Source: Cupriavidus sp. WGlv3
GTDB lineage: Bacteria; Pseudomonadota; Gammaproteobacteria; Burkholderiales; Burkholderiaceae
Assembly: GCF_023952475.1 (NCBI RefSeq)
Contig: NZ_JALHRX010000001.1
Location: 434,001-498,000 of the forward strand
Length of the DNA stretch: 64,000 nt
Direction: 5' to 3'
Position numbers and translations under genes: made by a program. Below are positions 1 through 64,000 of this stretch, piece after piece. How positions within the stretch are numbered: position 1 is the stretch's first letter; every line of letters begins with the position of its first letter. The notes beneath the pieces are model-generated. The model was not told where the DNA came from, did not search any database, and saw only the letters and a list, made by a program, of their open reading frames with translations.

Positions 1-708
1 CTTGAGCAGCGCATAGGTGGTGGCAACGGCGGCGGTGACGACCGGCTTGCCGGTCATGGCCTCGACCTTCGCTACCGCCGGCAGCGACGGCATCTGCACG
101 CAGGCCGACAGCACGATCACGTCGGCATCGGCGGTGTTCATCTGCGCAACGATCTCCGGCAGCCTGGCCGGGTCATGGCGGCCGACCTCCAGGTTGTCGG
201 GGATCTCCAGCGCGCGGTAGTCGACCACCTCGTAGCCTTCATTGCGGATGTAGTCCACCACCAGTTCGGTCAGCGGCTTCATGTACGGCGCCACCACCGC
301 GATGCGCTTCGCGCCCATCACCTTGAGCGCATCGACCAGCGCACCGGCGCTGGTGATCACCGGCGCGTCGCCGCCGTTCTCGGCGGTATGCGCCTGCAGG
401 CGCTGCTCGGAGACACGGTGGTAGCCGTGGCCCATCGCCATGATCGCCACCAGGCAGGCGTAGCCGAGCACGTCGACGCGGGCGTCGCTCAGTTCCACCG
501 CGCAGCGGTCGGATTCCGCATCCATCGCGGCCAGTTCTTCCTTGACCACCTTCTTCATCCGCATCCGGCTCGAGTGGAAGGTGAAGCGCTCCGGGCGCAC
601 CAGCTGGCGCGCGGCCAGCATCGCCGGGATCTCGGTTTCCATGGTGGTGTTGGAGCTCGGCACGATCTGGCCGATTCGGAAAACTGTCTGCACTGTCGAC
701 TCCGTCAT
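1..708 (-). CDS. nicE: Maleate cis-trans isomerase (NicE/MaiA type), 3' end cut by window edge
   Basis: Asp/Glu racemase-superfamily protein that should isomerise maleate to fumarate, the last step of nicotinate breakdown by the maleamate route. The start is the ATG whose first base is 708, preceded by an AAGGG ribosome site about 11 nt upstream. 236 codons are visible; the family is about 250 residues, so only the last few are missing. The two catalytic cysteines expected for maleate isomerases are present at about C85 (in GYACLVA) and C203 (in SACVQMPS), and the N-terminal IGQIVPSSNTTMETE segment is characteristic. It is divergent from nicC with 361 nt between the starts. The neighbouring nicC, nicA and nicB make the nicotinate role much more likely than a stand-alone racemase. 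Confidence 0.88.
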   Translation of the reverse strand, partial: MTESTVQTVFRIGQIVPSSNTTMETEIPAMLAARQLVRPERFTFHSSRMRMKKVVKEELAAMDAESDRCAVELSDARVDVLGYACLVAIMAMGHGYHRVSEQRLQAHTAENGGDAPVITSAGALVDALKVMGAKRIAVVAPYMKPLTELVVDYIRNEGYEVVDYRALEIPDNLEVGRHDPARLPEIVAQMNTADADVIVLSACVQMPSLPAVAKVEAMTGKPVVTAAVATTYALLK

Positions 709-798
709 CTGTTTGTCTGCCCTTGGTTGCGCTTTGGTCGCGCTCGCGGTCGGTCTGCCTGCAGCAGGCCTAGGGGCCTGCATGCTGCGAACGATTGT

Positions 799-810
799 AG
801 TGTACACACT
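799..810. promoter_or_regulatory. Operator-like site A, nicE side of the nicE-nicC divergent region
   Basis: AGTGTACACACT, containing the 8-bp palindrome GTGTACAC (800-807). Its reverse complement, AGTGTGTACACT, recurs exactly at 989-1000. The site lies about 90 nt upstream of the nicE start. An inverted identical 12-mer in front of each divergent gene suggests one regulator controls both; no regulator gene is in the window, so its identity is unknown. Confidence 0.5.
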
Positions 811-852
811 TTATATAGGCAAACACATTCTGCATCGGCAGCGATTCACTCG

Positions 853-868
853 TTCAGTGCACACTGAA
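853..868. promoter_or_regulatory. Symmetrical 16-bp element between nicE and nicC
   Basis: TTCAGTG-CA-CACTGAA, perfect 7-bp inverted arms around two central bases. Its core AGTGCACACT resembles the AGTGTACACACT sites on either side, so it may be a third, lower-affinity site for the same regulator. Function is inferred from symmetry and position only. Confidence 0.45.
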
Positions 869-925
869 TCCATGAATCCCTGTTTTTGCGCATGATTTCG
901 CCATTGCAGCGCATCATTGCAATGA

Positions 926-2230
<1,305 letters not shown>

Positions 2231-2318
2231 CCGCCTGACCGCCCTGCCCGCCGCCGCCCCTCGCCAGAATGGGGCGCGGCGCTGCGATGCGTGATGTTCA
2301 AACCGCCCCCAGCCCCCG

Positions 2319-2816
2319 ATGAACACGCCCCGCCCCCTGACCCTGCAGGTCAACCACGCCGAGCACACGCTGGACGTGGCGCCTGACACGCCGCTGCTCT
2401 ACATCCTGCGCAACGACCTGTGCTGCAACGGGCCCAAGTACGGTTGCGGCCTGGGCCAGTGCGGCGCCTGCACGGTGCTGGTGGACGGGCTGCCCGCGCG
2501 TTCGTGCGTGCTGCCGGTCAAGGCCGTGGTGGGCCACGCGGTGACCACGCTCGAGGGCCTGGGCACGGCACAGCATCCGGACCCCGTGCAGCAGGCGTTT
2601 ATCGAAGAACAGGCCGCGCAATGCGGCTACTGCCTGAACGGCATGATCATGACCGCCAAGGCGCTGCTGGCGCAGAACCCCGATCCCGACGAAGCCCAGA
2701 TCCGCGAAGCCTTGCGCTTCAACCTGTGCCGTTGCGGCACGCATGTGGAAATCGTGCGCGCGGTCAGACGGGCCGCGGTGCTGCAGCGGCAGGCCGCACA
2801 AGGGGCAGCGTCGTGA
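2319..2816 (+). CDS. nicA: Nicotinate dehydrogenase small subunit, two [2Fe-2S] clusters
   Basis: Iron-sulfur subunit of nicotinate hydroxylase, which converts nicotinate to 6-hydroxynicotinate and passes electrons to NicB. 165 residues. The plant-type ferredoxin cluster ligands are C43, C48, C51 and C63 (CGLGQCGAC then C). The second, helical cluster ligands are C102, C105 (CGYC), C137 and C139 (CRC). All eight are present, as in isoquinoline/xanthine oxidase-type small subunits. No strong ribosome site is visible before ATG 2319. The stop codon overlaps the GTG start of nicB by four bases, which indicates translational coupling. The function follows from the family and from nicC and nicB on either side. 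Confidence 0.92.
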   Translation: MNTPRPLTLQVNHAEHTLDVAPDTPLLYILRNDLCCNGPKYGCGLGQCGACTVLVDGLPARSCVLPVKAVVGHAVTTLEGLGTAQHPDPVQQAFIEEQAAQCGYCLNGMIMTAKALLAQNPDPDEAQIREALRFNLCRCGTHVEIVRAVRRAAVLQRQAAQGAAS

Positions 2817-5764
2817 GCGCCGGCATCGTGCAAGCGACGGCACCGGCCACGGCACTGGCCGCCGGACTGCCGCCGGGCGCCGCCGATTGCCTCGTGGCCC
2901 ATGTACTGACCCCCCCGGGCCTGCGCTGGGTCGGCGGCGAGCCGCTCGCGGCGCGCCTGCTGCACGCGGAGCGCGACGCCGCCCTGGCGCTGCCCGGCAT
3001 CCGCGCGGTGGTGGTCCGCAATAACTTTGCCGGCGTGGCCGCGGTCTCGGCCGCCCAGGCCGCCGACGCGGCACGGGCCCTGCGGGCGCGCTGGTCTGGT
3101 CCGCCGCGCGCCGACGCCACCCCTGCGGCGCGCCACACAGTGGCGCAACGCGGCGATGCCGCCGATGCGCTCGAACACGCCCGCGCATCCAACACGCAGC
3201 ACTACCAATGGCCACTGGCGGGCACCCGCGACGATGCCTGCTGCACCGTTGTCGCCGACTGGCGCGACGGCACGCTGACCGTATGGCTGCCCGCCACGCG
3301 CCCCGGCGCACTGCGCTCCGAGCTCGCTGCGTTGCTGGGGATCGCGCCAACGCAAGTGCAGCTGGTCTGCTGGCAAGCGCCCGACGACCGCGCCGACCCC
3401 GCGCTGCTGGCGCCGCACGCCGCCGCCGATGCGGCCCTGCTGGCCCACGCCACCGGCCAACCGGTGGTGCGCCGGCTGCGCGCCGCCGAGGTTGGCCTGG
3501 CCGAGGCCGCGCTCGATATCCGCGTCGATAGCGCACGCACCGGTGCCACCGTCGACGCCTATGCCGCCACGCTGGCGAGCGCCACGGCGCCGGCGTCGCC
3601 GCTGGCGCTGTGGCTGACCCATACGCCGGCGCCGGTGACGGACAGCATCGATGCGGGCCATGGCGGCGACGCTGCGCTGCCGCCGTATCGCATCCCGCAT
3701 GTCGAACTCGCCGTGTCCGGCGACCCGGCTGCATTCGCAGCCGCGCCGCTGACGGCAGCGCGCGCGCAGGTGTTCGCGCGCGAATCCCATCTGGACGAGC
3801 TTGCCGCCGCCAGCGACGCCGACCCGGTGGCGCTGCGCCTCGCGCATCTGGACGACCCGCGCGGTGCCGCGCTGGTGCGGCAGGTGGCCGAGCGCGCCGG
3901 CTGGCACCTGGACGCCAATGCCGCCGCGCCACGCGCCAGCTCGGCCGCGGGCAATGTGCGGCGCGGTCGCGGCTTTGCCTACGCCCACACCATCGACCAT
4001 GACGCCGGCCAGAGCTGGTCGGCGTGGGTCGCGGAAGTCGAGGTCGACGGCAGCACCGGCGAGCTGGCGGTCACGCGCGTCACGGTCGGCCACGACAGCG
4101 AATCGCTGCCGCCACCGCAAGCCGCCGCGATAACGCGCTCGATGCCGCGCTCGATCGAGCGGGACGTGGCCGCAACCGCGCTGCAGCTGACCGCCGCCAC
4201 GACGGCGTTCGACACCTGGCCGGCCGACACGCGTGTTGCCCGCGAAAGCTTGCCGACCATGCCGGCACAGGCGCTGCCGGAAGTGCGGCTGGCCGGCACG
4301 CTGGCCACGCACGATGCACTGGCTGCCGGTCCCACGGACTCGATGCCGGCGGCCGCCGCCGTCGCCAATGCCATCTTCGATGCCACCGGCGTGCGCCTGC
4401 GCAAGCCACCGTTCAGCGCCGAACGCATCCGCCTGGCACTGGCCGAGTCCAATCCCGGCAACCAACGCAAGAAGCGCGGCTGGATCGCAGCGGCGGCCGC
4501 CGCCGCGGCCGGGGTGTGCGCCACGCTGTTGCCCTGGCGCGCACCGATCGCACCGGTAGCGCCGCCCGAGCCCGGCTTCTATTCCACCGCCACGCTCGAG
4601 CGCGGCCGGCTGGTGGCCGCTGCCGGCGACTGCGCGGTCTGCCATACCGCGCCGGGGGGCGCGAAGAACGCGGGCGGCCTGCCGCTGGAAACGCCCTTCG
4701 GCACGGTCTACAGCACCAACATCACGCCGGATGCGCAGACCGGCATCGGCAACTGGTCGTTCGCCGCTTTCGAGCGCGCCATGCGCGAAGGCATCCACCG
4801 CGACGGCCGGCGCCTGTATCCGGCCTTCCCGTACACGGCCTTCGCCAAGATCAGCGATGGCGACATGCAGGCACTGTACGGCTATCTGATGTCGGCCGAG
4901 CCGGTGACATCCGCCGTGCCGCAGACGCAGCTCGCCTTTCCGTTCAACCTGCGGCCGCTGCTGGCCGGCTGGAACCTGCTGTTCCATCGCAATGAACGCT
5001 TTACGCCGGACCCGTCGCGCTCGGCGCAATGGAATCGCGGCGCGTACCTGGCCGAGGGGCTGGGCCACTGCAGTGCCTGCCATTCGCCGCGCAACGCGCT
5101 CGGCGCCGAGCAAGGCGGGCGCCGCTACCTGACCGGCGGCAGCGCCGAAGGCTGGGAAGCGCCGGCGCTGACCGCGCTGTCGCAAGCCCCGGTGCCGTGG
5201 ACCGAGGCCGCGCTGTTCACCTACCTGCGCGGCGGCTATGCGCCGCACCATGGCGCCGCCGCGGGACCGATGGCGCCGGTGGTGGAAGAGCTCGCGCAAC
5301 TGCCCGAGGACGACGTGCGCGCGATCGCGCATTACGTGGCCTCGTTCGGGGCGCCCGCACCGGCACCGTCGGTGCTGGCGGCGCAGGCGGCGCAGGTCGA
5401 ACAGCGCAGCCAGCAGGCCGCGCGCACGCTGGGCGGTCCCGCCGAACGCCTGTACCAGAGCGCCTGCGCGGTCTGCCACCAGTCGGACCAGGGCATCGCG
5501 CAGTTCGGCGTGAAGCCGTCGCTGGCGCTCAATACCAACCTGCACAGCAAGCTGCCGGACAACGTGATCCAGGTGCTGCTACGCGGCATGCCGGCACCGC
5601 CCAACAGCGAACTGGGCGCGATGCCGGGCTATGCCGACACGCTCGACGACCAGCAGATCGCGCAACTGGCGCAGTACCTGCGCGCGCGCTTTGCGCCCGA
5701 CAAACCCGCATGGCAGGACCTGGAGAACACCGTCGCGCGGCTGCGCGCGGCGCCTGCCCACTGA
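2813..5764 (+). CDS. nicB: Nicotinate dehydrogenase large subunit: molybdopterin-type domain fused to three cytochrome c domains
   Basis: 983 residues from GTG 2813, which overlaps the nicA stop. Residues 1-550 resemble the molybdopterin-binding subunit of the isoquinoline/xanthine dehydrogenase family (ARESHLDELAAA, LAHLDDPRG and the C-terminal ANAIFDATG are family landmarks). A hydrophobic segment at about 553-572 should anchor it in the membrane, followed by three heme-binding CXXCH motifs at about 607 (CAVCH), 753 (CSACH) and 885 (CAVCH). Electrons would pass from NicA through the hemes to the respiratory chain. The protein is shorter than P. putida NicB (about 1,190 residues). I cannot find the usual N-terminal GQG segment or the glutamate of the GxGEP motif near the end of the molybdenum domain, where GPTDSMP stands at about 506-512. 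Assignment is firm from context; catalytic details are uncertain. Confidence 0.85.
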   Translation: MSAGIVQATAPATALAAGLPPGAADCLVAHVLTPPGLRWVGGEPLAARLLHAERDAALALPGIRAVVVRNNFAGVAAVSAAQAADAARALRARWSGPPRADATPAARHTVAQRGDAADALEHARASNTQHYQWPLAGTRDDACCTVVADWRDGTLTVWLPATRPGALRSELAALLGIAPTQVQLVCWQAPDDRADPALLAPHAAADAALLAHATGQPVVRRLRAAEVGLAEAALDIRVDSARTGATVDAYAATLASATAPASPLALWLTHTPAPVTDSIDAGHGGDAALPPYRIPHVELAVSGDPAAFAAAPLTAARAQVFARESHLDELAAASDADPVALRLAHLDDPRGAALVRQVAERAGWHLDANAAAPRASSAAGNVRRGRGFAYAHTIDHDAGQSWSAWVAEVEVDGSTGELAVTRVTVGHDSESLPPPQAAAITRSMPRSIERDVAATALQLTAATTAFDTWPADTRVARESLPTMPAQALPEVRLAGTLATHDALAAGPTDSMPAAAAVANAIFDATGVRLRKPPFSAERIRLALAESNPGNQRKKRGWIAAAAAAAAGVCATLLPWRAPIAPVAPPEPGFYSTATLERGRLVAAAGDCAVCHTAPGGAKNAGGLPLETPFGTVYSTNITPDAQTGIGNWSFAAFERAMREGIHRDGRRLYPAFPYTAFAKISDGDMQALYGYLMSAEPVTSAVPQTQLAFPFNLRPLLAGWNLLFHRNERFTPDPSRSAQWNRGAYLAEGLGHCSACHSPRNALGAEQGGRRYLTGGSAEGWEAPALTALSQAPVPWTEAALFTYLRGGYAPHHGAAAGPMAPVVEELAQLPEDDVRAIAHYVASFGAPAPAPSVLAAQAAQVEQRSQQAARTLGGPAERLYQSACAVCHQSDQGIAQFGVKPSLALNTNLHSKLPDNVIQVLLRGMPAPPNSELGAMPGYADTLDDQQIAQLAQYLRARFAPDKPAWQDLENTVARLRAAPAH

Positions 5765-5926
5765 ATCGCCGGAGCAACGTGCACCACGCTGGCGGGCCTT
5801 GCGCAGCGGCGCCGGGCGCGTGGGCGTGACCGAGCCTGCGCCAGCCGGCCGGCGCGCGGGAAAACCCCGAGGAGAGAAACGCAATTCGGCCTTGCCCGCC
5901 AGTTTCATGTAGCTTACGCTGAACGA

Positions 5927-5948
5927 TCATGTAGTGCGCACTACATGA
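5927..5948. promoter_or_regulatory. Perfect 22-bp palindrome, candidate operator
   Basis: T-CATGTAGTGCGCACTACATG-A is fully self-complementary over 22 bp. The half-site CATGTAG also occurs at 5906-5912, exactly 22 bp (two helical turns) before its copy in the palindrome (5928-5934). It follows nicB and precedes the transporter. The symmetry is typical of a dimeric TetR-, MarR- or GntR-type operator. The sequence differs from the GTGTACAC sites at nicE-nicC, so a second regulator is possible. Confidence 0.55.
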
Positions 5949-6148
5949 GTGCCAGCGCGCACGCAGCGGTGCCTCCCCGCACAAGGACGGCGCGCCGGAA
6001 GCGGCGGACAAGAACACAAAACCATAAAACCGGCCCGATACATCACCGGACACGCTGGCGCGGGGCTTGCATGGTTCCGCCAGACCACCGGCGCACCGGG
6101 ACACCGGGCGGGCCTGACCAAACCAAGGGTAGACAACCAGGAGTGACT

Positions 6149-6196
6149 ATGTCGTATCAGTACCAGGAAGCTGTTGCAGGCGTGCTACCGGGTTAG
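6149..6196 (+). CDS. Possible 15-residue leader peptide or gene remnant
   Basis: ATG at 6149 with AGGAG 7 nt upstream encodes MSYQYQEAVAGVLPG and then stops. The strong ribosome site makes translation plausible. It lies 132 nt before the transporter start, so it could be a leader peptide or the remaining 5' end of a lost gene. I recognise no homology, and chance occurrence cannot be excluded. Confidence 0.3.
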   Translation: MSYQYQEAVAGVLPG

Positions 6197-6328
6197 TTCT
6201 AGCCTCGCCAGGTGGAAGCCATCGCCCCCGACGCATTCCGCAGCAGATGGCATCACGTGCCAGCCTGCTTCGCCCCGCGCGTGCTTCCGAGTTCCAGAAT
6301 CAGCCTATAACGAGACAGGTAGACAAAC

Positions 6329-7729
6329 ATGTCGTCATCCATTTCATCCATGGCCACCACGACCATCCCGGACGCCACGCTAGGCTCGGCCCCGCAGCCC
6401 AGCGCGCGCGCAGCGTCGTCGCAACCGATCACGATCGAGCAAGGCATCCGCGCGGCCGGCGTCGGCCGCTTCCAGTATCGGCTGTTCGTCATATTCGGCC
6501 TGGTGTGGCTCGCCGACGCGATGCAGGTGCTGTCGATCGGCTTCACCGCGCCGTCGATTGCGGCCACCTTCGGCATTCCGGTGCCGACGGCGCTGCAGAC
6601 CGGCACCATGTTCTTCGTCGGCATGCTGATCGGCGCGTTCGTGTTCGGCCGTCTGGCCGACCGCATCGGCCGCCGCCCGGTGCTGATGATGGCGGTGGTC
6701 ATCGACGCCATCTGCGGCGTCGCCTCGGCCTTCGCGCCGGACTTCCAGTGGCTGCTGCTGCTGCGTTTCCTGACCGGCATCGGCGTCGGCGGCACCCTGC
6801 CGGTCGACTACACCATGATGGCCGAATTCCTGCCGTCGGACCGGCGCGGGCGCTGGCTGGTACTGCTGGAGTCGTTCTGGGCGGTCGGCACCATCCTGCT
6901 GGCGATCCTGGCGCTGATCGCGGTGTCGCGCGGCGACGATGCCTGGCGGCTGATCTTCCTGGTGACCGGCATCCCGGCGCTGGTCGGCGTGGTGTTCCGC
7001 TTCTTCGTGCCCGAGTCGCCGCTCTACCTCAATAAATCGGGGCGCTCGGACGAGGCCCGCGCGGTGCTGCAGCGGGTGGCCGCGGCCAACCGCGTGGCGG
7101 TGGAGATCGGCGCGCTGCAGCCGCAGAAGATGGAGCGCAAATCGGTGTTTGCGCTGTTCGCCGCCGGTTGCCGGCGCCGCACCGTCTGCCTGCTGGCCGC
7201 GTGGATGCTGATCTCGATCGCCTACTACGGGGTCTTCGTCTACCTGCCGGTGAAGCTGGCGGGCCAGGGCTTCGGCTTCATGCGCGGCCAGGTGTTCCTG
7301 ATCGTGCTGGCGCTGGTGCAACTGCCGGGCTTCGCGCTGGCTGCGCACGGGGTCGAGCGCTGGGGCCGCAAGCCCACCCTGATCGGCTTCCTGCTGCTGA
7401 GCGCGGCCGGCTGCATGCTGTACAGCCTGGGCCAGTCCCCGGCGCTGGTGATCGGCTCGACCCTGCTGATGAGCTTCTCGCTGCTCGGCACCTGGGGCGC
7501 GCTGTACGCCTTCACGCCGGAGGTGTATCCGACCGACCTGCGCGCCAGCGGCATGGGCACTGCGGGGGCGATGGCGCGTTTCGGCGGGCTGTTCGCGCCT
7601 TCGATCATCGCGCCCATCATGGCCAGCCAGTTCACGCTGGCACTGGCGCTGCTGTCCTCGTTCCTGGCCGTGGCGGCGCTGGCGATCTTCCTGGTCGATA
7701 TCGAGTCGAAGGACCGCGCGCTCGACTAG
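6329..7729 (+). CDS. MFS transporter, SV2/NiaP-like, probable nicotinate uptake permease
   Basis: 466-residue major facilitator protein with about 12 hydrophobic segments after a 40-residue hydrophilic N-terminus. The loop signature GRLADRIGRRPVL (about residues 108-120) and its counterpart VERWGRKPTL (about 344-353) are present, along with the PESPLYL motif at the end of the first half found in sugar-porter/SV2-like carriers. The overall pattern resembles the NiaP niacin transporter group rather than the phthalate-permease-type NicT of Pseudomonas putida. Location after nicB supports nicotinate or a related pyridine carboxylate as substrate, by inference. The leader GGTAGACAAAC immediately before ATG resembles the start of nicE. 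Confidence 0.8.
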   Translation: MSSSISSMATTTIPDATLGSAPQPSARAASSQPITIEQGIRAAGVGRFQYRLFVIFGLVWLADAMQVLSIGFTAPSIAATFGIPVPTALQTGTMFFVGMLIGAFVFGRLADRIGRRPVLMMAVVIDAICGVASAFAPDFQWLLLLRFLTGIGVGGTLPVDYTMMAEFLPSDRRGRWLVLLESFWAVGTILLAILALIAVSRGDDAWRLIFLVTGIPALVGVVFRFFVPESPLYLNKSGRSDEARAVLQRVAAANRVAVEIGALQPQKMERKSVFALFAAGCRRRTVCLLAAWMLISIAYYGVFVYLPVKLAGQGFGFMRGQVFLIVLALVQLPGFALAAHGVERWGRKPTLIGFLLLSAAGCMLYSLGQSPALVIGSTLLMSFSLLGTWGALYAFTPEVYPTDLRASGMGTAGAMARFGGLFAPSIIAPIMASQFTLALALLSSFLAVAALAIFLVDIESKDRALD

Positions 7730-7798
7730 ACGAAGGCGCCACGGGGTAGCAGCGGGGCCGCGGTCACGCGCCTGCCGGGTGCGGCGGCCCGCTTCCAT

Positions 7799-7804
7799 TA
7801 CAAT
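7799..7804 (+). promoter_or_regulatory. Candidate -10 element for upp
   Basis: TACAAT, 86 nt upstream of the upp start, in otherwise very GC-rich sequence. No good -35 box was found at the normal spacing, so this is tentative. Confidence 0.3.
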
Positions 7805-7890
7805 CCGGCTGCAACGGCGCGGCGCGCGAGCCCCAACCGGCCTCGCGCGCCCGCTTCACTCGCCATCCCGCCGAGCCCTCGCCGCCAGCC

Positions 7891-8541
7891 ATGAAACAAG
7901 ACCCGCGCTTTCCCAACCTCTTCATCCTCGACCACCCGCTGATCCAGCACAAGCTCTCGCACATGCGCGACAAGGAAACGTCGACGCGCACGTTCCGCGA
8001 GCTGCTGCGCGAGATCACGCTGCTGATGGGCTACGAGATCACCCGCAACCTGCCGCTGACCACGCGCCGCATCGAAACCCCGCTGGTCGAGCTGGACGCG
8101 CCGGTGATCGCCGGCAAGAAGCTGACCATCGTGCCGGTGCTGCGCGCGGGCGTGGGCATGAGCGATGGGCTGGTCGAGCTGATTCCGTCGGCGCGCATCG
8201 GCCATATCGGCGTGTACCGCGACGAGCAGCACCGCCCGGTGGAATACCTGGTGCGCCTGCCGGCGCTGGAAGACCGCAGCTTCATCCTGTGCGATCCGAT
8301 GGTCGCCACGGGCTATTCGGCCGCGCACGCGGTGGAAGTGCTCAAGCGCCGCGGCGTCAAGGACGAGGCCATCACCTTCGTCGCGCTGGTGGCCGCCCCC
8401 GAGGGCGTTGAAGTGTTCCAGAAGGCGCATCCGGGCGTAAAGCTGTTTGTCGCCTCGCTCGATAGCCACCTGGATGCCGATGCCTATATCGTGCCCGGGC
8501 TGGGCGATGCGGGCGACCGGCTGTTCGGCACCAAGAACTGA
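7891..8541 (+). CDS. upp: Uracil phosphoribosyltransferase
   Basis: Salvages uracil with PRPP to give UMP. 216 residues, slightly longer than the E. coli enzyme. The PRPP-binding loop appears as [12 protein letters not shown] (about 130-141), and [13 protein letters not shown] (about 80-92) and the C-terminal PGLGDAGDR motif are hallmark segments of the family. It starts at ATG 7891 after the transporter gene and has a probable promoter of its own. The SLC23 nucleobase permease near 51 kb could supply its substrate, but the two are far apart. Cytoplasmic. Confidence 0.97.
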
Positions 8542-8667
8542 CGGCACGGACGCGGGCTGGCCGGCGCTTGACCGGCCTCAATAGCCCGCCTGCAGCGGCT
8601 CCCTACACTGGCGGCAAGCCGGCGAGACCTCGCCGCGTCCAGCGTCCACACATACAGGGAGCCACGC

Positions 8668-8832
8668 ATGGAAGCCTTCAAGATCCTGTTCAGTACCAGC
8701 ACCGGGCTGATGAGCCTGGGCGTGATCGTCTTCATCATCGGCATGGGCTGGTTCTTCGCCCGCCTGTTCGCGCGCAAGATGCGCGAGGATGCTGAAGCGG
8801 CGAAGGCGCGCGACGCGGCGCAGCGGCGCTGA
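8668..8832 (+). CDS. Small membrane protein, DUF3149 family
   Basis: 54 residues starting MEAFKILFSTSTGLMSLG, with one membrane segment (about 13-32, ending GMGWFFARLF) and a charged tail (ARKMREDAEAAKARDAAQRR). GGGAG lies 6 nt before the ATG. This layout matches the short DUF3149 proteins of beta- and gammaproteobacteria, whose function is unknown. It follows upp by 126 nt and is convergent with the ATPase gene downstream. Confidence 0.75.
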   Translation: MEAFKILFSTSTGLMSLGVIVFIIGMGWFFARLFARKMREDAEAAKARDAAQRR

Positions 8833-8856
8833 CGCCCGAACCACCGCTGGTGCACT

Positions 8857-8880
8857 CCCTCTCCCGCTTGCGGGCGAGGG
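8857..8880. terminator. Hairpin between convergent genes (REP-like)
   Basis: CCCTCTCCCGC (8857-8867) pairs with GCGGGCGAGGG (8870-8880) with one mismatch and a 2-nt gap. It has no run of T on either side. It may serve as a terminator, or be a copy of the widespread CCCTCTCCCGC-type intergenic palindrome seen in related genomes. Confidence 0.45.
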
Positions 8881-8901
8881 AAGCAAACCGGCAGAGCGCT
8901 C

Positions 8902-10410
8902 TTACTTCTTCTTCCCCAGCAAACTCCCCAGCACGCCGCGGATCAGCTCGCGCCCGACCTGCGAGCCCACCGTGCGCGCCGCCGACTTGGCCATCGATTC
9001 CAGGATCGAATCGCCGCGGCCGCTCTTGCCGGTGCCCTTGGTCAGCGTGCCGAAGATATCGCCAGCGGTGCCCAGCCAGCCGCTGTCCTGTTCACCCGCC
9101 TGCTGCCCGCCCGGCGCGCCGCCATTGGCCACCGTCGGCACGCTGCCGCGCAGCTTTTCATAGGCGGATTCGCGGTCGACGGCCTTCTCATAAGTGCCGG
9201 CCACCAGCGAGTTGGCGATCAGTTGCTTGCGCTCGTCCTCGGTCGCGGGGCCGATGCGGCTGCCCGGCGCCAGCACCCAGGCGCGCTCGGTCACGCACGG
9301 CGTGCCCTTGGCGTCGAGGAACGACACCAGCGCCTCGCCCACGCCGAGTTCGCCGATGGCGGTTTCCAGGTCCAGCTTCGGGTTGGCGCGCATGGTGGTG
9401 GCCGCCACCTTGACCGCCTTCTGGTCGCGCGGGGTGAAGGCGCGCAGCGCATGCTGCACGCGGTTGCCCAGCTGCCCCAGCACCGTATCCGGGATATCGA
9501 CCGGGTTCTGCGTGACGAAGTACACGCCCACGCCCTTGGAGCGCACCAGGCGCACCACCTGCTCGATCTTGTCGAGCAGCGCCTTGGGCGCGTCGTTGAA
9601 CAGCAGGTGGGCCTCGTCGAAGAAGAACACCAGCTTGGGCTGGTCCAGGTCGCCGGCCTCGGGCAGCTTCTCGAACAGTTCGGACAGCATCCACAACAGG
9701 AAGGTCGCGTACAGCCGCGGCGAGTTCATCAGCTTGTCGGCGGCCAGGATATTGACCACGCCCTGGCCCTTGTCGGTCTGGATAAAGTCTTCCAGGTTCA
9801 GCATGGGCTCGCCGAAAAACACGTCGCCGCCCTGCGATTCCAGCGCGATCAGCCCGCGCTGGATAGCGCCGACCGAAGCGGCCGAGATATTGCCGTATTC
9901 GGTGGTGAACTGGCTGGCGTTGTCGCCGACGTACTGCAGCATCGCGCGCAGGTCCTTGGCGTCGAGCAGCAGCAGGCCGTTGGCGTCGGCAATGCGGAAC
10001 ACCAGGTTCAGCACGCCCTGCTGCGTATCGTTCAGCTCCAGCATGCGCGACAGCAGCAGCGGCCCCATGTGCGAGACCGTGGCGCGCACCGGGTGACCCT
10101 TCGCGCCGAACACGTCCCATAGCGTGGTGGGGCAGCCGCCCCAGACCGGCTCGGGCAGGTTCAAGTCGGCGAGCCGCTGCTTGAGCTTGCCCGACGGCTG
10201 GCCCGGCTGCGAAATGCCGGTCAGGTCACCTTTGACATCCGCCATGAACACCGGCACCCCCAGGCGCGAGAACCCCTGCGCCAGCGTCTGCAGCGTGACG
10301 GTCTTGCCGGTGCCGGTGGCGCCGGTGATCAGCCCGTGCCGGTTGCCCATCTGCGGCAGCAGCACCAGTTCATGTTCGGCATTCTTGGCGATGAGGATGG
10401 GGTCGGCCAT
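8902..10410 (-). CDS. HerA-like ATPase, DUF853 (YjgR) family
   Basis: 502-residue P-loop ATPase of the HerA/FtsK superfamily. Walker A is GATGTGKT at about 30-37 and Walker B lies in [12 protein letters not shown] near residue 260. It ends in a short Lys-rich GSLLGKKK. The family is annotated as helicase-like, but the cellular role is not established. The C-terminal region around 430-470 is Gly-rich and low in complexity. It is transcribed alone, convergent with the DUF3149 gene and divergent from yebC. Confidence 0.85.
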
Positions 10411-10618
10411 GATGTTCCTGGATTCCGTGAGGGTCGGTTAGGTCTGGGCGGCGCAGGCAGGTCCGCGTGATAAAATCCTGGGCTGATTATAGCCAGCCGC
10501 CAGGCATATCCGTCACCTGGCGCGCGCCGCCCGCCGGCCTTGCCGATGCAGCCGCGGCGCGCCTGGCGACCCCGCACAACATCACCGCAGATCACCGCAT
10601 TCCGCTTCGGAGAGAATC

Positions 10619-11344
10619 ATGGCCGGTCACTCGAAATGGGCCAATATCAAACACAAGAAAGCCGCCGCCGACGCCAAGCGCGGCAAGATCTGGACCCGCC
10701 TGATCAAGGAAATCACCGTCGCCGCCAAGCTCGGCGGCGGTGATCCCGACTCCAACCCGCGCCTGCGCCTGTCCATGGACAAGGCGATGGACGCCAACAT
10801 GCCCAAGGACAACATCCAGCGCGCGATCCAGCGCGGCGTGGGTGGCCTGGAAGGCGTGAACTACGAGGAAATCCGCTATGAAGGCTACGGCCTGAGCGGC
10901 GCGGCGATCATCGTCGACTGCCTCACCGACAACCGCACCCGCACCGTGGCCGAAGTGCGCCATGCGTTTTCCAAGCACGGCGGCAACATGGGCACCGAGG
11001 GTTCGGTGGCGTTCATGTTCACCCACTGCGGCCAGTTCCTGTTCGCCCCCGGCACGCCGGAAGACAAGCTGATGGACGCCGCGCTGGAAGCCGGCGCCGA
11101 CGATATCGTCACCAACGACGACGGCTCGATCGAAGTCACCTGCCCGCCCAACGATTTTTCGGCGGTCAAGGCCGCGCTGGAAGCCGCCGGCTTCAAGGCC
11201 GAAGTTGCCGACGTGGTGATGAAGCCGCAGAACGAAGTCAGCTTCAGCGGCGACGACGCGGCCAGGATGCAGAAACTGCTCGACGCCCTGGAAAACCTGG
11301 ACGACGTGCAGGAAGTCTTCACCAACGCGGTGATCGAAGACTAA
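10619..11344 (+). CDS. yebC: YebC/PmpR (TACO1) family protein
   Basis: 241 residues starting [14 protein letters not shown], the invariant N-terminus of the family, with the family segments [15 protein letters not shown] near 162-176 and the DDVQEVFTN end. Members have been described as DNA-binding regulators and, more recently, as factors that relieve ribosome stalling, so I leave the role open. GGAGAG lies just upstream of ATG 10619. The gene ends in a perfect terminator (11366-11405) before purD. Confidence 0.95.
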
Positions 11345-11365
11345 AACGGTAACAAGCTCCCCAAC

Positions 11366-11405
11366 GGCGGCAGCCCGGCTTTCAAGACCCAGCTGCCGCC
11401 TTTTT
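11366..11405 (+). terminator. Rho-independent terminator after yebC, just before purD
   Basis: GGCGGCAGC (11366-11374) pairs perfectly with GCTGCCGCC (11392-11400), followed directly by TTTTT (11401-11405). It ends only 28 nt before the purD start codon, leaving little room for a complete purD promoter downstream of it. Confidence 0.85.
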
Positions 11406-11433
11406 GCATGCGTTTCTTTTCTGGCAGTGGATC

Positions 11434-12702
11434 ATGAAAGTATTGGTTGTCGGCTCGGGTGGACGTGAACACGCGCTGGCCTGGAAATTGGCCCAGTCGC
11501 CCAAGGTGCAGGTGGTGTACGTCGCGCCGGGCAACGGCGGAACCGCGCTCGACAAGCGCCTGCAGAATGTTCCGCTGACCGATCCTGAGGTCATCGCGGC
11601 CTTTGCCGAGCGGGAAGGCGTGGCCTTTACCGTGGTCGGCCCCGAGGCCCCGCTGGCAGCGGGCATTGTCGATATCTTCCGCGCCAAGGGGCTGCGCATC
11701 TTCGGGCCCACCCAGGCCGCGGCGCAGCTGGAATCGTCCAAGGATTTCGCCAAGGCCTTCATGCAGCGCCACGGCATTCCTACCGCCGCCTACCAGACCT
11801 TCGCCGACGCCACCCAGGCGCATGCCTACATCGACGCGCAGGGCGCGCCGATCGTGATCAAGGCCGACGGCCTGGCCGCGGGCAAGGGCGTGGTGGTGGC
11901 GATGACGCTGGAGGAGGCGCACCAGGCGGTCGACATGATGCTCGACGGCAACAAGCTGGGCGACGCCGGCGCGCGCGTGGTGATCGAAGAGTTCCTGGAG
12001 GGCGAGGAAGCCAGCTTCATCGTGCTGGTCGACGGCAAGAACGTGCTGGCGCTGGCCACCAGCCAGGACCACAAGCGCCTGCTCGACGCCGACGCCGGCC
12101 CCAACACCGGCGGCATGGGCGCGTACTCGCCGGCGCCGGTGGTCACGCCCGCGCTGCACGCGCGCGCGCTGCGCGAGATCATCCTGCCGACGGTGCGCGG
12201 CATGGAAAAGGATGGCATCCCGTACACCGGCTTCCTTTACGCCGGCCTGATGATCGACAAGGACGGCAACCCCAAGACGCTGGAATTCAACTGCCGCATG
12301 GGCGATCCGGAAACCCAGCCGATCCTGGCGCGCCTGAAGACCGACCTGGTCGACGTGATGGAGGCCGCCGTCTCCGGCAAGCTCGACAGCATCGAGCTGG
12401 ACTGGGACCGCCGCACCGCGCTGGGCGTGGTGATGGCCGCCTACAACTACCCGGACAGCCCGCGCAAGGGCGATGCCATCACCGGCATCCCGGCCGAAAC
12501 CGACGACAGCGTGACCTTCCACGCCGGCACCACGCTCAAGGACGGCACCTTGCTGACCTCGGGCGGGCGCGTGCTGTGCGTGGTCGGCCTGGCCGACACC
12601 GTCAAGGCCGCGCAGCGCGCCGCCTATGCCGCGGTCGAGCAGATCCGCTTCGACGGCATGCAATACCGGACCGACATCGGCTACCGCGCCATCAAGCGCT
12701 GA
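11434..12702 (+). CDS. purD: Phosphoribosylamine--glycine ligase (GAR synthetase)
   Basis: ATP-grasp enzyme of step two of purine synthesis: phosphoribosylamine, glycine and ATP give GAR. 422 residues from ATG 11434 ([19 protein letters not shown], the family N-terminus). Visible motifs include [17 protein letters not shown] (about 90-106), the ATP-grasp segment [15 protein letters not shown] (about 143-157) and [12 protein letters not shown] (about 224-235). The ribosome site is weak. A strong terminator lies immediately upstream, so expression may depend on read-through from yebC or on an unusual promoter. hemF follows after 141 nt. Confidence 0.96.
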
Positions 12703-12746
12703 CCGGCCGCCGGCGGCCCCTGGCGACTAACAGGCCGCCCAGCCGG

Positions 12747-12752
12747 TACAAT
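12747..12752 (+). promoter_or_regulatory. Candidate -10 element for hemF
   Basis: TACAAT, 92 nt upstream of hemF, in the purD-hemF gap. No convincing -35 box accompanies it. It may start the hemF-nadD-rsfS-rlmH-maf-rng transcript. Confidence 0.3.
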
Positions 12753-12843
12753 CGTGACAATGCTGTGACGCAACCGGCAGCCGACTGGCTGCCGGAGTGC
12801 CATCCGGCCGGTCCATTCGTCGGTTCATCCGATTCAGCCCACC

Positions 12844-13755
12844 ATGATCGATTCCCAGGCAGTCCGTGCCTATCTGCTCGGTCTGCAAGACCGCATCACC
12901 GATGCCATCGGTGCCATCGACGGCCAGCCGTTCCTGACCGACACCTGGGAGAAACCGCCCACCGAACGCCTGCGCGGCAGCGGCCGCACCCGCATCCTCG
13001 AAGGCGGCGCGGTGATGGAGCGCGCGGGCGTGGGCTTCTCGCACGTCAGCGGCGACACCCTGCCGCCGTCGGCCACGGCCAACCGGCCGGAACTGGCGGG
13101 GCGCAGCTTCGAGGCCATGGGCGTGTCGCTGGTGTTCCATCCGCGCAATCCCCATGTGCCCACGGTGCATATGAACGTGCGCTGCTTCCTGGCGGTAAAG
13201 CCGGGGGCGGAACCGGTCTGGTGGTTCGGCGGCGGCATGGACCTGACGCCCTACTACGGCAACGCCGACGACTGCAGCCACTTCCACCGCACCTGCCGGG
13301 AGGCGCTGGCGCCGTTCGGCGACGAACTGTATCCGCGCTTCAAGCAGTGGTGCGACGAGTATTTCTTCCTGAAGCACCGCAACGAGGCGCGCGGCATCGG
13401 CGGCATCTTCTTCGACGACTTCTCCGCGCTTGGCTTCGAACGCAGCTTCGCCATGATGCAGGCGGTCGGCGACGCCTTCCTGGACGCCTACCTGCCGATC
13501 CTGCAGGGCCGCAAGGACACGCCCTACGGCGAGCGCGAACGCGCGTTCCAGGCCTACCGGCGCGGGCGCTACGTCGAATTCAACCTGGTGTTCGACCGCG
13601 GCACGCTGTTCGGCCTGCAATCGGGCGGACGCGCCGAATCCATCCTGATGTCGATGCCGCCGCTGGTAAGCTGGCGCTATGACTGGCAACCGGAACCGGG
13701 CAGCCCCGAAGCGGCGCTGTACACCGATTTCCTGCCGGCGCGCGACTGGGCCTGA
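12844..13755 (+). CDS. hemF: Oxygen-dependent coproporphyrinogen III oxidase
   Basis: Oxidatively decarboxylates coproporphyrinogen III to protoporphyrinogen IX in heme synthesis, using O2. 303 residues, the usual size. The family segments [16 protein letters not shown] (about 99-114), [13 protein letters not shown] (about 125-137) and the C-terminal [18 protein letters not shown] are intact. nadD begins 10 nt downstream. This is the aerobic enzyme, which fits a respiring soil bacterium. Confidence 0.97.
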
Positions 13756-13765
13756 CGGCTGAGCC

Positions 13766-14503
13766 ATGGCCCATCCCGCGCCCCCCCGCAAGCCCGCCGC
13801 CGACGCGGGCGCCTCGCCACAGGCTGGCGCCGCCCGCCCCTACCGCCTCGGTATCCTGGGCGGCACCTTTGATCCGCCCCATGTCGGGCACCTGGCGCTG
13901 GCCCGGCTGTGCATCGACCATCTGGGCCTGGACGAGCTGGTGTGGATTCCCACCGGCCAGTCCTGGCAGAAGGGCGACGACGTGACCCCGGCCGCCGACC
14001 GCCTGGCGATGACCCAGCTGGCTGCCGCCGCGCTCGGCGACAGCGGCGCCAGGATCCGCGTCAGCCGCATGGAAGTGGATCGCGCCGGCCCCAGCTACAC
14101 CATCGACACAGTGCGCCAGCTGCGCGACGAATACGGTCCCGAGGCCTCGCTGTGCTGGCTGATGGGTGCCGACCAGCTGCTGCGCCTGCACACCTGGCAT
14201 GGCTGGCAGGAACTGTTCGCGCACGTGCACTTGTGCACTGCGACACGGCCGCGCTTTGCGCTGGAGGCGCTGGAGGGTCCGGTGCTGGCCGCGCTGGCCG
14301 AGCGCCAGGCCGACACGCACCTGATACAATGCACGCCCTCCGGCCGGATGTGGATCGACCAGACGCTCGCCGTCGACCTCTCTTCCACCCATCTGCGCCA
14401 GCGGCTGGCGGCCGGCCAGCCGGCAGATGACCAACTGCCGCCCGGCGTGGCACACTACATTGCCAGCCACGGGCTGTACCGCAACGCCCCGGCCCGGGCA
14501 TGA
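13766..14503 (+). CDS. nadD: Nicotinate-nucleotide adenylyltransferase
   Basis: Adenylates nicotinate mononucleotide to deamido-NAD in NAD synthesis. 245 residues. The nucleotidyltransferase motif GGTFDPPHVGH is at about 31-41 and the SSTHLR motif near 207-212. An extra 27 residues rich in Ala and Pro precede the catalytic core; the true start may be internal, but ATG 13766 fits the 10-nt spacing after hemF. The substrate class (nicotinate derivatives) is shared with the nic cluster at the left end, though the pathways are opposed and the loci separate. Confidence 0.95.
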   Translation: MAHPAPPRKPAADAGASPQAGAARPYRLGILGGTFDPPHVGHLALARLCIDHLGLDELVWIPTGQSWQKGDDVTPAADRLAMTQLAAAALGDSGARIRVSRMEVDRAGPSYTIDTVRQLRDEYGPEASLCWLMGADQLLRLHTWHGWQELFAHVHLCTATRPRFALEALEGPVLAALAERQADTHLIQCTPSGRMWIDQTLAVDLSSTHLRQRLAAGQPADDQLPPGVAHYIASHGLYRNAPARA

Positions 14504-14566
14504 CCAGGGTTGCACCGACCCCGGCGCCCACCCCCAAACCGATCTGAGCTGAACAAGAAGACACCC

Positions 14567-15316
14567 ATGGATATTCGTAAACTGCAACGCGCCATCGTCG
14601 ACGGGCTCGAGGATGTCAAAGCGCAGGACATCAAGGTGTACGACACCAGCCACCTGACGGAACTGTTCGACCGGGTGGTGATTGCCAGCGGGACATCCAA
14701 CCGGCAGACCAAGGCGCTGGCAGCGTCGGTGCGGGATACGGTGAAGGAAGCGGGCGGCCATATCGTGGCGGTCGAGGGCCTGGAAACCGGCGAATGGGTG
14801 CTGGTCGACTGCGGCGATGCCGTGGTCCACATCCTGCAGCCGCAACTGCGCCTGTACTACAACCTGGAAGAGATCTGGGGCGACAAGCCGGTGCGCATGA
14901 AGCTGGCCACCGGTGCCCGCAGCCTGGCCAAAGCCAGCGAGCCAATGGACGAAGACGAGGACGAGGCCCCGGTGCGCACCGTGCGCCGCGCCAGCAACCT
15001 GCGTCCGGCGCTGGCGCGCCTGCCCGAAGGCATGAAGGAGCCGTCGCCGCCGATGGGCCACGAGGACACCGACGCGGACGCCATCGCCACCATCCGCAAG
15101 CCGGCCCGCAAGAGCGCCGCCAAGACGACGGCGAGCAAGGCCACCGGCACGCGCGCCGCCGCGCCGCGCAAGAGCGCCGCCGGCACCACCGCACGCAAGA
15201 CCGCGACCAAGACGGCCACCAAGACCGTAGCCAAGAAGGCGCCTGCCAAGAAAGCACCCGCCAAGACCGCCGCAGCCAAGCCGGCCGCGCGCAAGCGCGC
15301 CACCCGCTCGGCCTGA
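14567..15316 (+). CDS. rsfS: Ribosome silencing factor RsfS with a long basic histone H1-like tail
   Basis: Residues 1 to about 110 form the RsfS/Iojap domain, which binds ribosomal protein uL14 and blocks subunit joining under starvation (FDRVVIASGTSNRQTKALA, GDAVVHILQPQLRLYYNLEEIWG). The protein totals 249 residues, whereas the family is usually 105-130. The extra part has an acidic patch (EPMDEDEDEAP, about 125-135), a linker, and a Lys/Ala/Thr/Pro-rich tail from about 180 with KKAPAKKAPAKTAAAK-type repeats, like histone H1 or AlgP. The tail probably binds nucleic acid; that is inference. Start ATG 14567. Lies between nadD and rlmH as in many proteobacteria. Confidence 0.95.
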   Translation: MDIRKLQRAIVDGLEDVKAQDIKVYDTSHLTELFDRVVIASGTSNRQTKALAASVRDTVKEAGGHIVAVEGLETGEWVLVDCGDAVVHILQPQLRLYYNLEEIWGDKPVRMKLATGARSLAKASEPMDEDEDEAPVRTVRRASNLRPALARLPEGMKEPSPPMGHEDTDADAIATIRKPARKSAAKTTASKATGTRAAAPRKSAAGTTARKTATKTATKTVAKKAPAKKAPAKTAAAKPAARKRATRSA

Positions 15317-15388
15317 GCCCGGTGCGCGGCCGTTGGGCGTCAGTCCGGCGGCCGTGCTGCCCCACCGCCCCACCCCATCGCCTGACCC

Positions 15389-15868
15389 ATGCAACTGGTG
15401 ATCGTGGCTGTCGGCCACAAGATGCCCGGCTGGATCGAAGCCGGCTTCAGCGAGTACGCCAAGCGCATGCCGCCCGAGCTGCGCATCGAGCTGCGCGAGG
15501 TCAAGCCAGAGACCCGCTCCTCCAGCAATAACGCCGCCACCGTGATGCAGCGCGAAGCCGCGCGCATCGAGACGGTGCTGGGCAGCCTGTCGAAGCAGTG
15601 CCGCATCGTCGCGCTGGACGAGCGCGGGCGCGACTTCACCACGGTGCAGCTCGCCGCGCAGCTGACCGACTGGCAACGCGAGGGCGGCGACGTGGCCTTC
15701 CTGATCGGCGGCGCCGACGGGCTCGATCCCGCGCTCAAGACCCGCGCCAGCACGCTGATCCGGCTCTCCAGCCTGACCCTGCCGCACGGCATGGTGCGCG
15801 TGCTGCTGGCCGAACAGCTGTACCGCGCGTGGTCCGTCACGCAGAACCACCCCTACCATCGGGCCTGA
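15389..15868 (+). CDS. rlmH: 23S rRNA (pseudouridine-1915-N3)-methyltransferase
   Basis: SPOUT-family methyltransferase that methylates pseudouridine 1915 in helix 69 of 23S rRNA. 159 residues, close to the E. coli 155. The knot segment [11 protein letters not shown] (about 107-117) and the C-terminal [22 protein letters not shown] are family signatures. It lies 72 nt after rsfS, a conserved pairing, and ends 41 nt before the maf start. Confidence 0.97.
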
Positions 15869-15909
15869 TTCCACTGATTCCCGGCCGCCGCCGGAAGGCC
15901 CCTGCCGCG

Positions 15910-16524
15910 ATGCCCGACACCCTGCACGACTACCTCTATCTCGCCTCGCAAAGCCCGCGCCGGCGCGAGCTGCTGACCCAGCTCGGCGTGCGCTACGAAC
16001 TGCTGCTGGCCGACGACGATGAAGACGCCGAAGCGCTCGAAGCCGTGCTGCCCGGCGAGACTCCCGACGACTATGTCCAGCGCGTGTGCGCGCTCAAGGC
16101 CGAAGCCGCGCTGCGCCGCCGCGAACGCCGCGCGCTGCCGGACGCGCCGGTGCTGACCTCGGACACCACGGTCTGCCTGGGCGGCCGCATTCTTGGCAAA
16201 CCCGCCGACGGCGCCGACGCCGCGGCCATGCTGGGCGCGCTCGCGGGCACCACCCATCGCGTGCTGACCGCGGTGACGGTGGTGTCGACCACGGGCATGC
16301 GCCATGCGCTGTCGGTTTCCGAAGTCACCTTCCGCCCGCTGCAGCCCGCCGAGATCGAGCGCTACGTCGCCAGCGGCGAGCCGCTGGGCAAGGCCGGCGC
16401 CTACGGCATCCAGGGCCGCGCGGCCGAGTTCGTGGCGCGGATTGCAGGCAGCTATTCAGGTATCATGGGCTTGCCCTTGTTTGAGACGGCCGCGTTACTT
16501 CGCCAGGCCCGCCTTCAGTTCTGA
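15910..16524 (+). CDS. Maf-family nucleotide pyrophosphatase (YhdE type)
   Basis: 204-residue Maf protein that hydrolyses non-canonical or selected nucleoside triphosphates. The N-terminal [10 protein letters not shown] (about 13-22) and the catalytic aspartate D85 in [15 protein letters not shown] are visible, as is the [10 protein letters not shown] motif near 160. The best guess is the dTTP/UTP pyrophosphatase subgroup, but specificity cannot be settled from sequence reading. Conserved order rlmH-maf-rng. Confidence 0.93.
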
Positions 16525-16610
16525 GCCGCGGCCTCCGTGCCCAGACAAGACCCGGCCCCCGCGCCGGGCCAACCTCTACAGCCGGGCCACCGGCGACGCG
16601 TTTCACCGCT

Positions 16611-18077
<1,467 letters not shown>

Positions 18078-18120
18078 AGCGGCCGGCGCGCTTTTTTTCG
18101 CCGCGTTTACCGCCACCATG

Positions 18121-18154
18121 GCAAGACAGCCCGCCAACTGGCGGGCTGTCTTGC
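18121..18154. terminator. Bidirectional terminator between rng and a convergent gene
   Basis: GCAAGACAGCCCGCC (18121-18135) pairs perfectly with GGCGGGCTGTCTTGC (18140-18154) around AACT. It lies between the stop of rng and the stop of the minus-strand gene ending at 18156, and should stop transcription from both sides. Confidence 0.9.
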
Positions 18155-18155
18155 T

Positions 18156-18485
18156 TTACGGCCGGATCACCACGTGCGGGCTGATCACCAGCGCCGGTTC
18201 GGGCTGGTAATACACCGGCGGCGGTGGCGGCGGCTGGTACACCACCGGGCGGTCCTTGCACTTGCGCTCTTCCTTGTACTCGCCGTTGTCCTTCCACTTG
18301 CGCTTGATCTTGCAGTTGCCGACCCAGAATTCTTCCTTGTAGTCGTCGCCTTTGTGATAGCGGCCATGGTGCCGCCCATAGTAACGGTCATCGTCGTCCC
18401 AGTCGTCATCGGCATGGGCGGTGGCACAGAAGGTGCCGAGGAGCACGGGCAGGACCACGAGGGATACCAGGAGACGGGGCTTCAT
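18156..18485 (-). CDS. Small exported protein of unknown function, charged and proline-rich
   Basis: 109 residues from ATG 18485. A signal peptide (MKPRLLVSLVVLPVLLGTFCATAHA) of about 25 residues is followed by an Asp/His/Tyr-rich stretch (DDDWDDDDRYYGRHHGRYHKGDD), a Lys/Glu-rich part with two cysteines (C65 and C83), and a PPPPPPVYYQPEP region. It is probably periplasmic or surface-associated. The His/Asp-rich stretch could bind metal, but that is only a guess. I do not recognise a named family. A different upstream start would lack a clean signal peptide. Confidence 0.7.
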   Translation of the reverse strand: MKPRLLVSLVVLPVLLGTFCATAHADDDWDDDDRYYGRHHGRYHKGDDYKEEFWVGNCKIKRKWKDNGEYKEERKCKDRPVVYQPPPPPPVYYQPEPALVISPHVVIRP

Positions 18486-18801
18486 GTCGGAACGGGCAAG
18501 AACAGGTTGGGGCGAGGCTAGCACGCGCGCGCGCACTGCAGTGTTTCAAGCTGTTTAATTACGTAACTGCGAACGTAAGCGCGAACGTAAGTGCGAACGT
18601 AAGCGCGATGCATCGACGGCGCTTGTCCGATGGCTGGCGCACGCGGGGATTCCGGACTCGGTAATGGCCCTAGCCCATTTCCGTTTGCCATCCGCTATAA
18701 CTAAACGAAGGTAGTCAGCGGCCTTCGCACGGAGGCCGCTCCCGGCTGTCCGCGCGAGCCGTTCGGGCGCGCATGGCCGTTCGGCAAGCAAGGAGTCCGG
18801 C
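18486..18801. other. 316-bp divergent intergenic region with tandem repeats and a hairpin
   Basis: The region holds four tandem 12-bp repeats (18561-18608), a TATAAC that may be the -10 for the downstream lipoprotein gene (18696-18701), and a hairpin, AGCGGCCT (18717-18724) with AGGCCGCT (18733-18740), in the presumed leader. Nothing else was recognised. Confidence 0.5.
18561..18608. repeat. Four tandem copies of a 12-bp repeat
   Basis: Units 18561-18572, 18573-18584, 18585-18596 and 18597-18608 read ACGTAACTGCGA, ACGTAAGCGCGA, ACGTAAGTGCGA and ACGTAAGCGCGA. Differences fall at only two positions. The array is non-coding as far as I can tell, 75 nt upstream of the minus-strand exported protein and about 200 nt before the plus-strand lipoprotein. 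It may be a regulator-binding array or a slippage-prone repeat. Confidence 0.85.
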
Positions 18802-19311
18802 ATGAACGCCACGAACCATGGGGCCTGTGTGCTGGCCCTCCTGTTATCGGTGGCGTGCGCGCCATTGCCGATCGCCAGGCGCGCGCCGGCGCCGCCGCCC
18901 CAGGCCAGGGTCGAAGTCCCCGAGGCGCCCAAGGAGCGCGCCACGCCGATCGCGCCCAAGGCCATCAACATTGCCGCAGCCTGCAAGCGCACCGAGGAAG
19001 ACGGCTTCCGCGAAGACGCGCTGATGGACGTTACCGCCAACGAGGTGCGCGCGCTGAAATGGAAGCTGTGGGTATCGCGGCGCGGCAGTTGCGAATTCAA
19101 CCTGGTGCAGTTCCGCCAGGTCCGCGCGACCCCGCACATCGAGCTGCAGGCGATCGACGGCAGCCAGTGCAAGCTGCTGGTCTGGCAGGATCCGCGCCGC
19201 GTCACGCTGGCGCATAACCGCTGCGAGAAGTACTGCACGCCCGGCATCTACGAGCAGGCGTGGCCAGTGCTGTTCGATCCCAAGAGCGGTGCCTGCGCCG
19301 AAGTGCGCTGA
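18802..19311 (+). CDS. Probable lipoprotein of unknown function
   Basis: 169 residues with a lipoprotein-type signal (ACVLALLLSVAC, probable lipidated cysteine at about residue 19). A Pro/Ala-rich spacer (about 25-50) follows, then a compact domain with cysteines near 60, 96, 124, 138 and 142 (CEKYC), suggesting disulfides in the periplasm. I recognise no family. GGAGTCCGGC precedes the ATG. It is divergent from the other small exported protein and convergent with the AhpD-like gene. Confidence 0.7.
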   Translation: MNATNHGACVLALLLSVACAPLPIARRAPAPPPQARVEVPEAPKERATPIAPKAINIAAACKRTEEDGFREDALMDVTANEVRALKWKLWVSRRGSCEFNLVQFRQVRATPHIELQAIDGSQCKLLVWQDPRRVTLAHNRCEKYCTPGIYEQAWPVLFDPKSGACAEVR

Positions 19312-19355
19312 GCGAAGTATGCGGAACCACCCGGCGCTGCCGCACCGCGGCGCCG

Positions 19356-19946
19356 CTACTTCGCCTTCGGCACCCGGCCCATCAGGTAGAACTCGTCGTT
19401 CGGGCGCATGCCGATGGTATTGGCCATGCGGTTGGACAGGCCGAAGAACGCGGTGATCGCGGCGATATCCCAGGCATCCTCGTCGGAAAAGCCGTGCGCG
19501 CGCAGCGCCTCGAAATCGGCCTCCTCGATTTCATGCGAGGCCGTGCAGACCTTCATGGCAAAGTCGAGCATGGCGCGCTGGCGCGGCGGGATGTCGGCCT
19601 TCAGGTAATTCACCGCGACCTGGTCCGCCACCAGCGGCTTCTTCTCGTAGATGCGCAGGATCGCGCCATGCGCCACCACGCAGTACAGGCACTGGTTGGC
19701 GGCGGACGTGGCCACCACGATCATTTCGCGCTCGCCCTTGGTCAGGCCGCCGTCCTTGAGCATCAGCGCATCGTGATAGGCAAAGAAGGCGCGGAACTCG
19801 TCGGCACGGTGCGCAAGCGCCAGGAACACGTTGGGAACGAAGCCGGCTTTTTCCTGGACTTCCAGCATGCGCGCGCGGATATCGTCAGGGAGGTCGGCCA
19901 GCGCCGGGATGGCGTAGCGGCTGATCGGGAATGCCGTGTCAGACAT
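19356..19946 (-). CDS. AhpD-like/carboxymuconolactone decarboxylase-family protein (peroxidase-related)
   Basis: 196-residue helical protein of the AhpD superfamily. The redox motif is C86-LY-C89 with H93 (NQCLYCVVAH), preceded by the conserved glutamate in KGEREMI. This arrangement matches the alkylhydroperoxidase/peroxidase-related subfamily. The start is ATG 19946 because GGAG lies close before it; a possible upstream start adds 9 residues. The physiological substrate is not known. It stands alone, convergent with the lipoprotein gene and divergent from waaC. Confidence 0.85.
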   Translation of the reverse strand: MSDTAFPISRYAIPALADLPDDIRARMLEVQEKAGFVPNVFLALAHRADEFRAFFAYHDALMLKDGGLTKGEREMIVVATSAANQCLYCVVAHGAILRIYEKKPLVADQVAVNYLKADIPPRQRAMLDFAMKVCTASHEIEEADFEALRAHGFSDEDAWDIAAITAFFGLSNRMANTIGMRPNDEFYLMGRVPKAK

Positions 19947-20124
19947 GGTGGTCTCCGGTTGGATTGGCGTCATCGTCGTGAGGCTTCTGCACCAATACTA
20001 ACGGATTGCGCGCAAGCCGGCGGGCCGCATGTCGACCATCCATCGCACGGACAGATGCCGGCCGGATCAGGCATACTACGCACCTTCCGAACCAGGCGGG
20101 CCCCTGACCGCGCTACTGTTCCCG

Positions 20125-21102
20125 ATGAAACGTATTCTCATCGTCAAGCTGACTTCGCTCGGCGACATGGTGTTCACCCAGCCGCTGGTGGCTGACCTGC
20201 AGCGCGCCTTTCCCGGCGTCAAGATCGACTGGATCGCCGACTCCTACTGCGCCGACGTGCCGCGCTGGAACCCCAACATCGACCGTGTGATCGCCGCGCC
20301 GCTGCGCGGCTTCAAGAAGGCGCGCAACTGGGCCGGCCTGCGCGAGATCTTCACTGCCCTGCGCGCCTTGCGCCGCGAGAAGTACGATGCGGTGCTGGAC
20401 GTCCACGGCGTCTACAAGAGCGCCATCGTCACCTTCCTCGCCCGCACCCGCCATCGTTACGGCCTGCCGGTCCAGGAACTGGGCGAGAGCGGCGCAAGCT
20501 TCGCCTACAACCATGTGTTTCAGCCGTTCGTGGAAGAGGACTGCGCGCGCAACCGCATGCGCCGCGCCGTCAGCCGCGCACTCGGCTACGAAATGACCCG
20601 CGAGATGGACTACGGCCTGGAAATGCCGGCCGACACGCCCGCTGCCGCCGGCAAGGGTCCCTATGCGATGCTGTTCCACGCCACTTCCAGCGAAGAAAAG
20701 AAGTGGCCGGTGGCCGACTGGATCTGCGTCGGCAGCGCCATCTCGGCGCGCGGCCTGCGCGTGCTGGTGCCCTGGGGCAATGACGCCGAGCGCCTGGAAG
20801 CCGAGACCATCGCCGCCAGCGTGCCCGGCGCCGAGGTGATGCCGCGCCTGAGCATCACCGGCGTGGCGCAGATGGTGGGCAAGGCGTCGCTGGTGGTCGG
20901 CATGGACACCGGCTTCGTGCATATTGCCGACGCGCTGCGCCGGCCGACGGTGATCCTGTTCACCACCACCTCGCGCCACCTGTACGGCGTCGATGCGCCC
21001 GGCCGCGCGGTGTCGCTGGGCGGCGGCGGCGTGGTGCCGCAACGGGCCGAAGTGCTGGCAGCCATCGACGAAGTGATGCCGCAGGTCATTTCGACCAGCT
21101 GA
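20125..21102 (+). CDS. waaC: Lipopolysaccharide heptosyltransferase I
   Basis: Family 9 glycosyltransferase that adds the first L-glycero-D-manno-heptose to Kdo2-lipid A. 325 residues from ATG 20125 (MKRILIVKLTSLGDMVFTQP, the classic WaaC N-terminus). The donor-binding part contains LFHATSSEEKKWP and GMDTGFVHIADALRRPTVILF. It acts at the cytoplasmic face of the inner membrane. The ADP-heptose donor is made by rfaE1 and hldD near 53-55 kb. It is followed by a bidirectional terminator and the convergent msbA. Confidence 0.94.
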   Translation: MKRILIVKLTSLGDMVFTQPLVADLQRAFPGVKIDWIADSYCADVPRWNPNIDRVIAAPLRGFKKARNWAGLREIFTALRALRREKYDAVLDVHGVYKSAIVTFLARTRHRYGLPVQELGESGASFAYNHVFQPFVEEDCARNRMRRAVSRALGYEMTREMDYGLEMPADTPAAAGKGPYAMLFHATSSEEKKWPVADWICVGSAISARGLRVLVPWGNDAERLEAETIAASVPGAEVMPRLSITGVAQMVGKASLVVGMDTGFVHIADALRRPTVILFTTTSRHLYGVDAPGRAVSLGGGGVVPQRAEVLAAIDEVMPQVISTS

Positions 21103-21120
21103 TCTCGCCGCCAGGGCGAC

Positions 21121-21156
21121 AAAAAAAGGGCCGGTGCAAATGCACCGGCCCTTTTT
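21121..21156. terminator. Bidirectional terminator between waaC and msbA
   Basis: GGGCCGGTGCA (21128-21138) pairs with TGCACCGGCCC (21141-21151), flanked by a run of A before (21121-21127) and T after (21152-21156). It works for waaC on the plus strand and msbA on the minus strand. Confidence 0.92.
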
Positions 21157-21176
21157 GCTGGATGGTCCGCAACCGC

Positions 21177-22952
21177 CTAATGGCTGGCAAACTGGATCCG
21201 GTGCAGCCCGGCGTACAGGCCATTGGCCGCCAGCAGCTGCGCGTGGGTGCCGGTCTCGGCGACGCGGCCATGGTCGAGCACGGCGATGCGGTCGGCATTC
21301 TCGATGGTCGACAGCCGGTGCGCGATCACCAGCGTGGTCCGGCCCTTCATCAGCTCCTCCAGCGCCGCCTGCACCTGGCGCTCCGATTCCGAGTCCAGCG
21401 CCGAGGTGGCCTCGTCCAGGATCAGGATCGGCGCATCCTTGTACAGCGCGCGCGCGATCGCCAGGCGCTGGCGCTGGCCGCCGGACAGCTTCATGCCGTT
21501 GTCACCGATATTGGTCTGCACGCCCTCGGGCAGGCCCTTGACCGTTTCCGTCAGGTAGGCCGCCGCCAGCGCGCGTTCGACGCGGTCCATGTCGATCTCG
21601 CTGTCAGGCTGCGCGCCATAGGCCACATTGGCCGCGACCGTGTCGTTGAACAGCACCACGTCCTGGCTGACGAAGGCGATCTGGTTGCGCAGGTCCTTGA
21701 GCGCCAGCTCGGTCAGCGGCACGCCGTCCAGCAAAATGCGACCGGAGGTGGGATCGAAGAAGCGCGGCACCAGGTTGACCAGCGTGGTCTTGCCGCTGCC
21801 CGACGGCCCCACCAGCGCCACCACCTCGCCCGGGCTGACGCGCAGGTCGATGCCTTCGAGCGCGGCGCGCGGCGCCTCGCCGTAGCGGAAGCCGACCTGC
21901 TCGAAGGCCAGTTCGCCGCGGGCTCGGGCGAGCGGCTTGCCGCCGTCCTGCGGCTCGACCGGTTCGTCGATCAGCCGGAAGATCATCTCGGCGGCGGTAA
22001 TGCCGCGCGTCAGCGGCTGGTTGATGTCGGTCAGGTGCTTGAGCGGCGAGATCAGCAGCAGCATCGCCATCACGAAGCCGGTAAAGCCGCCCACCGTGGT
22101 CTGGTTGGCCTGCGCCTGCACCATCGCGATGGTGATGATCACCGACAGCGCCAGCGCCGCCAAAAACGCCGTGACCGGCTGGTTCAGCCCGCCCGCCACC
22201 GCCATGCGCATCGAGTAGTTCTTGAGCCGCTCGGCCACGGTGCGGAAGCGCCGCAGTTCATAGGCCTCGCCGCCATGCAGCTTGACCACCTTGTAGCCGC
22301 CCACGGCCTCTTCGACCACATAGGCGGCATTGTTGGTATAGGTCTGGTGATCGCGGTTGAGCTTGCGCAGCCGGCGGTTGATCTTCGACATCAGGTAGCC
22401 GATCACCGGCAGGATCACCGCGACGATCAGCGTCAGGCGCCAGTTGGTATAGAACAGGTAGATCAGCAGCGCGACCACGGTCAGCGAATCGCGCACCAGC
22501 GTGATAAACACGCTGGTCAGGATCTGCAGCACCTGGTTGACCTCGAAGATCACCGCGTTGATCAGCGACGCCGCGGTATTGCGGTGGTAGAACGACGCCG
22601 GCGCCTGCAGCAGGCGCTCGAACATCTGCAGCCGCATCTTCAGCAGCACGCGGTTCGAGATCAGGTTGAGCAGGTAGCCCGAGGCAAACTGCGCCACGCC
22701 GCGGATCAGCGCCACGCCGGTCAGGATCGCCGGCACATGCCACAGCGTGCCGGCGTAATCGCCGCCGAAGCCCTTGTCGAGCAGGTCGTTGACGACCTTG
22801 GGGATCACCCCTTCGCTGGCGGCCACCACCGCCATGGCGAGGATGGCGCCGATAAAGATGCGCAGCTCGGGGCGCAGGTAAGACCAGAGCCGGCTGGCCA
22901 TGCTGGACGGCACGGCGGCACCTGGCGAGATGGGCGGTTTGGATGTGGTCAC
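21177..22952 (-). CDS. msbA: Lipid A export permease/ATP-binding protein MsbA
   Basis: ABC half-transporter that flips lipid A-core across the inner membrane. About 591 residues from GTG 22952 (GAAGAAAA just upstream); another GTG 36 nt earlier is possible. The N-terminal half has about six membrane helices. In the nucleotide-binding domain, Walker A is GPSGSGKTT, the signature [15 protein letters not shown] and Walker [13 protein letters not shown]. The GT25 gene lies upstream on the same strand (48-nt gap), and waaC is next to its end, which confirms the LPS context. Confidence 0.93.
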
Positions 22953-23000
22953 TGGATTTTCTTCTGGATGATGGCGGCGTTGCGGCACCGTGGCGTGGCG

Positions 23001-23774
23001 CTAGCCCGGCCGCTTCTGGCGCGCGACGCGCAGGAAGGGCCTGACGAAGACCTGGAACAGGAAGCGCTGGTAGACATAGCGGCGCAGATAATAGCCGACA
23101 CTGCGGCGCGCCTTGTCGGTGGCGTCGAGGTCGGCGCGATGCGTTTCCAGCGACGAGGCCTCGGCCAGTTCGGTCAGGCCGATGCAATACGGGACCACGG
23201 CACGGACCGACACCAGCCCGCGCCGCTCGAACGCGGACCAGTAGTCGGCAGCGCACCAGGTCGGCTGCAGCCCCGCCACCAGCCGCTCGGCCGCGGCACG
23301 GGTGACGACATAGCCATGCGCGCGCCACCATTCGCCATAGCGTCGCACCAGCTTGCGTTGCGGGCCCAGCGGCCTGGTGCCCCAGCGGGTGAACTTGTCG
23401 ACATGCGACAGCAGCACGACCTCCGGGCGGGCCGGGTCCATCTGGGACGCCAGCGCCTCGAGCACCGCCGGCACGTCATCGCCCAGCAGTGCATCGTCTT
23501 CCAGCACCAGCGCCAGGCTGGCCCCGTCCTCGAGCATCTTGCGGTAGACCCCCAGATGGCTCAGCGCGCAGCCGATCTCGCCGCGGCTCATCGCGCGGTA
23601 GCTGGTGCTGGCGGCCTGCGCGTCGTAGCGGCGCGCGACCTCTTCCTCGGCCAGGGCGCGTCCGTTCACGGCGGCAAACACCTGGAACGGCACGCCCAGG
23701 CGCATCAGCTGGCCGGCAATGCGCTGGCGACGCGCCTCGGCGCTTTCGAGATTGATCACATAGGCGCCGATCAT
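23001..23774 (-). CDS. Glycosyltransferase family 25 (LPS core galactosyltransferase-like)
   Basis: 257 residues. The family 25 landmarks are AYVINLESAEARR (about 4-16), SRGEIGCALSH (about 63-73) and the LEDD metal/nucleotide-sugar motif at about 91-94. Related proteins such as LgtB/LpsA transfer galactose or glucose to LPS, but the sugar and acceptor here cannot be determined. The start ATG 23774 is chosen because family alignment begins at MIGAYVINL. The ribosome site is weak (GGCGGTGGCGGC). It lies upstream of msbA on the same strand. Confidence 0.87.
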   Translation of the reverse strand: MIGAYVINLESAEARRQRIAGQLMRLGVPFQVFAAVNGRALAEEEVARRYDAQAASTSYRAMSRGEIGCALSHLGVYRKMLEDGASLALVLEDDALLGDDVPAVLEALASQMDPARPEVVLLSHVDKFTRWGTRPLGPQRKLVRRYGEWWRAHGYVVTRAAAERLVAGLQPTWCAADYWSAFERRGLVSVRAVVPYCIGLTELAEASSLETHRADLDATDKARRSVGYYLRRYVYQRFLFQVFVRPFLRVARQKRPG

Positions 23775-24088
23775 GCCGCCACCGCCGATGCGTCCTGGCC
23801 GATCCGGCGCCGAAGGGGGATCGATGCGGCGGAGATCGATGCGGCACATGCCACCAGGGATAAAACCGTTTCCATCCCTGCGAATCGGGACCAATGTGCT
23901 CGTGTCATCAAGTTGGCAACTGAGATCTGGGCTTCGGCGCGCGCGGCGCGCACCGGCAAATCGAAGGCAGGCGGCTGCGGGGCCACTGCGCCGGTGCGGT
24001 AGAATACGCGCTCTTCCATCAGCGCCCGGCTGGCGGCGACGCCGGCGGCCTGCCGGTCTGGCCCGGACGGGGCGCGCCCCTACGTTCC
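23775..24088. other. 314-bp divergent gap between two glycosyltransferase genes
   Basis: The region should hold promoters for both directions. TAGAAT at 24000-24005, 84 nt before the family 2 glycosyltransferase, is a candidate -10 on the plus strand. I see no gene, repeat or strong hairpin. Confidence 0.4.
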
Positions 24089-24853
24089 ATGAAAGTCTCC
24101 GCCGTCATCATCACCAGGAATGAAGCTCACAATATCGGGCCATGCCTTGAAAGCGTGTCCTGGTGCGAAGAGGCGATTATAGTGGATTGGGCCAGCACGG
24201 ACGACACGGTGGCGATCGCGCGTGCCGCCGGCGCCACCGTGATCCAGACCGAGGACTGGCCGGGTTTCGGCCCGCAGAAGAACCGCGCGGTCCAGGCCGC
24301 CAGCGGCGACTGGATCCTCAGCCTGGACGCCGATGAACGCGTCACCCCCGCGCTGCGCGACGAAATCCTGAACCAACTGCAGCACAACGACGCCCAGGCG
24401 CTGGCGCTGCCGCGCCTGTCCGCGTTCTGCGGCACCTTCGTGCGCCACGCCGGCTGGTATCCGGACTACGTCACCCGCGTCTTCCGCAAGGGCCGCGGCC
24501 GCTTCACCGACGATCTCGTGCACGAACACCTCAAGGTCGACGACCCGGTCGCGCGGCTGCGCGAGCCGCTGGTCCACTACAGCTACCGCTCGCTGTCGGA
24601 CGTGCTGCGCAAGATCGACAGCTATTCCAGCGCCGGCGCGCAGCAGGCCTATGCCCGTGGCAAGCGCAGCTCGGTCGCGTCGGCGGCGGGCCACGGCCTG
24701 TGGGCGTTCGTGCGCACCTACCTGCTCAAGCGCGGCTTCCTCGACGGCGGCGCCGGCTTCGGCGTCGCGCTGATGAATGCGCAGGCCAGCTACTACAAGT
24801 ACGCCAAGCTGGCGCAGCTGCACGCCGCGGCCGAAAACAAGGCCGCCGGCTGA
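24089..24853 (+). CDS. Glycosyltransferase family 2, WaaE/KdtX-like
   Basis: 254 residues with a GT-A fold: VSAVIITRNEAHNI at the N-terminus, the nucleotide-sugar segment IIVDWASTDDT (about 30-40, where related proteins usually have DSGSTD) and the DXD-type motif SLDADE at about 78-83. The pattern resembles WaaE, the LPS core beta-1,4-glucosyltransferase. The C-terminal part (LLKRGFLDGGAGFGVA) is a WaaE-like amphipathic region. It precedes another glycosyltransferase by 47 nt, probably in one operon. Confidence 0.87.
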   Translation: MKVSAVIITRNEAHNIGPCLESVSWCEEAIIVDWASTDDTVAIARAAGATVIQTEDWPGFGPQKNRAVQAASGDWILSLDADERVTPALRDEILNQLQHNDAQALALPRLSAFCGTFVRHAGWYPDYVTRVFRKGRGRFTDDLVHEHLKVDDPVARLREPLVHYSYRSLSDVLRKIDSYSSAGAQQAYARGKRSSVASAAGHGLWAFVRTYLLKRGFLDGGAGFGVALMNAQASYYKYAKLAQLHAAAENKAAG

Positions 24854-24900
24854 AGCGCCCGACGCGGCCGCGCGCCGCCCCACCCTTATCTTCTCGATCG

Positions 24901-25965
24901 ATGAAAGTTGGCATCTCCTGCAATCGCTTCGGCGCCGGCGGCGGCCTGGAGCGCTATGCGCTCGACATCAGCCGCGCCATGGCGAAGCGCGCCGGTACCG
25001 AGGTCTCGGTCTACGCGCGCCGCTTCGACGCCGGCGTGGCGGCGTCCGCCGGGGTTGCCGAGCATCGGATCGTGGTGTCGTGGCTGCCGGGCAAGCTGCG
25101 CGACCGCTATTTCTCGTGGCGGCTGCAGGGGCTGCGCGATGCCGGCGAAGTGCTGATCGGCTGCAACCGCGTGCGCGGATCCGATATTGCCATCTGCGGC
25201 GGCACGCATCGCGGCTATCTCGCCGCGCGCGGCACGCCGGCGCGGCGCTCGGACCAGTGGCAAATCGATCTCGAAAGCGCGCAATATGCCGGCGCGCATC
25301 GCGTGGTGGCGCATTCCGCGCTGATGCGGCGCGAAGTGATCGAGCTGTACGGCATCGCGCCCGAGCGCGTCGAGCTGGTCTACCCGCCGGTCGACACGCG
25401 GCGCTTCACGCCGGTCGATGACGGTGCGCGCGCCGAGCTGCGGCGCGAATTCGGTTTCGGCGACGACGAGATCGTGTTCCTGTTCCCGTCCTCGGGCCAT
25501 GCGCGCAAGGGCTTCGACCTGCTCGCCGATTATTTCTCGCGCTCGGACCTGCCGATCACGCTGGCGGTGGCCGGCCGCCCGGTCGGGCGCACCATCGCGC
25601 GCGTGCGCGAACTGGGCTACAGCAACCGCATCGACGCGCTCTACCGCGCTGCCGACTTCACCATCCTGGCATCCGGCTATGAACCGTTCGGGCTGGTGGG
25701 GGTGGAATCCGTGCTGTGCGGCACGCCGCTGGTGTTTGCCGACAATATCGCCTGCCTGGAAGTGATCCGGCCACAGGCCATGCACGCGTTCTCGCGCGAA
25801 CGCAGCGAGACCCTGGACCATGCCATCCGCGCGGCGGTGGCGTCGGTGCGCAGCGGCCAGGCGCGGCTGGCGAACCCGCTGGCGCTGCTCGACTACGACC
25901 CGGGCATCGAGGTCCATGTCGACACCCTGCTGCGGCTGGCCGCCGACGCGCGGGGCGCCGCCTGA
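24901..25965 (+). CDS. Glycosyltransferase family 4 (WaaG-like)
   Basis: 354 residues from ATG 24901. It has a GT-B fold with N-terminal GAGGGLERYALDISRAMAKR, and in the C-terminal domain the EX7E motif (EPFGLVGVE, about residue 261) typical of retaining family 4 enzymes. Likely role: addition of a hexose to the LPS core, as with WaaG, inferred from its companion gene and the nearby waaC and msbA. The donor sugar cannot be told. It is convergent with dnaE. Confidence 0.85.
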   Translation: MKVGISCNRFGAGGGLERYALDISRAMAKRAGTEVSVYARRFDAGVAASAGVAEHRIVVSWLPGKLRDRYFSWRLQGLRDAGEVLIGCNRVRGSDIAICGGTHRGYLAARGTPARRSDQWQIDLESAQYAGAHRVVAHSALMRREVIELYGIAPERVELVYPPVDTRRFTPVDDGARAELRREFGFGDDEIVFLFPSSGHARKGFDLLADYFSRSDLPITLAVAGRPVGRTIARVRELGYSNRIDALYRAADFTILASGYEPFGLVGVESVLCGTPLVFADNIACLEVIRPQAMHAFSRERSETLDHAIRAAVASVRSGQARLANPLALLDYDPGIEVHVDTLLRLAADARGAA

Positions 25966-25995
25966 TGCAGCACCCGACGCAAACTCCGGCAGCGC

Positions 25996-28900
25996 TTATT
26001 CGTAGACCGTGCTGACGGCGTCCGCCGACAGCACCTGGCGCAGCGCGGTCAGTGCCTCGTCGGAAGGCACCACCTGCCAGTCGGGGCCGAGCATGGCCTC
26101 GCAGCTGGCGGACTTCGCCTCGTAGCGGATCCGCACCGGCAGGCCCTGCGCGCCGCTGGCGCGCGCGAGGTGGGGCATCAGCAGCTCGCGCAGCATGCCG
26201 GTCGAGGAATTGCCATTCATCGACAGCCGCACCGCGCTGGCAAAGCGCACCCGCGCGGCGACCAGATCCATCACCGATTCGGCGGTGAAGCGAACGCCGC
26301 CGGTGAAGGTATCGTGGCGCGCATTGCCGGTGGCAATCAGCAGTTCGTCCTCGCGGAACATCTGCCGGTTGGCGTCGAAGACCTCGTTGAACACGGTCAT
26401 CTCGACCAGGCCGGTGCCGTCGTCGAGCGTCACGATCAGCATCTTGCCGCGCTGGGTCATCTGCGTGCGCATGCCGCTGATCACGCCGGCAATGGTCTTG
26501 CCGCGCACGTCGCGGCCGAAGCCGCCGCCGTTGCCCTGCACTTCCTTTTCCAGCCCGGCCAGCGTGCCCTTGTTGAAGCGGCGCACCTCGTCGCGGTAGG
26601 CATCGAACAGGTGGCCCGAGAAGTAGTAGCCAAGCGCCTGCTTTTCTTCCTGCAGCGTGCGCTTGGGGCTCCAGCGCGGCTCGTCGAGCAGCTCCGGCCG
26701 GTGCGCGTCGCCGGCGTCGCCCATCAGGTCGAACAGCGATACCTGGTTGGCGGATTCGGCCTTCTGCTCGGCGGCTTCCATCGCGATCGGCACCGAGGCG
26801 AGCAGCTGCGCGCGGTTGTCGTTGAGGCTGTCGAAGGCGCCCGCGCGGATCAGCGCCTCGATGGTGCGGCGATTGACCTGGCGGCGGTCGACCCGCTCGC
26901 AGAAATCGAACAGGTCGGTGAAGGGCCGCTCCTCGCGCGCGCGCAGGATGTCTTCGATCGCGCCCTGCCCGCTGCCCTTGATGCCGCCCAGGCCGTAGCG
27001 GATGGTCCTGGGATCGGTCGGCGCGAAGCGGTATTCGCTGGCGTTGACGTCCGGCGGCAGCACCGCGATCTTGTTGAGCTTGCAGTCCTCGTAGAGGATC
27101 TTGACCTTGTCGGTGTCGTCCATGGCCAGCGACATGTTGGCTGCCATGAATTCGGCCGGGTGATGAGCCTTGAGCCACGCGGTGTAATAGGCCAGCAACG
27201 CATACGCAGCCGCGTGCGACTTGTTGAAGCCGTAGCCCGCGAACTTCTCCATCAGGTCGAAGATGTCGTCGGCCTGCTGCGCGGACAGCCCGTTCTTGTC
27301 GGCGCCCTCGCGGAACATGACGCGGTGCTGCGCCATTTCCTCGGGCTTCTTCTTGCCCATCGCGCGGCGCAGCAGGTCGGCGCCACCGAGCGAGTAGCCG
27401 CCGATGATCTGCGCCATCTGCATCACCTGCTCCTGGTAGACCATGATGCCGTAGGTCTCTTTCAGGACGGGTTCGACGCGCGGATCGGGATACTCGACCT
27501 TCTCGCGGCCGTGCTTGCGCGCGCAGAAGCTGGGGATCAGGTCCATCGGGCCGGGACGGTACAGCGCCACCAGCGCGATGATGTCCTCGAAGCGGTCAGG
27601 CTTGGCATCCTTGAGCATGCCCTGCATGCCGCGGCTTTCCAGCTGGAACACGGCGACCGTGTTGGCGGTCTTGAGGATGTCGAAGGCGGGGCCGTCGTCG
27701 AGCGGGATCTGGCTGCAGTTCCAGTCGGACTTGCTCGGGTCGAGGCGGCGGATATAGCGCTCGGCCCAGTCGAGGATGGTCAGCGTGGTCAGGCCCAGGA
27801 AGTCGAACTTGACCAGGCCGGCGGCCTCGACGTCGTCCTTGTCGTACTGGCTGACCACGCCGCTCATGCCGTCGTTCTGCGCGCCCTGCGTGTACAACGG
27901 GCAGAAGTCGGTGAGCCGGCCGGGCGCGATCAGCACGCCGCCGGCGTGCATGCCGACGTTGCGGGTCATGCCCTCGACGCGCTGCGCCAGCTCCAGCAGC
28001 TGGCGCACTTCTTCCTCGTTGCGCTCGCGCTCGGTCAGCAGCGGCTCTTCCTTCTTGGCCTCTTCGATGGTGACCAGCTTGCCCGGCTTGAACGGGATCA
28101 GCTTGGCGATGCCATCGACAAAGCCGTAGCCCAGGTCGAGCACGCGGCCCACGTCGCGCACCGCGGCCTTGGCCGCCATGGTGCCGAAGGTGGCGATCTG
28201 CGACACCGCGTCCTTGCCGTACTTCTCCTTCACGTAGGTAATCACGCGATCGCGGCCGTGCTGGCAGAAGTCGATGTCGAAGTCGGGCATCGAGACCCGT
28301 TCCGGGTTCAGGAAACGCTCGAACAGCAGCGCGTACTTGAGCGGGTCGAGGTCCGTAATGCCGAGCGCATACGCCACCAGCGAACCCGCGCCCGAGCCGC
28401 GGCCCGGGCCTACCGGCACGCCGTTGTTCTTGGCCCAGTTGATAAAGTCCGCCACGATCAGGAAGTAGCCGGGGAAGCCCATCTTGATGATGGTGCCGGT
28501 CTCGAACTCCAGCCGTGCATAGTACTCCGGGCGCTTGGCCTCGCGCACCGCCTCGTCGGGAAACAGCACCGCCAGGCGCTTCTCCAGGCCGTCCTTGGCC
28601 ATGAACACGAGGTAGTCGTCGAGCGACATGCCGTCCGGCGTCGGGAACAGTGGCAGGCGCGGCTTGCCCAGTTCCAGCGTCAGGTTGCAGCGGCGCGCGA
28701 TCTCGACCGCGTTCTCCAGCGCCGAGGGGATGTCGGCGAACAGCGCGCACATCTCGTCCTGGGTCTTGAAGTACTGGTCGGTGGTGAAGCGCCGCGTGCG
28801 ACGCGGGTTGGCCAGCAGTTCGCCCTCGGCGATGCACACGCGCGCCTCGTGCGCGGTGTAGTCGTCGGGCGTCATGAACTGCACCGGATGCGTCGCCACC

Positions 28901-29508
28901 ACCGGCAACTGCAGCGCCGCCGCCAGCTGCACCGCCTGCTGCACGTAGGCATCGGTGCCGGCGTGGCCGGCACGCTGCAGCTCGATGTAGAAGCGCTGCG
29001 GGAACACCGCGGCCCAGTGCTGCGCGGCGCGGCGCGCGCCTTCGGCATTGCCATTGGCGAGCGCCATGCCGATATCGCCGCCCATCGCGCCCGACAGCGC
29101 GATCAGGCCCGTGGCCAGCGGCAGGTCATCCTCGCCCGGTTCCAGGAACCACGACGGATCGATCTCGGCGCGGCCGCGATGCTGGTTGCCCAGCCACGCG
29201 CGCGACAGCAGCATGCACAGGTTCAGGTAGCCGCGCCGGTCCTGCACCAGCAGCAGCAGGCGCGCGGGCTTGTCGCGGTCCTCGGCATTGGTCAGCCAGA
29301 CGTCGGCGCCGACCACCGGCTTGATGCCCTTGCCGCGCGCTTCCTTGTAGTAGCGGATCAGCCCGAAGGCGTTGGCAAGATCCGTCAGGGCAAGCGCGCC
29401 CATGCCATCGGCGGCGGCGGCCTTGACGGCATCATCGAGGCGGACGATGCCGTCCACGACGGAGTATTCGGAATGCAGGCGGAGGTGTACGAAGCGGGGT
29501 GCGGACAT
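25996..29508 (-). CDS. dnaE: DNA polymerase III alpha subunit
   Basis: Replicative DNA polymerase, about 1,170 residues, similar to E. coli DnaE (1,160). Order: PHP domain at the N-terminus (FVHLRLHSEYSVVDG), the polymerase core with catalytic aspartates in PDFDIDF near 405-411, the finger region (GYGFNKSHAAAYALLAY), tandem HhH, and a C-terminal OB fold (IAGVISGMRTQMTQRGKML). The start chosen is MSAPRFVHL (29508); ATG 29517 is equally possible. No clear ribosome site. Divergent from trhO. Confidence 0.96.
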   Translation of the reverse strand: MSAPRFVHLRLHSEYSVVDGIVRLDDAVKAAAADGMGALALTDLANAFGLIRYYKEARGKGIKPVVGADVWLTNAEDRDKPARLLLLVQDRRGYLNLCMLLSRAWLGNQHRGRAEIDPSWFLEPGEDDLPLATGLIALSGAMGGDIGMALANGNAEGARRAAQHWAAVFPQRFYIELQRAGHAGTDAYVQQAVQLAAALQLPVVATHPVQFMTPDDYTAHEARVCIAEGELLANPRRTRRFTTDQYFKTQDEMCALFADIPSALENAVEIARRCNLTLELGKPRLPLFPTPDGMSLDDYLVFMAKDGLEKRLAVLFPDEAVREAKRPEYYARLEFETGTIIKMGFPGYFLIVADFINWAKNNGVPVGPGRGSGAGSLVAYALGITDLDPLKYALLFERFLNPERVSMPDFDIDFCQHGRDRVITYVKEKYGKDAVSQIATFGTMAAKAAVRDVGRVLDLGYGFVDGIAKLIPFKPGKLVTIEEAKKEEPLLTERERNEEEVRQLLELAQRVEGMTRNVGMHAGGVLIAPGRLTDFCPLYTQGAQNDGMSGVVSQYDKDDVEAAGLVKFDFLGLTTLTILDWAERYIRRLDPSKSDWNCSQIPLDDGPAFDILKTANTVAVFQLESRGMQGMLKDAKPDRFEDIIALVALYRPGPMDLIPSFCARKHGREKVEYPDPRVEPVLKETYGIMVYQEQVMQMAQIIGGYSLGGADLLRRAMGKKKPEEMAQHRVMFREGADKNGLSAQQADDIFDLMEKFAGYGFNKSHAAAYALLAYYTAWLKAHHPAEFMAANMSLAMDDTDKVKILYEDCKLNKIAVLPPDVNASEYRFAPTDPRTIRYGLGGIKGSGQGAIEDILRAREERPFTDLFDFCERVDRRQVNRRTIEALIRAGAFDSLNDNRAQLLASVPIAMEAAEQKAESANQVSLFDLMGDAGDAHRPELLDEPRWSPKRTLQEEKQALGYYFSGHLFDAYRDEVRRFNKGTLAGLEKEVQGNGGGFGRDVRGKTIAGVISGMRTQMTQRGKMLIVTLDDGTGLVEMTVFNEVFDANRQMFREDELLIATGNARHDTFTGGVRFTAESVMDLVAARVRFASAVRLSMNGNSSTGMLRELLMPHLARASGAQGLPVRIRYEAKSASCEAMLGPDWQVVPSDEALTALRQVLSADAVSTVYE

Positions 29509-29635
29509 GGGCGACATTGTACCGGCTCGGCCCGCGGGCATGCCGCCAATGTTGCGTGCCACGCGAGCCGGCGCGCCGCGGCGCATAGCTGATCGGCGTG
29601 CTGGGGAATGCGCCGCGGGAAGCTTGCGCGCACGC

Positions 29636-29641
29636 TATAAT
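29636..29641 (+). promoter_or_regulatory. Candidate -10 element for trhO
   Basis: TATAAT, a perfect sigma-70 -10 hexamer, 75 nt upstream of the trhO start in the gap with dnaE. No convincing -35 was found at 16-18 bp spacing. Confidence 0.45.
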
Positions 29642-29715
29642 TTCGCCTTTCCAATCAGGCAGTTATCGCAGGCTGTCGGCGCCCCTCGGGAGCCGCCGCG
29701 GCGGCGCAGTGTCCC

Positions 29716-30564
29716 ATGCAGATCGTCAATATTTCCGCTTACAAGTTTGTCTCGCTGGACAACATCGAGACCCTGCGCCCGGCCATGCGCGAGCGCTGCG
29801 AGGCGGCGGGCCTGAAGGGCACGATCCTGCTCGCGCCGGAAGGCATCAACATGTTCCTGGCCGGCCCGCGCGCAGCCATCGACGGCTTCATGGCGTGGCT
29901 GCATGCCGATGCGCGCTTTGCCGATATCGCGCCCAAGGAAAGCCTGTCGGACCACCAGCCCTTCAAGCGCATGCTGGTGCGCGCCAAGAAGGAAATCATC
30001 ACCATGAAGATGCCGCTGATCCGTCCCGAGGCGGGCCGCGCGCCGTCGGTGCGGCCGGTGGACCTGAAGCGCTGGCTGGACCAGGGACACGATGACGAAG
30101 GCCGTCCGGTGGTGATGCTGGATACGCGCAATGATTTCGAAGTGGCGGTCGGCACCTTCGCCGACGCGGTCGAGTACGACATCGCCAAGTTCAGCGAATT
30201 TCCCGACGCTGTCGCCGCGCACAAGGCCGAGCTGGAAGGCAAGACCGTGGTCTCGTTCTGCACCGGTGGCATCCGCTGCGAGAAGGCCGCGATCCACATG
30301 CAGGAAGTCGGCGTCGAGCGCGTCTACCAGCTCGAGGGCGGCATCCTGAAGTACTTCGAGGAGGTCGGCAGCAGCCACTATCGCGGCGACTGCTTCGTCT
30401 TCGACTACCGCACCGCGCTGAACCCGAGCCTGGAGCCGGCCGGGCCCAAGCAATGCTTTGCCTGCCGCGCCGTGGTCACGCCCGAACAGCAGCAAAGCCC
30501 GCACTATGTGGTCGGCAAGAGCTGCCCGCACTGCATCGGCGGCAAGGACCGGGCCGCCGCCTGA
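29716..30564 (+). CDS. trhO: tRNA uridine-34 hydroxylase, rhodanese-domain protein
   Basis: TrhO (YceA) hydroxylates U34 of tRNAs with O2 to make 5-hydroxyuridine. 282 residues. An N-terminal acylphosphatase-like domain (about 1-100, [17 protein letters not shown]) is followed by a rhodanese domain (about 115-215) with the catalytic cysteine C182 in CTGGIRCEK. The C-terminal CFAC...CPHC pair probably binds zinc. Its length and domain order match the bacterial family. Convergent with the Nudix gene. Confidence 0.93.
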
Positions 30565-30580
30565 GGACTGCGCACGCGGC

Positions 30581-31261
30581 TCAGGCCGCCAGCAGGTGGT
30601 AGAGGTTGCGCAGCATGCCGGCGGTGGCGCCCCAGATAAAGCGCTGGCCGCCGTTGTCGCGCGGATAGGGCATGGCGTAGAACATGCGTTCGCCGTCGAC
30701 CCAGCGGAACAGGCGCCGCTCATGGTGCGACGGGTCCATCAGGAAGGCCAGCGGCACTTCGAAGACATCGGCCACTTCCGAGGCGTCCGGCCGCAGCGTA
30801 AAGCCATCGCGCACCAGGCCCACCACCGGGCTGACGTGGAAGCCGGTGCCGGTGATGTAGTCCGGCAGCGCGCCCAGCACCTCGACATAGTCGCGGGCCA
30901 GTCCCACTTCTTCTTCAGTCTCGCGCAGCGCGGTGTCGATGCGGTTGACGTCCCACGACTCCTGCCGCCCACCGGGAAAGCTGATCTGGCCGGCATGCGC
31001 GCTGAGATTGGCATTGCGCTGCGTCAGCAGCACCGTCAGGCCATCGCTGCGCTCGACCAGCGGCACCAGCACCGCGGCGTCGCGCAGCCCGCGGCTGCGA
31101 TCGTAGACCCGTGATTCGTCGGTCAGCTCCGGAGCCCACGCCGGCGGGGCCTGGAAGCGGTGCCGGATAAAGTCGACCTGCAGGCGCGGCGCGCTCAGCG
31201 CACCGTTGCGCAGGTCGGTATCGATGACGGGAAGGGATTCGGGATCGAAGGCGGGACGCAT
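30581..31261 (-). CDS. CoA pyrophosphatase, Nudix family (NudL/YeaB-like)
   Basis: 226 residues. The Nudix box region FPGGRQESWDVNRIDTALRE (about 109-128), continuing with TEEEVGL, has the spacing of CoA/acyl-CoA pyrophosphatases, which release 4'-phosphopantetheine and 3',5'-ADP. The preceding LVERSDGLTVLLTQRNANLSAHAG segment is also characteristic. The start is ATG 31261; in-frame codons farther upstream lack family similarity. It lies downstream of rplS on the same strand but behind its terminator, so it is probably separately transcribed. Confidence 0.88.
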   Translation of the reverse strand: MRPAFDPESLPVIDTDLRNGALSAPRLQVDFIRHRFQAPPAWAPELTDESRVYDRSRGLRDAAVLVPLVERSDGLTVLLTQRNANLSAHAGQISFPGGRQESWDVNRIDTALRETEEEVGLARDYVEVLGALPDYITGTGFHVSPVVGLVRDGFTLRPDASEVADVFEVPLAFLMDPSHHERRLFRWVDGERMFYAMPYPRDNGGQRFIWGATAGMLRNLYHLLAA

Positions 31262-31335
31262 AACATCGCAAGTATGACAGAAGCGCGCCATCTGGCGCCG
31301 CAGCAAAGCACGGCGGTGGACCCGCGCGACCATGC

Positions 31336-31360
31336 AAAAAGGGCACCCTGAGGTGCCCTT
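31336..31360 (-). terminator. Rho-independent terminator of the rpsP-rimM-trmD-rplS operon
   Basis: On the minus strand AAGGGCACC and GGTGCCCTT (31352-31360 with 31339-31347) form a perfect stem around a 4-base loop, followed by TTTTT (complement of 31336-31340). It lies 45 nt after the rplS stop. Confidence 0.9.
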
Positions 31361-31404
31361 CCTGAGGAAACGCTGGCCGGGTTGCCCCGGCCGGCATGTC
31401 CAGC

Positions 31405-31800
31405 TTACTGTGCAGCAGCCTTGGCAGCGACAGCAGCTTTCGACACCAGCTTTTCCTTGATACGTGCGGACTTGCCCGAACGCTGGCGCAGGTAGTACAG
31501 CTTCGCGCGACGCACGTCGCCACGGCGCTTGACTTCGATGGCAGCGATCAGCGGCGAGTACAGCTGGAACGTACGCTCCACGCCTTCACCCGACGAGATC
31601 TTGCGCACGATGAAGGACGAGTTCAGGCCGCGGTTGCGCTTGGCAATCACGACGCCTTCGTAGGCCTGCACGCGCTTGCGGTTACCTTCGACCACGTTGA
31701 CGCTGACGACGACGGTGTCGCCGGGCGCGAATGCGGGGATGGTCTTGTTCGCGGTCAGGCGCGCGATCTCTTCCTTCTCGATCTGTTCGATGAGGTTCAT
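31405..31800 (-). CDS. rplS: 50S ribosomal protein L19
   Basis: 131 residues from ATG 31800 ([15 protein letters not shown]). The central [27 protein letters not shown] and [21 protein letters not shown] are diagnostic of L19 at the 30S-50S interface. A short Ala/Lys-rich tail ([15 protein letters not shown]) makes it slightly longer than E. coli L19. It is the last gene of the ribosomal operon and is followed by its terminator. Confidence 0.98.
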
Positions 31801-31874
31801 CGTTTCTTCTCCGTAACCATCGTGCCGGCGTTGTATGCCCCAGGATGTCCCGGGCCCCGGCAGAGGATGGGGTT

Positions 31875-32657
31875 TTACCTGGCGGGAGTTTCCCCCCGCC
31901 CTTCCTTCGCCGCCCATTCCGACAGGAACTTCTCGTCGGCACGGGTCAGCAAACCTTGTTCGCGGGCCGCCTCGATCAGGTCGGGACGCTTGCTCGCGGT
32001 ATTGGCCAGCGCCTGCTGGCGCCGCCATTTTTCAATCTCGGCATGATGGCCCCCGAGCAAAATGTCGGGGACCCGCACGCCTTCATATTCTTCCGGCCGG
32101 GTGTAATGCGGACAATCCAGCAGGCCATTGACAAAACTATCCTGCACCGCCGACTGCGCATCGCCCAGCACGCCGGGCAGGTGGCGCACCACCGCGTCGA
32201 TCAGCGCCATCGCCGGCAGTTCGCCGCCCGACAGCACGAAATCGCCGAGGCTGATTTCCTCGTCCACGCGGCGGTCGATCAGCCGCTGGTCGATCGCCTC
32301 GTACCTGCCGCACAGCAACACCAGGCCCGGCCGCTGGGCCAGCTCCATGACCTTGGCATGCGTCAGCGTCTGGCCTTGCGGCGACATCAGCACCACATGC
32401 GGCTTCGGTACGCCGGCTTGCGCCTGCGCCGCCACCGCGGCATCGATCGCATCGTCCAGCGGCTTGGCCAGCATCACCATGCCGGGACCGCCGCCATAGG
32501 GCCGGTCATCGATGGTGCGGTAGTTGTCGACGGTGAAATCACGCGGATTCCAGCTGCGCAACGCATACCGCTGCTGCTTGGCCGCCCGGCTGGTAATGCC
32601 CCAGTCGGTCAGCGCGCGAAACATTTCGGGAAACAGCGTGATCACGTCGAACTGCAT
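31875..32657 (-). CDS. trmD: tRNA (guanine-37-N1)-methyltransferase
   Basis: SPOUT-family methyltransferase that makes m1G37, preventing frameshifts. 260 residues. The knot and SAM site are seen in [10 protein letters not shown] (about 53-62), [12 protein letters not shown] (about 114-125) and [15 protein letters not shown] (about 136-150). Third gene of the operon, 52 nt after rimM and 74 nt before rplS, the conserved order. Confidence 0.98.
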
Positions 32658-32709
32658 CCGCTCTCTCCCATCCTTGTTTCACACTGCGTCACACCTGCGC
32701 AGTCACTGC

Positions 32710-33390
32710 TCAGTAATCGAGTCCCCAGTCCACCACGATGCGCTTGCCGGCGGTATCCACCGTGCGCAGGAACGCGTCGACAAATGGAATCAGCCGTTCG
32801 CCGGCCTTGCCGTCGGGCTGCACGAAGGCAACCTGCAGGATCTGGTGGGCACCGTTGTCGATCAGCCCGGACACTTCGCCCAGCAACTCGCCTTGCTCGT
32901 TGCTGACGCTGCAGCCGATCAGGTCGACCCAGTAGAACTCATCGTCTTCCGGCGCCGGAAAATCCGCGCGCCGGATCCACACGCGACGGCCACGCAGCGC
33001 TTCCGCAAGATTGCGGTCGGCCACGCCGGCAGCCTGCGCCACCACGGTACCGCTGTGCTCGCGCGACTGCGCGATCTTCACGCAGACGGGCCCGGCGCGT
33101 GCCGCATCGGCCGCCACCAGCCCCGCCTGCGGCGGGCTCAGCAGCCACCAGCGGCGGGCGTGCAGCAGCGCCGACGCATCGTCGGCATGCGGCTGGACCT
33201 TGATCCAGCCACGGATACCATAGGCAGCGCTGACATAGCCCACCTCCACCAGGTCCTCCGGCAGGGGCTCGGCATGCAGCAGCGCTGCGGGCAGCCTGAG
33301 CGCCTTGGCCGGCTCGCCCTGCGGTCGGTTCATGGACCGGTTCAGCGGCGGCCGCGTCGGCCGCCCGGCGTCCTGCTTTCGCTCGGTCAC
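32710..33390 (-). CDS. rimM: Ribosome maturation factor RimM
   Basis: Binds S19 and helps 30S maturation. 226 residues, longer than E. coli RimM (182) because of about 45 extra residues at the N-terminus (rich in Arg/Pro) before the RimM core [20 protein letters not shown]. The C-terminal PRC-barrel contains [12 protein letters not shown] and ends [29 protein letters not shown]-like. An internal start (for example MNRP at about residue 20) would shorten the extension, and I cannot decide between them. Confidence 0.93.
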
Positions 33391-33411
33391 GTGTGCGCGT
33401 GGTCCAATGCA

Positions 33412-33443
33412 AACGCGCCCCGCCGGTTAAGGCAGGGCGCGTT
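33412..33443. promoter_or_regulatory. Stem-loop between rpsP and rimM
   Basis: AACGCGCCC (33412-33420) pairs perfectly with GGGCGCGTT (33435-33443) around a 14-nt loop. It lies between the rpsP stop and the rimM start and has no T run. It may protect rpsP mRNA or adjust rpsP versus rimM levels; that role is inferred. Confidence 0.5.
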
Positions 33444-33454
33444 GCAAGCGGCAA

Positions 33455-33706
33455 TCAGGCAGCAGCCTTGGTGCCTTGCTTGACCAGGCGGGCAACGGTC
33501 GGCGACAGCTGCGCGCCAACGCCTTGCCAGTAGGCCAGGCGGTCTTGCGACAGGCGCAGGCCTTCTTCACCTTCGGCTGCCAGCGGGTTGTAGAAACCAA
33601 CGCGCTCAATGAAACGACCATCGCGACGGTTGCGCGAGTCGGTGGCGACGATGTTGAAGAACGGGCGCTTCTTGCTGCCGCCGCGAGCCAGACGGATAAC
33701 GACCAT
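33455..33706 (-). CDS. rpsP: 30S ribosomal protein S16
   Basis: 83 residues, [20 protein letters not shown] at the start and [12 protein letters not shown] in the middle, both typical of S16. First gene of rpsP-rimM-trmD-rplS. The gap of about 150 nt to the divergent sugar dehydrogenase gene should contain the operon promoter. Confidence 0.98.
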
Positions 33707-33858
33707 GGAATGAGTCCTCAGAAAACGGGGTGTTCAAGGGCGTTCGAACACGAAACGCAAGAGTATAGCCCAATTCCCGAGGCCAAACAAACACTTAGGC
33801 GGTTGACGCGTGAACGCGGCGCAGGCATCGTGGCAAAAACCGCGACAGGAGGCCACAC

Positions 33859-34983
<1,125 letters not shown>

Positions 34984-35136
34984 ATCCGGCGGAAAGCCCC
35001 GCCCGGCGCGGCTTTGTGCGGTCGAAACAATCCGTTACACCGGTAACGGGATTGGCATAGGCGCCCCGATGCCCCATGCGTACCATGAACCCATCTTCCA
35101 ACAGCAACACAGCGCGACAGGACCCTGGGAATCCGC

Positions 35137-35532
35137 ATGCTCACCCGCTCTCTCCTGCGCGACCTGGTGGCTGGCATCCTGGTGGCCTCGGGCCTGGTCG
35201 GCGCGGTAGGCGCCAGCCATGCCCAGGTCGCGTTCTGGCAACAAGTCCGTTCCGATGGCCGGCCCGCCCGGATCCAGTCCGGCGATGGCTGGCAGATGGC
35301 CAGCGTGCGCGCCGAAAGCCGTGAACACGTGCAAGCCCAGATCGACCGCATGGAGGCGCGCGCCCGCGCCGACGACCGCCTCAGCGGCCGCCGCGCCGCG
35401 CTCGCCGGCGCCCGCGACGACAACCGCGGCCGCGGCCCGGAACGCAATCCCCCCAATGACGCCCGCAACGAGCCGCGCCAGGGCCAGGTAGGCCCTGGCT
35501 GGCAGGCACGCGGTCGCGACAACGGCCGCTGA
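35137..35532 (+). CDS. Small exported protein of unknown function, Arg/Asp-rich
   Basis: 131 residues from ATG 35137. A signal peptide (about 1-29, GAVGASHAQ cleavage region) precedes a charged, low-complexity mature part rich in Arg, Asp, Ala, Pro and Gly (about 75-131). A WQQVRSDGRPARIQSGDGWQ-like stretch at the mature N-terminus is the only ordered-looking part. Exported or periplasmic; no family recognised. Confidence 0.6.
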   Translation: MLTRSLLRDLVAGILVASGLVGAVGASHAQVAFWQQVRSDGRPARIQSGDGWQMASVRAESREHVQAQIDRMEARARADDRLSGRRAALAGARDDNRGRGPERNPPNDARNEPRQGQVGPGWQARGRDNGR

Positions 35533-35806
35533 TCGGAGCCGGCGCCGTTTCCCTGGCGGCTGGATACCGCGCCCCGCCACTCGCTGCGGAACTCCGCCCC
35601 TGCCCGGCCTGTCTCTACTTAAGTGTGTGCCCCGATTCCGGGCGCACGCACAGGCTGCCGCCCGGCGCCGTCCGGGGCTCACAGCGTGCCGTCATGTGCG
35701 GACGGCAATCGAACTGACCTGCCTCTGCCCGACACCTCCTGCCGGGACCCGACCAAGACGGCCCGGGCGCAGCCTCCAGAATGACAATAATTCTGTGAGG
35801 TTTGTC

Positions 35807-35965
35807 ATGTCACCCCTGCTTAGCGACCTGGCCGAACACGCGGGCCAGCTATCGCTGTCGATCCTGTTCATGGGCATCCTGACCCTGGTTCTCTACAGCG
35901 AAACCCATATCAGCGAGCACGCCTCGGCCTTTATCCGCGGCCTGATCGCCGGCGGCTGGCATTAG
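35807..35965 (+). CDS. 52-residue single-span membrane peptide, unknown
   Basis: MSPLLSDLAEHAGQLSLSIL begins a peptide with one hydrophobic segment (about 15-31) and a His-containing C-terminus ending AGGWH. GAGG lies 6 nt before ATG 35807, and a CAGAAT...ATTCTG hairpin (35777-35795) sits right against the ribosome site. No family recognised. The good ribosome site and membrane segment support it being real. Confidence 0.5.
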   Translation: MSPLLSDLAEHAGQLSLSILFMGILTLVLYSETHISEHASAFIRGLIAGGWH

Positions 35966-36107
35966 CGCCGCTGGCGCCTTTTGACGCACTTCCCTTCCTT
36001 GCGCTGACTGCCGGCGTACAATGTGGCCGGCCGGTACCCTTGTGCCGTCACTTCCGTGCCGGCGCAACGCCTGCCTGCACCCCAGGCCTGAAACTTCCCT
36101 TCCGACC

Positions 36108-36599
36108 ATGTCCGCAGCCACGCCAGTCCGCCACGCCTCTCCGCTCGCCGCGCCGTCCGCGCGCGGCAAATCGAAGCTGCTGACCGTGGCGCTGGCGTTC
36201 CTGTTCGGCAGCCTGGGCGCGCACCGTTTCTACCTGGGCGGCTTGCGCGACCTGTATGGCTGGGCGCACCTGCTGGCGCTGCTGGCCGGCGCCATCGGCG
36301 TGGCCTCGATGGCCACCGGCGCGGGCAGCCCGGCACTGAACTGGACCTTTGCCGTGGCCGGCGGCATTTCCGTCATCAGCGCGTTCCTGGCGGCGATCGT
36401 CTACGGGCTGCGCCCGGACGACAAATGGGATGCCCGCTTCAACCCGCACGGCAAACCCACGCGCTCGGGCTGGCCGGTGGTGATCCTGGTGATCCTGTCG
36501 CTGCTGATCGGTACCGGCCTGCTGATGGCGGGGCTGGCGATCAGCTTCCAGACCTTCTTCGAGTCGCAGGTGGAGGCCGCGCGCGAACTGTCGCAGTAG
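36108..36599 (+). CDS. TM2-domain (NINE-type) membrane protein
   Basis: 163 residues. The TM2 motif is clear: KLLTVALAFLFGSLGAHRFYLGG (about 24-46), followed by GWAHLLALL and two further membrane segments in the C-terminal half. It is an inner membrane protein of unknown function, widely conserved. The start is ATG 36108; there is no strong ribosome site. Confidence 0.82.
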   Translation: MSAATPVRHASPLAAPSARGKSKLLTVALAFLFGSLGAHRFYLGGLRDLYGWAHLLALLAGAIGVASMATGAGSPALNWTFAVAGGISVISAFLAAIVYGLRPDDKWDARFNPHGKPTRSGWPVVILVILSLLIGTGLLMAGLAISFQTFFESQVEAARELSQ

Positions 36600-36767
36600 G
36601 CTCCCTGCGCGCTGTCTCCCTCGCTCATCTCTTGTGCGCGGTCAATGCGGCCGCAATCGCCGGTTTCCCTTTCGGCCAATTCGCCCATACTGGTAGAGCC
36701 GTCCGATCCTGGCGGCGCGACGCGCGGCGAGGCCACGCCCCGGCAGCGCAAAGGAGCAAGTATCGAC

Positions 36768-37007
36768 ATGCCAAGCTATGAGGAAGGACGCCTGGCGGCG
36801 ATCGCCGTCAGGCTGGCGCTGTCCTCGGGACTGCCGCCATCGAGCGCCAAGGCCGCGCTGGAACTCGCCAGCAGCATGATCGGCGACCAGCAAGCCACGG
36901 CAGCCGCTCTGAAGGCTCAGAACAGCGAACCCTGCGGATCGTCCTTGCCGCTGGGTACCGCCGCCGGCGGGCGAAAACGTGAAGTATCCAGTTCAAACCG
37001 GTTGTAG
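36768..37007 (+). CDS. Small hypothetical protein, tail overlapping the next gene antisense
   Basis: 79 residues from ATG 36768 with AAGGAG upstream. The first 50 residues (YEEGRLAAIAVRLALSSG, then SAKAALELASSMIG) look like a compact Ala-rich helical protein. The last 30 residues run antisense over the 3' end of the radical SAM gene (91-bp overlap) and may not be meaningful. Function unknown, and the gene itself is uncertain. Confidence 0.4.
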   Translation: MPSYEEGRLAAIAVRLALSSGLPPSSAKAALELASSMIGDQQATAAALKAQNSEPCGSSLPLGTAAGGRKREVSSSNRL

Positions 37008-38137
37008 CGGAAGCCGAGCCGTTCGGCGGCCTTGTAGAAGCGCTGGCGCAGCAAGTCCGCCCACACGCCGGTGCCGCGCATGCGCGTGGCAAAGTTCGCA
37101 TCGTAGGCTTTGCCTTCGCGCATGTCCCGCACGCGGTTCATGACCCGTTCGGCCCGGTCGGGGAAGTGAGCCTGCAGCCACTCCTCGAACAGCGGCCGCA
37201 CTTCCCACGGCAATCGCAGCACGATGTAGTTCGCATACACGGCGCCCGCCTCGCGCGCCGCTTCCAGCACGCGCTCCAGGTCAGGCTCGGTGATGAAGGG
37301 GATCACCGGGGCAATGCTGACCCCCACCGGGATGCCGGCGTCGGTCAGCGTGCGGATGGTGCGCAACCGGCGCGACGGCGTCGCCGCGCGCGGCTCCAGC
37401 GTGCGTGCGATGTCAGCGTCGAGCGTGGTGATGGTCAGTGCGGCCACTGCCAGCCGCTTGGCCGCCATCGGCGCGAGCAGGTCGATATCGCGCTCGATCA
37501 GTGAAGACTTGGTGATCAGCGCCACCGGGTGATCGCATTCATGCAGCACTTCCAGCAGGCTGCGCGTGATGCGCTGGTCACGCTCGATCGGCTGGTAAGC
37601 GTCGGTGTTGACGCCCAGCGCGATGGTCTCGCAGCGGTACGACGGCCGCGCCAGCGTTTCGCGCAGGCGCTCGGCGGCATTGGTCTTGGCATAGAGCTGC
37701 GTTTCGAAGTCCAGCCCCGGCGACAGGTCCAGGTAGGCGTGCGTCGGCCGGGCAAAGCAATAGATGCAGCCGTGCTCGCAGCCGCGGTAGGGATTGAGCG
37801 AAACGTCGAACGGGACATCGGGCGAGGCATTGCGCGTCAGCACGGAACGGGCACGTTCGAGATGGACTTCGGTGCGTAGCGGCGGCAGCGGCGCGTCGTC
37901 AGCGCCCGCGCTTGCCTCGAGCGCCGCAGCGGTGTCTTCCGGCGCCGGACCCCAGCCATCGTCGAACGTCTCGCGCTGGTCGCGCTCGAAACGCCCCTGC
38001 AGGTTGCTGACGGCGCCGCGGCCCTTGCGCGCCACGGGCGGGCGCGCGCCGGCCTGCGCGTCGGCATCGGCCTCGCGCCGCGTTGCGCCGGCGAGAGGTC
38101 TGGCGGGGGATTTGGGCTTTGGCAGGGGGCGCTCCAT
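36917..38137 (-). CDS. Radical SAM protein, PA0069 family (Rv2578c-like)
   Basis: 406 residues. The [4Fe-4S] cluster ligands are C120, C124 and C127 in CEHGCIYC, followed by FARPTHAYLDLSPGLDFET, which is characteristic of the PA0069 subfamily. The N-terminal 50 residues are basic and disordered (PLPKPKSPARPL). The reaction catalysed by this subfamily is not known; relatives act on DNA photoproducts, but that cannot be transferred. It ends RFRPPAAVPSGKDDPQGSLF. It lies 11 nt downstream of the lrp-type gene. Confidence 0.87.
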   Translation of the reverse strand: MERPLPKPKSPARPLAGATRREADADAQAGARPPVARKGRGAVSNLQGRFERDQRETFDDGWGPAPEDTAAALEASAGADDAPLPPLRTEVHLERARSVLTRNASPDVPFDVSLNPYRGCEHGCIYCFARPTHAYLDLSPGLDFETQLYAKTNAAERLRETLARPSYRCETIALGVNTDAYQPIERDQRITRSLLEVLHECDHPVALITKSSLIERDIDLLAPMAAKRLAVAALTITTLDADIARTLEPRAATPSRRLRTIRTLTDAGIPVGVSIAPVIPFITEPDLERVLEAAREAGAVYANYIVLRLPWEVRPLFEEWLQAHFPDRAERVMNRVRDMREGKAYDANFATRMRGTGVWADLLRQRFYKAAERLGFRYNRFELDTSRFRPPAAVPSGKDDPQGSLF

Positions 38138-38148
38138 GCTGGCCTTCG

Positions 38149-38652
38149 TTACGCGGCCTGGCTCTTCTCCTCTACCGAGATGGCCAGTGTCTCCTTGATC
38201 TCTTCCATCACCACATAGCTCTTGGACTGCGCCGCGCCCGGCAACTGCAGCAGGATGTCGCCCAGCAGCCGGCGGTATTCGCCGATCTCGCGGATGCGCG
38301 CCTTGATCAGGTAGTCGAAATCGCCCGACACCAGGTGGCATTCCAGCACCTCCGGAATGCGCAGCACCTCGCGACGGAACTGCTCGAACATATTGCCCGA
38401 TTTGTTGCCCAGCGAGATCTCGACGAACACCAGCAGCGCACTGCCCAGCAGCGCCGGGTTGAGCCGTGCGTAGTAGCCCATGATGACACCATCGCGCTCC
38501 AGGCGCTTGACGCGTTCGATGCACGGCGTGATGGTCAGCCCGACCGCTTCGGCCAGGTCTTTCATCGACATCCTGCCGTCGCTCTGCAGCGCGGTCAGGA
38601 TCTTGCGGTCGAGCCGGTCGAGCGTACGCTGGGGCTGGCGACTCGTTCTCAT
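38149..38652 (-). CDS. Lrp/AsnC-family transcriptional regulator
   Basis: 167 residues. An N-terminal helix-turn-helix (LDRKILTALQSDGRMSMKDL, then AEAVGLT) is followed by a RAM/ligand-binding domain (VECHLVSGDFDYLIKARI-like). It is divergent from dadA, the usual arrangement for an Lrp/BkdR/DadR-type regulator that responds to leucine or alanine. An inverted repeat in the shared promoter region (38710-38730) is a candidate binding site. It probably regulates dadA and itself, by inference. Confidence 0.92.
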   Translation of the reverse strand: MRTSRQPQRTLDRLDRKILTALQSDGRMSMKDLAEAVGLTITPCIERVKRLERDGVIMGYYARLNPALLGSALLVFVEISLGNKSGNMFEQFRREVLRIPEVLECHLVSGDFDYLIKARIREIGEYRRLLGDILLQLPGAAQSKSYVVMEEIKETLAISVEEKSQAA

Positions 38653-38694
38653 GAGTTTTTCCTGTTTTCCTGAGAAATTCGGTAACTATGACTG

Positions 38695-38730
38695 GAATGC
38701 ATTCAATAGTATAGAGACAAATCCTCTATA
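38695..38730. promoter_or_regulatory. Inverted repeats in the lrp-dadA promoter region
   Basis: TATAGAG (38710-38716) and CTCTATA (38724-38730) are perfect arms 7 bp apart. Just upstream is the 10-bp palindrome GAATGCATTC (38695-38704). This AT-rich patch, within the 107-bp divergent gap, is a likely site for the adjacent Lrp-type regulator. Confidence 0.55.
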
Positions 38731-38759
38731 CCGTAGTCATCGCAGTTGGAGCCCCCGAA

Positions 38760-40064
38760 ATGCGCGTTCTCGTACTTGGCAGTGGCGTAATTGGCGTCAC
38801 CAGTGCGTGGTACCTGGCCAGGGCCGGTCACGAAGTGACCGTGGTCGACCGCGAGTCCGGCCCAGCGCTCGGCACCAGCTTTGCCAATGCGGGCCAGATC
38901 TCGCCCGGCTACGCGTCGCCGTGGGCGGCGCCCGGCGTGCCGCTCAAGGCGATCAAGTGGATGTTCCAGGAACACGCGCCGCTCAGCATCCGCCCCGACG
39001 GCACGCTGTTCCAGCTGCAATGGATGTGGCAGATGCTGCTGAACTGCAGCGCCGGGCGCTATGCCGTCAACAAGGAGCGCATGGTGCGGCTGGCCGAATA
39101 CAGCCGCGACTGCATCCGCGCGCTGCGCGCGGAAACCGGCATTGCCTACGAAGGCCGCCAGCAAGGCACGCTGCAGGTGTTCCGCACCGACGAGCAGCTG
39201 CACGGCGCGGCCAAGGACATCGCGGTGCTGGAACAGGCCGGGGTTCCCTACCAGTTGCTTTCGCGCGAAGAACTCGCCGCGAGCGAACCGGCGCTGGCCG
39301 CCGTCCGCCACAAGCTGGCCGGCGGCCTGCGCCTTCCCAATGACGAAACCGGCGACTGCGCGCTGTTCACGCAGCGCCTGGCCAACATGGCCGGCACGCT
39401 CGGCGTCCGCTTCCTGTACAGCCGCTCGATCGACGGCCTGCTCAGCCAGGGCGATGCCGTCACCGGCGCCGTGGTCGACGGCGAGCCGATGGCGGCGGAC
39501 CTGGTGGTGGTGGCGCTGGGGAGCTGGTCGACGCAGCTGGTCAAACCCTTCCTGCGCGGCATGTCCAACCTGCCGGTGTATCCGCTCAAGGGCTTCTCGA
39601 TCACCGTGCCGCTCAGCGATGCCTCGCGCGCGCCGGTCTCGACGGTGCTCGACGAGACCTACAAGGTGGCCCTGACCCGCTTCGACGACCGCATCCGCGT
39701 CGGCGGCATGGCGCAGATCGTCGGCTATGACCGCAGCCTCGACCCGGCCAAGCGCCGCACGCTCGAGCACGTGGTGACCGACCTGTTCCCTGGCGCCGGC
39801 GATGTCAGCCAGGCCACCTTCTGGACCGGCCTGCGCCCGATGACCCCGGACGGCACGCCCATTGTCGGCCCGACCCAGGTGCGCGGCCTGTGGCTGAACA
39901 CCGGCCACGGCACGCTCGGCTGGACCATGGCCTGCGGCTCCGGCAAGCTGCTGTCGGACCTGGTCTCGGGCAAGTCGCCGGCGATCCGTGCCGACGACCT
40001 GTCGGTCAGTCGCTACCTGAAGCCGGCGCGCCATCATCTGGCGCCGCGTCCGGCAGCCGCCTGA
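38760..40064 (+). CDS. dadA: D-amino acid dehydrogenase
   Basis: FAD-dependent, membrane-associated enzyme that oxidises D-amino acids (especially D-alanine) to 2-oxo acids, feeding electrons to the respiratory chain. 434 residues. The dinucleotide motif GSGVIG is at about 7-12, followed by [19 protein letters not shown]. The C-terminal [17 protein letters not shown] and [20 protein letters not shown] are DadA signatures. GGAG lies just before ATG 38760. No alanine racemase (dadX) lies next to it. Its terminator is at 40087-40117. Confidence 0.95.
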
Positions 40065-40086
40065 TAAAAGGCCGGCTTCCCCAAGC

Positions 40087-40117
40087 AAAAAGGGCGACCT
40101 TGCGGGTCGCCCTTTTT
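40087..40117. terminator. Bidirectional terminator between dadA and the acyl-CoA dehydrogenase gene
   Basis: AAAAAGGGCGACC (40087-40099) and GGTCGCCCTTTTT (40105-40117) form a stem with A and T runs, serving both convergent genes. Confidence 0.92.
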
Positions 40118-40141
40118 CTATCCGCGCGCCGCGCGCTACGC

Positions 40142-41926
40142 TCAGAACTGCTCGGCGCTCAACGCATTGACCGGCGCCCCGCCGCCGACCACGGCATCGC
40201 GCAAGGCCGATGCCTGCGACAGGATGTGCTCGGCAAAGAAATGCGCGGTTGCGATCTTGGCCTCGTGGAAGGCCGGATCGTCGGCGCGCTTCGCGTCCGC
40301 AGCCAGCATGGCACGGCCGAACTGCCAGCCGGAGAACACGATGCCGCACAGCTTCAGGTAAGGCACGCTGCCGGCGAAGACCGCGTTCGGGTCCGACTTG
40401 GCGTTGGCGACGACGAACTCGACCACGGCTTCCAGCGCGGCACGGCCCCTGGCCAGCTGCGCCTGCACCGCGGTGAAGGCGGAGCCGCCGTGCCGGCCCA
40501 GCGCGGACTCGGTCTCGGCGATCTGCGCACAGATTGCGCGGGCGGCGGCACCGCCGTCGCGCATGGTCTTGCGGCCCACCAGGTCGTTGGCCTGGATCGC
40601 CGTGGTGCCCTCGTAGATCGGCAGGATGCGCGCGTCGCGGTAGTGCTGCGCCGCGCCGGTTTCCTCGATAAAGCCCATGCCGCCGTGCACCTGCACGCCG
40701 AGACTGGTGACATCGATCGACAGCTCGGTGCTCCAGCCCTTCACCACCGGCACCATGAACTCGTAGAAGGCCTGGCTCTGACTGCGCACGGCTTCGTCGG
40801 GATGCTGGTGCGCCGCATCGCTGGCGGCCGCGGCCACGTACGCCACCGCGCGCGCGCCTTCGGTCAGCGCGCGCATGGTCATCAGCATGCGCTTGACGTC
40901 GGGATGGTGGATGATGGTCACCGCCTCGCGCGCCGAGCCATCGACCGGGCGGCTCTGCACGCGCTCGCGCGCATACGCCACCGCCTGCTGGTAGGCGCGC
41001 TCGGCCACCGCGATGCCCTGCATGCCGACCGAGAAGCGCGCCGAGTTCATCATGATGAACATGTACTCGAGGCCGCGGTTCTCTTCGCCGACCAGCGTGC
41101 CGATCGCGCCGCCATGGTCGCCGAACTGCAGCACCGCGGTGGGGCTGGCCTTGATGCCCAGCTTGTGTTCGATCGAGACGCAATGCACATCGTTGCGCGC
41201 CCCGTTGCTGCCATCGGCATTGACCAGGAACTTGGGCACGATGAACAGCGAGATGCCCTTCACGCCTTCGGGCGCGTTGGGGGTGCGGGCCAGCACGAGA
41301 TGGACGATGTTCTGCGCCATGTCGTGCTCGCCGTAGGTGATGAAGATCTTGGTGCCGAAGACCTTGTAGGTGCCGTCGCCCTGCGGCTCGGCGCGGGTGC
41401 GCACCGCAGCCAGGTCCGAGCCTGCCTGCGGCTCGGTCAAATTCATGGTGCCGGTCCACTCGCCCGAGATTAGTTTGGGCAGGAAGGTGGCCTTCTGGTC
41501 GTCGGAGCCCGCCGTCAGCAGCGCCTCGATCGCGCCGTCGGTCAGCAGCGGGCACAGCGCGAACGACAGGTTCGCGCTGTTCAGCATTTCGTTGCACGCC
41601 GTGGCGATCAACTTGGGCAGTCCCTGGCCGCCGAACTCCTGCGGATGCAGCACGCCCTGCCAGCCGCCCTCGCCGAACTGGCGGAAGGCTTCCCTGAAGC
41701 CGGGCGTGGTGGTGACCACGCCGTCCTTCCAGCTGCTCGGTTCCAGGTCGCCGGCGCGGTTCAGTGGCGCGACCACCTGCTCGTTGAACTTGGCGGCCTC
41801 GTCGAGCACGGCCTCGGCCGTCTCGGGGGTGGCTTCCTCGAAGCCGGGCAGATTGCTGACGGCCTCAAGGCCGGCCAGCTCGTTCATGACGAACAGCATG
41901 TCCTTGATCGGCGCACGGTAGGTCAT
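40142..41926 (-). CDS. Acyl-CoA dehydrogenase, large C-terminal-domain subfamily
   Basis: 594 residues, longer than the about 380 of classic acyl-CoA dehydrogenases, as in the DmdC/FadE-like group with an extra C-terminal domain. An N-terminal MTYRAPIKDMLFVMNELAG segment is followed by FAD-binding LTEPQAGSDLAAVRTRA (about 162-178) and the catalytic glutamate near residue 439 in IYEGTTAIQ. It oxidises an acyl-CoA to the 2-enoyl-CoA and passes electrons to EtfAB, encoded directly upstream. The chain length is unknown. Gap to etfA about 106 nt. Confidence 0.93.
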   Translation of the reverse strand: MTYRAPIKDMLFVMNELAGLEAVSNLPGFEEATPETAEAVLDEAAKFNEQVVAPLNRAGDLEPSSWKDGVVTTTPGFREAFRQFGEGGWQGVLHPQEFGGQGLPKLIATACNEMLNSANLSFALCPLLTDGAIEALLTAGSDDQKATFLPKLISGEWTGTMNLTEPQAGSDLAAVRTRAEPQGDGTYKVFGTKIFITYGEHDMAQNIVHLVLARTPNAPEGVKGISLFIVPKFLVNADGSNGARNDVHCVSIEHKLGIKASPTAVLQFGDHGGAIGTLVGEENRGLEYMFIMMNSARFSVGMQGIAVAERAYQQAVAYARERVQSRPVDGSAREAVTIIHHPDVKRMLMTMRALTEGARAVAYVAAAASDAAHQHPDEAVRSQSQAFYEFMVPVVKGWSTELSIDVTSLGVQVHGGMGFIEETGAAQHYRDARILPIYEGTTAIQANDLVGRKTMRDGGAAARAICAQIAETESALGRHGGSAFTAVQAQLARGRAALEAVVEFVVANAKSDPNAVFAGSVPYLKLCGIVFSGWQFGRAMLAADAKRADDPAFHEAKIATAHFFAEHILSQASALRDAVVGGGAPVNALSAEQF

Positions 41927-42032
41927 CGATGTCTCCCAACATGTATGAAAAAGCCGTTCGCGGGTCGCCCCCGGAACGGCTCGTTACTTGCCTGCTGCTA
42001 TCCGTACCGGCCGCAGTGCGGCCGGCGCGGCA

Positions 42033-42968
42033 TCAGCCCAGTGCTGCCACCAGCTCCGGCACCACGGTGTTCAGGTCGCCCACCAGGCCGTAGTCGGCCA
42101 CGGAGAAGATCGGGGCCTCGGCATCCTTGTTGATTGCGACGATCACCTTGGAGTCCTTCATGCCGGCCAGGTGCTGGATCGCGCCCGAGATACCGACGGC
42201 GATATACAGCTGAGGCGCGACGATCTTGCCGGTCTGGCCGACCTGGTAGTCGTTCGGCACGAAGCCGGCGTCCACGGCGGCGCGCGAGGCGCCCAGCGCG
42301 GCGTTGAGCTTGTCGGCCAGCGGCGTCAGCACCTTGGTGTAGTTTTCGCCCGAGCCCACGCCACGGCCACCCGAGACGATGATCTTGGCGGCGGTCAGTT
42401 CCGGACGGTCGCTCTTGGCCACTTCGCGCGAAACGAATTGCGAAACGCCCGCGTCGGCCACGGCCGGCAGGGTTTCGACGGCGGCCGAGCCACCTTCGGC
42501 AGCGGCGGCGTCAAACGCGGTGCCGCGCACGGTAATCACCTTGATCTTGTCTTCCGACTTGACCGTGGCGATGGCGTTGCCGGCGTAGATCGGACGCTCG
42601 AAGGTGTCCGGGGCGTCGACCTTGGAGATTTCCGAGATCTGGGCCACGTCCAGCTTGGCGGCCACGCGCGGCAGGATGTTCTTGCCGTACGGGGTGGCCG
42701 GGGCCAGGATGTGCGAGTAGTCGTTGGCGATGGCCAGCGCCTGCTCGGCCACGTTCTCGGCCAGGCCGTCGCCGAAGTAGGCGGCGTCGGCCAGCAGGAC
42801 CTTGGTCACGCCGGCGATCTTGGCGGCGGCATCGGCCGCGGCCTTGGCGTTGGAACCTGCCACCAGCACGTGCACGTCGCCGCCGCATTGGGCTGCGGCG
42901 GTCACGGTGTTGAGCGTGGCGCCCTTGATCGATTGATTGTCGTGTTCAGCAATGACGAGTGCAGTCAT
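42033..42968 (-). CDS. etfA: Electron transfer flavoprotein alpha subunit
   Basis: 311 residues. The C-terminal FAD-binding domain carries [15 protein letters not shown] (about 196-210) and [14 protein letters not shown] (about 262-275). Together with EtfB it accepts electrons from acyl-CoA dehydrogenases and passes them to ETF:quinone oxidoreductase. It begins 18 nt after etfB. The acyl-CoA dehydrogenase downstream is a likely direct partner. Confidence 0.96.
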
Positions 42969-42986
42969 GTTCTATCTCCCCCGCGC

Positions 42987-43736
42987 TCAGATAACCTTGG
43001 CTTCGTTCTTCAGCTTCTGCACCAGCGTCGCGACGTCCGGCACCATCACACCCGCGCTGCGCTTGGGCGGCTCGACCACTTTCAGGGTCGACAGGCGCGG
43101 CTTGACGTCGACGCCGAGGTCTTCCGGCTTGACGGTGTCGAGCGGCTTCTTCTTCGCCTTCATGATGTTCGGCAGCGTGACGTAGCGCGGCTCGTTCAGG
43201 CGCAGGTCGGTGGTCACCACCGCCGGCAGGCTCAGCGACAGCGTTTCCAGGCCGCCGTCGACTTCACGCGTCACGGAAGCCTTGCCGTCGGCGACGACCA
43301 CCTTCGAGGCGAACGTGGCTTGCGGCAGGCCGGCCAGCGCGGCCACCATCTGACCGGTCTGGTTGGAGTCGTCGTCGATGGCCTGCTTGCCCAGGATCAC
43401 CAGTTGCGGCTGTTCCTTGTCGATCAGCGCCTTCAGCAGCTTGGCCACGGCCAGCGGTTGCAGGTCTTCGTTCGATTCCACCAGGATGCCGCGGTCGGCA
43501 CCGATGGCCATCGCGGTGCGCAGCGTTTCCTGGCACTGCGTGACACCGCACGACACGGCGACCACTTCGGTGACAACGCCGGCTTCCTTCAGGCGCACGG
43601 CCTCTTCCACGGCGATTTCGTCGAAGGGGTTCATGCTCATCTTGACGTTGGCCAGATCGACGCCCGAACCGTCCGCCTTGACGCGGACCTTGACGTTGTA
43701 ATCCACCACCCGCTTGACTGCGACGAGTACTTTCAT
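42987..43736 (-). CDS. etfB: Electron transfer flavoprotein beta subunit
   Basis: 249 residues, [20 protein letters not shown] at the N-terminus and the AMP-binding [19 protein letters not shown] segment near 122-140, both typical of EtfB. First gene of etfB-etfA-acyl-CoA dehydrogenase. A TATAAT lies 49 nt upstream on the minus strand. Confidence 0.97.
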
Positions 43737-43784
43737 GCGCTCACTCCACTGATAGCTGATAGTCAGAAATTTTGTTCGCTCGTC

Positions 43785-43790
43785 ATTATA
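43785..43790 (-). promoter_or_regulatory. Candidate -10 element for etfBA
   Basis: On the minus strand this reads TATAAT, 49 nt upstream of the etfB start, within an AT-richer patch. No good -35 hexamer is seen at 17 bp. Confidence 0.45.
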
Positions 43791-43851
43791 ACCACCGGGT
43801 TGGCGGCTCTCCTATTTTTCGAACGATCGTACTATTTTATCGGCAAAATGA

Positions 43852-43879
43852 TGCCGGGCATAGGCCCGGCACCTTTTTT
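43852..43879. terminator. Terminator-like hairpin between metQ and etfB
   Basis: TGCCGGGC (43852-43859) pairs with GCCCGGCA (43864-43871). On the minus strand it is followed by TCATTTTG, suiting the end of metQ; on the plus strand a run of six T (43874-43879) follows. It separates the metNIQ and etf operons. Confidence 0.75.
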
Positions 43880-43967
43880 ACCGGTCAGGCGATTGTGCCG
43901 CAAAGCCAGGCCGGCAGGCCTCGTCCGATTGGATGAAACCCTCGAGTGACGCCGGCTCACCAGGAAA

Positions 43968-44765
43968 TTACCAGGCAGTGATGACCGAGTCCTTGAAGGT
44001 CGATGTGACGTATTGCTTGATTTCCGGCGAGTGGTAGGCCTTCACCAGCTTGGCCACCCAGGGCTTGCTCTTGTCGGCCTCGCGGATCGCGATCAGGTTG
44101 GCGTACGGCCCCTTGGGGCCTTCCATGGCGATCGCATCCTTGGTCGGCGACAGGCCCGCGGACTCGGCATAGTTGCCATTGATGGCGGCGGCGTCCAGGT
44201 CATCCAGCGAACGCGGCAGCTGCGCGGCGTCGAGCTCGACGATGCGGATCTTCTTCGGATTCTCGACGACGTCCAGCGGCGTGGCCTTCAGGCCGGCGTT
44301 GGGCTTGAGCTTGATCACGCCCTTGCTCTGCAGCAGCAACAGGCCGCGGCCACCGTTGGTGGGGTCGTTGGGCACGCCCACGCGCGCGCCCTGCTTGAGC
44401 TGGTCGAGCGACTTGAGCTTTTTCGAGTACACGCCCATCGGGAACGTCACCGTGTAGGCGATATGCGCGAACTTGTAGCCGCGGTCCTTGATCTGGGCTT
44501 CCAGGTACGGCAGGTGCTGGTAGCTGTTGGCATCCAGGTCGCCTGCGGCGAGCGCGGCGTTGGGCTGGATGTAGTCGCTGAACTCGACCACCTGGATATT
44601 GAGGCCGTCCTTGGCGGCGACCTTCTTCACCTGTTCCATGATCTGGGCGTGCGGGCCGCCGGTGACGCCGATCCTGATCGGTTTGTCCTGGGCGCTTGCG
44701 CCAGTGGCCAGCGAGGCGCCGAGCGCGGCGCCGAGGATCCATTGCAGCAGGTTGCGACGTTGCAT
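43968..44765 (-). CDS. metQ: Methionine-binding protein of the MetNIQ importer
   Basis: 265 residues from ATG 44765. The signal peptide (MQRRNLLQWILGAALGASLA, cleavage near residue 26) has no lipobox cysteine, so the protein appears to be soluble in the periplasm rather than a lipoprotein. The NlpA/MetQ domain shows IRIGVTGGPHAQIMEQVKK, QPNAALAAGDLDANSYQH and VGVPNDPTNGGRGLLLLQ (about 128-145). It delivers methionine to MetI and MetN. Last gene of the metN-metI-metQ operon. Confidence 0.93.
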   Translation of the reverse strand: MQRRNLLQWILGAALGASLATGASAQDKPIRIGVTGGPHAQIMEQVKKVAAKDGLNIQVVEFSDYIQPNAALAAGDLDANSYQHLPYLEAQIKDRGYKFAHIAYTVTFPMGVYSKKLKSLDQLKQGARVGVPNDPTNGGRGLLLLQSKGVIKLKPNAGLKATPLDVVENPKKIRIVELDAAQLPRSLDDLDAAAINGNYAESAGLSPTKDAIAMEGPKGPYANLIAIREADKSKPWVAKLVKAYHSPEIKQYVTSTFKDSVITAW

Positions 44766-44797
44766 GATGTGCGTTCCTATCTCGATAAAGTTGGGGT

Positions 44798-45451
44798 TCA
44801 GCGATGGCTGATGCGGCGGACCAGCCAGTCGCCGAAGCTCTGCACCGCCTGCACGAACACGATCAGGATCACCACCACCGCCACCATCACCTCGGTGATG
44901 TAGCGCTGGTAGCCATAGCGGATGCCGAGGTCGCCCAGGCCGCCGCCGCCGATCGCACCGGCCATGGCCGAATAGCCGACCAGGCTGACGAAGGTGATGG
45001 TCAGGCCGGCGACGATGCCGGGCATGGCCTCGGGCAGCAGCACCTTCCACACGATCTGGCGCGTGGTGGCGCCCATCGACTGCGCCGCCTCGACCAGGCC
45101 CTTGTCGACTTCGCGCAGCGCGCTTTCGACCAGGCGCGCGATAAACGGGATCGCCGCGATGGTCAGCGGCACGATCGCCGCGGTGGTGCCGATCGACGAA
45201 CCGACGATAAAGCGCGTGAACGGGATCACCACCACCAGCAGGATGATGAATGGAATCGAACGCACCGCGTTGACCACCACGCCGATGGTGCGGTTGAACA
45301 GCGGGTGCGACAGCACGCCGCCCCGGTTGGTCAGGTGCAGCAGCACGCCCAGCGGCACGCCCAGCAGTGCGCCGACCACGCCCGAGATCGCCACCATCAG
45401 CAGGGTCTCGTTGAACGAGGTTAGGAACAGGTCAAACATTTCAGACCACAT
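44798..45451 (-). CDS. metI: Methionine ABC transporter permease
   Basis: 217 residues with five or so membrane segments. It is a binding-protein-dependent permease with the cytoplasmic-loop signature [22 protein letters not shown] (EAA motif, about 140-160). The start codon overlaps the end of metN by 11 nt, indicating coupled translation. It forms the MetI2MetN2 membrane complex. Confidence 0.95.
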
Positions 45452-46475
45452 GCTCGAACTCCTCCACCACCACGCCTTGCGCCTGCAGGTATTCCATTGC
45501 CGCCTTCACATCGGCCAGTTCGCCGGTGGCCATGATCGCCAGCGAGCCGAAGGCCTGGCCCTGGATCTCGTCGATATGGCCGTGCAGGATATTGAAGTCC
45601 AGCCCGTAGCGGCGGATCGCCTGCGCCAGCACCGGCTGGTCGACGCCCTCGCCGGTGAAGGCGAGGCGATAGACGTGGTCGCGCCCGTTGCCGAGCCGGC
45701 TTTCGACGCGCTTGAGCACGCTCGCCGGCAGTTCCTGCGAGATGACGTCGCCGATCATGGCGCGCGTGACCTCGTGCTGCGGGCGCAGGAATACGTCGAT
45801 CACGCGGCCGCTTTCCACCACCTGGCCGGCCTCGAGCACGGCCACGCGGTCGCACACCTGCTTGATGACTTCCATCTGGTGAGTGATCATCACGATGGTC
45901 AGGCCCAGCTCGCGGTTGATCTGCTTGAGCAGGTCCAGGATGGAACGGGTGGTTTCCGGGTCCAGCGCGGAAGTGGCCTCATCCGACAGCAGCACCTTGG
46001 GCTGGCTCGCCAGCGCGCGCGCAATGCCCACGCGCTGCTTCTGCCCGCCGCTGATCTGCGCCGGGTAGCGGTCCTTCAGCGCCGACAGTCCGACCAGCTG
46101 CAGCAGCGGTAGCACGGTGGCGGCGATTTCAGCCCTGGGCTTGCCGGCCAGCTCCAGCGGCAGCGCCACGTTGTCATAGACGGTGCGCGACGACAGCAGG
46201 TTGAAGTGCTGGAAGATCATGCCGATCTCGCGCCGCGCCAGGCGCAGCGCACCGTTGTCCAGCGCGGTCAGGTCCTGGCCGTCGACGATGACGCGGCCGC
46301 TGGTGGGCCGGTTCAGCAGGTTGATGGCGCGCACCAGCGTGCTCTTGCCGGCGCCGCTGCGGCCGATGATGCCGAAGACTTCGCCCGCCGCAATCGACAG
46401 GCTGACGTCCCGCAATGCATGCACGTCGCCAGAAGCGCCCGGGAAGCGCTGCGACAGTCCTTGCAGTTCGATCAT
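45441..46475 (-). CDS. metN: Methionine ABC transporter ATP-binding protein
   Basis: 344 residues from ATG 46475 (an in-frame TTG 15 nt earlier is possible). Walker [10 protein letters not shown] is at about 38-46, the signature [15 protein letters not shown] near 140, and Walker [13 protein letters not shown]. The C-terminal NIL domain (about 265-344, ending [17 protein letters not shown]) is the methionine-sensing domain that gives trans-inhibition. The leader contains a hairpin with a U-rich tail close to the start. Confidence 0.95.
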
Positions 46476-46498
46476 GGAAAAGGTGACCAAAAGAAAAC

Positions 46499-46531
46499 GG
46501 CAACAGGCGAGGGATCTCCAGCGCTGTTGCC
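46499..46531 (-). promoter_or_regulatory. Hairpin with U-rich tail in the metN leader, possible attenuator
   Basis: On the minus strand GGCAACAG (46531-46524) pairs with CTGTTGCC (46506-46499) around a 17-nt loop, followed by GTTTTCTTTTGG. It sits 24 nt before the metN start, downstream of the candidate promoter. It may be a terminator or attenuator controlling the methionine importer. Confidence 0.45.
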
Positions 46532-46555
46532 GCTCGTTATTTTTCTGAAGCGCGT

Positions 46556-46561
46556 ATTTTA
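46556..46561 (-). promoter_or_regulatory. Candidate -10 element for metNIQ
   Basis: On the minus strand this reads TAAAAT in the context CGCATAAAATAC, about 80 nt before metN. If correct, the leader hairpin at 46499-46531 is transcribed. Weak evidence. Confidence 0.3.
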
Positions 46562-46599
46562 TGCGATCCGCTTCATACCAGAAACGACTTTTTGCCGAT

Positions 46600-46628
46600 G
46601 TCTTTATGCGTTCCCGGCATATAAAGAC
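46600..46628 (-). terminator. Inverted repeat after the enoyl-CoA hydratase-like gene
   Basis: GTCTTTAT (46600-46607) and ATAAAGAC (46621-46628) are perfect 8-bp arms around 13 nt, 12 nt after the gene's stop. The stem is AT-rich and no long T run follows on the minus strand, so it is a weak terminator or another regulatory symmetry. Confidence 0.4.
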
Positions 46629-46640
46629 CCGGCAAGTCGA

Positions 46641-47444
46641 TCAGGAGGCACGCCAGGACGGCGGCCGCTTGTCGATAAAGGCCAGCACCCCCTCCAGCGC
46701 CGACTCGTCCATCATGTTGCAGGCCATGGTCTGGCCGGCCAGCTGGTAGGCGGCCTCGATGCCCATCTCGAGCTGGCGGTAGAACAGCCCCTTGCCGGCC
46801 GCGACGGCGGCGGCAGGCTTGGCGCAGATGCTGGCGGCCAGCCGCGCCACTTCGGCGTCCAGTTCGCCGGCCGGCACCACCCGGTTGACCAGCCCGCGTT
46901 CGCGCGCACTGGCGGCGTCGATCATGTTTCCGGTCAGCAGCATCTCCATGGCCTGCTTGCGGTGCAGGTTGCGCGACAGCGCCACGCCCGGGGTCGAGCA
47001 GAACAGGCCCAGGTTGACGCCGGACACGGCAAAGCGCGCATCGTCCGCGGCCACCGCCAGGTCGCACATCGCCACCAGCTGGCAGCCGGCCGCGGTGGCG
47101 ATGCCGTGGACCCGCGCGATCACCGGCTGCGGCATCTGCTGGATCGCCATCATCATGCGCGTGCAGCGGTCGAACAAACGCCGGTAGTAATCGTGCGACG
47201 GCGCCGCGCGCATCTCGCGCAGGTCATGCCCGGCGCAGAAGGCCTTGCCGGCACCCGCCAGCACCACCACGCGCACGCTATGGTCGGCGGCGAGCCGGCG
47301 CAGCGCATCGGTGAGCGCATCGAGCAGCCCTTCGGACAAGGCATTGAAGGCCTGCGGCCGGTTCATGGTCAGTCGCGTCACGCCGGCGGCGTCGCGCGAT
47401 TCGGTCAGCAGCGGCGCGTCGACGCGCGCATCGTTCTCGGCCAT
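46641..47444 (-). CDS. Enoyl-CoA hydratase/isomerase-family protein (ECHDC3-like), catalytic glutamates replaced
   Basis: 267 residues of the crotonase fold. The oxyanion-hole segments CAGHDLREMR (about 70-79) and GIATAAGCQLVAMCDLAVA (about 114-132) are present. The two glutamates of classical enoyl-CoA hydratase (E144 and E164 of rat) correspond by eye to Q122 and G142 here. The segment NLGLFCSTPGVALSR matches the ECHDC3 group. It may therefore act on an acyl-CoA by another reaction. It lies 12 nt downstream of the deacetylase gene, so they are probably co-transcribed. Confidence 0.85.
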   Translation of the reverse strand: MAENDARVDAPLLTESRDAAGVTRLTMNRPQAFNALSEGLLDALTDALRRLAADHSVRVVVLAGAGKAFCAGHDLREMRAAPSHDYYRRLFDRCTRMMMAIQQMPQPVIARVHGIATAAGCQLVAMCDLAVAADDARFAVSGVNLGLFCSTPGVALSRNLHRKQAMEMLLTGNMIDAASARERGLVNRVVPAGELDAEVARLAASICAKPAAAVAAGKGLFYRQLEMGIEAAYQLAGQTMACNMMDESALEGVLAFIDKRPPSWRAS

Positions 47445-47456
47445 GGCGGCGGTCTC

Positions 47457-48380
47457 CTAATGCTCCAGCAGCACCTTCAGGTGCGCCAGCACGCTGCGGC
47501 CCAGCGCGCTGAGGTTGTAGCCGCCCTCCAGGCAGCTGACGATGCGGCCCTGCGCGTGGGTGCGCGCGACCTCGACCAGCTGGCCGGTGATCCAGGCGTA
47601 GTCCTGCTCCACCAGGCCCATCTGGCCCAGGTCGTCCTCGCGGTGCGCGTCGAAGCCGGCCGAGATGAACAACATCTGTGGACGGAATTCATTGAGGCGC
47701 GGCAGCCAGATGGTCTCGACCACTTCGCGCACCGCCATGCCGTTGCTGTAGGCCGGCAGCGGGATGTTGACCATGTTCGGCGCCAGGTGCTCGGTGCCGC
47801 TGTAGGGATAGAACGGGTGCTGGAAGATGCTGCACATCATCACGCGCTCGTCGCCGCGGAACGCCGCCTCGGTGCCGTTGCCGTGGTGCACGTCGAAGTC
47901 GATGATCGCCACGCGCTCCAGCCCGTGCGCCTGCAGCGCATGGCGCGCGGCAATGGCCACGTTGTTGTAGAAGCAGAAGCCCATGGCGCGGCCGGGCTCG
48001 GCGTGGTGGCCGGGCGGGCGCACGCAGCAGAACGCGTTCTCGAACTCGCCGGCGATCACCGCATCGGTGGCCGCCACCGCCGCTCCCGCGGCCAGCGTGG
48101 CGGCAGCGAGCGTGTGGGCGTTCATTGAGGTGTCCGGATCGATCGCGTGGTAGCCGCTCGACGGGCTGGCGCTTGCGAGCGCGTCGACGTGCTCGGGCCG
48201 GTGCACGCGCTCGAGCTGCTCGCGCGTGGCGGGCGGCGCCTCGCGGCGCTCCAGCAGCCCGTCCAGGCCATGCGAAATCAGGTGATCCTCGATCGCCTGC
48301 AGGCGCTCCGGACACTCGGGGTGGAAGTGCCCCATTTCGTGCCGCTGGAACTCGGGGTGCGTGTAATAGCCTGTCGGCAT
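47457..48380 (-). CDS. Histone deacetylase-family amidohydrolase
   Basis: 307 residues of the arginase/deacetylase fold, class II-like. The catalytic histidines are H125-H126 in RPPGHHAEPG. The zinc ligands are D163 and H165 in DFDVHHGNGT and an aspartate in SAGFDAHRED near 254. Bacterial relatives act on acetylpolyamines, acetoin-related or other acetylated small molecules; the substrate here is unknown. Followed by the ECHDC3-like gene. Divergent from mltB. Confidence 0.9.
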   Translation of the reverse strand: MPTGYYTHPEFQRHEMGHFHPECPERLQAIEDHLISHGLDGLLERREAPPATREQLERVHRPEHVDALASASPSSGYHAIDPDTSMNAHTLAAATLAAGAAVAATDAVIAGEFENAFCCVRPPGHHAEPGRAMGFCFYNNVAIAARHALQAHGLERVAIIDFDVHHGNGTEAAFRGDERVMMCSIFQHPFYPYSGTEHLAPNMVNIPLPAYSNGMAVREVVETIWLPRLNEFRPQMLFISAGFDAHREDDLGQMGLVEQDYAWITGQLVEVARTHAQGRIVSCLEGGYNLSALGRSVLAHLKVLLEH

Positions 48381-48549
48381 CTCTTATCGTCGCAATGGGT
48401 TGCAGTGCGTCGCCATGTTGTCTCCAAACGTTACGTTAGCACACGCCACGCCTGGCCACCCAGCAGCACCGGCGCGCCATGCCGCACCCGCCGCGCCGCG
48501 GCTGCCGCGGTGGCATCCGCTATACTCGGTGCGACTTGCAAAGGACACC

Positions 48550-49656
48550 ATGACCGACACCCAGCGCTCACTGCGACGCCCCCTGCTGGGCGCCGCGCTT
48601 TCCGCTGCCGCACTCGGACTCTGCGGCCTCTCTCCCAGCCTGCTCGCCGCCGGCAAACGCCGCGTCAGCGTGCGCGAGGAGGAAATCGAACCCGGCCGCT
48701 ACCGCGACAACCCGCAAGCACGTGCCTTTATCGACGAGATGGTGGCGCGCCACGGCTTTGAGCGCGGCATGCTGCAGGAATGGTTCGGGCAGGCGGTCTA
48801 CTCGGCCACCGTGGTACGGCTGATCATGCCGCCCGCCACCACCGGGCGCAAAAGCTGGCGCACCTATCGCTCCCGCTTTATCGAGCCGATCCGCATCAAT
48901 GCCGGCGTGCGCTTCTGGCAGGACAACCGCGACACGCTGCGCCGCGCCGAGGCCGAATTCGGCGTGCCGGCCTCGGTCATCGTCGGCATCATCGGCGTCG
49001 AAACCATCTACGGCCGCGACATGGGTTCGTTCCGCGTGCTCGATTCGCTGTCGACGCTGGCGTTCGACTATCCAGCCACGCCCAACCGCGAAGCCCGCAG
49101 CACGCTGTTCCGCAACCAGCTGGCCGACTACCTGCTGTGGTGCCGCGACACCCGCACCGACGTCTACTCGGTGCTGGGCTCGTACGCCGGCGCCATCGGC
49201 ATTCCGCAGTTCATGCCGACCAGCCTGCGCGAATACGCCCTCGACTACGACAACAACGGCCACATCGACCTGCGCAACAGCCCCACCGATGCCATCGGCA
49301 GCGTGGCGCGCTTCCTGCAGCTGCACGGCTGGGAGCCGGGCCGTCCGGTGGTGTGGCGCATTGCCCCCGACACCGGCAGCCTGGGCATCGCCACCGCGGC
49401 AGCCGATGGCGAGCCGTGGCCGACCCGCGCCCTGAACCAGCTGACCCGCGCCGGCCTGAGTTTGGACGAGCCCATCAACCTGGCGCGCGAAGGCGAAACC
49501 GGCGTGCTGGTGGTGGACCTGCCCACGCCCGACCAGCCCACCGAATACCTGCTGGGCCTGCGCAACTTCTATGTGCTGACGCGGTACAACCGCAGCTTCT
49601 TCTATGCGCTGGCGGTGTACCAGCTCGGCGAGGCGGTCAAGGCGGCGATGGGCTGA
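48550..49656 (+). CDS. mltB: Lytic murein transglycosylase B
   Basis: Cleaves peptidoglycan glycan strands to 1,6-anhydromuropeptides in the periplasm. 368 residues from ATG 48550 (AAGGA upstream). The N-terminal region to about residue 34 looks like an export signal, possibly a lipoprotein type (ALGLCGLSPS, C25). The catalytic glutamate is E151 in VETIYGRDMG. GAIGIPQFMPTSLREYALDYD is the family's substrate-site block. The C-terminus is a typical MltB end. Confidence 0.93.
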   Translation: MTDTQRSLRRPLLGAALSAAALGLCGLSPSLLAAGKRRVSVREEEIEPGRYRDNPQARAFIDEMVARHGFERGMLQEWFGQAVYSATVVRLIMPPATTGRKSWRTYRSRFIEPIRINAGVRFWQDNRDTLRRAEAEFGVPASVIVGIIGVETIYGRDMGSFRVLDSLSTLAFDYPATPNREARSTLFRNQLADYLLWCRDTRTDVYSVLGSYAGAIGIPQFMPTSLREYALDYDNNGHIDLRNSPTDAIGSVARFLQLHGWEPGRPVVWRIAPDTGSLGIATAAADGEPWPTRALNQLTRAGLSLDEPINLAREGETGVLVVDLPTPDQPTEYLLGLRNFYVLTRYNRSFFYALAVYQLGEAVKAAMG

Positions 49657-49676
49657 GGCGGCACGGCCAAAGTCAA

Positions 49677-49702
49677 AAAGGCCTCGCGTGAGCGAGGCCT
49701 TT
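49677..49702. terminator. Bidirectional terminator between mltB and cysM
   Basis: AAAGGCCTCGC (49677-49687) pairs perfectly with GCGAGGCCTTT (49692-49702) around GTGA, between convergent stop codons. Confidence 0.9.
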
Positions 49703-49725
49703 CTTGTTTGCTGCGGCGCTGCGGA

Positions 49726-50628
49726 TCAGGCCGGGAACACGCCGGTCGAGAGGTAACGGTCGCCGCGGTCGCACACCACGAAGACGATGGTGGCGTTCTC
49801 GACTTCCTCGGCGACGCGCAAGGCCACGCACAGCGCACCGGCGGCGGAAATGCCGCAGAAGATGCCCTCTTCCGATGCCATGCGGCGCGCCATGTGCTCG
49901 GCATCGCCCTGGCTCACCGGCTCGGTGCGGTCGATGAACTTGGGATCGTAGATCTTGGGAAGATACGCTTCGGGCCACTTGCGAATGCCCGGGATGCGCG
50001 AACCTTCGGCCGGCTGCGCGCCGACGATCTGGATCGCGGGATTCTGCTCCTTGAGGAAGCGCGACACGCCGGTGATGGTGCCGGTGGTGCCCATCGCCGA
50101 AACGAAATGGGTGATGCGGCCGTCGGTATCGCGCCAGATTTCGGGGCCGGTGCCTTCGTAGTGCGCCTGCGGATTGTCCGGGTTGGCGAACTGGTCGAGG
50201 ATCACGCCCTTGCCGTCGCGCTCCATCGAATCGGCCAGGTCGCGCGCATATTCCATGCCGCCCTTGACCGGGGTGAGGATGATCTCGGCGCCGTAGGCCG
50301 CCATGCTCTGGCGGCGCTCGAGGCTGAGGTCCTCGGGCATGATCAGCACCATCTTGTAGCCGCGGATGGCGGCCGCCATGGCCAGCGCGATGCCGGTATT
50401 GCCCGAGGTCGCTTCGATCAGGGTATCGCCCGGCTTGATGCGCCCGCGCGCTTCGGCCCGGGCGATCATCGACACCGCCGGGCGGTCCTTGACTGAGCCG
50501 GCCGGATTGTTGCCTTCGAGCTTGCCGAGGATCACATTGCCGCGCGCGTCGTTGACGGCACCGGGGATGCGCTGCAGTCTGACCAGCGGCGTATTGCCGA
50601 TGGTGTCTTCAATTGTCTTGTAGGCCAT
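49726..50628 (-). CDS. cysM: Cysteine synthase B (O-acetylserine/O-phosphoserine sulfhydrylase)
   Basis: PLP enzyme making cysteine (or S-sulfocysteine from thiosulfate). 300 residues from ATG 50628. The PLP lysine is K47 in NNPAGSVKDR, the phosphate loop is EATSGNTGIALA (about 72-83), and SAMGTTGTITG (about 175-185) follows. The length and the RRQSMAAYGAEIIL segment favour CysM over CysK. The leader carries overlapping inverted repeats. There is no clear Shine-Dalgarno sequence. Confidence 0.93.
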   Translation of the reverse strand: MAYKTIEDTIGNTPLVRLQRIPGAVNDARGNVILGKLEGNNPAGSVKDRPAVSMIARAEARGRIKPGDTLIEATSGNTGIALAMAAAIRGYKMVLIMPEDLSLERRQSMAAYGAEIILTPVKGGMEYARDLADSMERDGKGVILDQFANPDNPQAHYEGTGPEIWRDTDGRITHFVSAMGTTGTITGVSRFLKEQNPAIQIVGAQPAEGSRIPGIRKWPEAYLPKIYDPKFIDRTEPVSQGDAEHMARRMASEEGIFCGISAAGALCVALRVAEEVENATIVFVVCDRGDRYLSTGVFPA

Positions 50629-50653
50629 GGGGCGAAGGAGGGTCGCAAACGGG

Positions 50654-50680
50654 GGAATCCGGAGGATTCCGGGGGATTCC
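50654..50680. repeat. Overlapping inverted repeats in the cysM leader
   Basis: GGAATCC (50654-50660) can pair with GGATTCC at 50664-50670 or with another copy at 50674-50680, giving two mutually exclusive hairpins. They lie 25-50 nt before the cysM start. Confidence 0.5.
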
Positions 50681-50765
50681 AATTCGCCGGCCATTGTAAT
50701 CCAGACCCCTATCCCCTCGCCGGCAGGCGGGATTTGCCCCGCCGCCCGCCCGCATCCGTCGTGGC

Positions 50766-52067
50766 TCAATCCGCTTCGCGGTTGCCTTCGCCCAGCAGGT
50801 GATACAGCAGGATGCAGCCGAAGGTGGCGGTGCCGATGCCGCCCAGCGTCATGCCGCCCAGCTTCAGCGTCAGGTCCCCGGCCGCCACCGTCAGCGTGGC
50901 GCCCACCGTGATCAGGTTGCGCGAGCTGGAGAAATCCACGTGGTTCTGCACCCAGATGCGGCCTGCGGTGGCCGCGATCAGGCCGAACACGACGATGGTC
51001 AGGCCGCCGATCACCGGCCCCGGGATGGTCAGGATCAGGGCGCCGAACTTGGGCGAGAAGCCCAGCAGGATGGCCACCGCGGCCGCCACCACGAAGATCA
51101 GCGTCGAATAGATCTTGGTGACCGCCATCACCCCCATGTTCTCGGCATAGGTGGTCACGCCGGTGCCGCCGCCACTGGCCGACAGCATGGTGGCGATGCC
51201 GTCGCCGATAAAGGCGCGGCCGATGTACGGATCCAGGTTGCGGCCGGTCATCACGCCGATGGCCTTGATATGGCCGAGGTTCTCGGCCACCAGCACGATC
51301 GCCACCGGCGCGATCAGCAGCATCGCGCCCAGTTCGAACGTCGGTGCGGTGAACGCCGGCAGGCCGAACCAGCTGGCGGCGGCCACGCCGGAGAAATCGA
51401 TCGGCTTGCCCAGCCCCGTCACGTTGGTGCCCAGGTAATAGGCAACGTAGCCGGCCAGGCCGCCGATCAGCACCGGCAGGCGGCCGATCATGCCGGGCGC
51501 GCGCACCGCGACCAGCCCCACCGCGACCACGGTGAGCAGCCCCACCCAGGTATCGAGCGCCGCGCCGCTGACCGCCTTGACCGCCACCGGGGCCAGGTTC
51601 AGCCCGATCGCCGCGACGATGGCGCCGGTCACCACCGGCGGCATCAGCTTTTCCACCCAGGCGTAGCCCACTGCCTGCACCACCAGGCCGATCACGGTGT
51701 ACAGCGCACCGGCGGCAATGATGCCGCCCAGCGCCACCGGGATATTGAGGTTGGGGCCGCTGCCGGCATAGCCAGTGGCGGCGATCACCACCGCAATGAA
51801 GGCAAAGCTGGAGCCCAGGTAGCTGGGCACGCGGCCGCGCACGCATAGAAAGAAGATCAGCGTGCCGATGCCGGAAAACAGGATGGCGATATTCGGGTTG
51901 AAGCCCATCAGGATCGGCGCGATGGCGGTCGAGCCGAACATCGCCACCACGTGCTGGATCCCGGCCAGCAGTGTCTGCCCCGCGGGCAGCCGCTCATCGG
52001 GGCCGATCACGCCCTCGGTCTTGAGCCGCCATTGCGGCAGGAATCCCGCGTCCTCGCCATTCGCCAT
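50766..52067 (-). CDS. SLC23-family nucleobase permease (uracil/xanthine type)
   Basis: 433 residues with about 14 membrane segments. The family 2.A.40 landmarks include QHVVAMFGSTAIAPIL (about 37-52), the substrate loop of helix 8 (FELGAMLLIAPVAIVLVAENLGHIKAI) and the helix 10 block SGGGTGVTTYAENMGVMAVTK. UraA/RutG-like uracil uptake by proton symport is the best guess; xanthine or uric acid cannot be excluded. The start ATG 52067 has AGGGAG upstream. Located upstream of cysM on the same strand (137-nt gap). Confidence 0.88.
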   Translation of the reverse strand: MANGEDAGFLPQWRLKTEGVIGPDERLPAGQTLLAGIQHVVAMFGSTAIAPILMGFNPNIAILFSGIGTLIFFLCVRGRVPSYLGSSFAFIAVVIAATGYAGSGPNLNIPVALGGIIAAGALYTVIGLVVQAVGYAWVEKLMPPVVTGAIVAAIGLNLAPVAVKAVSGAALDTWVGLLTVVAVGLVAVRAPGMIGRLPVLIGGLAGYVAYYLGTNVTGLGKPIDFSGVAAASWFGLPAFTAPTFELGAMLLIAPVAIVLVAENLGHIKAIGVMTGRNLDPYIGRAFIGDGIATMLSASGGGTGVTTYAENMGVMAVTKIYSTLIFVVAAAVAILLGFSPKFGALILTIPGPVIGGLTIVVFGLIAATAGRIWVQNHVDFSSSRNLITVGATLTVAAGDLTLKLGGMTLGGIGTATFGCILLYHLLGEGNREAD

Positions 52068-52304
52068 ATTGTCTTGCTCCCTGTGGTCCGGGCGGGCCAC
52101 CGGATCGGCGGCCGCCGCGCTTGTGCCTGGTTGTTAGGTTGTGGAATGCCGGTCGGCAGCCGCGCCGCAGGTCCTGCCTGCGCGGCGTCCGCATGATACT
52201 CCGCCGCCACGGGGGCTGCGAATCCGACAAGCTTTAGCACAACGCATACCAGCCACAACGCACCCGGCTGCAGCACGACCGGGCACAGGGCCGCAGTGGC
52301 GGTG

Positions 52305-52700
52305 CTAGCGGGCCGGCTTTGCCGGTGCAGGCGTTGCCTTTGCCCCCTTGGCGGGCGCCGGCGTGGCCGCCGGTGCAGCGGATGGCGTGGCGGGGGACGC
52401 CCCCTTGCCGGCGATGGTCAGGCCGGCGTCCTGCAGCTTGGCCACGGACTTGGGCCCGATGCCGCTGACGCGCTCGGCGAGATCGGCGGCGTCCTTGTAC
52501 GGCCCGCGCTTGTTGCGTTCTTCGACGATGTGGCGGGCCGTGGCCGGGCCCACGCCCTTGACCGAGGTCAGCGCTGCTTCGTCCGCGGTGTTGACGTCGA
52601 CCGCGGCACGGGCGGTGCCGCCGGCAAGCAGGCACAAGGTTGCCGCGAGGGAGATCAGGGAAAAACGCCGGGCAAGTTGCCGGATCCAGTGCATGGCCAT
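52305..52700 (-). CDS. ComEA-like helix-hairpin-helix DNA-binding protein, exported
   Basis: 131 residues with a signal peptide (to about residue 32, GGTARA). A single tandem HhH domain (VDVNTADEAALTSVKGVGPATARHI, about 34-58, then SGIGPKSVAKL, about 78-88) binds DNA without sequence preference. A Pro/Ala/Lys-rich tail ends the protein. ComEA receives DNA in the periplasm during natural uptake. The tail makes it longer than most gammaproteobacterial ComEA. It stands alone here. Confidence 0.85.
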   Translation of the reverse strand: MAMHWIRQLARRFSLISLAATLCLLAGGTARAAVDVNTADEAALTSVKGVGPATARHIVEERNKRGPYKDAADLAERVSGIGPKSVAKLQDAGLTIAGKGASPATPSAAPAATPAPAKGAKATPAPAKPAR

Positions 52701-52865
52701 GAAGGCTCTCCTTTCCTGTGGATGGTCTGAGGTACCACCCCCGCCGAGGTGGCGAGGTCAGGTCAGGATAGGGGCGCGCCGCGAGCGCGGCGCATGCGGC
52801 AACAAAAGTTGACACCGGCGGCACGAAAGCGTGTCAGCCGGCGTGAAGCAGGGACGATGCGAGGT

Positions 52866-53861
52866 TCAGCCGTTGCGCTCGAGCAGCCAGCGGCAGTAGC
52901 GCGCCACGCCTTCCTCGACGGTCAAAAAGCGCTCGCCGTAGCCGGCGCCGCGCAGCCTGGACACATCCGACTGCGTAAAGCACTGGTACTTGCCGCGCAG
53001 TGCGTCGGGAAATTTGACGTACTCGACCAGCCCTTCCTGCACCAGGTCATCCAGCGACAGCGGCGGCTTGCCTTCGGCCTCGCGCAGCGTGTTGACCACG
53101 GTCGCGGCGATGTCGTTGAACGGCTGGGCGCGGCCGGTGCCCAGGTTGAACAGGCCGGACTTCTCCGGATGGTCGAAGAAGAACAGGTTGACCTTGACCA
53201 CGTCCTCGACCGAGATGAAGTCGCGGCTCTGCATGCCAGGGCCATAGCCGCCGTATTCGCCGAACAGCTTCACCGTGCCGTCGGCGCGGAACTGGTTGAA
53301 GTTGTGGAACGCCACCGAGGCCATGCGGCCCTTGTGCGTTTCGCGCGGCCCGTACACGTTGAAGTAGCGGAAGCCGACGATCTGCGACAGCGCCGACGGC
53401 AGCCGGCGCCGGACGATCTGGTCGAACAGGAACTTGGAATAGCCGTAGACGTTGAGCGGCCGCTCGAACTCGCGGTCTTCGCGGAACACCTGCGAGGCGC
53501 CGTAGGTCGCCGCCGACGATGCGTACAGGAACTGCGTGCCCTGCTCCAGGCAGCTCTCCATCAGCGACAGCGTGTAGCGGTAGTTGTTCTCCATCATATA
53601 GCGGCCGTCGGTCTCCATGGTGTCGGAGCAGGCGCCTTCATGGAACACCGCGCGGACCTTGCCGAACTCGCCGCGGGCAAAGCGCGCGAGGAAGTCCTGC
53701 TTGTCCAGGTAATCGGCGATCTCGCAGTCGACCAGGTTGTGGAACTTGTCGGCGCGGGTCAGGTTGTCGACGGCGATGACGTTGGTCTCGCCGCGTTCGT
53801 TCAGGCCCTTGACGAGATTGCTGCCGATAAAACCCGCGGCGCCGGTGACGATGATGGTCAT
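52866..53861 (-). CDS. hldD: ADP-L-glycero-D-manno-heptose 6-epimerase
   Basis: 331-residue short-chain dehydrogenase/epimerase that converts ADP-D,D-heptose to ADP-L,D-heptose, the donor used by WaaC. The NADP motif GAAGFIGSN is at about 7-15, the catalytic YxxxK in YGYSKF near 139-144, and the HldD-specific [20 protein letters not shown] segment is intact. It follows rfaE1 by 27 nt; last gene of lapA-lapB-ugd-rfaE1-hldD. Confidence 0.96.
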
Positions 53862-53888
53862 GGTCGGATCAGGATGGGGCGCCGCGCC

Positions 53889-54836
53889 TCAGGCAGCGGC
53901 GCCGAACAATTCGGGATAAGTGACGACGGCGGTGCCCAGCTTGCCGACCACGATGCCGCCGGCGCGATTGGCATGCTGCACGGCTTCCTTGAGCGGCACG
54001 CCGGCACCCATCATGGTGGCGAGCGTGGCAATCACGGTGTCGCCCGCACCGGATACATCATAGACCTCGCGCGCCTGGGCCGAGACGTGCAGCACTTCGG
54101 CTTCGGTATAGAGCGTCATGCCCTCTTCCGAGCGCGTCAGCAGCAGCGCTTCGAGCTGCAGCGCGCGGCGCAGGTTCTGCGCGCGGATGGTCAGGTCGGC
54201 CTCGGTCTTCCAGGCGCCGACCACGGCGCGCATCTCGGCGCGGTTGGGGGTGATCAGGGTGGCGCCGCGGTAGCGCGAGTAGTCGTCGCCCTTGGGGTCG
54301 ACCAGCACCTTGCGGCCGGCCGCGCGGCCGGCGTCGATCATGCGCGTGACGTGGGTCAGCCCGCCCTTGCCGTAGTCGGACAGCACCAGCACCTGGTAAT
54401 CGTTGACCAGGCCCTGGAACTTGTCCTGTACCGCGAGCAGCACTTCATGCGCCGGCGTGTTCTCGAAATCCACGCGCAGCAGTTGCTGCTGGTGTGCCAC
54501 CACGCGCAGCTTGATGGTGGTGTTGATCTTGGCATCGCGGTGCAGGTAGGGCTGCACCTGGCTTTCGGCCAGCAGCGCCTCGAGCGTGCGCGCCGGCTCG
54601 TCGTCGCCGACCACGCCCAGCATGCCGACGCGCGCACCCAGCGCCGCGGCGTTGCGGGCCACGTTGGCGGCACCGCCCAGGCGCTCGTCGCTGCGCTTGA
54701 CCTGCACCACCGGCACCGGCGCTTCCGGCGAAATGCGCTCGACATCGCCGAACCAATACCGGTCCAGCATCATGTCGCCGACCACCAGGATATGGGACTG
54801 CCGGATCTGCTCCTGCGGAATGACGGTCTTGTTCAT
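53889..54836 (-). CDS. rfaE1: D-glycero-beta-D-manno-heptose-7-phosphate kinase
   Basis: 315-residue PfkB-family kinase equal to the N-terminal half of E. coli HldE (RfaE), without the adenylyltransferase half, which must be encoded elsewhere. The substrate loop GGAANVARNAAALG (about 54-67) and the anion hole DVSGAGDTVIATLA (about 266-279) are visible. The start ATG 54836 has AAGGA upstream. It lies between ugd (80 nt) and hldD (27 nt). Confidence 0.94.
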   Translation of the reverse strand: MNKTVIPQEQIRQSHILVVGDMMLDRYWFGDVERISPEAPVPVVQVKRSDERLGGAANVARNAAALGARVGMLGVVGDDEPARTLEALLAESQVQPYLHRDAKINTTIKLRVVAHQQQLLRVDFENTPAHEVLLAVQDKFQGLVNDYQVLVLSDYGKGGLTHVTRMIDAGRAAGRKVLVDPKGDDYSRYRGATLITPNRAEMRAVVGAWKTEADLTIRAQNLRRALQLEALLLTRSEEGMTLYTEAEVLHVSAQAREVYDVSGAGDTVIATLATMMGAGVPLKEAVQHANRAGGIVVGKLGTAVVTYPELFGAAA

Positions 54837-54916
54837 GAAGATCCTTGGCAATATCGCGGCGGCCGCGGCCGCCGCGTTAGCTTATCGGTTGATGAGTCCG
54901 TTGACCCGCGTGCGCC

Positions 54917-56308
54917 TTATTCGTTCGCCGGCGGCGCAGCCTTGCGGGTCGGGCGGCCGATGGCGTGGTATTCCACACCGGTCTCGCGCATCGCCTCGGG
55001 CTCATACAGATTGCGTCCATCGAAGACCACCGGCGACTTCAGCCGCCGCTTGATCTGCCCGAAGTCCGGGCTGCGGAACACCTTCCATTCGGTCACGATC
55101 GCCAGCGCGTCGGCGCCGTCGAGCGCGTCCATCTGGTGCTGGTGGAAGCTCACGCGCGCGGCCCCGCCCGGCACGTCGGCCAGGTCCGCCTCCAGCACCC
55201 GGCGCGCCTCGGCCATCGAGACCGGGTCATGCACCCGCAGCGACGCGCCGCGCGACACCAGTTCCCGCGCCAGCACGCGCGACGGCGCCTCGCGCATGTC
55301 GTCGGTATTGGGCTTGAAGGCCAGGCCCCAGACCGCGAACACGCGGCCGCTCAGGTCGTCGCCAAAGCGGCGCACGATCTTTTCGCCCAGCACGCGCTTC
55401 TGCGCGCCATTGACGGCTTCCACCGCCTCCAGCACGCGCATCGGCTTGCCGTGGTCGGCGGCGGTGCGCATCAGCGCCTGCACGTCCTTGGGAAAGCACG
55501 ATCCGCCATAGCCGGCGCCGGCATACAGGAAACTGTAGCCGATGCGCGGGTCCGAGCCGATGCCCATGCGCACCAGCTCGATGTCGACGCCGACTTCGTC
55601 GGCCAGGTTGGCCAGCTCGTTCATGAACGAGATGCGCGTGGCCAGCATCGAATTGGCGGCGTATTTGGTGAACTCGGCCGAGCGCACGTCCATGTAGAAG
55701 GTGCGCTCATGATGGCGGTTGAACGGCGCGTACAGCTGCCGCATGGTGGCCTGCGCGTGGCGGCCGGCGGCGTCGGCGTTGCATCCCAGCACAATGCGGT
55801 CGGGGCGCATGAAGTCTTCGACCGCGGCGCCTTCCTTCAGGAACTCGGGGTTCGACACCACCGAGAACTGCAGGTCTTCCAGCCCGCGCGCGGCCAGTTC
55901 CTCGCGGATCGCGGCGGTGACGCGGTCGCCGGTGCCCACCGGCACGGTCGACTTGTCGACCACCACCTTGAAGCCGGTCATGTGGCGGCCGATATTGCGG
56001 GCCGCCGCCAGCACGTACTTGAGATCGGCCGAGCCGTCCTCGTCCGGCGGCGTGCCCACCGCGATGAACTGCACGTCGGCATGCTCGACACCGGCCGCCA
56101 CGTCGGTGGAAAAGGTCAGGCGGCCGGCCTCGCGGTTGCGCTGGATCAGTTCCTGCAGGCCCGGCTCGTAGATCGGCACGCCGCCCGCGTTGAGCAGCGC
56201 GATCTTCTGCTCGTCCAGGTCCAGGCAGAACACATCGTTGCCCTGCTCCGCCAGGCAGGCGCCGGTGACGAGACCGACGTAGCCGCTGCCGATAATGGTG
56301 ACTTTCAT
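54917..56308 (-). CDS. ugd: UDP-glucose 6-dehydrogenase
   Basis: Oxidises UDP-glucose to UDP-glucuronate with two NAD+. 463 residues. The NAD motif [11 protein letters not shown] is at about 7-17, the catalytic cysteine near residue 271 in GGSCFPKDV, and the C-terminal domain contains [18 protein letters not shown]. The product feeds LPS or capsule sugars such as Ara4N or galacturonate. It sits inside the LPS heptose operon, 36 nt after lapB. Confidence 0.95.
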
Positions 56309-56344
56309 AGCTTCAATTCACATCCGTTGCACGGCCACCGGGAA

Positions 56345-57574
56345 TCAGCCCAGCGTTTCGGAACGCCGCGGGGCATAGGTTTCCCAGCGGTTGCAACCAG
56401 GGCACTGCCAATAGAACAGCCGCGCACGGAAACCGCATTCGCGGCAGGTATAGCGTGCCAGGTTGCGCGTGCGCAGTTGCAGCAGGTCGCGGATGGCGGT
56501 AGTTTCCTTGGCCTCGTCGCCGTCCTCGGCGCCTTCGGCCTGGCCAGTCGCGGCCCCGACCACTGCGGCCTGCGCGGCGGGCTCGGCGGCGACTGCCGCC
56601 TGCGCCTCGAAGTACTTGGTCAGCGCCAGCAGCGTCGGCTGGCGCCGCAGCTGTTCGCGCATCAGGCGCGCCGCGGCTTCGGCGCCGTTCACTTCCAGCT
56701 CGGCCTTGTACGCGGTGTCGAGCACCTCGGGCGCGAGCTTGCCCTTGAGCAGGCCGCGCAGCCATTCCAGCGCCACGCCTTGCTCGTCCAGGGCGGCATA
56801 GGCCTTGACCACGCGCTCGGCCACCAGCGGCAGGAAGGAGGCGTCCTGGCGCTCGATGCCGAGCCAGTGACCCAGTGCCGCGCGCGCATCGCCCGCCGCG
56901 GCGGCGACGTCGCCCAGCAGGATCGGCGCGCGCACGTTGGCGGGATTCTCGGCCACGGCCTGGTTCAGCCATTTCACCGCGTCTTCGGGGCGCTTGCGCT
57001 GCAGCGCGTCCTGCGCCAGCTCGCAGCAGAACTGCGCGATTTGCACGCTGTAGCTCTTCTGCTCCAGCGTCTGCAGCTCACGCGCGGCATCGATCGCCTT
57101 CTGCCATTCCTTTTCGACCTCGTAGAGCTCGAGCAGCACGCGCTTGGCCGATGCCGCGTAAGGTCCCGACATCAGCCGGCGCAGCGATTCCTCGGCACGG
57201 TCCAGCAGGCCCGCGCGCAGGTAGTCTTCGCCCAGCTCGAACAGCGCATGCTCGCGCTCGGGCTCGGGCAGGTCGGGGCGCGTGGCCAGGTTCTGGTGCA
57301 CGCGGATGGCGCGCTCGGTTTCGCCGCGGCGCCGGAACAGCGCGCCCAGCGCAAAGTGCAGTTCGGTGGTTTCCGGGTCCAGCCGGGCGACTTCGACAAA
57401 GGCGTCGATGGCCTTGTCGGGCTGCTCGTTGAGCAGGAAATTGAGTCCCTTGAAGTAGGAGCGCGGCAAGGCGCCCTGCTCGCTGATCATCTGGCGCACG
57501 TCGAAGCGCGCCGCCATCCAGCCAAGGCCAAAGACAAGTGGCAGCACCAACAGCCACCAGGTTTCGAACATCAT
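56345..57574 (-). CDS. lapB: Lipopolysaccharide assembly protein B
   Basis: LapB (YciM) adjusts LpxC levels with FtsH and coordinates LPS assembly. 409 residues, about 20 longer than E. coli LapB. An N-terminal membrane anchor (about 3-20) is followed by TPR repeats (YFKGLNFLLNEQPDKAIDAF onward) and a rubredoxin-like zinc site, CREC and CPGC, near 379-398. An Ala/Glu/Asp-rich insert (about 325-360) separates the TPRs from the zinc site. It begins 3 nt after lapA. Confidence 0.93.
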   Translation of the reverse strand: MMFETWWLLVLPLVFGLGWMAARFDVRQMISEQGALPRSYFKGLNFLLNEQPDKAIDAFVEVARLDPETTELHFALGALFRRRGETERAIRVHQNLATRPDLPEPEREHALFELGEDYLRAGLLDRAEESLRRLMSGPYAASAKRVLLELYEVEKEWQKAIDAARELQTLEQKSYSVQIAQFCCELAQDALQRKRPEDAVKWLNQAVAENPANVRAPILLGDVAAAAGDARAALGHWLGIERQDASFLPLVAERVVKAYAALDEQGVALEWLRGLLKGKLAPEVLDTAYKAELEVNGAEAAARLMREQLRRQPTLLALTKYFEAQAAVAAEPAAQAAVVGAATGQAEGAEDGDEAKETTAIRDLLQLRTRNLARYTCRECGFRARLFYWQCPGCNRWETYAPRRSETLG

Positions 57575-57577
57575 GGA

Positions 57578-57919
57578 TCAGACTTTCGGGCCGACTACGT
57601 TATAGGGAGAGTTGCCGTCGCGCGGCACCGGGGCGGCGCTTGCCGGTGCCGCCGATGGCGACGCCGTCGACGCCCTGGCGTCCGCGGCCGCGCGCCGCAG
57701 CCTGGCCAGTTCCATGCGCTGGCGCATCAGCCCCGGCGCCACCGCGGCCAGCGCCGCCACCGCGCCCAGCGCAAACGCGGCAAACAGAATCAGGATCAGC
57801 GGCGCATGCCAGACGGCATTGAAGAACAGCTGCAGCGAGGCTTCTGCGGTATTGCGCAGGGCCAGCACGAACAGCAGCACGAATACGACGATGCGGACGA
57901 TCCAGGCAAACAGTTTCAT
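57578..57919 (-). CDS. lapA: LapA-domain (DUF1049) membrane protein
   Basis: 113 residues with two membrane helices (about 4-21 and 37-62) and the LapA motif of the first loop (LRNTAEASLQLFFNAVW). The C-terminal part is Ala/Ser/Pro-rich. It acts with LapB at the inner membrane. Its promoter is probably in the gap upstream, where TACAAT on the minus strand (58016-58021) is a candidate -10. Confidence 0.9.
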   Translation of the reverse strand: MKLFAWIVRIVVFVLLFVLALRNTAEASLQLFFNAVWHAPLILILFAAFALGAVAALAAVAPGLMRQRMELARLRRAAADARASTASPSAAPASAAPVPRDGNSPYNVVGPKV

Positions 57920-58143
57920 GCGGGTAGGCGGCGAGGCAGCATGGCGTTGGGGCGGGCAAGCACAAAGACTGCGGCTGGCAGGACGCCTTGTGCAAGGCCC
58001 GGCAAAGACCCCGGCATTGTAACGGAATCACTTCACGGATTCGGTAACGTGGCGGTAACTGCGTGCCGGCGCGCGCCTCGCAGCTGTCGGCACTCTGCCT
58101 TGCAGGCGCTGGAGCGTGCCGCCTCGGCTCGCATCGGCCAAAA

Positions 58144-58167
58144 AAAAGCGCCCCAAGGGGCGCTTTT
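58144..58167 (-). terminator. Terminator after ihfB
   Basis: AAAAGCGCCCC (58144-58154) pairs with GGGGCGCTTTT (58157-58167). On the minus strand the stem is followed by seven T (complement of 58141-58147). It separates cmk-rpsA-ihfB from lapA-lapB. Confidence 0.9.
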
Positions 58168-58200
58168 CTACAACTCAGTAGCAGGCAATGCCAGTCGAAT

Positions 58201-58620
58201 TCAGGAACGGATGAAATCCAGTCCGCTCTCGTGCAACCCCGTCGGCGTGGCGGATGCCGCGCCCTGGCCTGCCTTGCCCGGCAGGGCTTGCGCCGTGCCG
58301 CCGGAATGGCCGTTGCCGTTGGTGCCCGCAGGCACCGGCTGGCTGCGGTCAACCCGTTCGCGCAATTCCTTGCCCGCCTTGAAGTGCGGCACCCGTTTTT
58401 CAGGTACCAGCACCCGCTCGCCGGATTTGGGATTGCGCCCCACGCGAGGCGGACGCCGGTTCAGACCAAAACTGCCGAATCCGCGGATCTCGATGCGGTG
58501 GCCGTCGGCCAGCGCTTCGGACATCGCGTCGAGTATCGTTTTCACCGAGATGTCCGCATCCCGCAGCAGCAGCTGGGGGAAGCGGGCAGCCAGTTTTTCG
58601 ACAAGCTCCGACTTGGTCAT
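58201..58620 (-). CDS. ihfB: Integration host factor beta subunit with extended C-terminus
   Basis: IHF-beta bends DNA with IhfA. 139 residues from ATG 58620 ([17 protein letters not shown]); ATG 58626 is also possible. The core shows [22 protein letters not shown] (about 46-67), with the intercalating proline region intact. E. coli IhfB has 94 residues. The extra about 45 residues are Gly/Ala/Pro-rich and probably unstructured. It lies 24 nt after rpsA. Confidence 0.94.
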
Positions 58621-58650
58621 GGGCATACGCGCAAGCGCGGGGGCCTGCGA

Positions 58651-60345
58651 TTACTGGTTGTCCTGGCCGAGCTTGGCCTTCAGCAGGGCACCGAGGTTGG
58701 TCGTGCCAGCCGTGCCGGTGTCGGCCTGGAATTTCTGCATCGCTTCCTGCTGCTCTGCGCTGTCCTTGGCCTTGATCGACAGGTTGATGTTGCGCGACTT
58801 GCGGTCGACGTTCACCACCAGGGCGGTGATCTGCTCGCCTTCCTTCAGCACGTTGCGGGCATCTTCCACGCGGTCAGCGGAGATTTCCGAGGCGCGCAGG
58901 TAGCCTTCGACGTCGTCGGCCAGCTGGACCACGGCACCCTTGGCGTCAACGGCCTTGATCGTGCCCTGCACCAGCGAACCCTTGTCGTTGGCCGAGATGA
59001 AGTTGTTGAACGGGTCGCCCGACAGCTGCTTGATGCCCAGCGAGATGCGTTCCTTGTCGACGTCGATGCCCAGCACCACGGCTTCCACTTCGTCGCCCTT
59101 CTTGTACTTGCGCACGGCCTCTTCGCCGGACTCTTGCCAGGACAGGTCGGACAGGTGCACCAGGCCGTCGATGCCACCAGGCAGGCCGATGAACACGCCG
59201 AAATCGGTGATCGACTTGATCTGGCCGCTCAGCTTGTCGCCCTTCTTGTGGTTGCGCGAGAAATCGTCCCACGGGTTGGCCTTGCACTGCTTCATGCCCA
59301 GGCTGATACGACGCTTGTCTTCGTCGATATCCAGCACCATGACTTCGACTTCGTCGCCCAGCTGGACCACCTTGGACGGGGCCACGTTCTTGTTGGTCCA
59401 GTCCATTTCCGACACGTGCACCAGGCCTTCGATGCCGGCTTCGATCTCGACGAACGCGCCGTAGTCGGTCAGGTTGGTGACCTTGCCGAACAGGCGGGTG
59501 CCTTGCGGATAGCGGCGCGAGATGCCGACCCACGGATCTTCGCCCAGTTGCTTCACGCCCAGCGAGACGCGGTTCTTTTCCTGGTCGAACTTGAGGATCT
59601 TGGCGGTGATTTCCTGGCCAACCGACAGCACTTCGCTCGGGTGGCGGACACGGCGCCAGGCCAGGTCGGTGATGTGCAGCAGGCCGTCGATGCCGCCCAG
59701 GTCAACGAACGCACCGTAGTCGGTGATGTTCTTGACGATACCGTTGACGATGGCGCCTTCCTTCAGGGTTTCCATCAGCTTCTGGCGCTCTTCGCCCAGC
59801 GTGGCTTCGACCACGGCGCGGCGCGACAGCACAACGTTGTTGCGCTTGCGGTCCAGCTTGATGACCTTGAATTCCAGGGTCTTGCCTTCGTACGGGGTGG
59901 TGTCCTTGATCGGACGCACGTCAACCAGCGAGCCCGGCAGGAACGCGCGGATGCCGTTGACCATCACCGTCAGGCCGCCCTTGACCTTGCCGGTCACGGT
60001 ACCCGAGATGATTTCGCCGTCTTCCAGGGCCTTCTCGAGGTTCAGCCACGAGGCCAGGCGCTTGGCCTTGTCGCGCGAGAGGATGGTGTCGCCATAGCCG
60101 TTCTCGAGTGCGTCGATGGCCACGGAGACGTAGTCGCCGGCCTGCACTTCGAGTTCGCCCTGGTCGTTCAGGAACTCCTCCACCGGCACAAATGCCTCGG
60201 ACTTGAGGCCGGCGTTGACGACCACGAAGTTGTGATCGATGCGCACGACTTCAGCGGAGATCACTTCGCCAGCCTTCATATTGGAGCGGGCGATCGATTC
60301 CTCGAACAGTGCGGCAAAGGATTCGTTAGTTTGCAGGTCGGACAT
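58651..60345 (-). CDS. rpsA: 30S ribosomal protein S1
   Basis: 564 residues with six S1 domains, the full-length form, for example [20 protein letters not shown] (third domain) and [20 protein letters not shown] (fifth). It binds mRNA leaders on the 30S subunit. It lies between cmk and ihfB, the conserved order in proteobacteria. The first two domains bind the ribosome and look typical ([20 protein letters not shown]). Confidence 0.98.
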
Positions 60346-60509
60346 AAACGTAAGGTGAAATCCGCAATACGCTGGCCGGCGCGACGATCGCGCTCAGTCT
60401 GCCAGGGCAGCGGGGTCAGGTTTTACAAAGCCAGCGCGGGCCAGGGCCCGGACTGACGCCATCTGGTACGGAAGAAGCGCGCCGCTTCTACGGATGCGCC
60501 CGCTGCATG

Positions 60510-61178
60510 TCATGCATCGGGCCGCACAGCGGCAAACCACTCCAGCACCTGCGCCACTGCCTGATCCACCGTCATGTCGGAGGTATCGAGCAGCTTTGCA
60601 TCCTCGGCGGGACGCAGCGGTGCGGCGGCACGGGTGCGATCCCGCGCGTCGCGCGCCTCGAGGTCACGCAAAAGGTCTTCGATATTAGCAGAAATTCCCT
60701 TATCAATCAATTGTTTATAGCGCCTGCGCGCGCGCGCCTCGACACTCGCGGTCAGGAACACCTTGAGCTGGGCGTCCGGGAAGATCACGGTGCCCATGTC
60801 GCGGCCGTCCGCCACCAGCCCGGGCAGCTTGCGGAAGCTGCGCTGCAGCTGGGTCAGCGCGTCGCGCACCGGCTGGTGCACGGCGATGGCCGAGGCGCGG
60901 TTGCCGATCGCCTCGGCGCGGATGGCCAGGCTCACTTCCTCGCCTTGCAGCCACACGCGGTCGGGCCCGAACTTCACATCGAGGCGCGAGGCAGTCCGCG
61001 CCAGGGCGTCCATGTCGGCCAGGTCAACACCCGCGCGGTCGCTGGCCAGCGCTACCAGCCGGTACAGCGCGCCGCTGTCGAGCAGGTGGAAGCCCACCGC
61101 GTCGGCAACCTTGTGCGCCACCGTGCCCTTGCCGGAGGCGGTCGGTCCGTCAATGGTGATGACGTTGACGATAGTCAT
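60510..61178 (-). CDS. cmk: Cytidylate kinase
   Basis: Phosphorylates CMP and dCMP. 222 residues. The P-loop [15 protein letters not shown] is at about 7-21, followed by [15 protein letters not shown], and the mid-protein [13 protein letters not shown] segment is diagnostic. It is the first gene of cmk-rpsA-ihfB here because an opposite-strand DUF2061 gene separates it from aroA. Spacing to rpsA is 164 nt. Confidence 0.97.
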
Positions 61179-61214
61179 TGCTTATGGCACCCAGTGAAAC
61201 GATTGATTGTTATT

Positions 61215-61233
61215 TCTATTGAGAATCATTACC
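61215..61233. promoter_or_regulatory. Fur-box-like sequence between cmk and the DUF2061 gene
   Basis: TCTATTGAGAATCATTACC matches 14 of the 19 positions of the E. coli Fur consensus GATAATGATAATCATTATC, including the uninterrupted AATCATTA. It lies 37 nt upstream of cmk and 70 nt upstream of the DUF2061 gene, in an AT-rich patch. It suggests iron control of one or both; not tested. Confidence 0.5.
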
Positions 61234-61302
61234 ATTTGATCCATGCATCGCGCCGCGGCAAGCGCAGCGCATCCCTCAGTATTGGTCGCGAGGCAATCTA
61301 CC

Positions 61303-61548
61303 ATGGCAAAAACCCTGACGTTCGGCATCATGCACCTCGGCATCGCGTTCAGCGTGACCTATGCGCTGACCGGCAGCCTCGCCGTGAGCGGTGCCGTCAC
61401 CTTTGTCGAACCGGCCATCAATACCGTGGCCCACTACTTCTTCGACCGGTATTGGGACAAGCGCGAACGCCGCCAGGCCTCGGCGGCCGGCGGCAGCGCC
61501 GCAGCGCCCGTCAACCCTGGCACCGGCGCCGATCTCGTCAGCGCGTGA
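61303..61548 (+). CDS. DUF2061 small membrane protein
   Basis: 81 residues from ATG 61303. It has two hydrophobic segments (about 6-26 and 28-40) with the DUF2061 block [20 protein letters not shown] and [18 protein letters not shown]. The tail is Ala/Gly-rich. The family function is unknown. It is the only plus-strand gene between hisC and lapA, inserted between aroA and cmk, and its end overlaps the aroA end by 11 bp. A Fur-like site lies upstream. Confidence 0.82.
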
Positions 61549-62842
61549 CGCCGGCGAACACGCTGAAGTAGTCCGGGAAGGTCTTCGCCACGCAGCCCGG
61601 ATCATTGATCCGCACCGGCAACGGGCCGAACGCCGCCAGCGAGAAACACATCGCCATGCGATGGTCATCATAGGTGCCAATGCCGTCGGCCGGGGTCTGC
61701 CACGGCTGCGGCGGGGTCACGCGCAGGTAGTCGGCGCCTTCCTCGACCACGGCGCCCAGCTTGCGCAGTTCCGTCGCCATCGCGGTGATGCGGTCGGTTT
61801 CCTTGACGCGCCAGCTGGCGATATTGGTCAGCGTGGTGGTGCCTTCGGCAAACAGCGCTGCCACCGCCAGCGTCATGGCGGCGTCGGGGATATGGTTGCA
61901 GTCCAGTTCGATGCCGTGCAGGCGCCCGTCGTCGCGCTCGGTGCCGCGCACTTCGATCCAGTTGTCGCCCGCCATCACATTGGCGCCCATGCGGTTGAGC
62001 GCATCGGCAAAGCGCACATCGCCCTGGATGCTGGCCATGCCGACGCCTTCGACCCGCACCGGGCCGCCGCCGATCGCGCCGGCGGCCAGGAAATACGAAG
62101 CCGACGACGCATCGCCCTCGACAAAGATCTCGCCCGGCGAGCGGTAAGCCGCCCCTGCGGGCAGGATGAAACGCTCCCAGCCCTGCCGCTCCACCTCGAT
62201 GCCGAAGCGCGCCAGCAGGTTCAGCGTGATCTCGATATACGGCTTGGAAATCAGCTCGCCCACTACTTCGATCTCGATGCGGCCGCTGGCGGACTGCGCC
62301 AGCGGCAGGCTCATCAGCAGCGCGGTCAGGAACTGGCTCGAGACATCGCCGCGCACGCGTATCGGCGCGTCGATGCGCAGGCTGGCCGGCTGGATATGCA
62401 GCGGCGGGAAGCCTTCGTTGCCAAGGTAGTCGATCACCGCGCCGACCTGGCGCAGGCCATCGACGAGGTCGCCGATCGGCCGCTCATGCATGCGCGGCAC
62501 GCCGGACAGCTTGTAGCTGCCGCCCTGCAGCGCCAGCGCGGCGGTCAGCGGACGGATCGCGGTGCCGGCGTTGCCCATGAACAGCTCGGCCGACTTGTTG
62601 GGGAAGTTGCCGCCGGCGCCGGTGACGATGTAGTCGGCGCCATCCTGCCGCCAGGCCACGCCCAGCGTGCGCAGCGCCTGCAGCATCACGCGCGTGTCGT
62701 CGGAATCGAGCAGGTCGCGCACGCGGGTCTCGCCGTTGGCCAGCGCGGCCAGCAGCAGCACGCGGTTGGAGATGCTCTTCGAGCCCGGCAGCCGGACGGT
62801 GCCGTGGGCGCGGGTCAGGGGGCCTAGCGTCAGGTGTTCCAT
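61538..62842 (-). CDS. aroA: 3-phosphoshikimate 1-carboxyvinyltransferase (EPSP synthase)
   Basis: Sixth step of the shikimate pathway. 434 residues from ATG 62842 ([20 protein letters not shown]). The class I signature regions [18 protein letters not shown] (about 18-35), [18 protein letters not shown] (about 89-106) and [14 protein letters not shown] (about 390-403) are present. It follows tyrA by 49 nt; the common order aroA-cmk-rpsA is broken here by the DUF2061 gene. Confidence 0.97.
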
Positions 62843-62891
62843 GGATATCGTGGGCGCCGGGGCGCCGCGTTCAGGCGATGGGCCAGGGCCA

Positions 62892-63806
62892 TCAGGGTTC
62901 GATATGGTTGTTGCCCGCGGCACGCTCGGCGCCCCAGGCCAGACGGGTCTTGCTGGCACGCGTGAAGATGCGCTCGAGCGCGTCGCCGTCGCCTTTCTCG
63001 ATCAGCGTCTTCAGGTGCGCCAGCACCGACTGGTAAGTATTCAGTTCGCGCAGCAGCGCCTCGCGGTTGGCAACGCAGATGTCGCGCCACATTTCCGGCG
63101 ACGAGGCTGCGATCCGCGTGAAGTCGCGGAAGCCGCCGCCGGCAAAGTCCAGCTTCAGCGCCGCATCTTCGGCGTTGGCCACCTGCGCCACCAGCGCGTA
63201 CGACAGCACGTGAGGCAGATGGCTGACCGCGGCAAACACCGCGTCGTGCTGGACCGCCGACATCACGTGGCAATGCGCCCCAGCGCTTTCCCACATGGCG
63301 CGCACCGCGGCAACATCGGCGCGCGCGTTTTCCTGCAGCGGGCACAGCACGGTCTTCTTGCCGTCGTACAGGTCCGGCAACGCGGCTTCGACGCCGTTGA
63401 GCTCGCGTCCGGCGATCGGGTGGGCGGGCACGAACTGCGCGGCCTTGTCGCCCAGCGCAGTCTTGGCGGCGATGATCACGTCGGACTTGGTGCTGCCGGC
63501 ATCAGTGACGATGGTGCCCGGCTGCAGGTGCGGCTCGAGCGCATGCAGCAGCGCAAAGTTCTGCGCCACTGGCGCGCACAGCACGATCACGCTGGCACCG
63601 CGCGCGGCATCGGCCAGCGTCGCGGCCTCGTCGATCACGCCAAGGTCCAGCGCCTTCTGCAGCGAAGCCGCGGAGCGCCCGACTCCAACCACCGTGCCCA
63701 CCACGCCGGCGCGCTTGAGCGCCAGCGCGAGCGAGCCGCCGATCAGGCCGACACCGACAATGACAACACGGGAAAAATGCAATGCACTCACAATCACAGG
63801 CCGCAA
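62892..63806 (-). CDS. tyrA: Prephenate dehydrogenase
   Basis: 304 residues. The NAD(P) motif [14 protein letters not shown] is at about 17-30, and the catalytic region includes [12 protein letters not shown] (about 125-136) and [11 protein letters not shown]. It lacks a chorismate mutase domain, so it is the monofunctional cyclohexadienyl/prephenate dehydrogenase of tyrosine synthesis. The start ATG 63806 gives [12 protein letters not shown]. It lies between hisC and aroA. Confidence 0.94.
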
Positions 63807-63878
63807 GCGGCGGTAGTTCGGTTCAGACCGAGGTCAATCAATGGGCGGCGCAACCACTGGCGTTTGCAACGGCCCGCC

Positions 63879-64000
63879 TCAGGCCAGCGCCCGCTCCAGC
63901 GCCGCGATAAACGCCGCGTTCTCTTCCGGCAAGCCGATGGTCACGCGCAGCCAGCGCGGCAGGTTGTAGTTGCCCACCGGCCGCACGATCACGCCCTGCC
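63879..64000 (-). CDS. hisC: Histidinol-phosphate aminotransferase, C-terminal fragment at window edge
   Basis: Only the last 39 codons are in the window. They read [20 protein letters not shown], then GLPEEN and [12 protein letters not shown], the characteristic HisC/aspartate aminotransferase C-terminus with the substrate-binding arginine in LRVTIG. The stop is at 63879-63881 (complement). Gene order hisC-tyrA-aroA is common in betaproteobacteria and supports the call. Confidence 0.85.

Follow-up and report, generated by a model that had tools for sequence, protein, structure and literature searches.

The nicB2 gene of Cupriavidus sp. WGlv3 (2813..5764, plus strand, in a 64,000-nucleotide stretch of contig NZ_JALHRX010000001.1, referred to below as the window) encodes a 983-residue protein in which a degenerate molybdenum (Mo) hydroxylase half is followed by a membrane helix and a triheme cytochrome c. 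In all probability, NicB2 belongs to a three-polypeptide nicotinate hydroxylase, composed of NicA, NicB1, and NicB2; its dead Mo-like half serves, somewhat more likely than not, as a dock. We consider it nearly certain that NicB1 supplies the active site and that the N-terminal half of NicB2 is dead. At the level of sequence comparison, the loss of motifs, the intact partner, its co-occurrence with NicB2, purifying selection, and the lack of a Tat signal on NicB1 are all apparent.

Judging from the enzyme family and the gene cluster, NicB1 would bind the molybdenum cofactor and hydroxylate nicotinate at C6, NicA would relay electrons away from Mo via its 2Fe-2S clusters, and NicB2 would hand them on to its three c-type hemes. 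Almost certainly, the first ~550 residues are a dead copy of the Mo subunit: they lack the catalytic Glu, the GCYGRN loop, and the N-terminal module for the cofactor but are predicted to have kept the fold. Facing the cytoplasm, this half would dock NicB1 and NicA at the membrane.

Domain architecture of NicB2

The nicB2 frame opens with a GTG codon, and a 4-base overlap (GTGA at 2813-2816) joins it to the nicA stop. Residues 1 to 551 (2813..4465) have the predicted fold of a Mo hydroxylase large subunit without its N-terminal cofactor module. The most hydrophobic segment of the protein starts at residue 556, after an RKKR sequence, which leaves ~550 residues ahead of the helix (residues 556 to 574; 4478..4534), whose N-terminal side is predicted to be cytoplasmic. 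The triheme cytochrome c part (residues 592 to 983; 4586..5764) has CXXCH motifs at residues 607, 753, and 885, and among solved structures it comes closest to 8gy3_A (E value, 6.9e-102), which is the cytochrome subunit of an aldehyde dehydrogenase from Gluconobacter. A second triheme match is found in the same genome (C57; 42%).

The sequence-only reading had described the Mo half as shortened, with about 550 residues ahead of the membrane anchor, and a wider comparison agrees: the first heme is preceded by 513 to 648 residues in 49 NicB2 proteins (one a duplicate) versus 801 to 815 in 6 fused NicB proteins (again with one duplicate). Caballeronia and Burkholderia sp. S171 have a shorter half, with 513 to 553 residues ahead of the heme, and Burkholderia cenocepacia has fewer than 500. 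The Pfam domains MoCoBD_1 and MoCoBD_2 score 25.3 and 13.9 bits on NicB2, both under the cut-off of 27. A profile of 42 NicB2 proteins clearly matches Mo subunits (PaoC, 1.4e-27) and aligns with 8gy3_C (5.8e-20) over residues 244 to 769 of the latter, leaving its first ~240 residues uncovered.

The AF2 model of full-length NicB2, based on 42 sequences, had a mean pLDDT of 71.5 and a pTM of 0.55, with a poor cytochrome part, and the N-terminal half alone was used. Block means were mostly 71 to 96 over residues 21 to 430, with dips to 47 to 60 at 261 to 280 and 371 to 380, and were mostly poor at 431 to 510 and through much of the cytochrome. The model of the N-terminal half matched 1sij with a VIA Z score of 23.3 (rmsd 4.4 over 456 residues) and 1n60_E with a Z score of 23.2. 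On this model, the dead half is predicted to retain the large-subunit fold of Mo hydroxylases.

Loss of the molybdenum site

An alignment of 102 rows (49 NicB1, 5 fused NicB, and 48 NicB2, the duplicates L171 and L175 having been removed beforehand) was used to score residue retention over the 256 columns that are near-invariant among its 54 active rows. The N-terminal GQG-type segment, which the sequence-only reading had found unrecognizable, proved to be missing altogether: GHVDLGTG is absent from all 48 distinct NicB2 proteins, and none of them has any residue aligned ahead of NicB1 residue 116. In the N-terminal module, the window NicB2 retains just 2 of 47 near-invariant residues (the mean over the 48 NicB2 is 3%). 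Its score is 2/22 near NPDGVRHQ, 1/6 near PPLGAGE, and 11/36 near GCYGRN. Its best-kept segments are PNxFAHES..RHL (17/24) and LPGAPAIANALFDA..PPF (11/13), and the other four are intermediate, with about a third to a half of the residues kept. NicB2 proteins on average retain 65% and 74% in two segments, 28% in the GCYGRN segment, and 3 to 12% in the N-terminal module and the NPDGVRHQ and GAGE segments. The CYGRN motif itself was found in none of the 48, and HCGDD of the same loop is kept in two (L174 and L181).

The sequence GPTDSMP (residues 506 to 512; 4328..4348), around which the sequence-only reading had placed the replacement of the GxGEP glutamate, stands where NicB1 has its catalytic GAGES motif and puts Pro in the column of the catalytic Glu (AAG-PTDSMP versus GAG-ESASLP). 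There is no Glu in this column in 44 of the 48 NicB2 proteins. The other four (L131, L134, L135, and L174) have an aligned Glu but lack the preceding GxG; L174 additionally has GGGES ~50 residues upstream of the aligned catalytic place. The window NicB2 lacks the GxGE glutamate, the GQG-type segment, and the above-cut-off Pfam scores of catalytic subunits of the Mo hydroxylase (xanthine oxidase) family and shares with their large subunits the fold, by the AF2 model only.

A missing 5′ part, of which the sequence-only reading had seen no sign, can be ruled out, as can a frameshift: the frame opens where nicA stops, and the absent module has no counterpart among the aligned residues of any NicB2. 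As the nicB2 match is stop-free in all 40 Cupriavidus genomes that have the ortholog, an assembly error in a single genome does not account for its features.

The NicB1 partner and the nic cluster

One suggestion made from the window alone was that another polypeptide supplies the site, and NicB1 fits that role. Its gene (C1:428194-430479, minus strand) lies 3.5 kb outside the window, on its left side, and encodes 762 residues with all Mo-site motifs. Found as a second match in the same genome (36%), NicB1 has GHVDLGTG (residue 76), GCYGRN (405), and the catalytic Glu (718). MoCoBD_1 and MoCoBD_2 score 95.9 and 134.9 bits on it (cut-off, 27), its best solved relative is the AldH large subunit (8gy3_C; E value, 9.5e-52), and its predicted model has a mean pLDDT of 77.1. 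All 49 NicB1 proteins have both GHVDLGTG and GxGE[ST].

In the window, nicB2 adjoins nicA (2319..2816, plus strand), which encodes the [2Fe-2S] subunit of 165 residues. The other nic genes there are a nicC-type gene for an FAD monooxygenase (986..2230, plus strand; start codon provisional), most of a nicE-type gene (1..807, minus strand; Pfam domain Amdase) whose 3′ end is beyond the left edge, and a nicT-type gene for an MFS transporter (6329..7729, plus strand). To the left of the window there are minus-strand genes of the nicD, nicX, and nicF types, then a plus-strand TetR-type gene (L004:13942-14808), and then nicB1 on the minus strand. The window NicB2 has the three features of NicB2 from a tripartite hydroxylase: it adjoins nicA, carries a triheme cytochrome c, and has a separate NicB1 in the same nic cluster. 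It is not a fused NicB, in which an intact Mo domain and a cytochrome share one chain, the two-subunit NicAB type of Pseudomonas putida KT2440. Genes that can be labeled “nicotinate dehydrogenase subunit B” are of two kinds, catalytic and dead, and expression of NicA and NicB2 alone should yield no enzyme.

Distribution among genomes

In a sample of 60 Cupriavidus genomes, counted by hand from match tables at identities of at least 44% for NicB2 and at least 72% for NicB1, NicB2 was found in 40 and NicB1 in 41, and all 40 genomes with NicB2 also had NicB1. The 41st NicB1 genome (G042) has NicB2 as pieces on other contigs. G045, a 78%-complete genome in 740 contigs, has NicB2 pieces of 30 residues (N-terminal) and 411 residues (C-terminal), and a NicB1 match at 1e-120 was not found in it.

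A scan with NicX confirmed 380 stretches, of which the 80 best were taken as named loci. Complete NicB2 was encoded in 41 of these best 80, each time with NicB1 in the same locus (in L116, NicB1 is cut by the contig end); the hosts are Cupriavidus, Caballeronia, Burkholderia sp. S171, Herbaspirillum, Acidovorax/Paracidovorax, Bordetella ansorpii, Verticiella, Advenella, and MAGs. A further four loci of the 80 (L094, L102, L104, and L149) have a partial nicA/NicB1/NicB2 set, and the remaining 35 have no nicA, NicB1, or NicB2 of comparable strength within the stretch. Fused NicB was found in none of the 80 stretches. NicB1 and NicB2 also occur together in Halomonas sp. PA16-9, B. cenocepacia, and four more genomes (G109, G372, G440, and G366).

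Intact fused NicB was detected in Neorhizobium, Pantoea, Azospirillum, and genomes G097, G345, G094, G170, and G166; in three of these (G097, G166, and G094), a NicB1 search at 1e-60 returned the fused gene as the only match. The idea that all NicB proteins might look like the one in the window is not borne out by the fused NicB compared here, which keep both motifs. Other genomes have separate FeS, Mo, and cytochrome genes. A class-wide search for further Mo relatives yielded only 3 of 321 genomes.

Tat signals, topology, and a proposed docking role

The attachment of c-type hemes takes place in the periplasm. Because the hemes of NicB2 are of this type and RKKR precedes its helix, the N-terminal half should be cytoplasmic. 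Tat-like signals were called by a simple in-house rule, a twin arginine plus a hydrophobic core. Among sampled loci with a separate triheme cytochrome, the Mo subunit had such a signal in 21 of 21, a clustered sample that includes 12 loci from genus g39, 4 from Cupriavidus, and one interrupted gene (L261). It was also present in 14 of 14 additional Mo relatives with no cytochrome gene found nearby. By the same rule, it was absent from all 8 fused NicB and all 49 NicB1 proteins. Five NicB1 proteins retain the RR without the hydrophobic core (e.g., TRRELLARDGRLVVVRQP), resembling a decayed Tat signal.

NicB1 and NicA would then remain in the cytoplasm. Of the cytochrome subunit, the dead half would be the one large portion on their side of the membrane, from which we infer that it holds NicB1 and NicA. 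On balance, we lean toward the dead half being the dock that keeps them at the membrane-anchored cytochrome; holding the working subunit at the membrane is perhaps the reason for keeping this half. More tentatively, a Mo hydroxylase that lost Tat export may have kept its respiratory link with the help of its own dead copy. Joined to a triheme cytochrome in the periplasm, this pseudo-subunit would serve as a cytoplasmic dock, and electrons from a cytoplasmic Mo/2Fe-2S pair would have to cross the membrane to the c-type hemes by an undescribed route. With NicB1 and NicA in the cytoplasm and the hemes in the periplasm, no route for electrons through the membrane is apparent, which counts against the docking explanation and holds for fused NicB alike. 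The link to Tat loss makes both the membrane side of nicotinate hydroxylation and the electron route to the periplasmic hemes testable.

Instead of being a membrane dock, the dead half might pair with NicB1 as a pseudo-dimer partner that regulates or stabilizes it or aids cofactor insertion. Its predicted Mo-subunit fold would suit such pairing, and other Mo hydroxylases do form dimers. However, pairing does not alone account for the match with the loss of the Tat signal; we regard it as unlikely to replace docking, with which it is compatible.

Selection and phylogeny

Pairwise Nei-Gojobori (NG86) comparisons with the window sequence in 11 Cupriavidus pairs gave dN/dS values of 0.22 to 0.37 for the dead half, 0.02 to 0.26 for the cytochrome half, and 0.11 to 0.30 for NicB1. 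By this measure, the dead half is under purifying selection. Outside Cupriavidus, it shows 29 to 43% identity in tblastn pieces, and residues invariant across 42 NicB2 proteins persist in it. Given its fast evolution and the fewer than 500 residues ahead of the first heme in B. cenocepacia, much of the dead half is free to change. This counts against the best explanation, as do the four NicB2 with a Glu in the catalytic column and the clustering of the Tat sample.

In a tree of the shared Mo region, NicB2 forms a clade (18/18; support, 99), as do NicB1 (18/18; support, 91) and fused NicB (5/5; support, 96), while the attachment of NicB2 to the fused clade has a support of only 23. According to this tree, the Mo half of NicB2 has a single origin, and its one clade takes in Burkholderiales as well as Halomonas-type bacteria. 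The cytochrome tree intermixes NicB2 with fused NicB (support, 42), which we count against the best explanation.

The sequence-only reading had also raised the possibility that the gene is degrading. In its fullest form, the Mo half merely decays after a duplication and is tolerated since the needed downstream cytochrome shares its start, which is coupled to nicA. The half does evolve fast, with dN/dS above that of NicB1 and the cytochrome half, long branches in the tree, and its shortening in Caballeronia, Burkholderia sp. S171, and B. cenocepacia. Nevertheless, dN/dS is well below 1, the frame is open in all 40 Cupriavidus orthologs, the residues invariant across 42 NicB2 remain, two segments hold on to most of the family invariants (see above), and the half, a single clade, has been retained in this form across many genera. 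Moreover, relatives have the cytochrome without this half, so its loss is possible, which likewise speaks against decay. The dN/dS values and open frames rule out decay as the sole explanation, and we judge this account quite improbable. That NicB2 has a Mo site of its own, built differently from other residues, is scarcely credible: NicB2 is predicted to retain the fold and has some family residues left, as in the GCYGRN segment, but the whole N-terminal cofactor module is absent from 48/48 NicB2, and an intact NicB1 accompanies the full gene in 40/40 Cupriavidus genomes.

Relation to known systems

A tripartite nicotinate hydroxylase (NicA, NicB1, and NicB2) is reported for Burkholderia gladioli and Bordetella in the available part of PMC10269826, and the available part of PMC4572682 gives the gene order nicT-nicB2-nicA-nicC-nicE-nicD-nicX-nicF-nicB1 for Delftia acidovorans Cs1-4. 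The same genes have that order in the WGlv3 cluster, which differs in having a plus-strand TetR-type gene between nicF and nicB1. In Delftia, marR lies beyond nicT. The available parts of these two sources give names only and say nothing of a degenerate Mo half in NicB2 or of a missing Tat signal. The NicA/NicB1/NicB2 split is already published, and we found no description of a retained dead Mo half in NicB2 in the open-licence literature searched. Such a half would be a pseudoenzyme within a respiratory complex.

In the fused NicAB of Pantoea sp. At-9b, Azospirillum ramasamyi, and Neorhizobium sp. NCHU2750, as in the NicB2 system, NicA adjoins a Mo-cytochrome polypeptide that shares the order of the domains and lacks a Tat signal. 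Unlike NicB2, the fused NicB is a single chain of about 1170 to 1190 residues with an intact Mo site. Gluconobacter AldH (8gy3) likewise combines 2Fe-2S, Mo, and triheme subunits, but its cytochrome lacks a Mo-like half. The NdhS, NdhL, and NdhM subunits of Comamonas testosteroni JA1 (21, 82, and 46 kDa, according to the available part of PMC10331938) are likewise 2Fe-2S, Mo, and triheme subunits, a likeness drawn from their description. The relatives with a separate cytochrome differ from the NicB2 system in two respects: their cytochrome has no Mo-like half, and in each of the 21 loci examined their Mo subunit carries a Tat signal.

A 15-codon ORF, MSYQYQEAVAGVLPG, lies on the forward strand at window positions 6149 to 6196, between nicB2 and the transporter gene nicT, and is preceded by CAGGAG, which resembles a ribosome-binding site. 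It was compared with the 19 named Cupriavidus loci that encode a complete NicB2, taken from the best 80 of the 380 stretches confirmed in the NicX scan. A similar short ORF occupies a similar position in 11 of these (L088 to L093, L095 to L098, and L103), the closer ones among the 19, and was not seen in the other 8. Possibly, this ORF encodes a leader peptide that controls nicT.

The NicB2 proteins of the group comprising loci L207 and L174 (genomes G109 and G440), which is related to Halomonas sp. PA16-9, keep the HCGDD part of the cofactor loop and, because of this retention, may represent an earlier stage in the loss of the Mo site. In NicB1, the separate intact Mo subunit, from loci L126, L139, L149, L151, and L153, twin arginines without the hydrophobic core are found where relatives carry the Tat signal; these are apparently remnants of a decayed export signal. 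On a plasmid of Pseudomonas sp. BYT-1 (L263), an IS6100 transposase gene lies next to the start of the open frame of a fused nicB, and the GHVDLGTG module expected at the N-terminus is missing from this frame.

The genome that contains the window also encodes a second nicX-like gene (81% identity; L169, G000:C77:49935-50981), with no close nicA or nicB in the surrounding stretch. Similar second loci are found in other Cupriavidus (L111, L112, L114, L117 to L119, L121, and L123), where a nicA-like gene (40 to 43%) is present.
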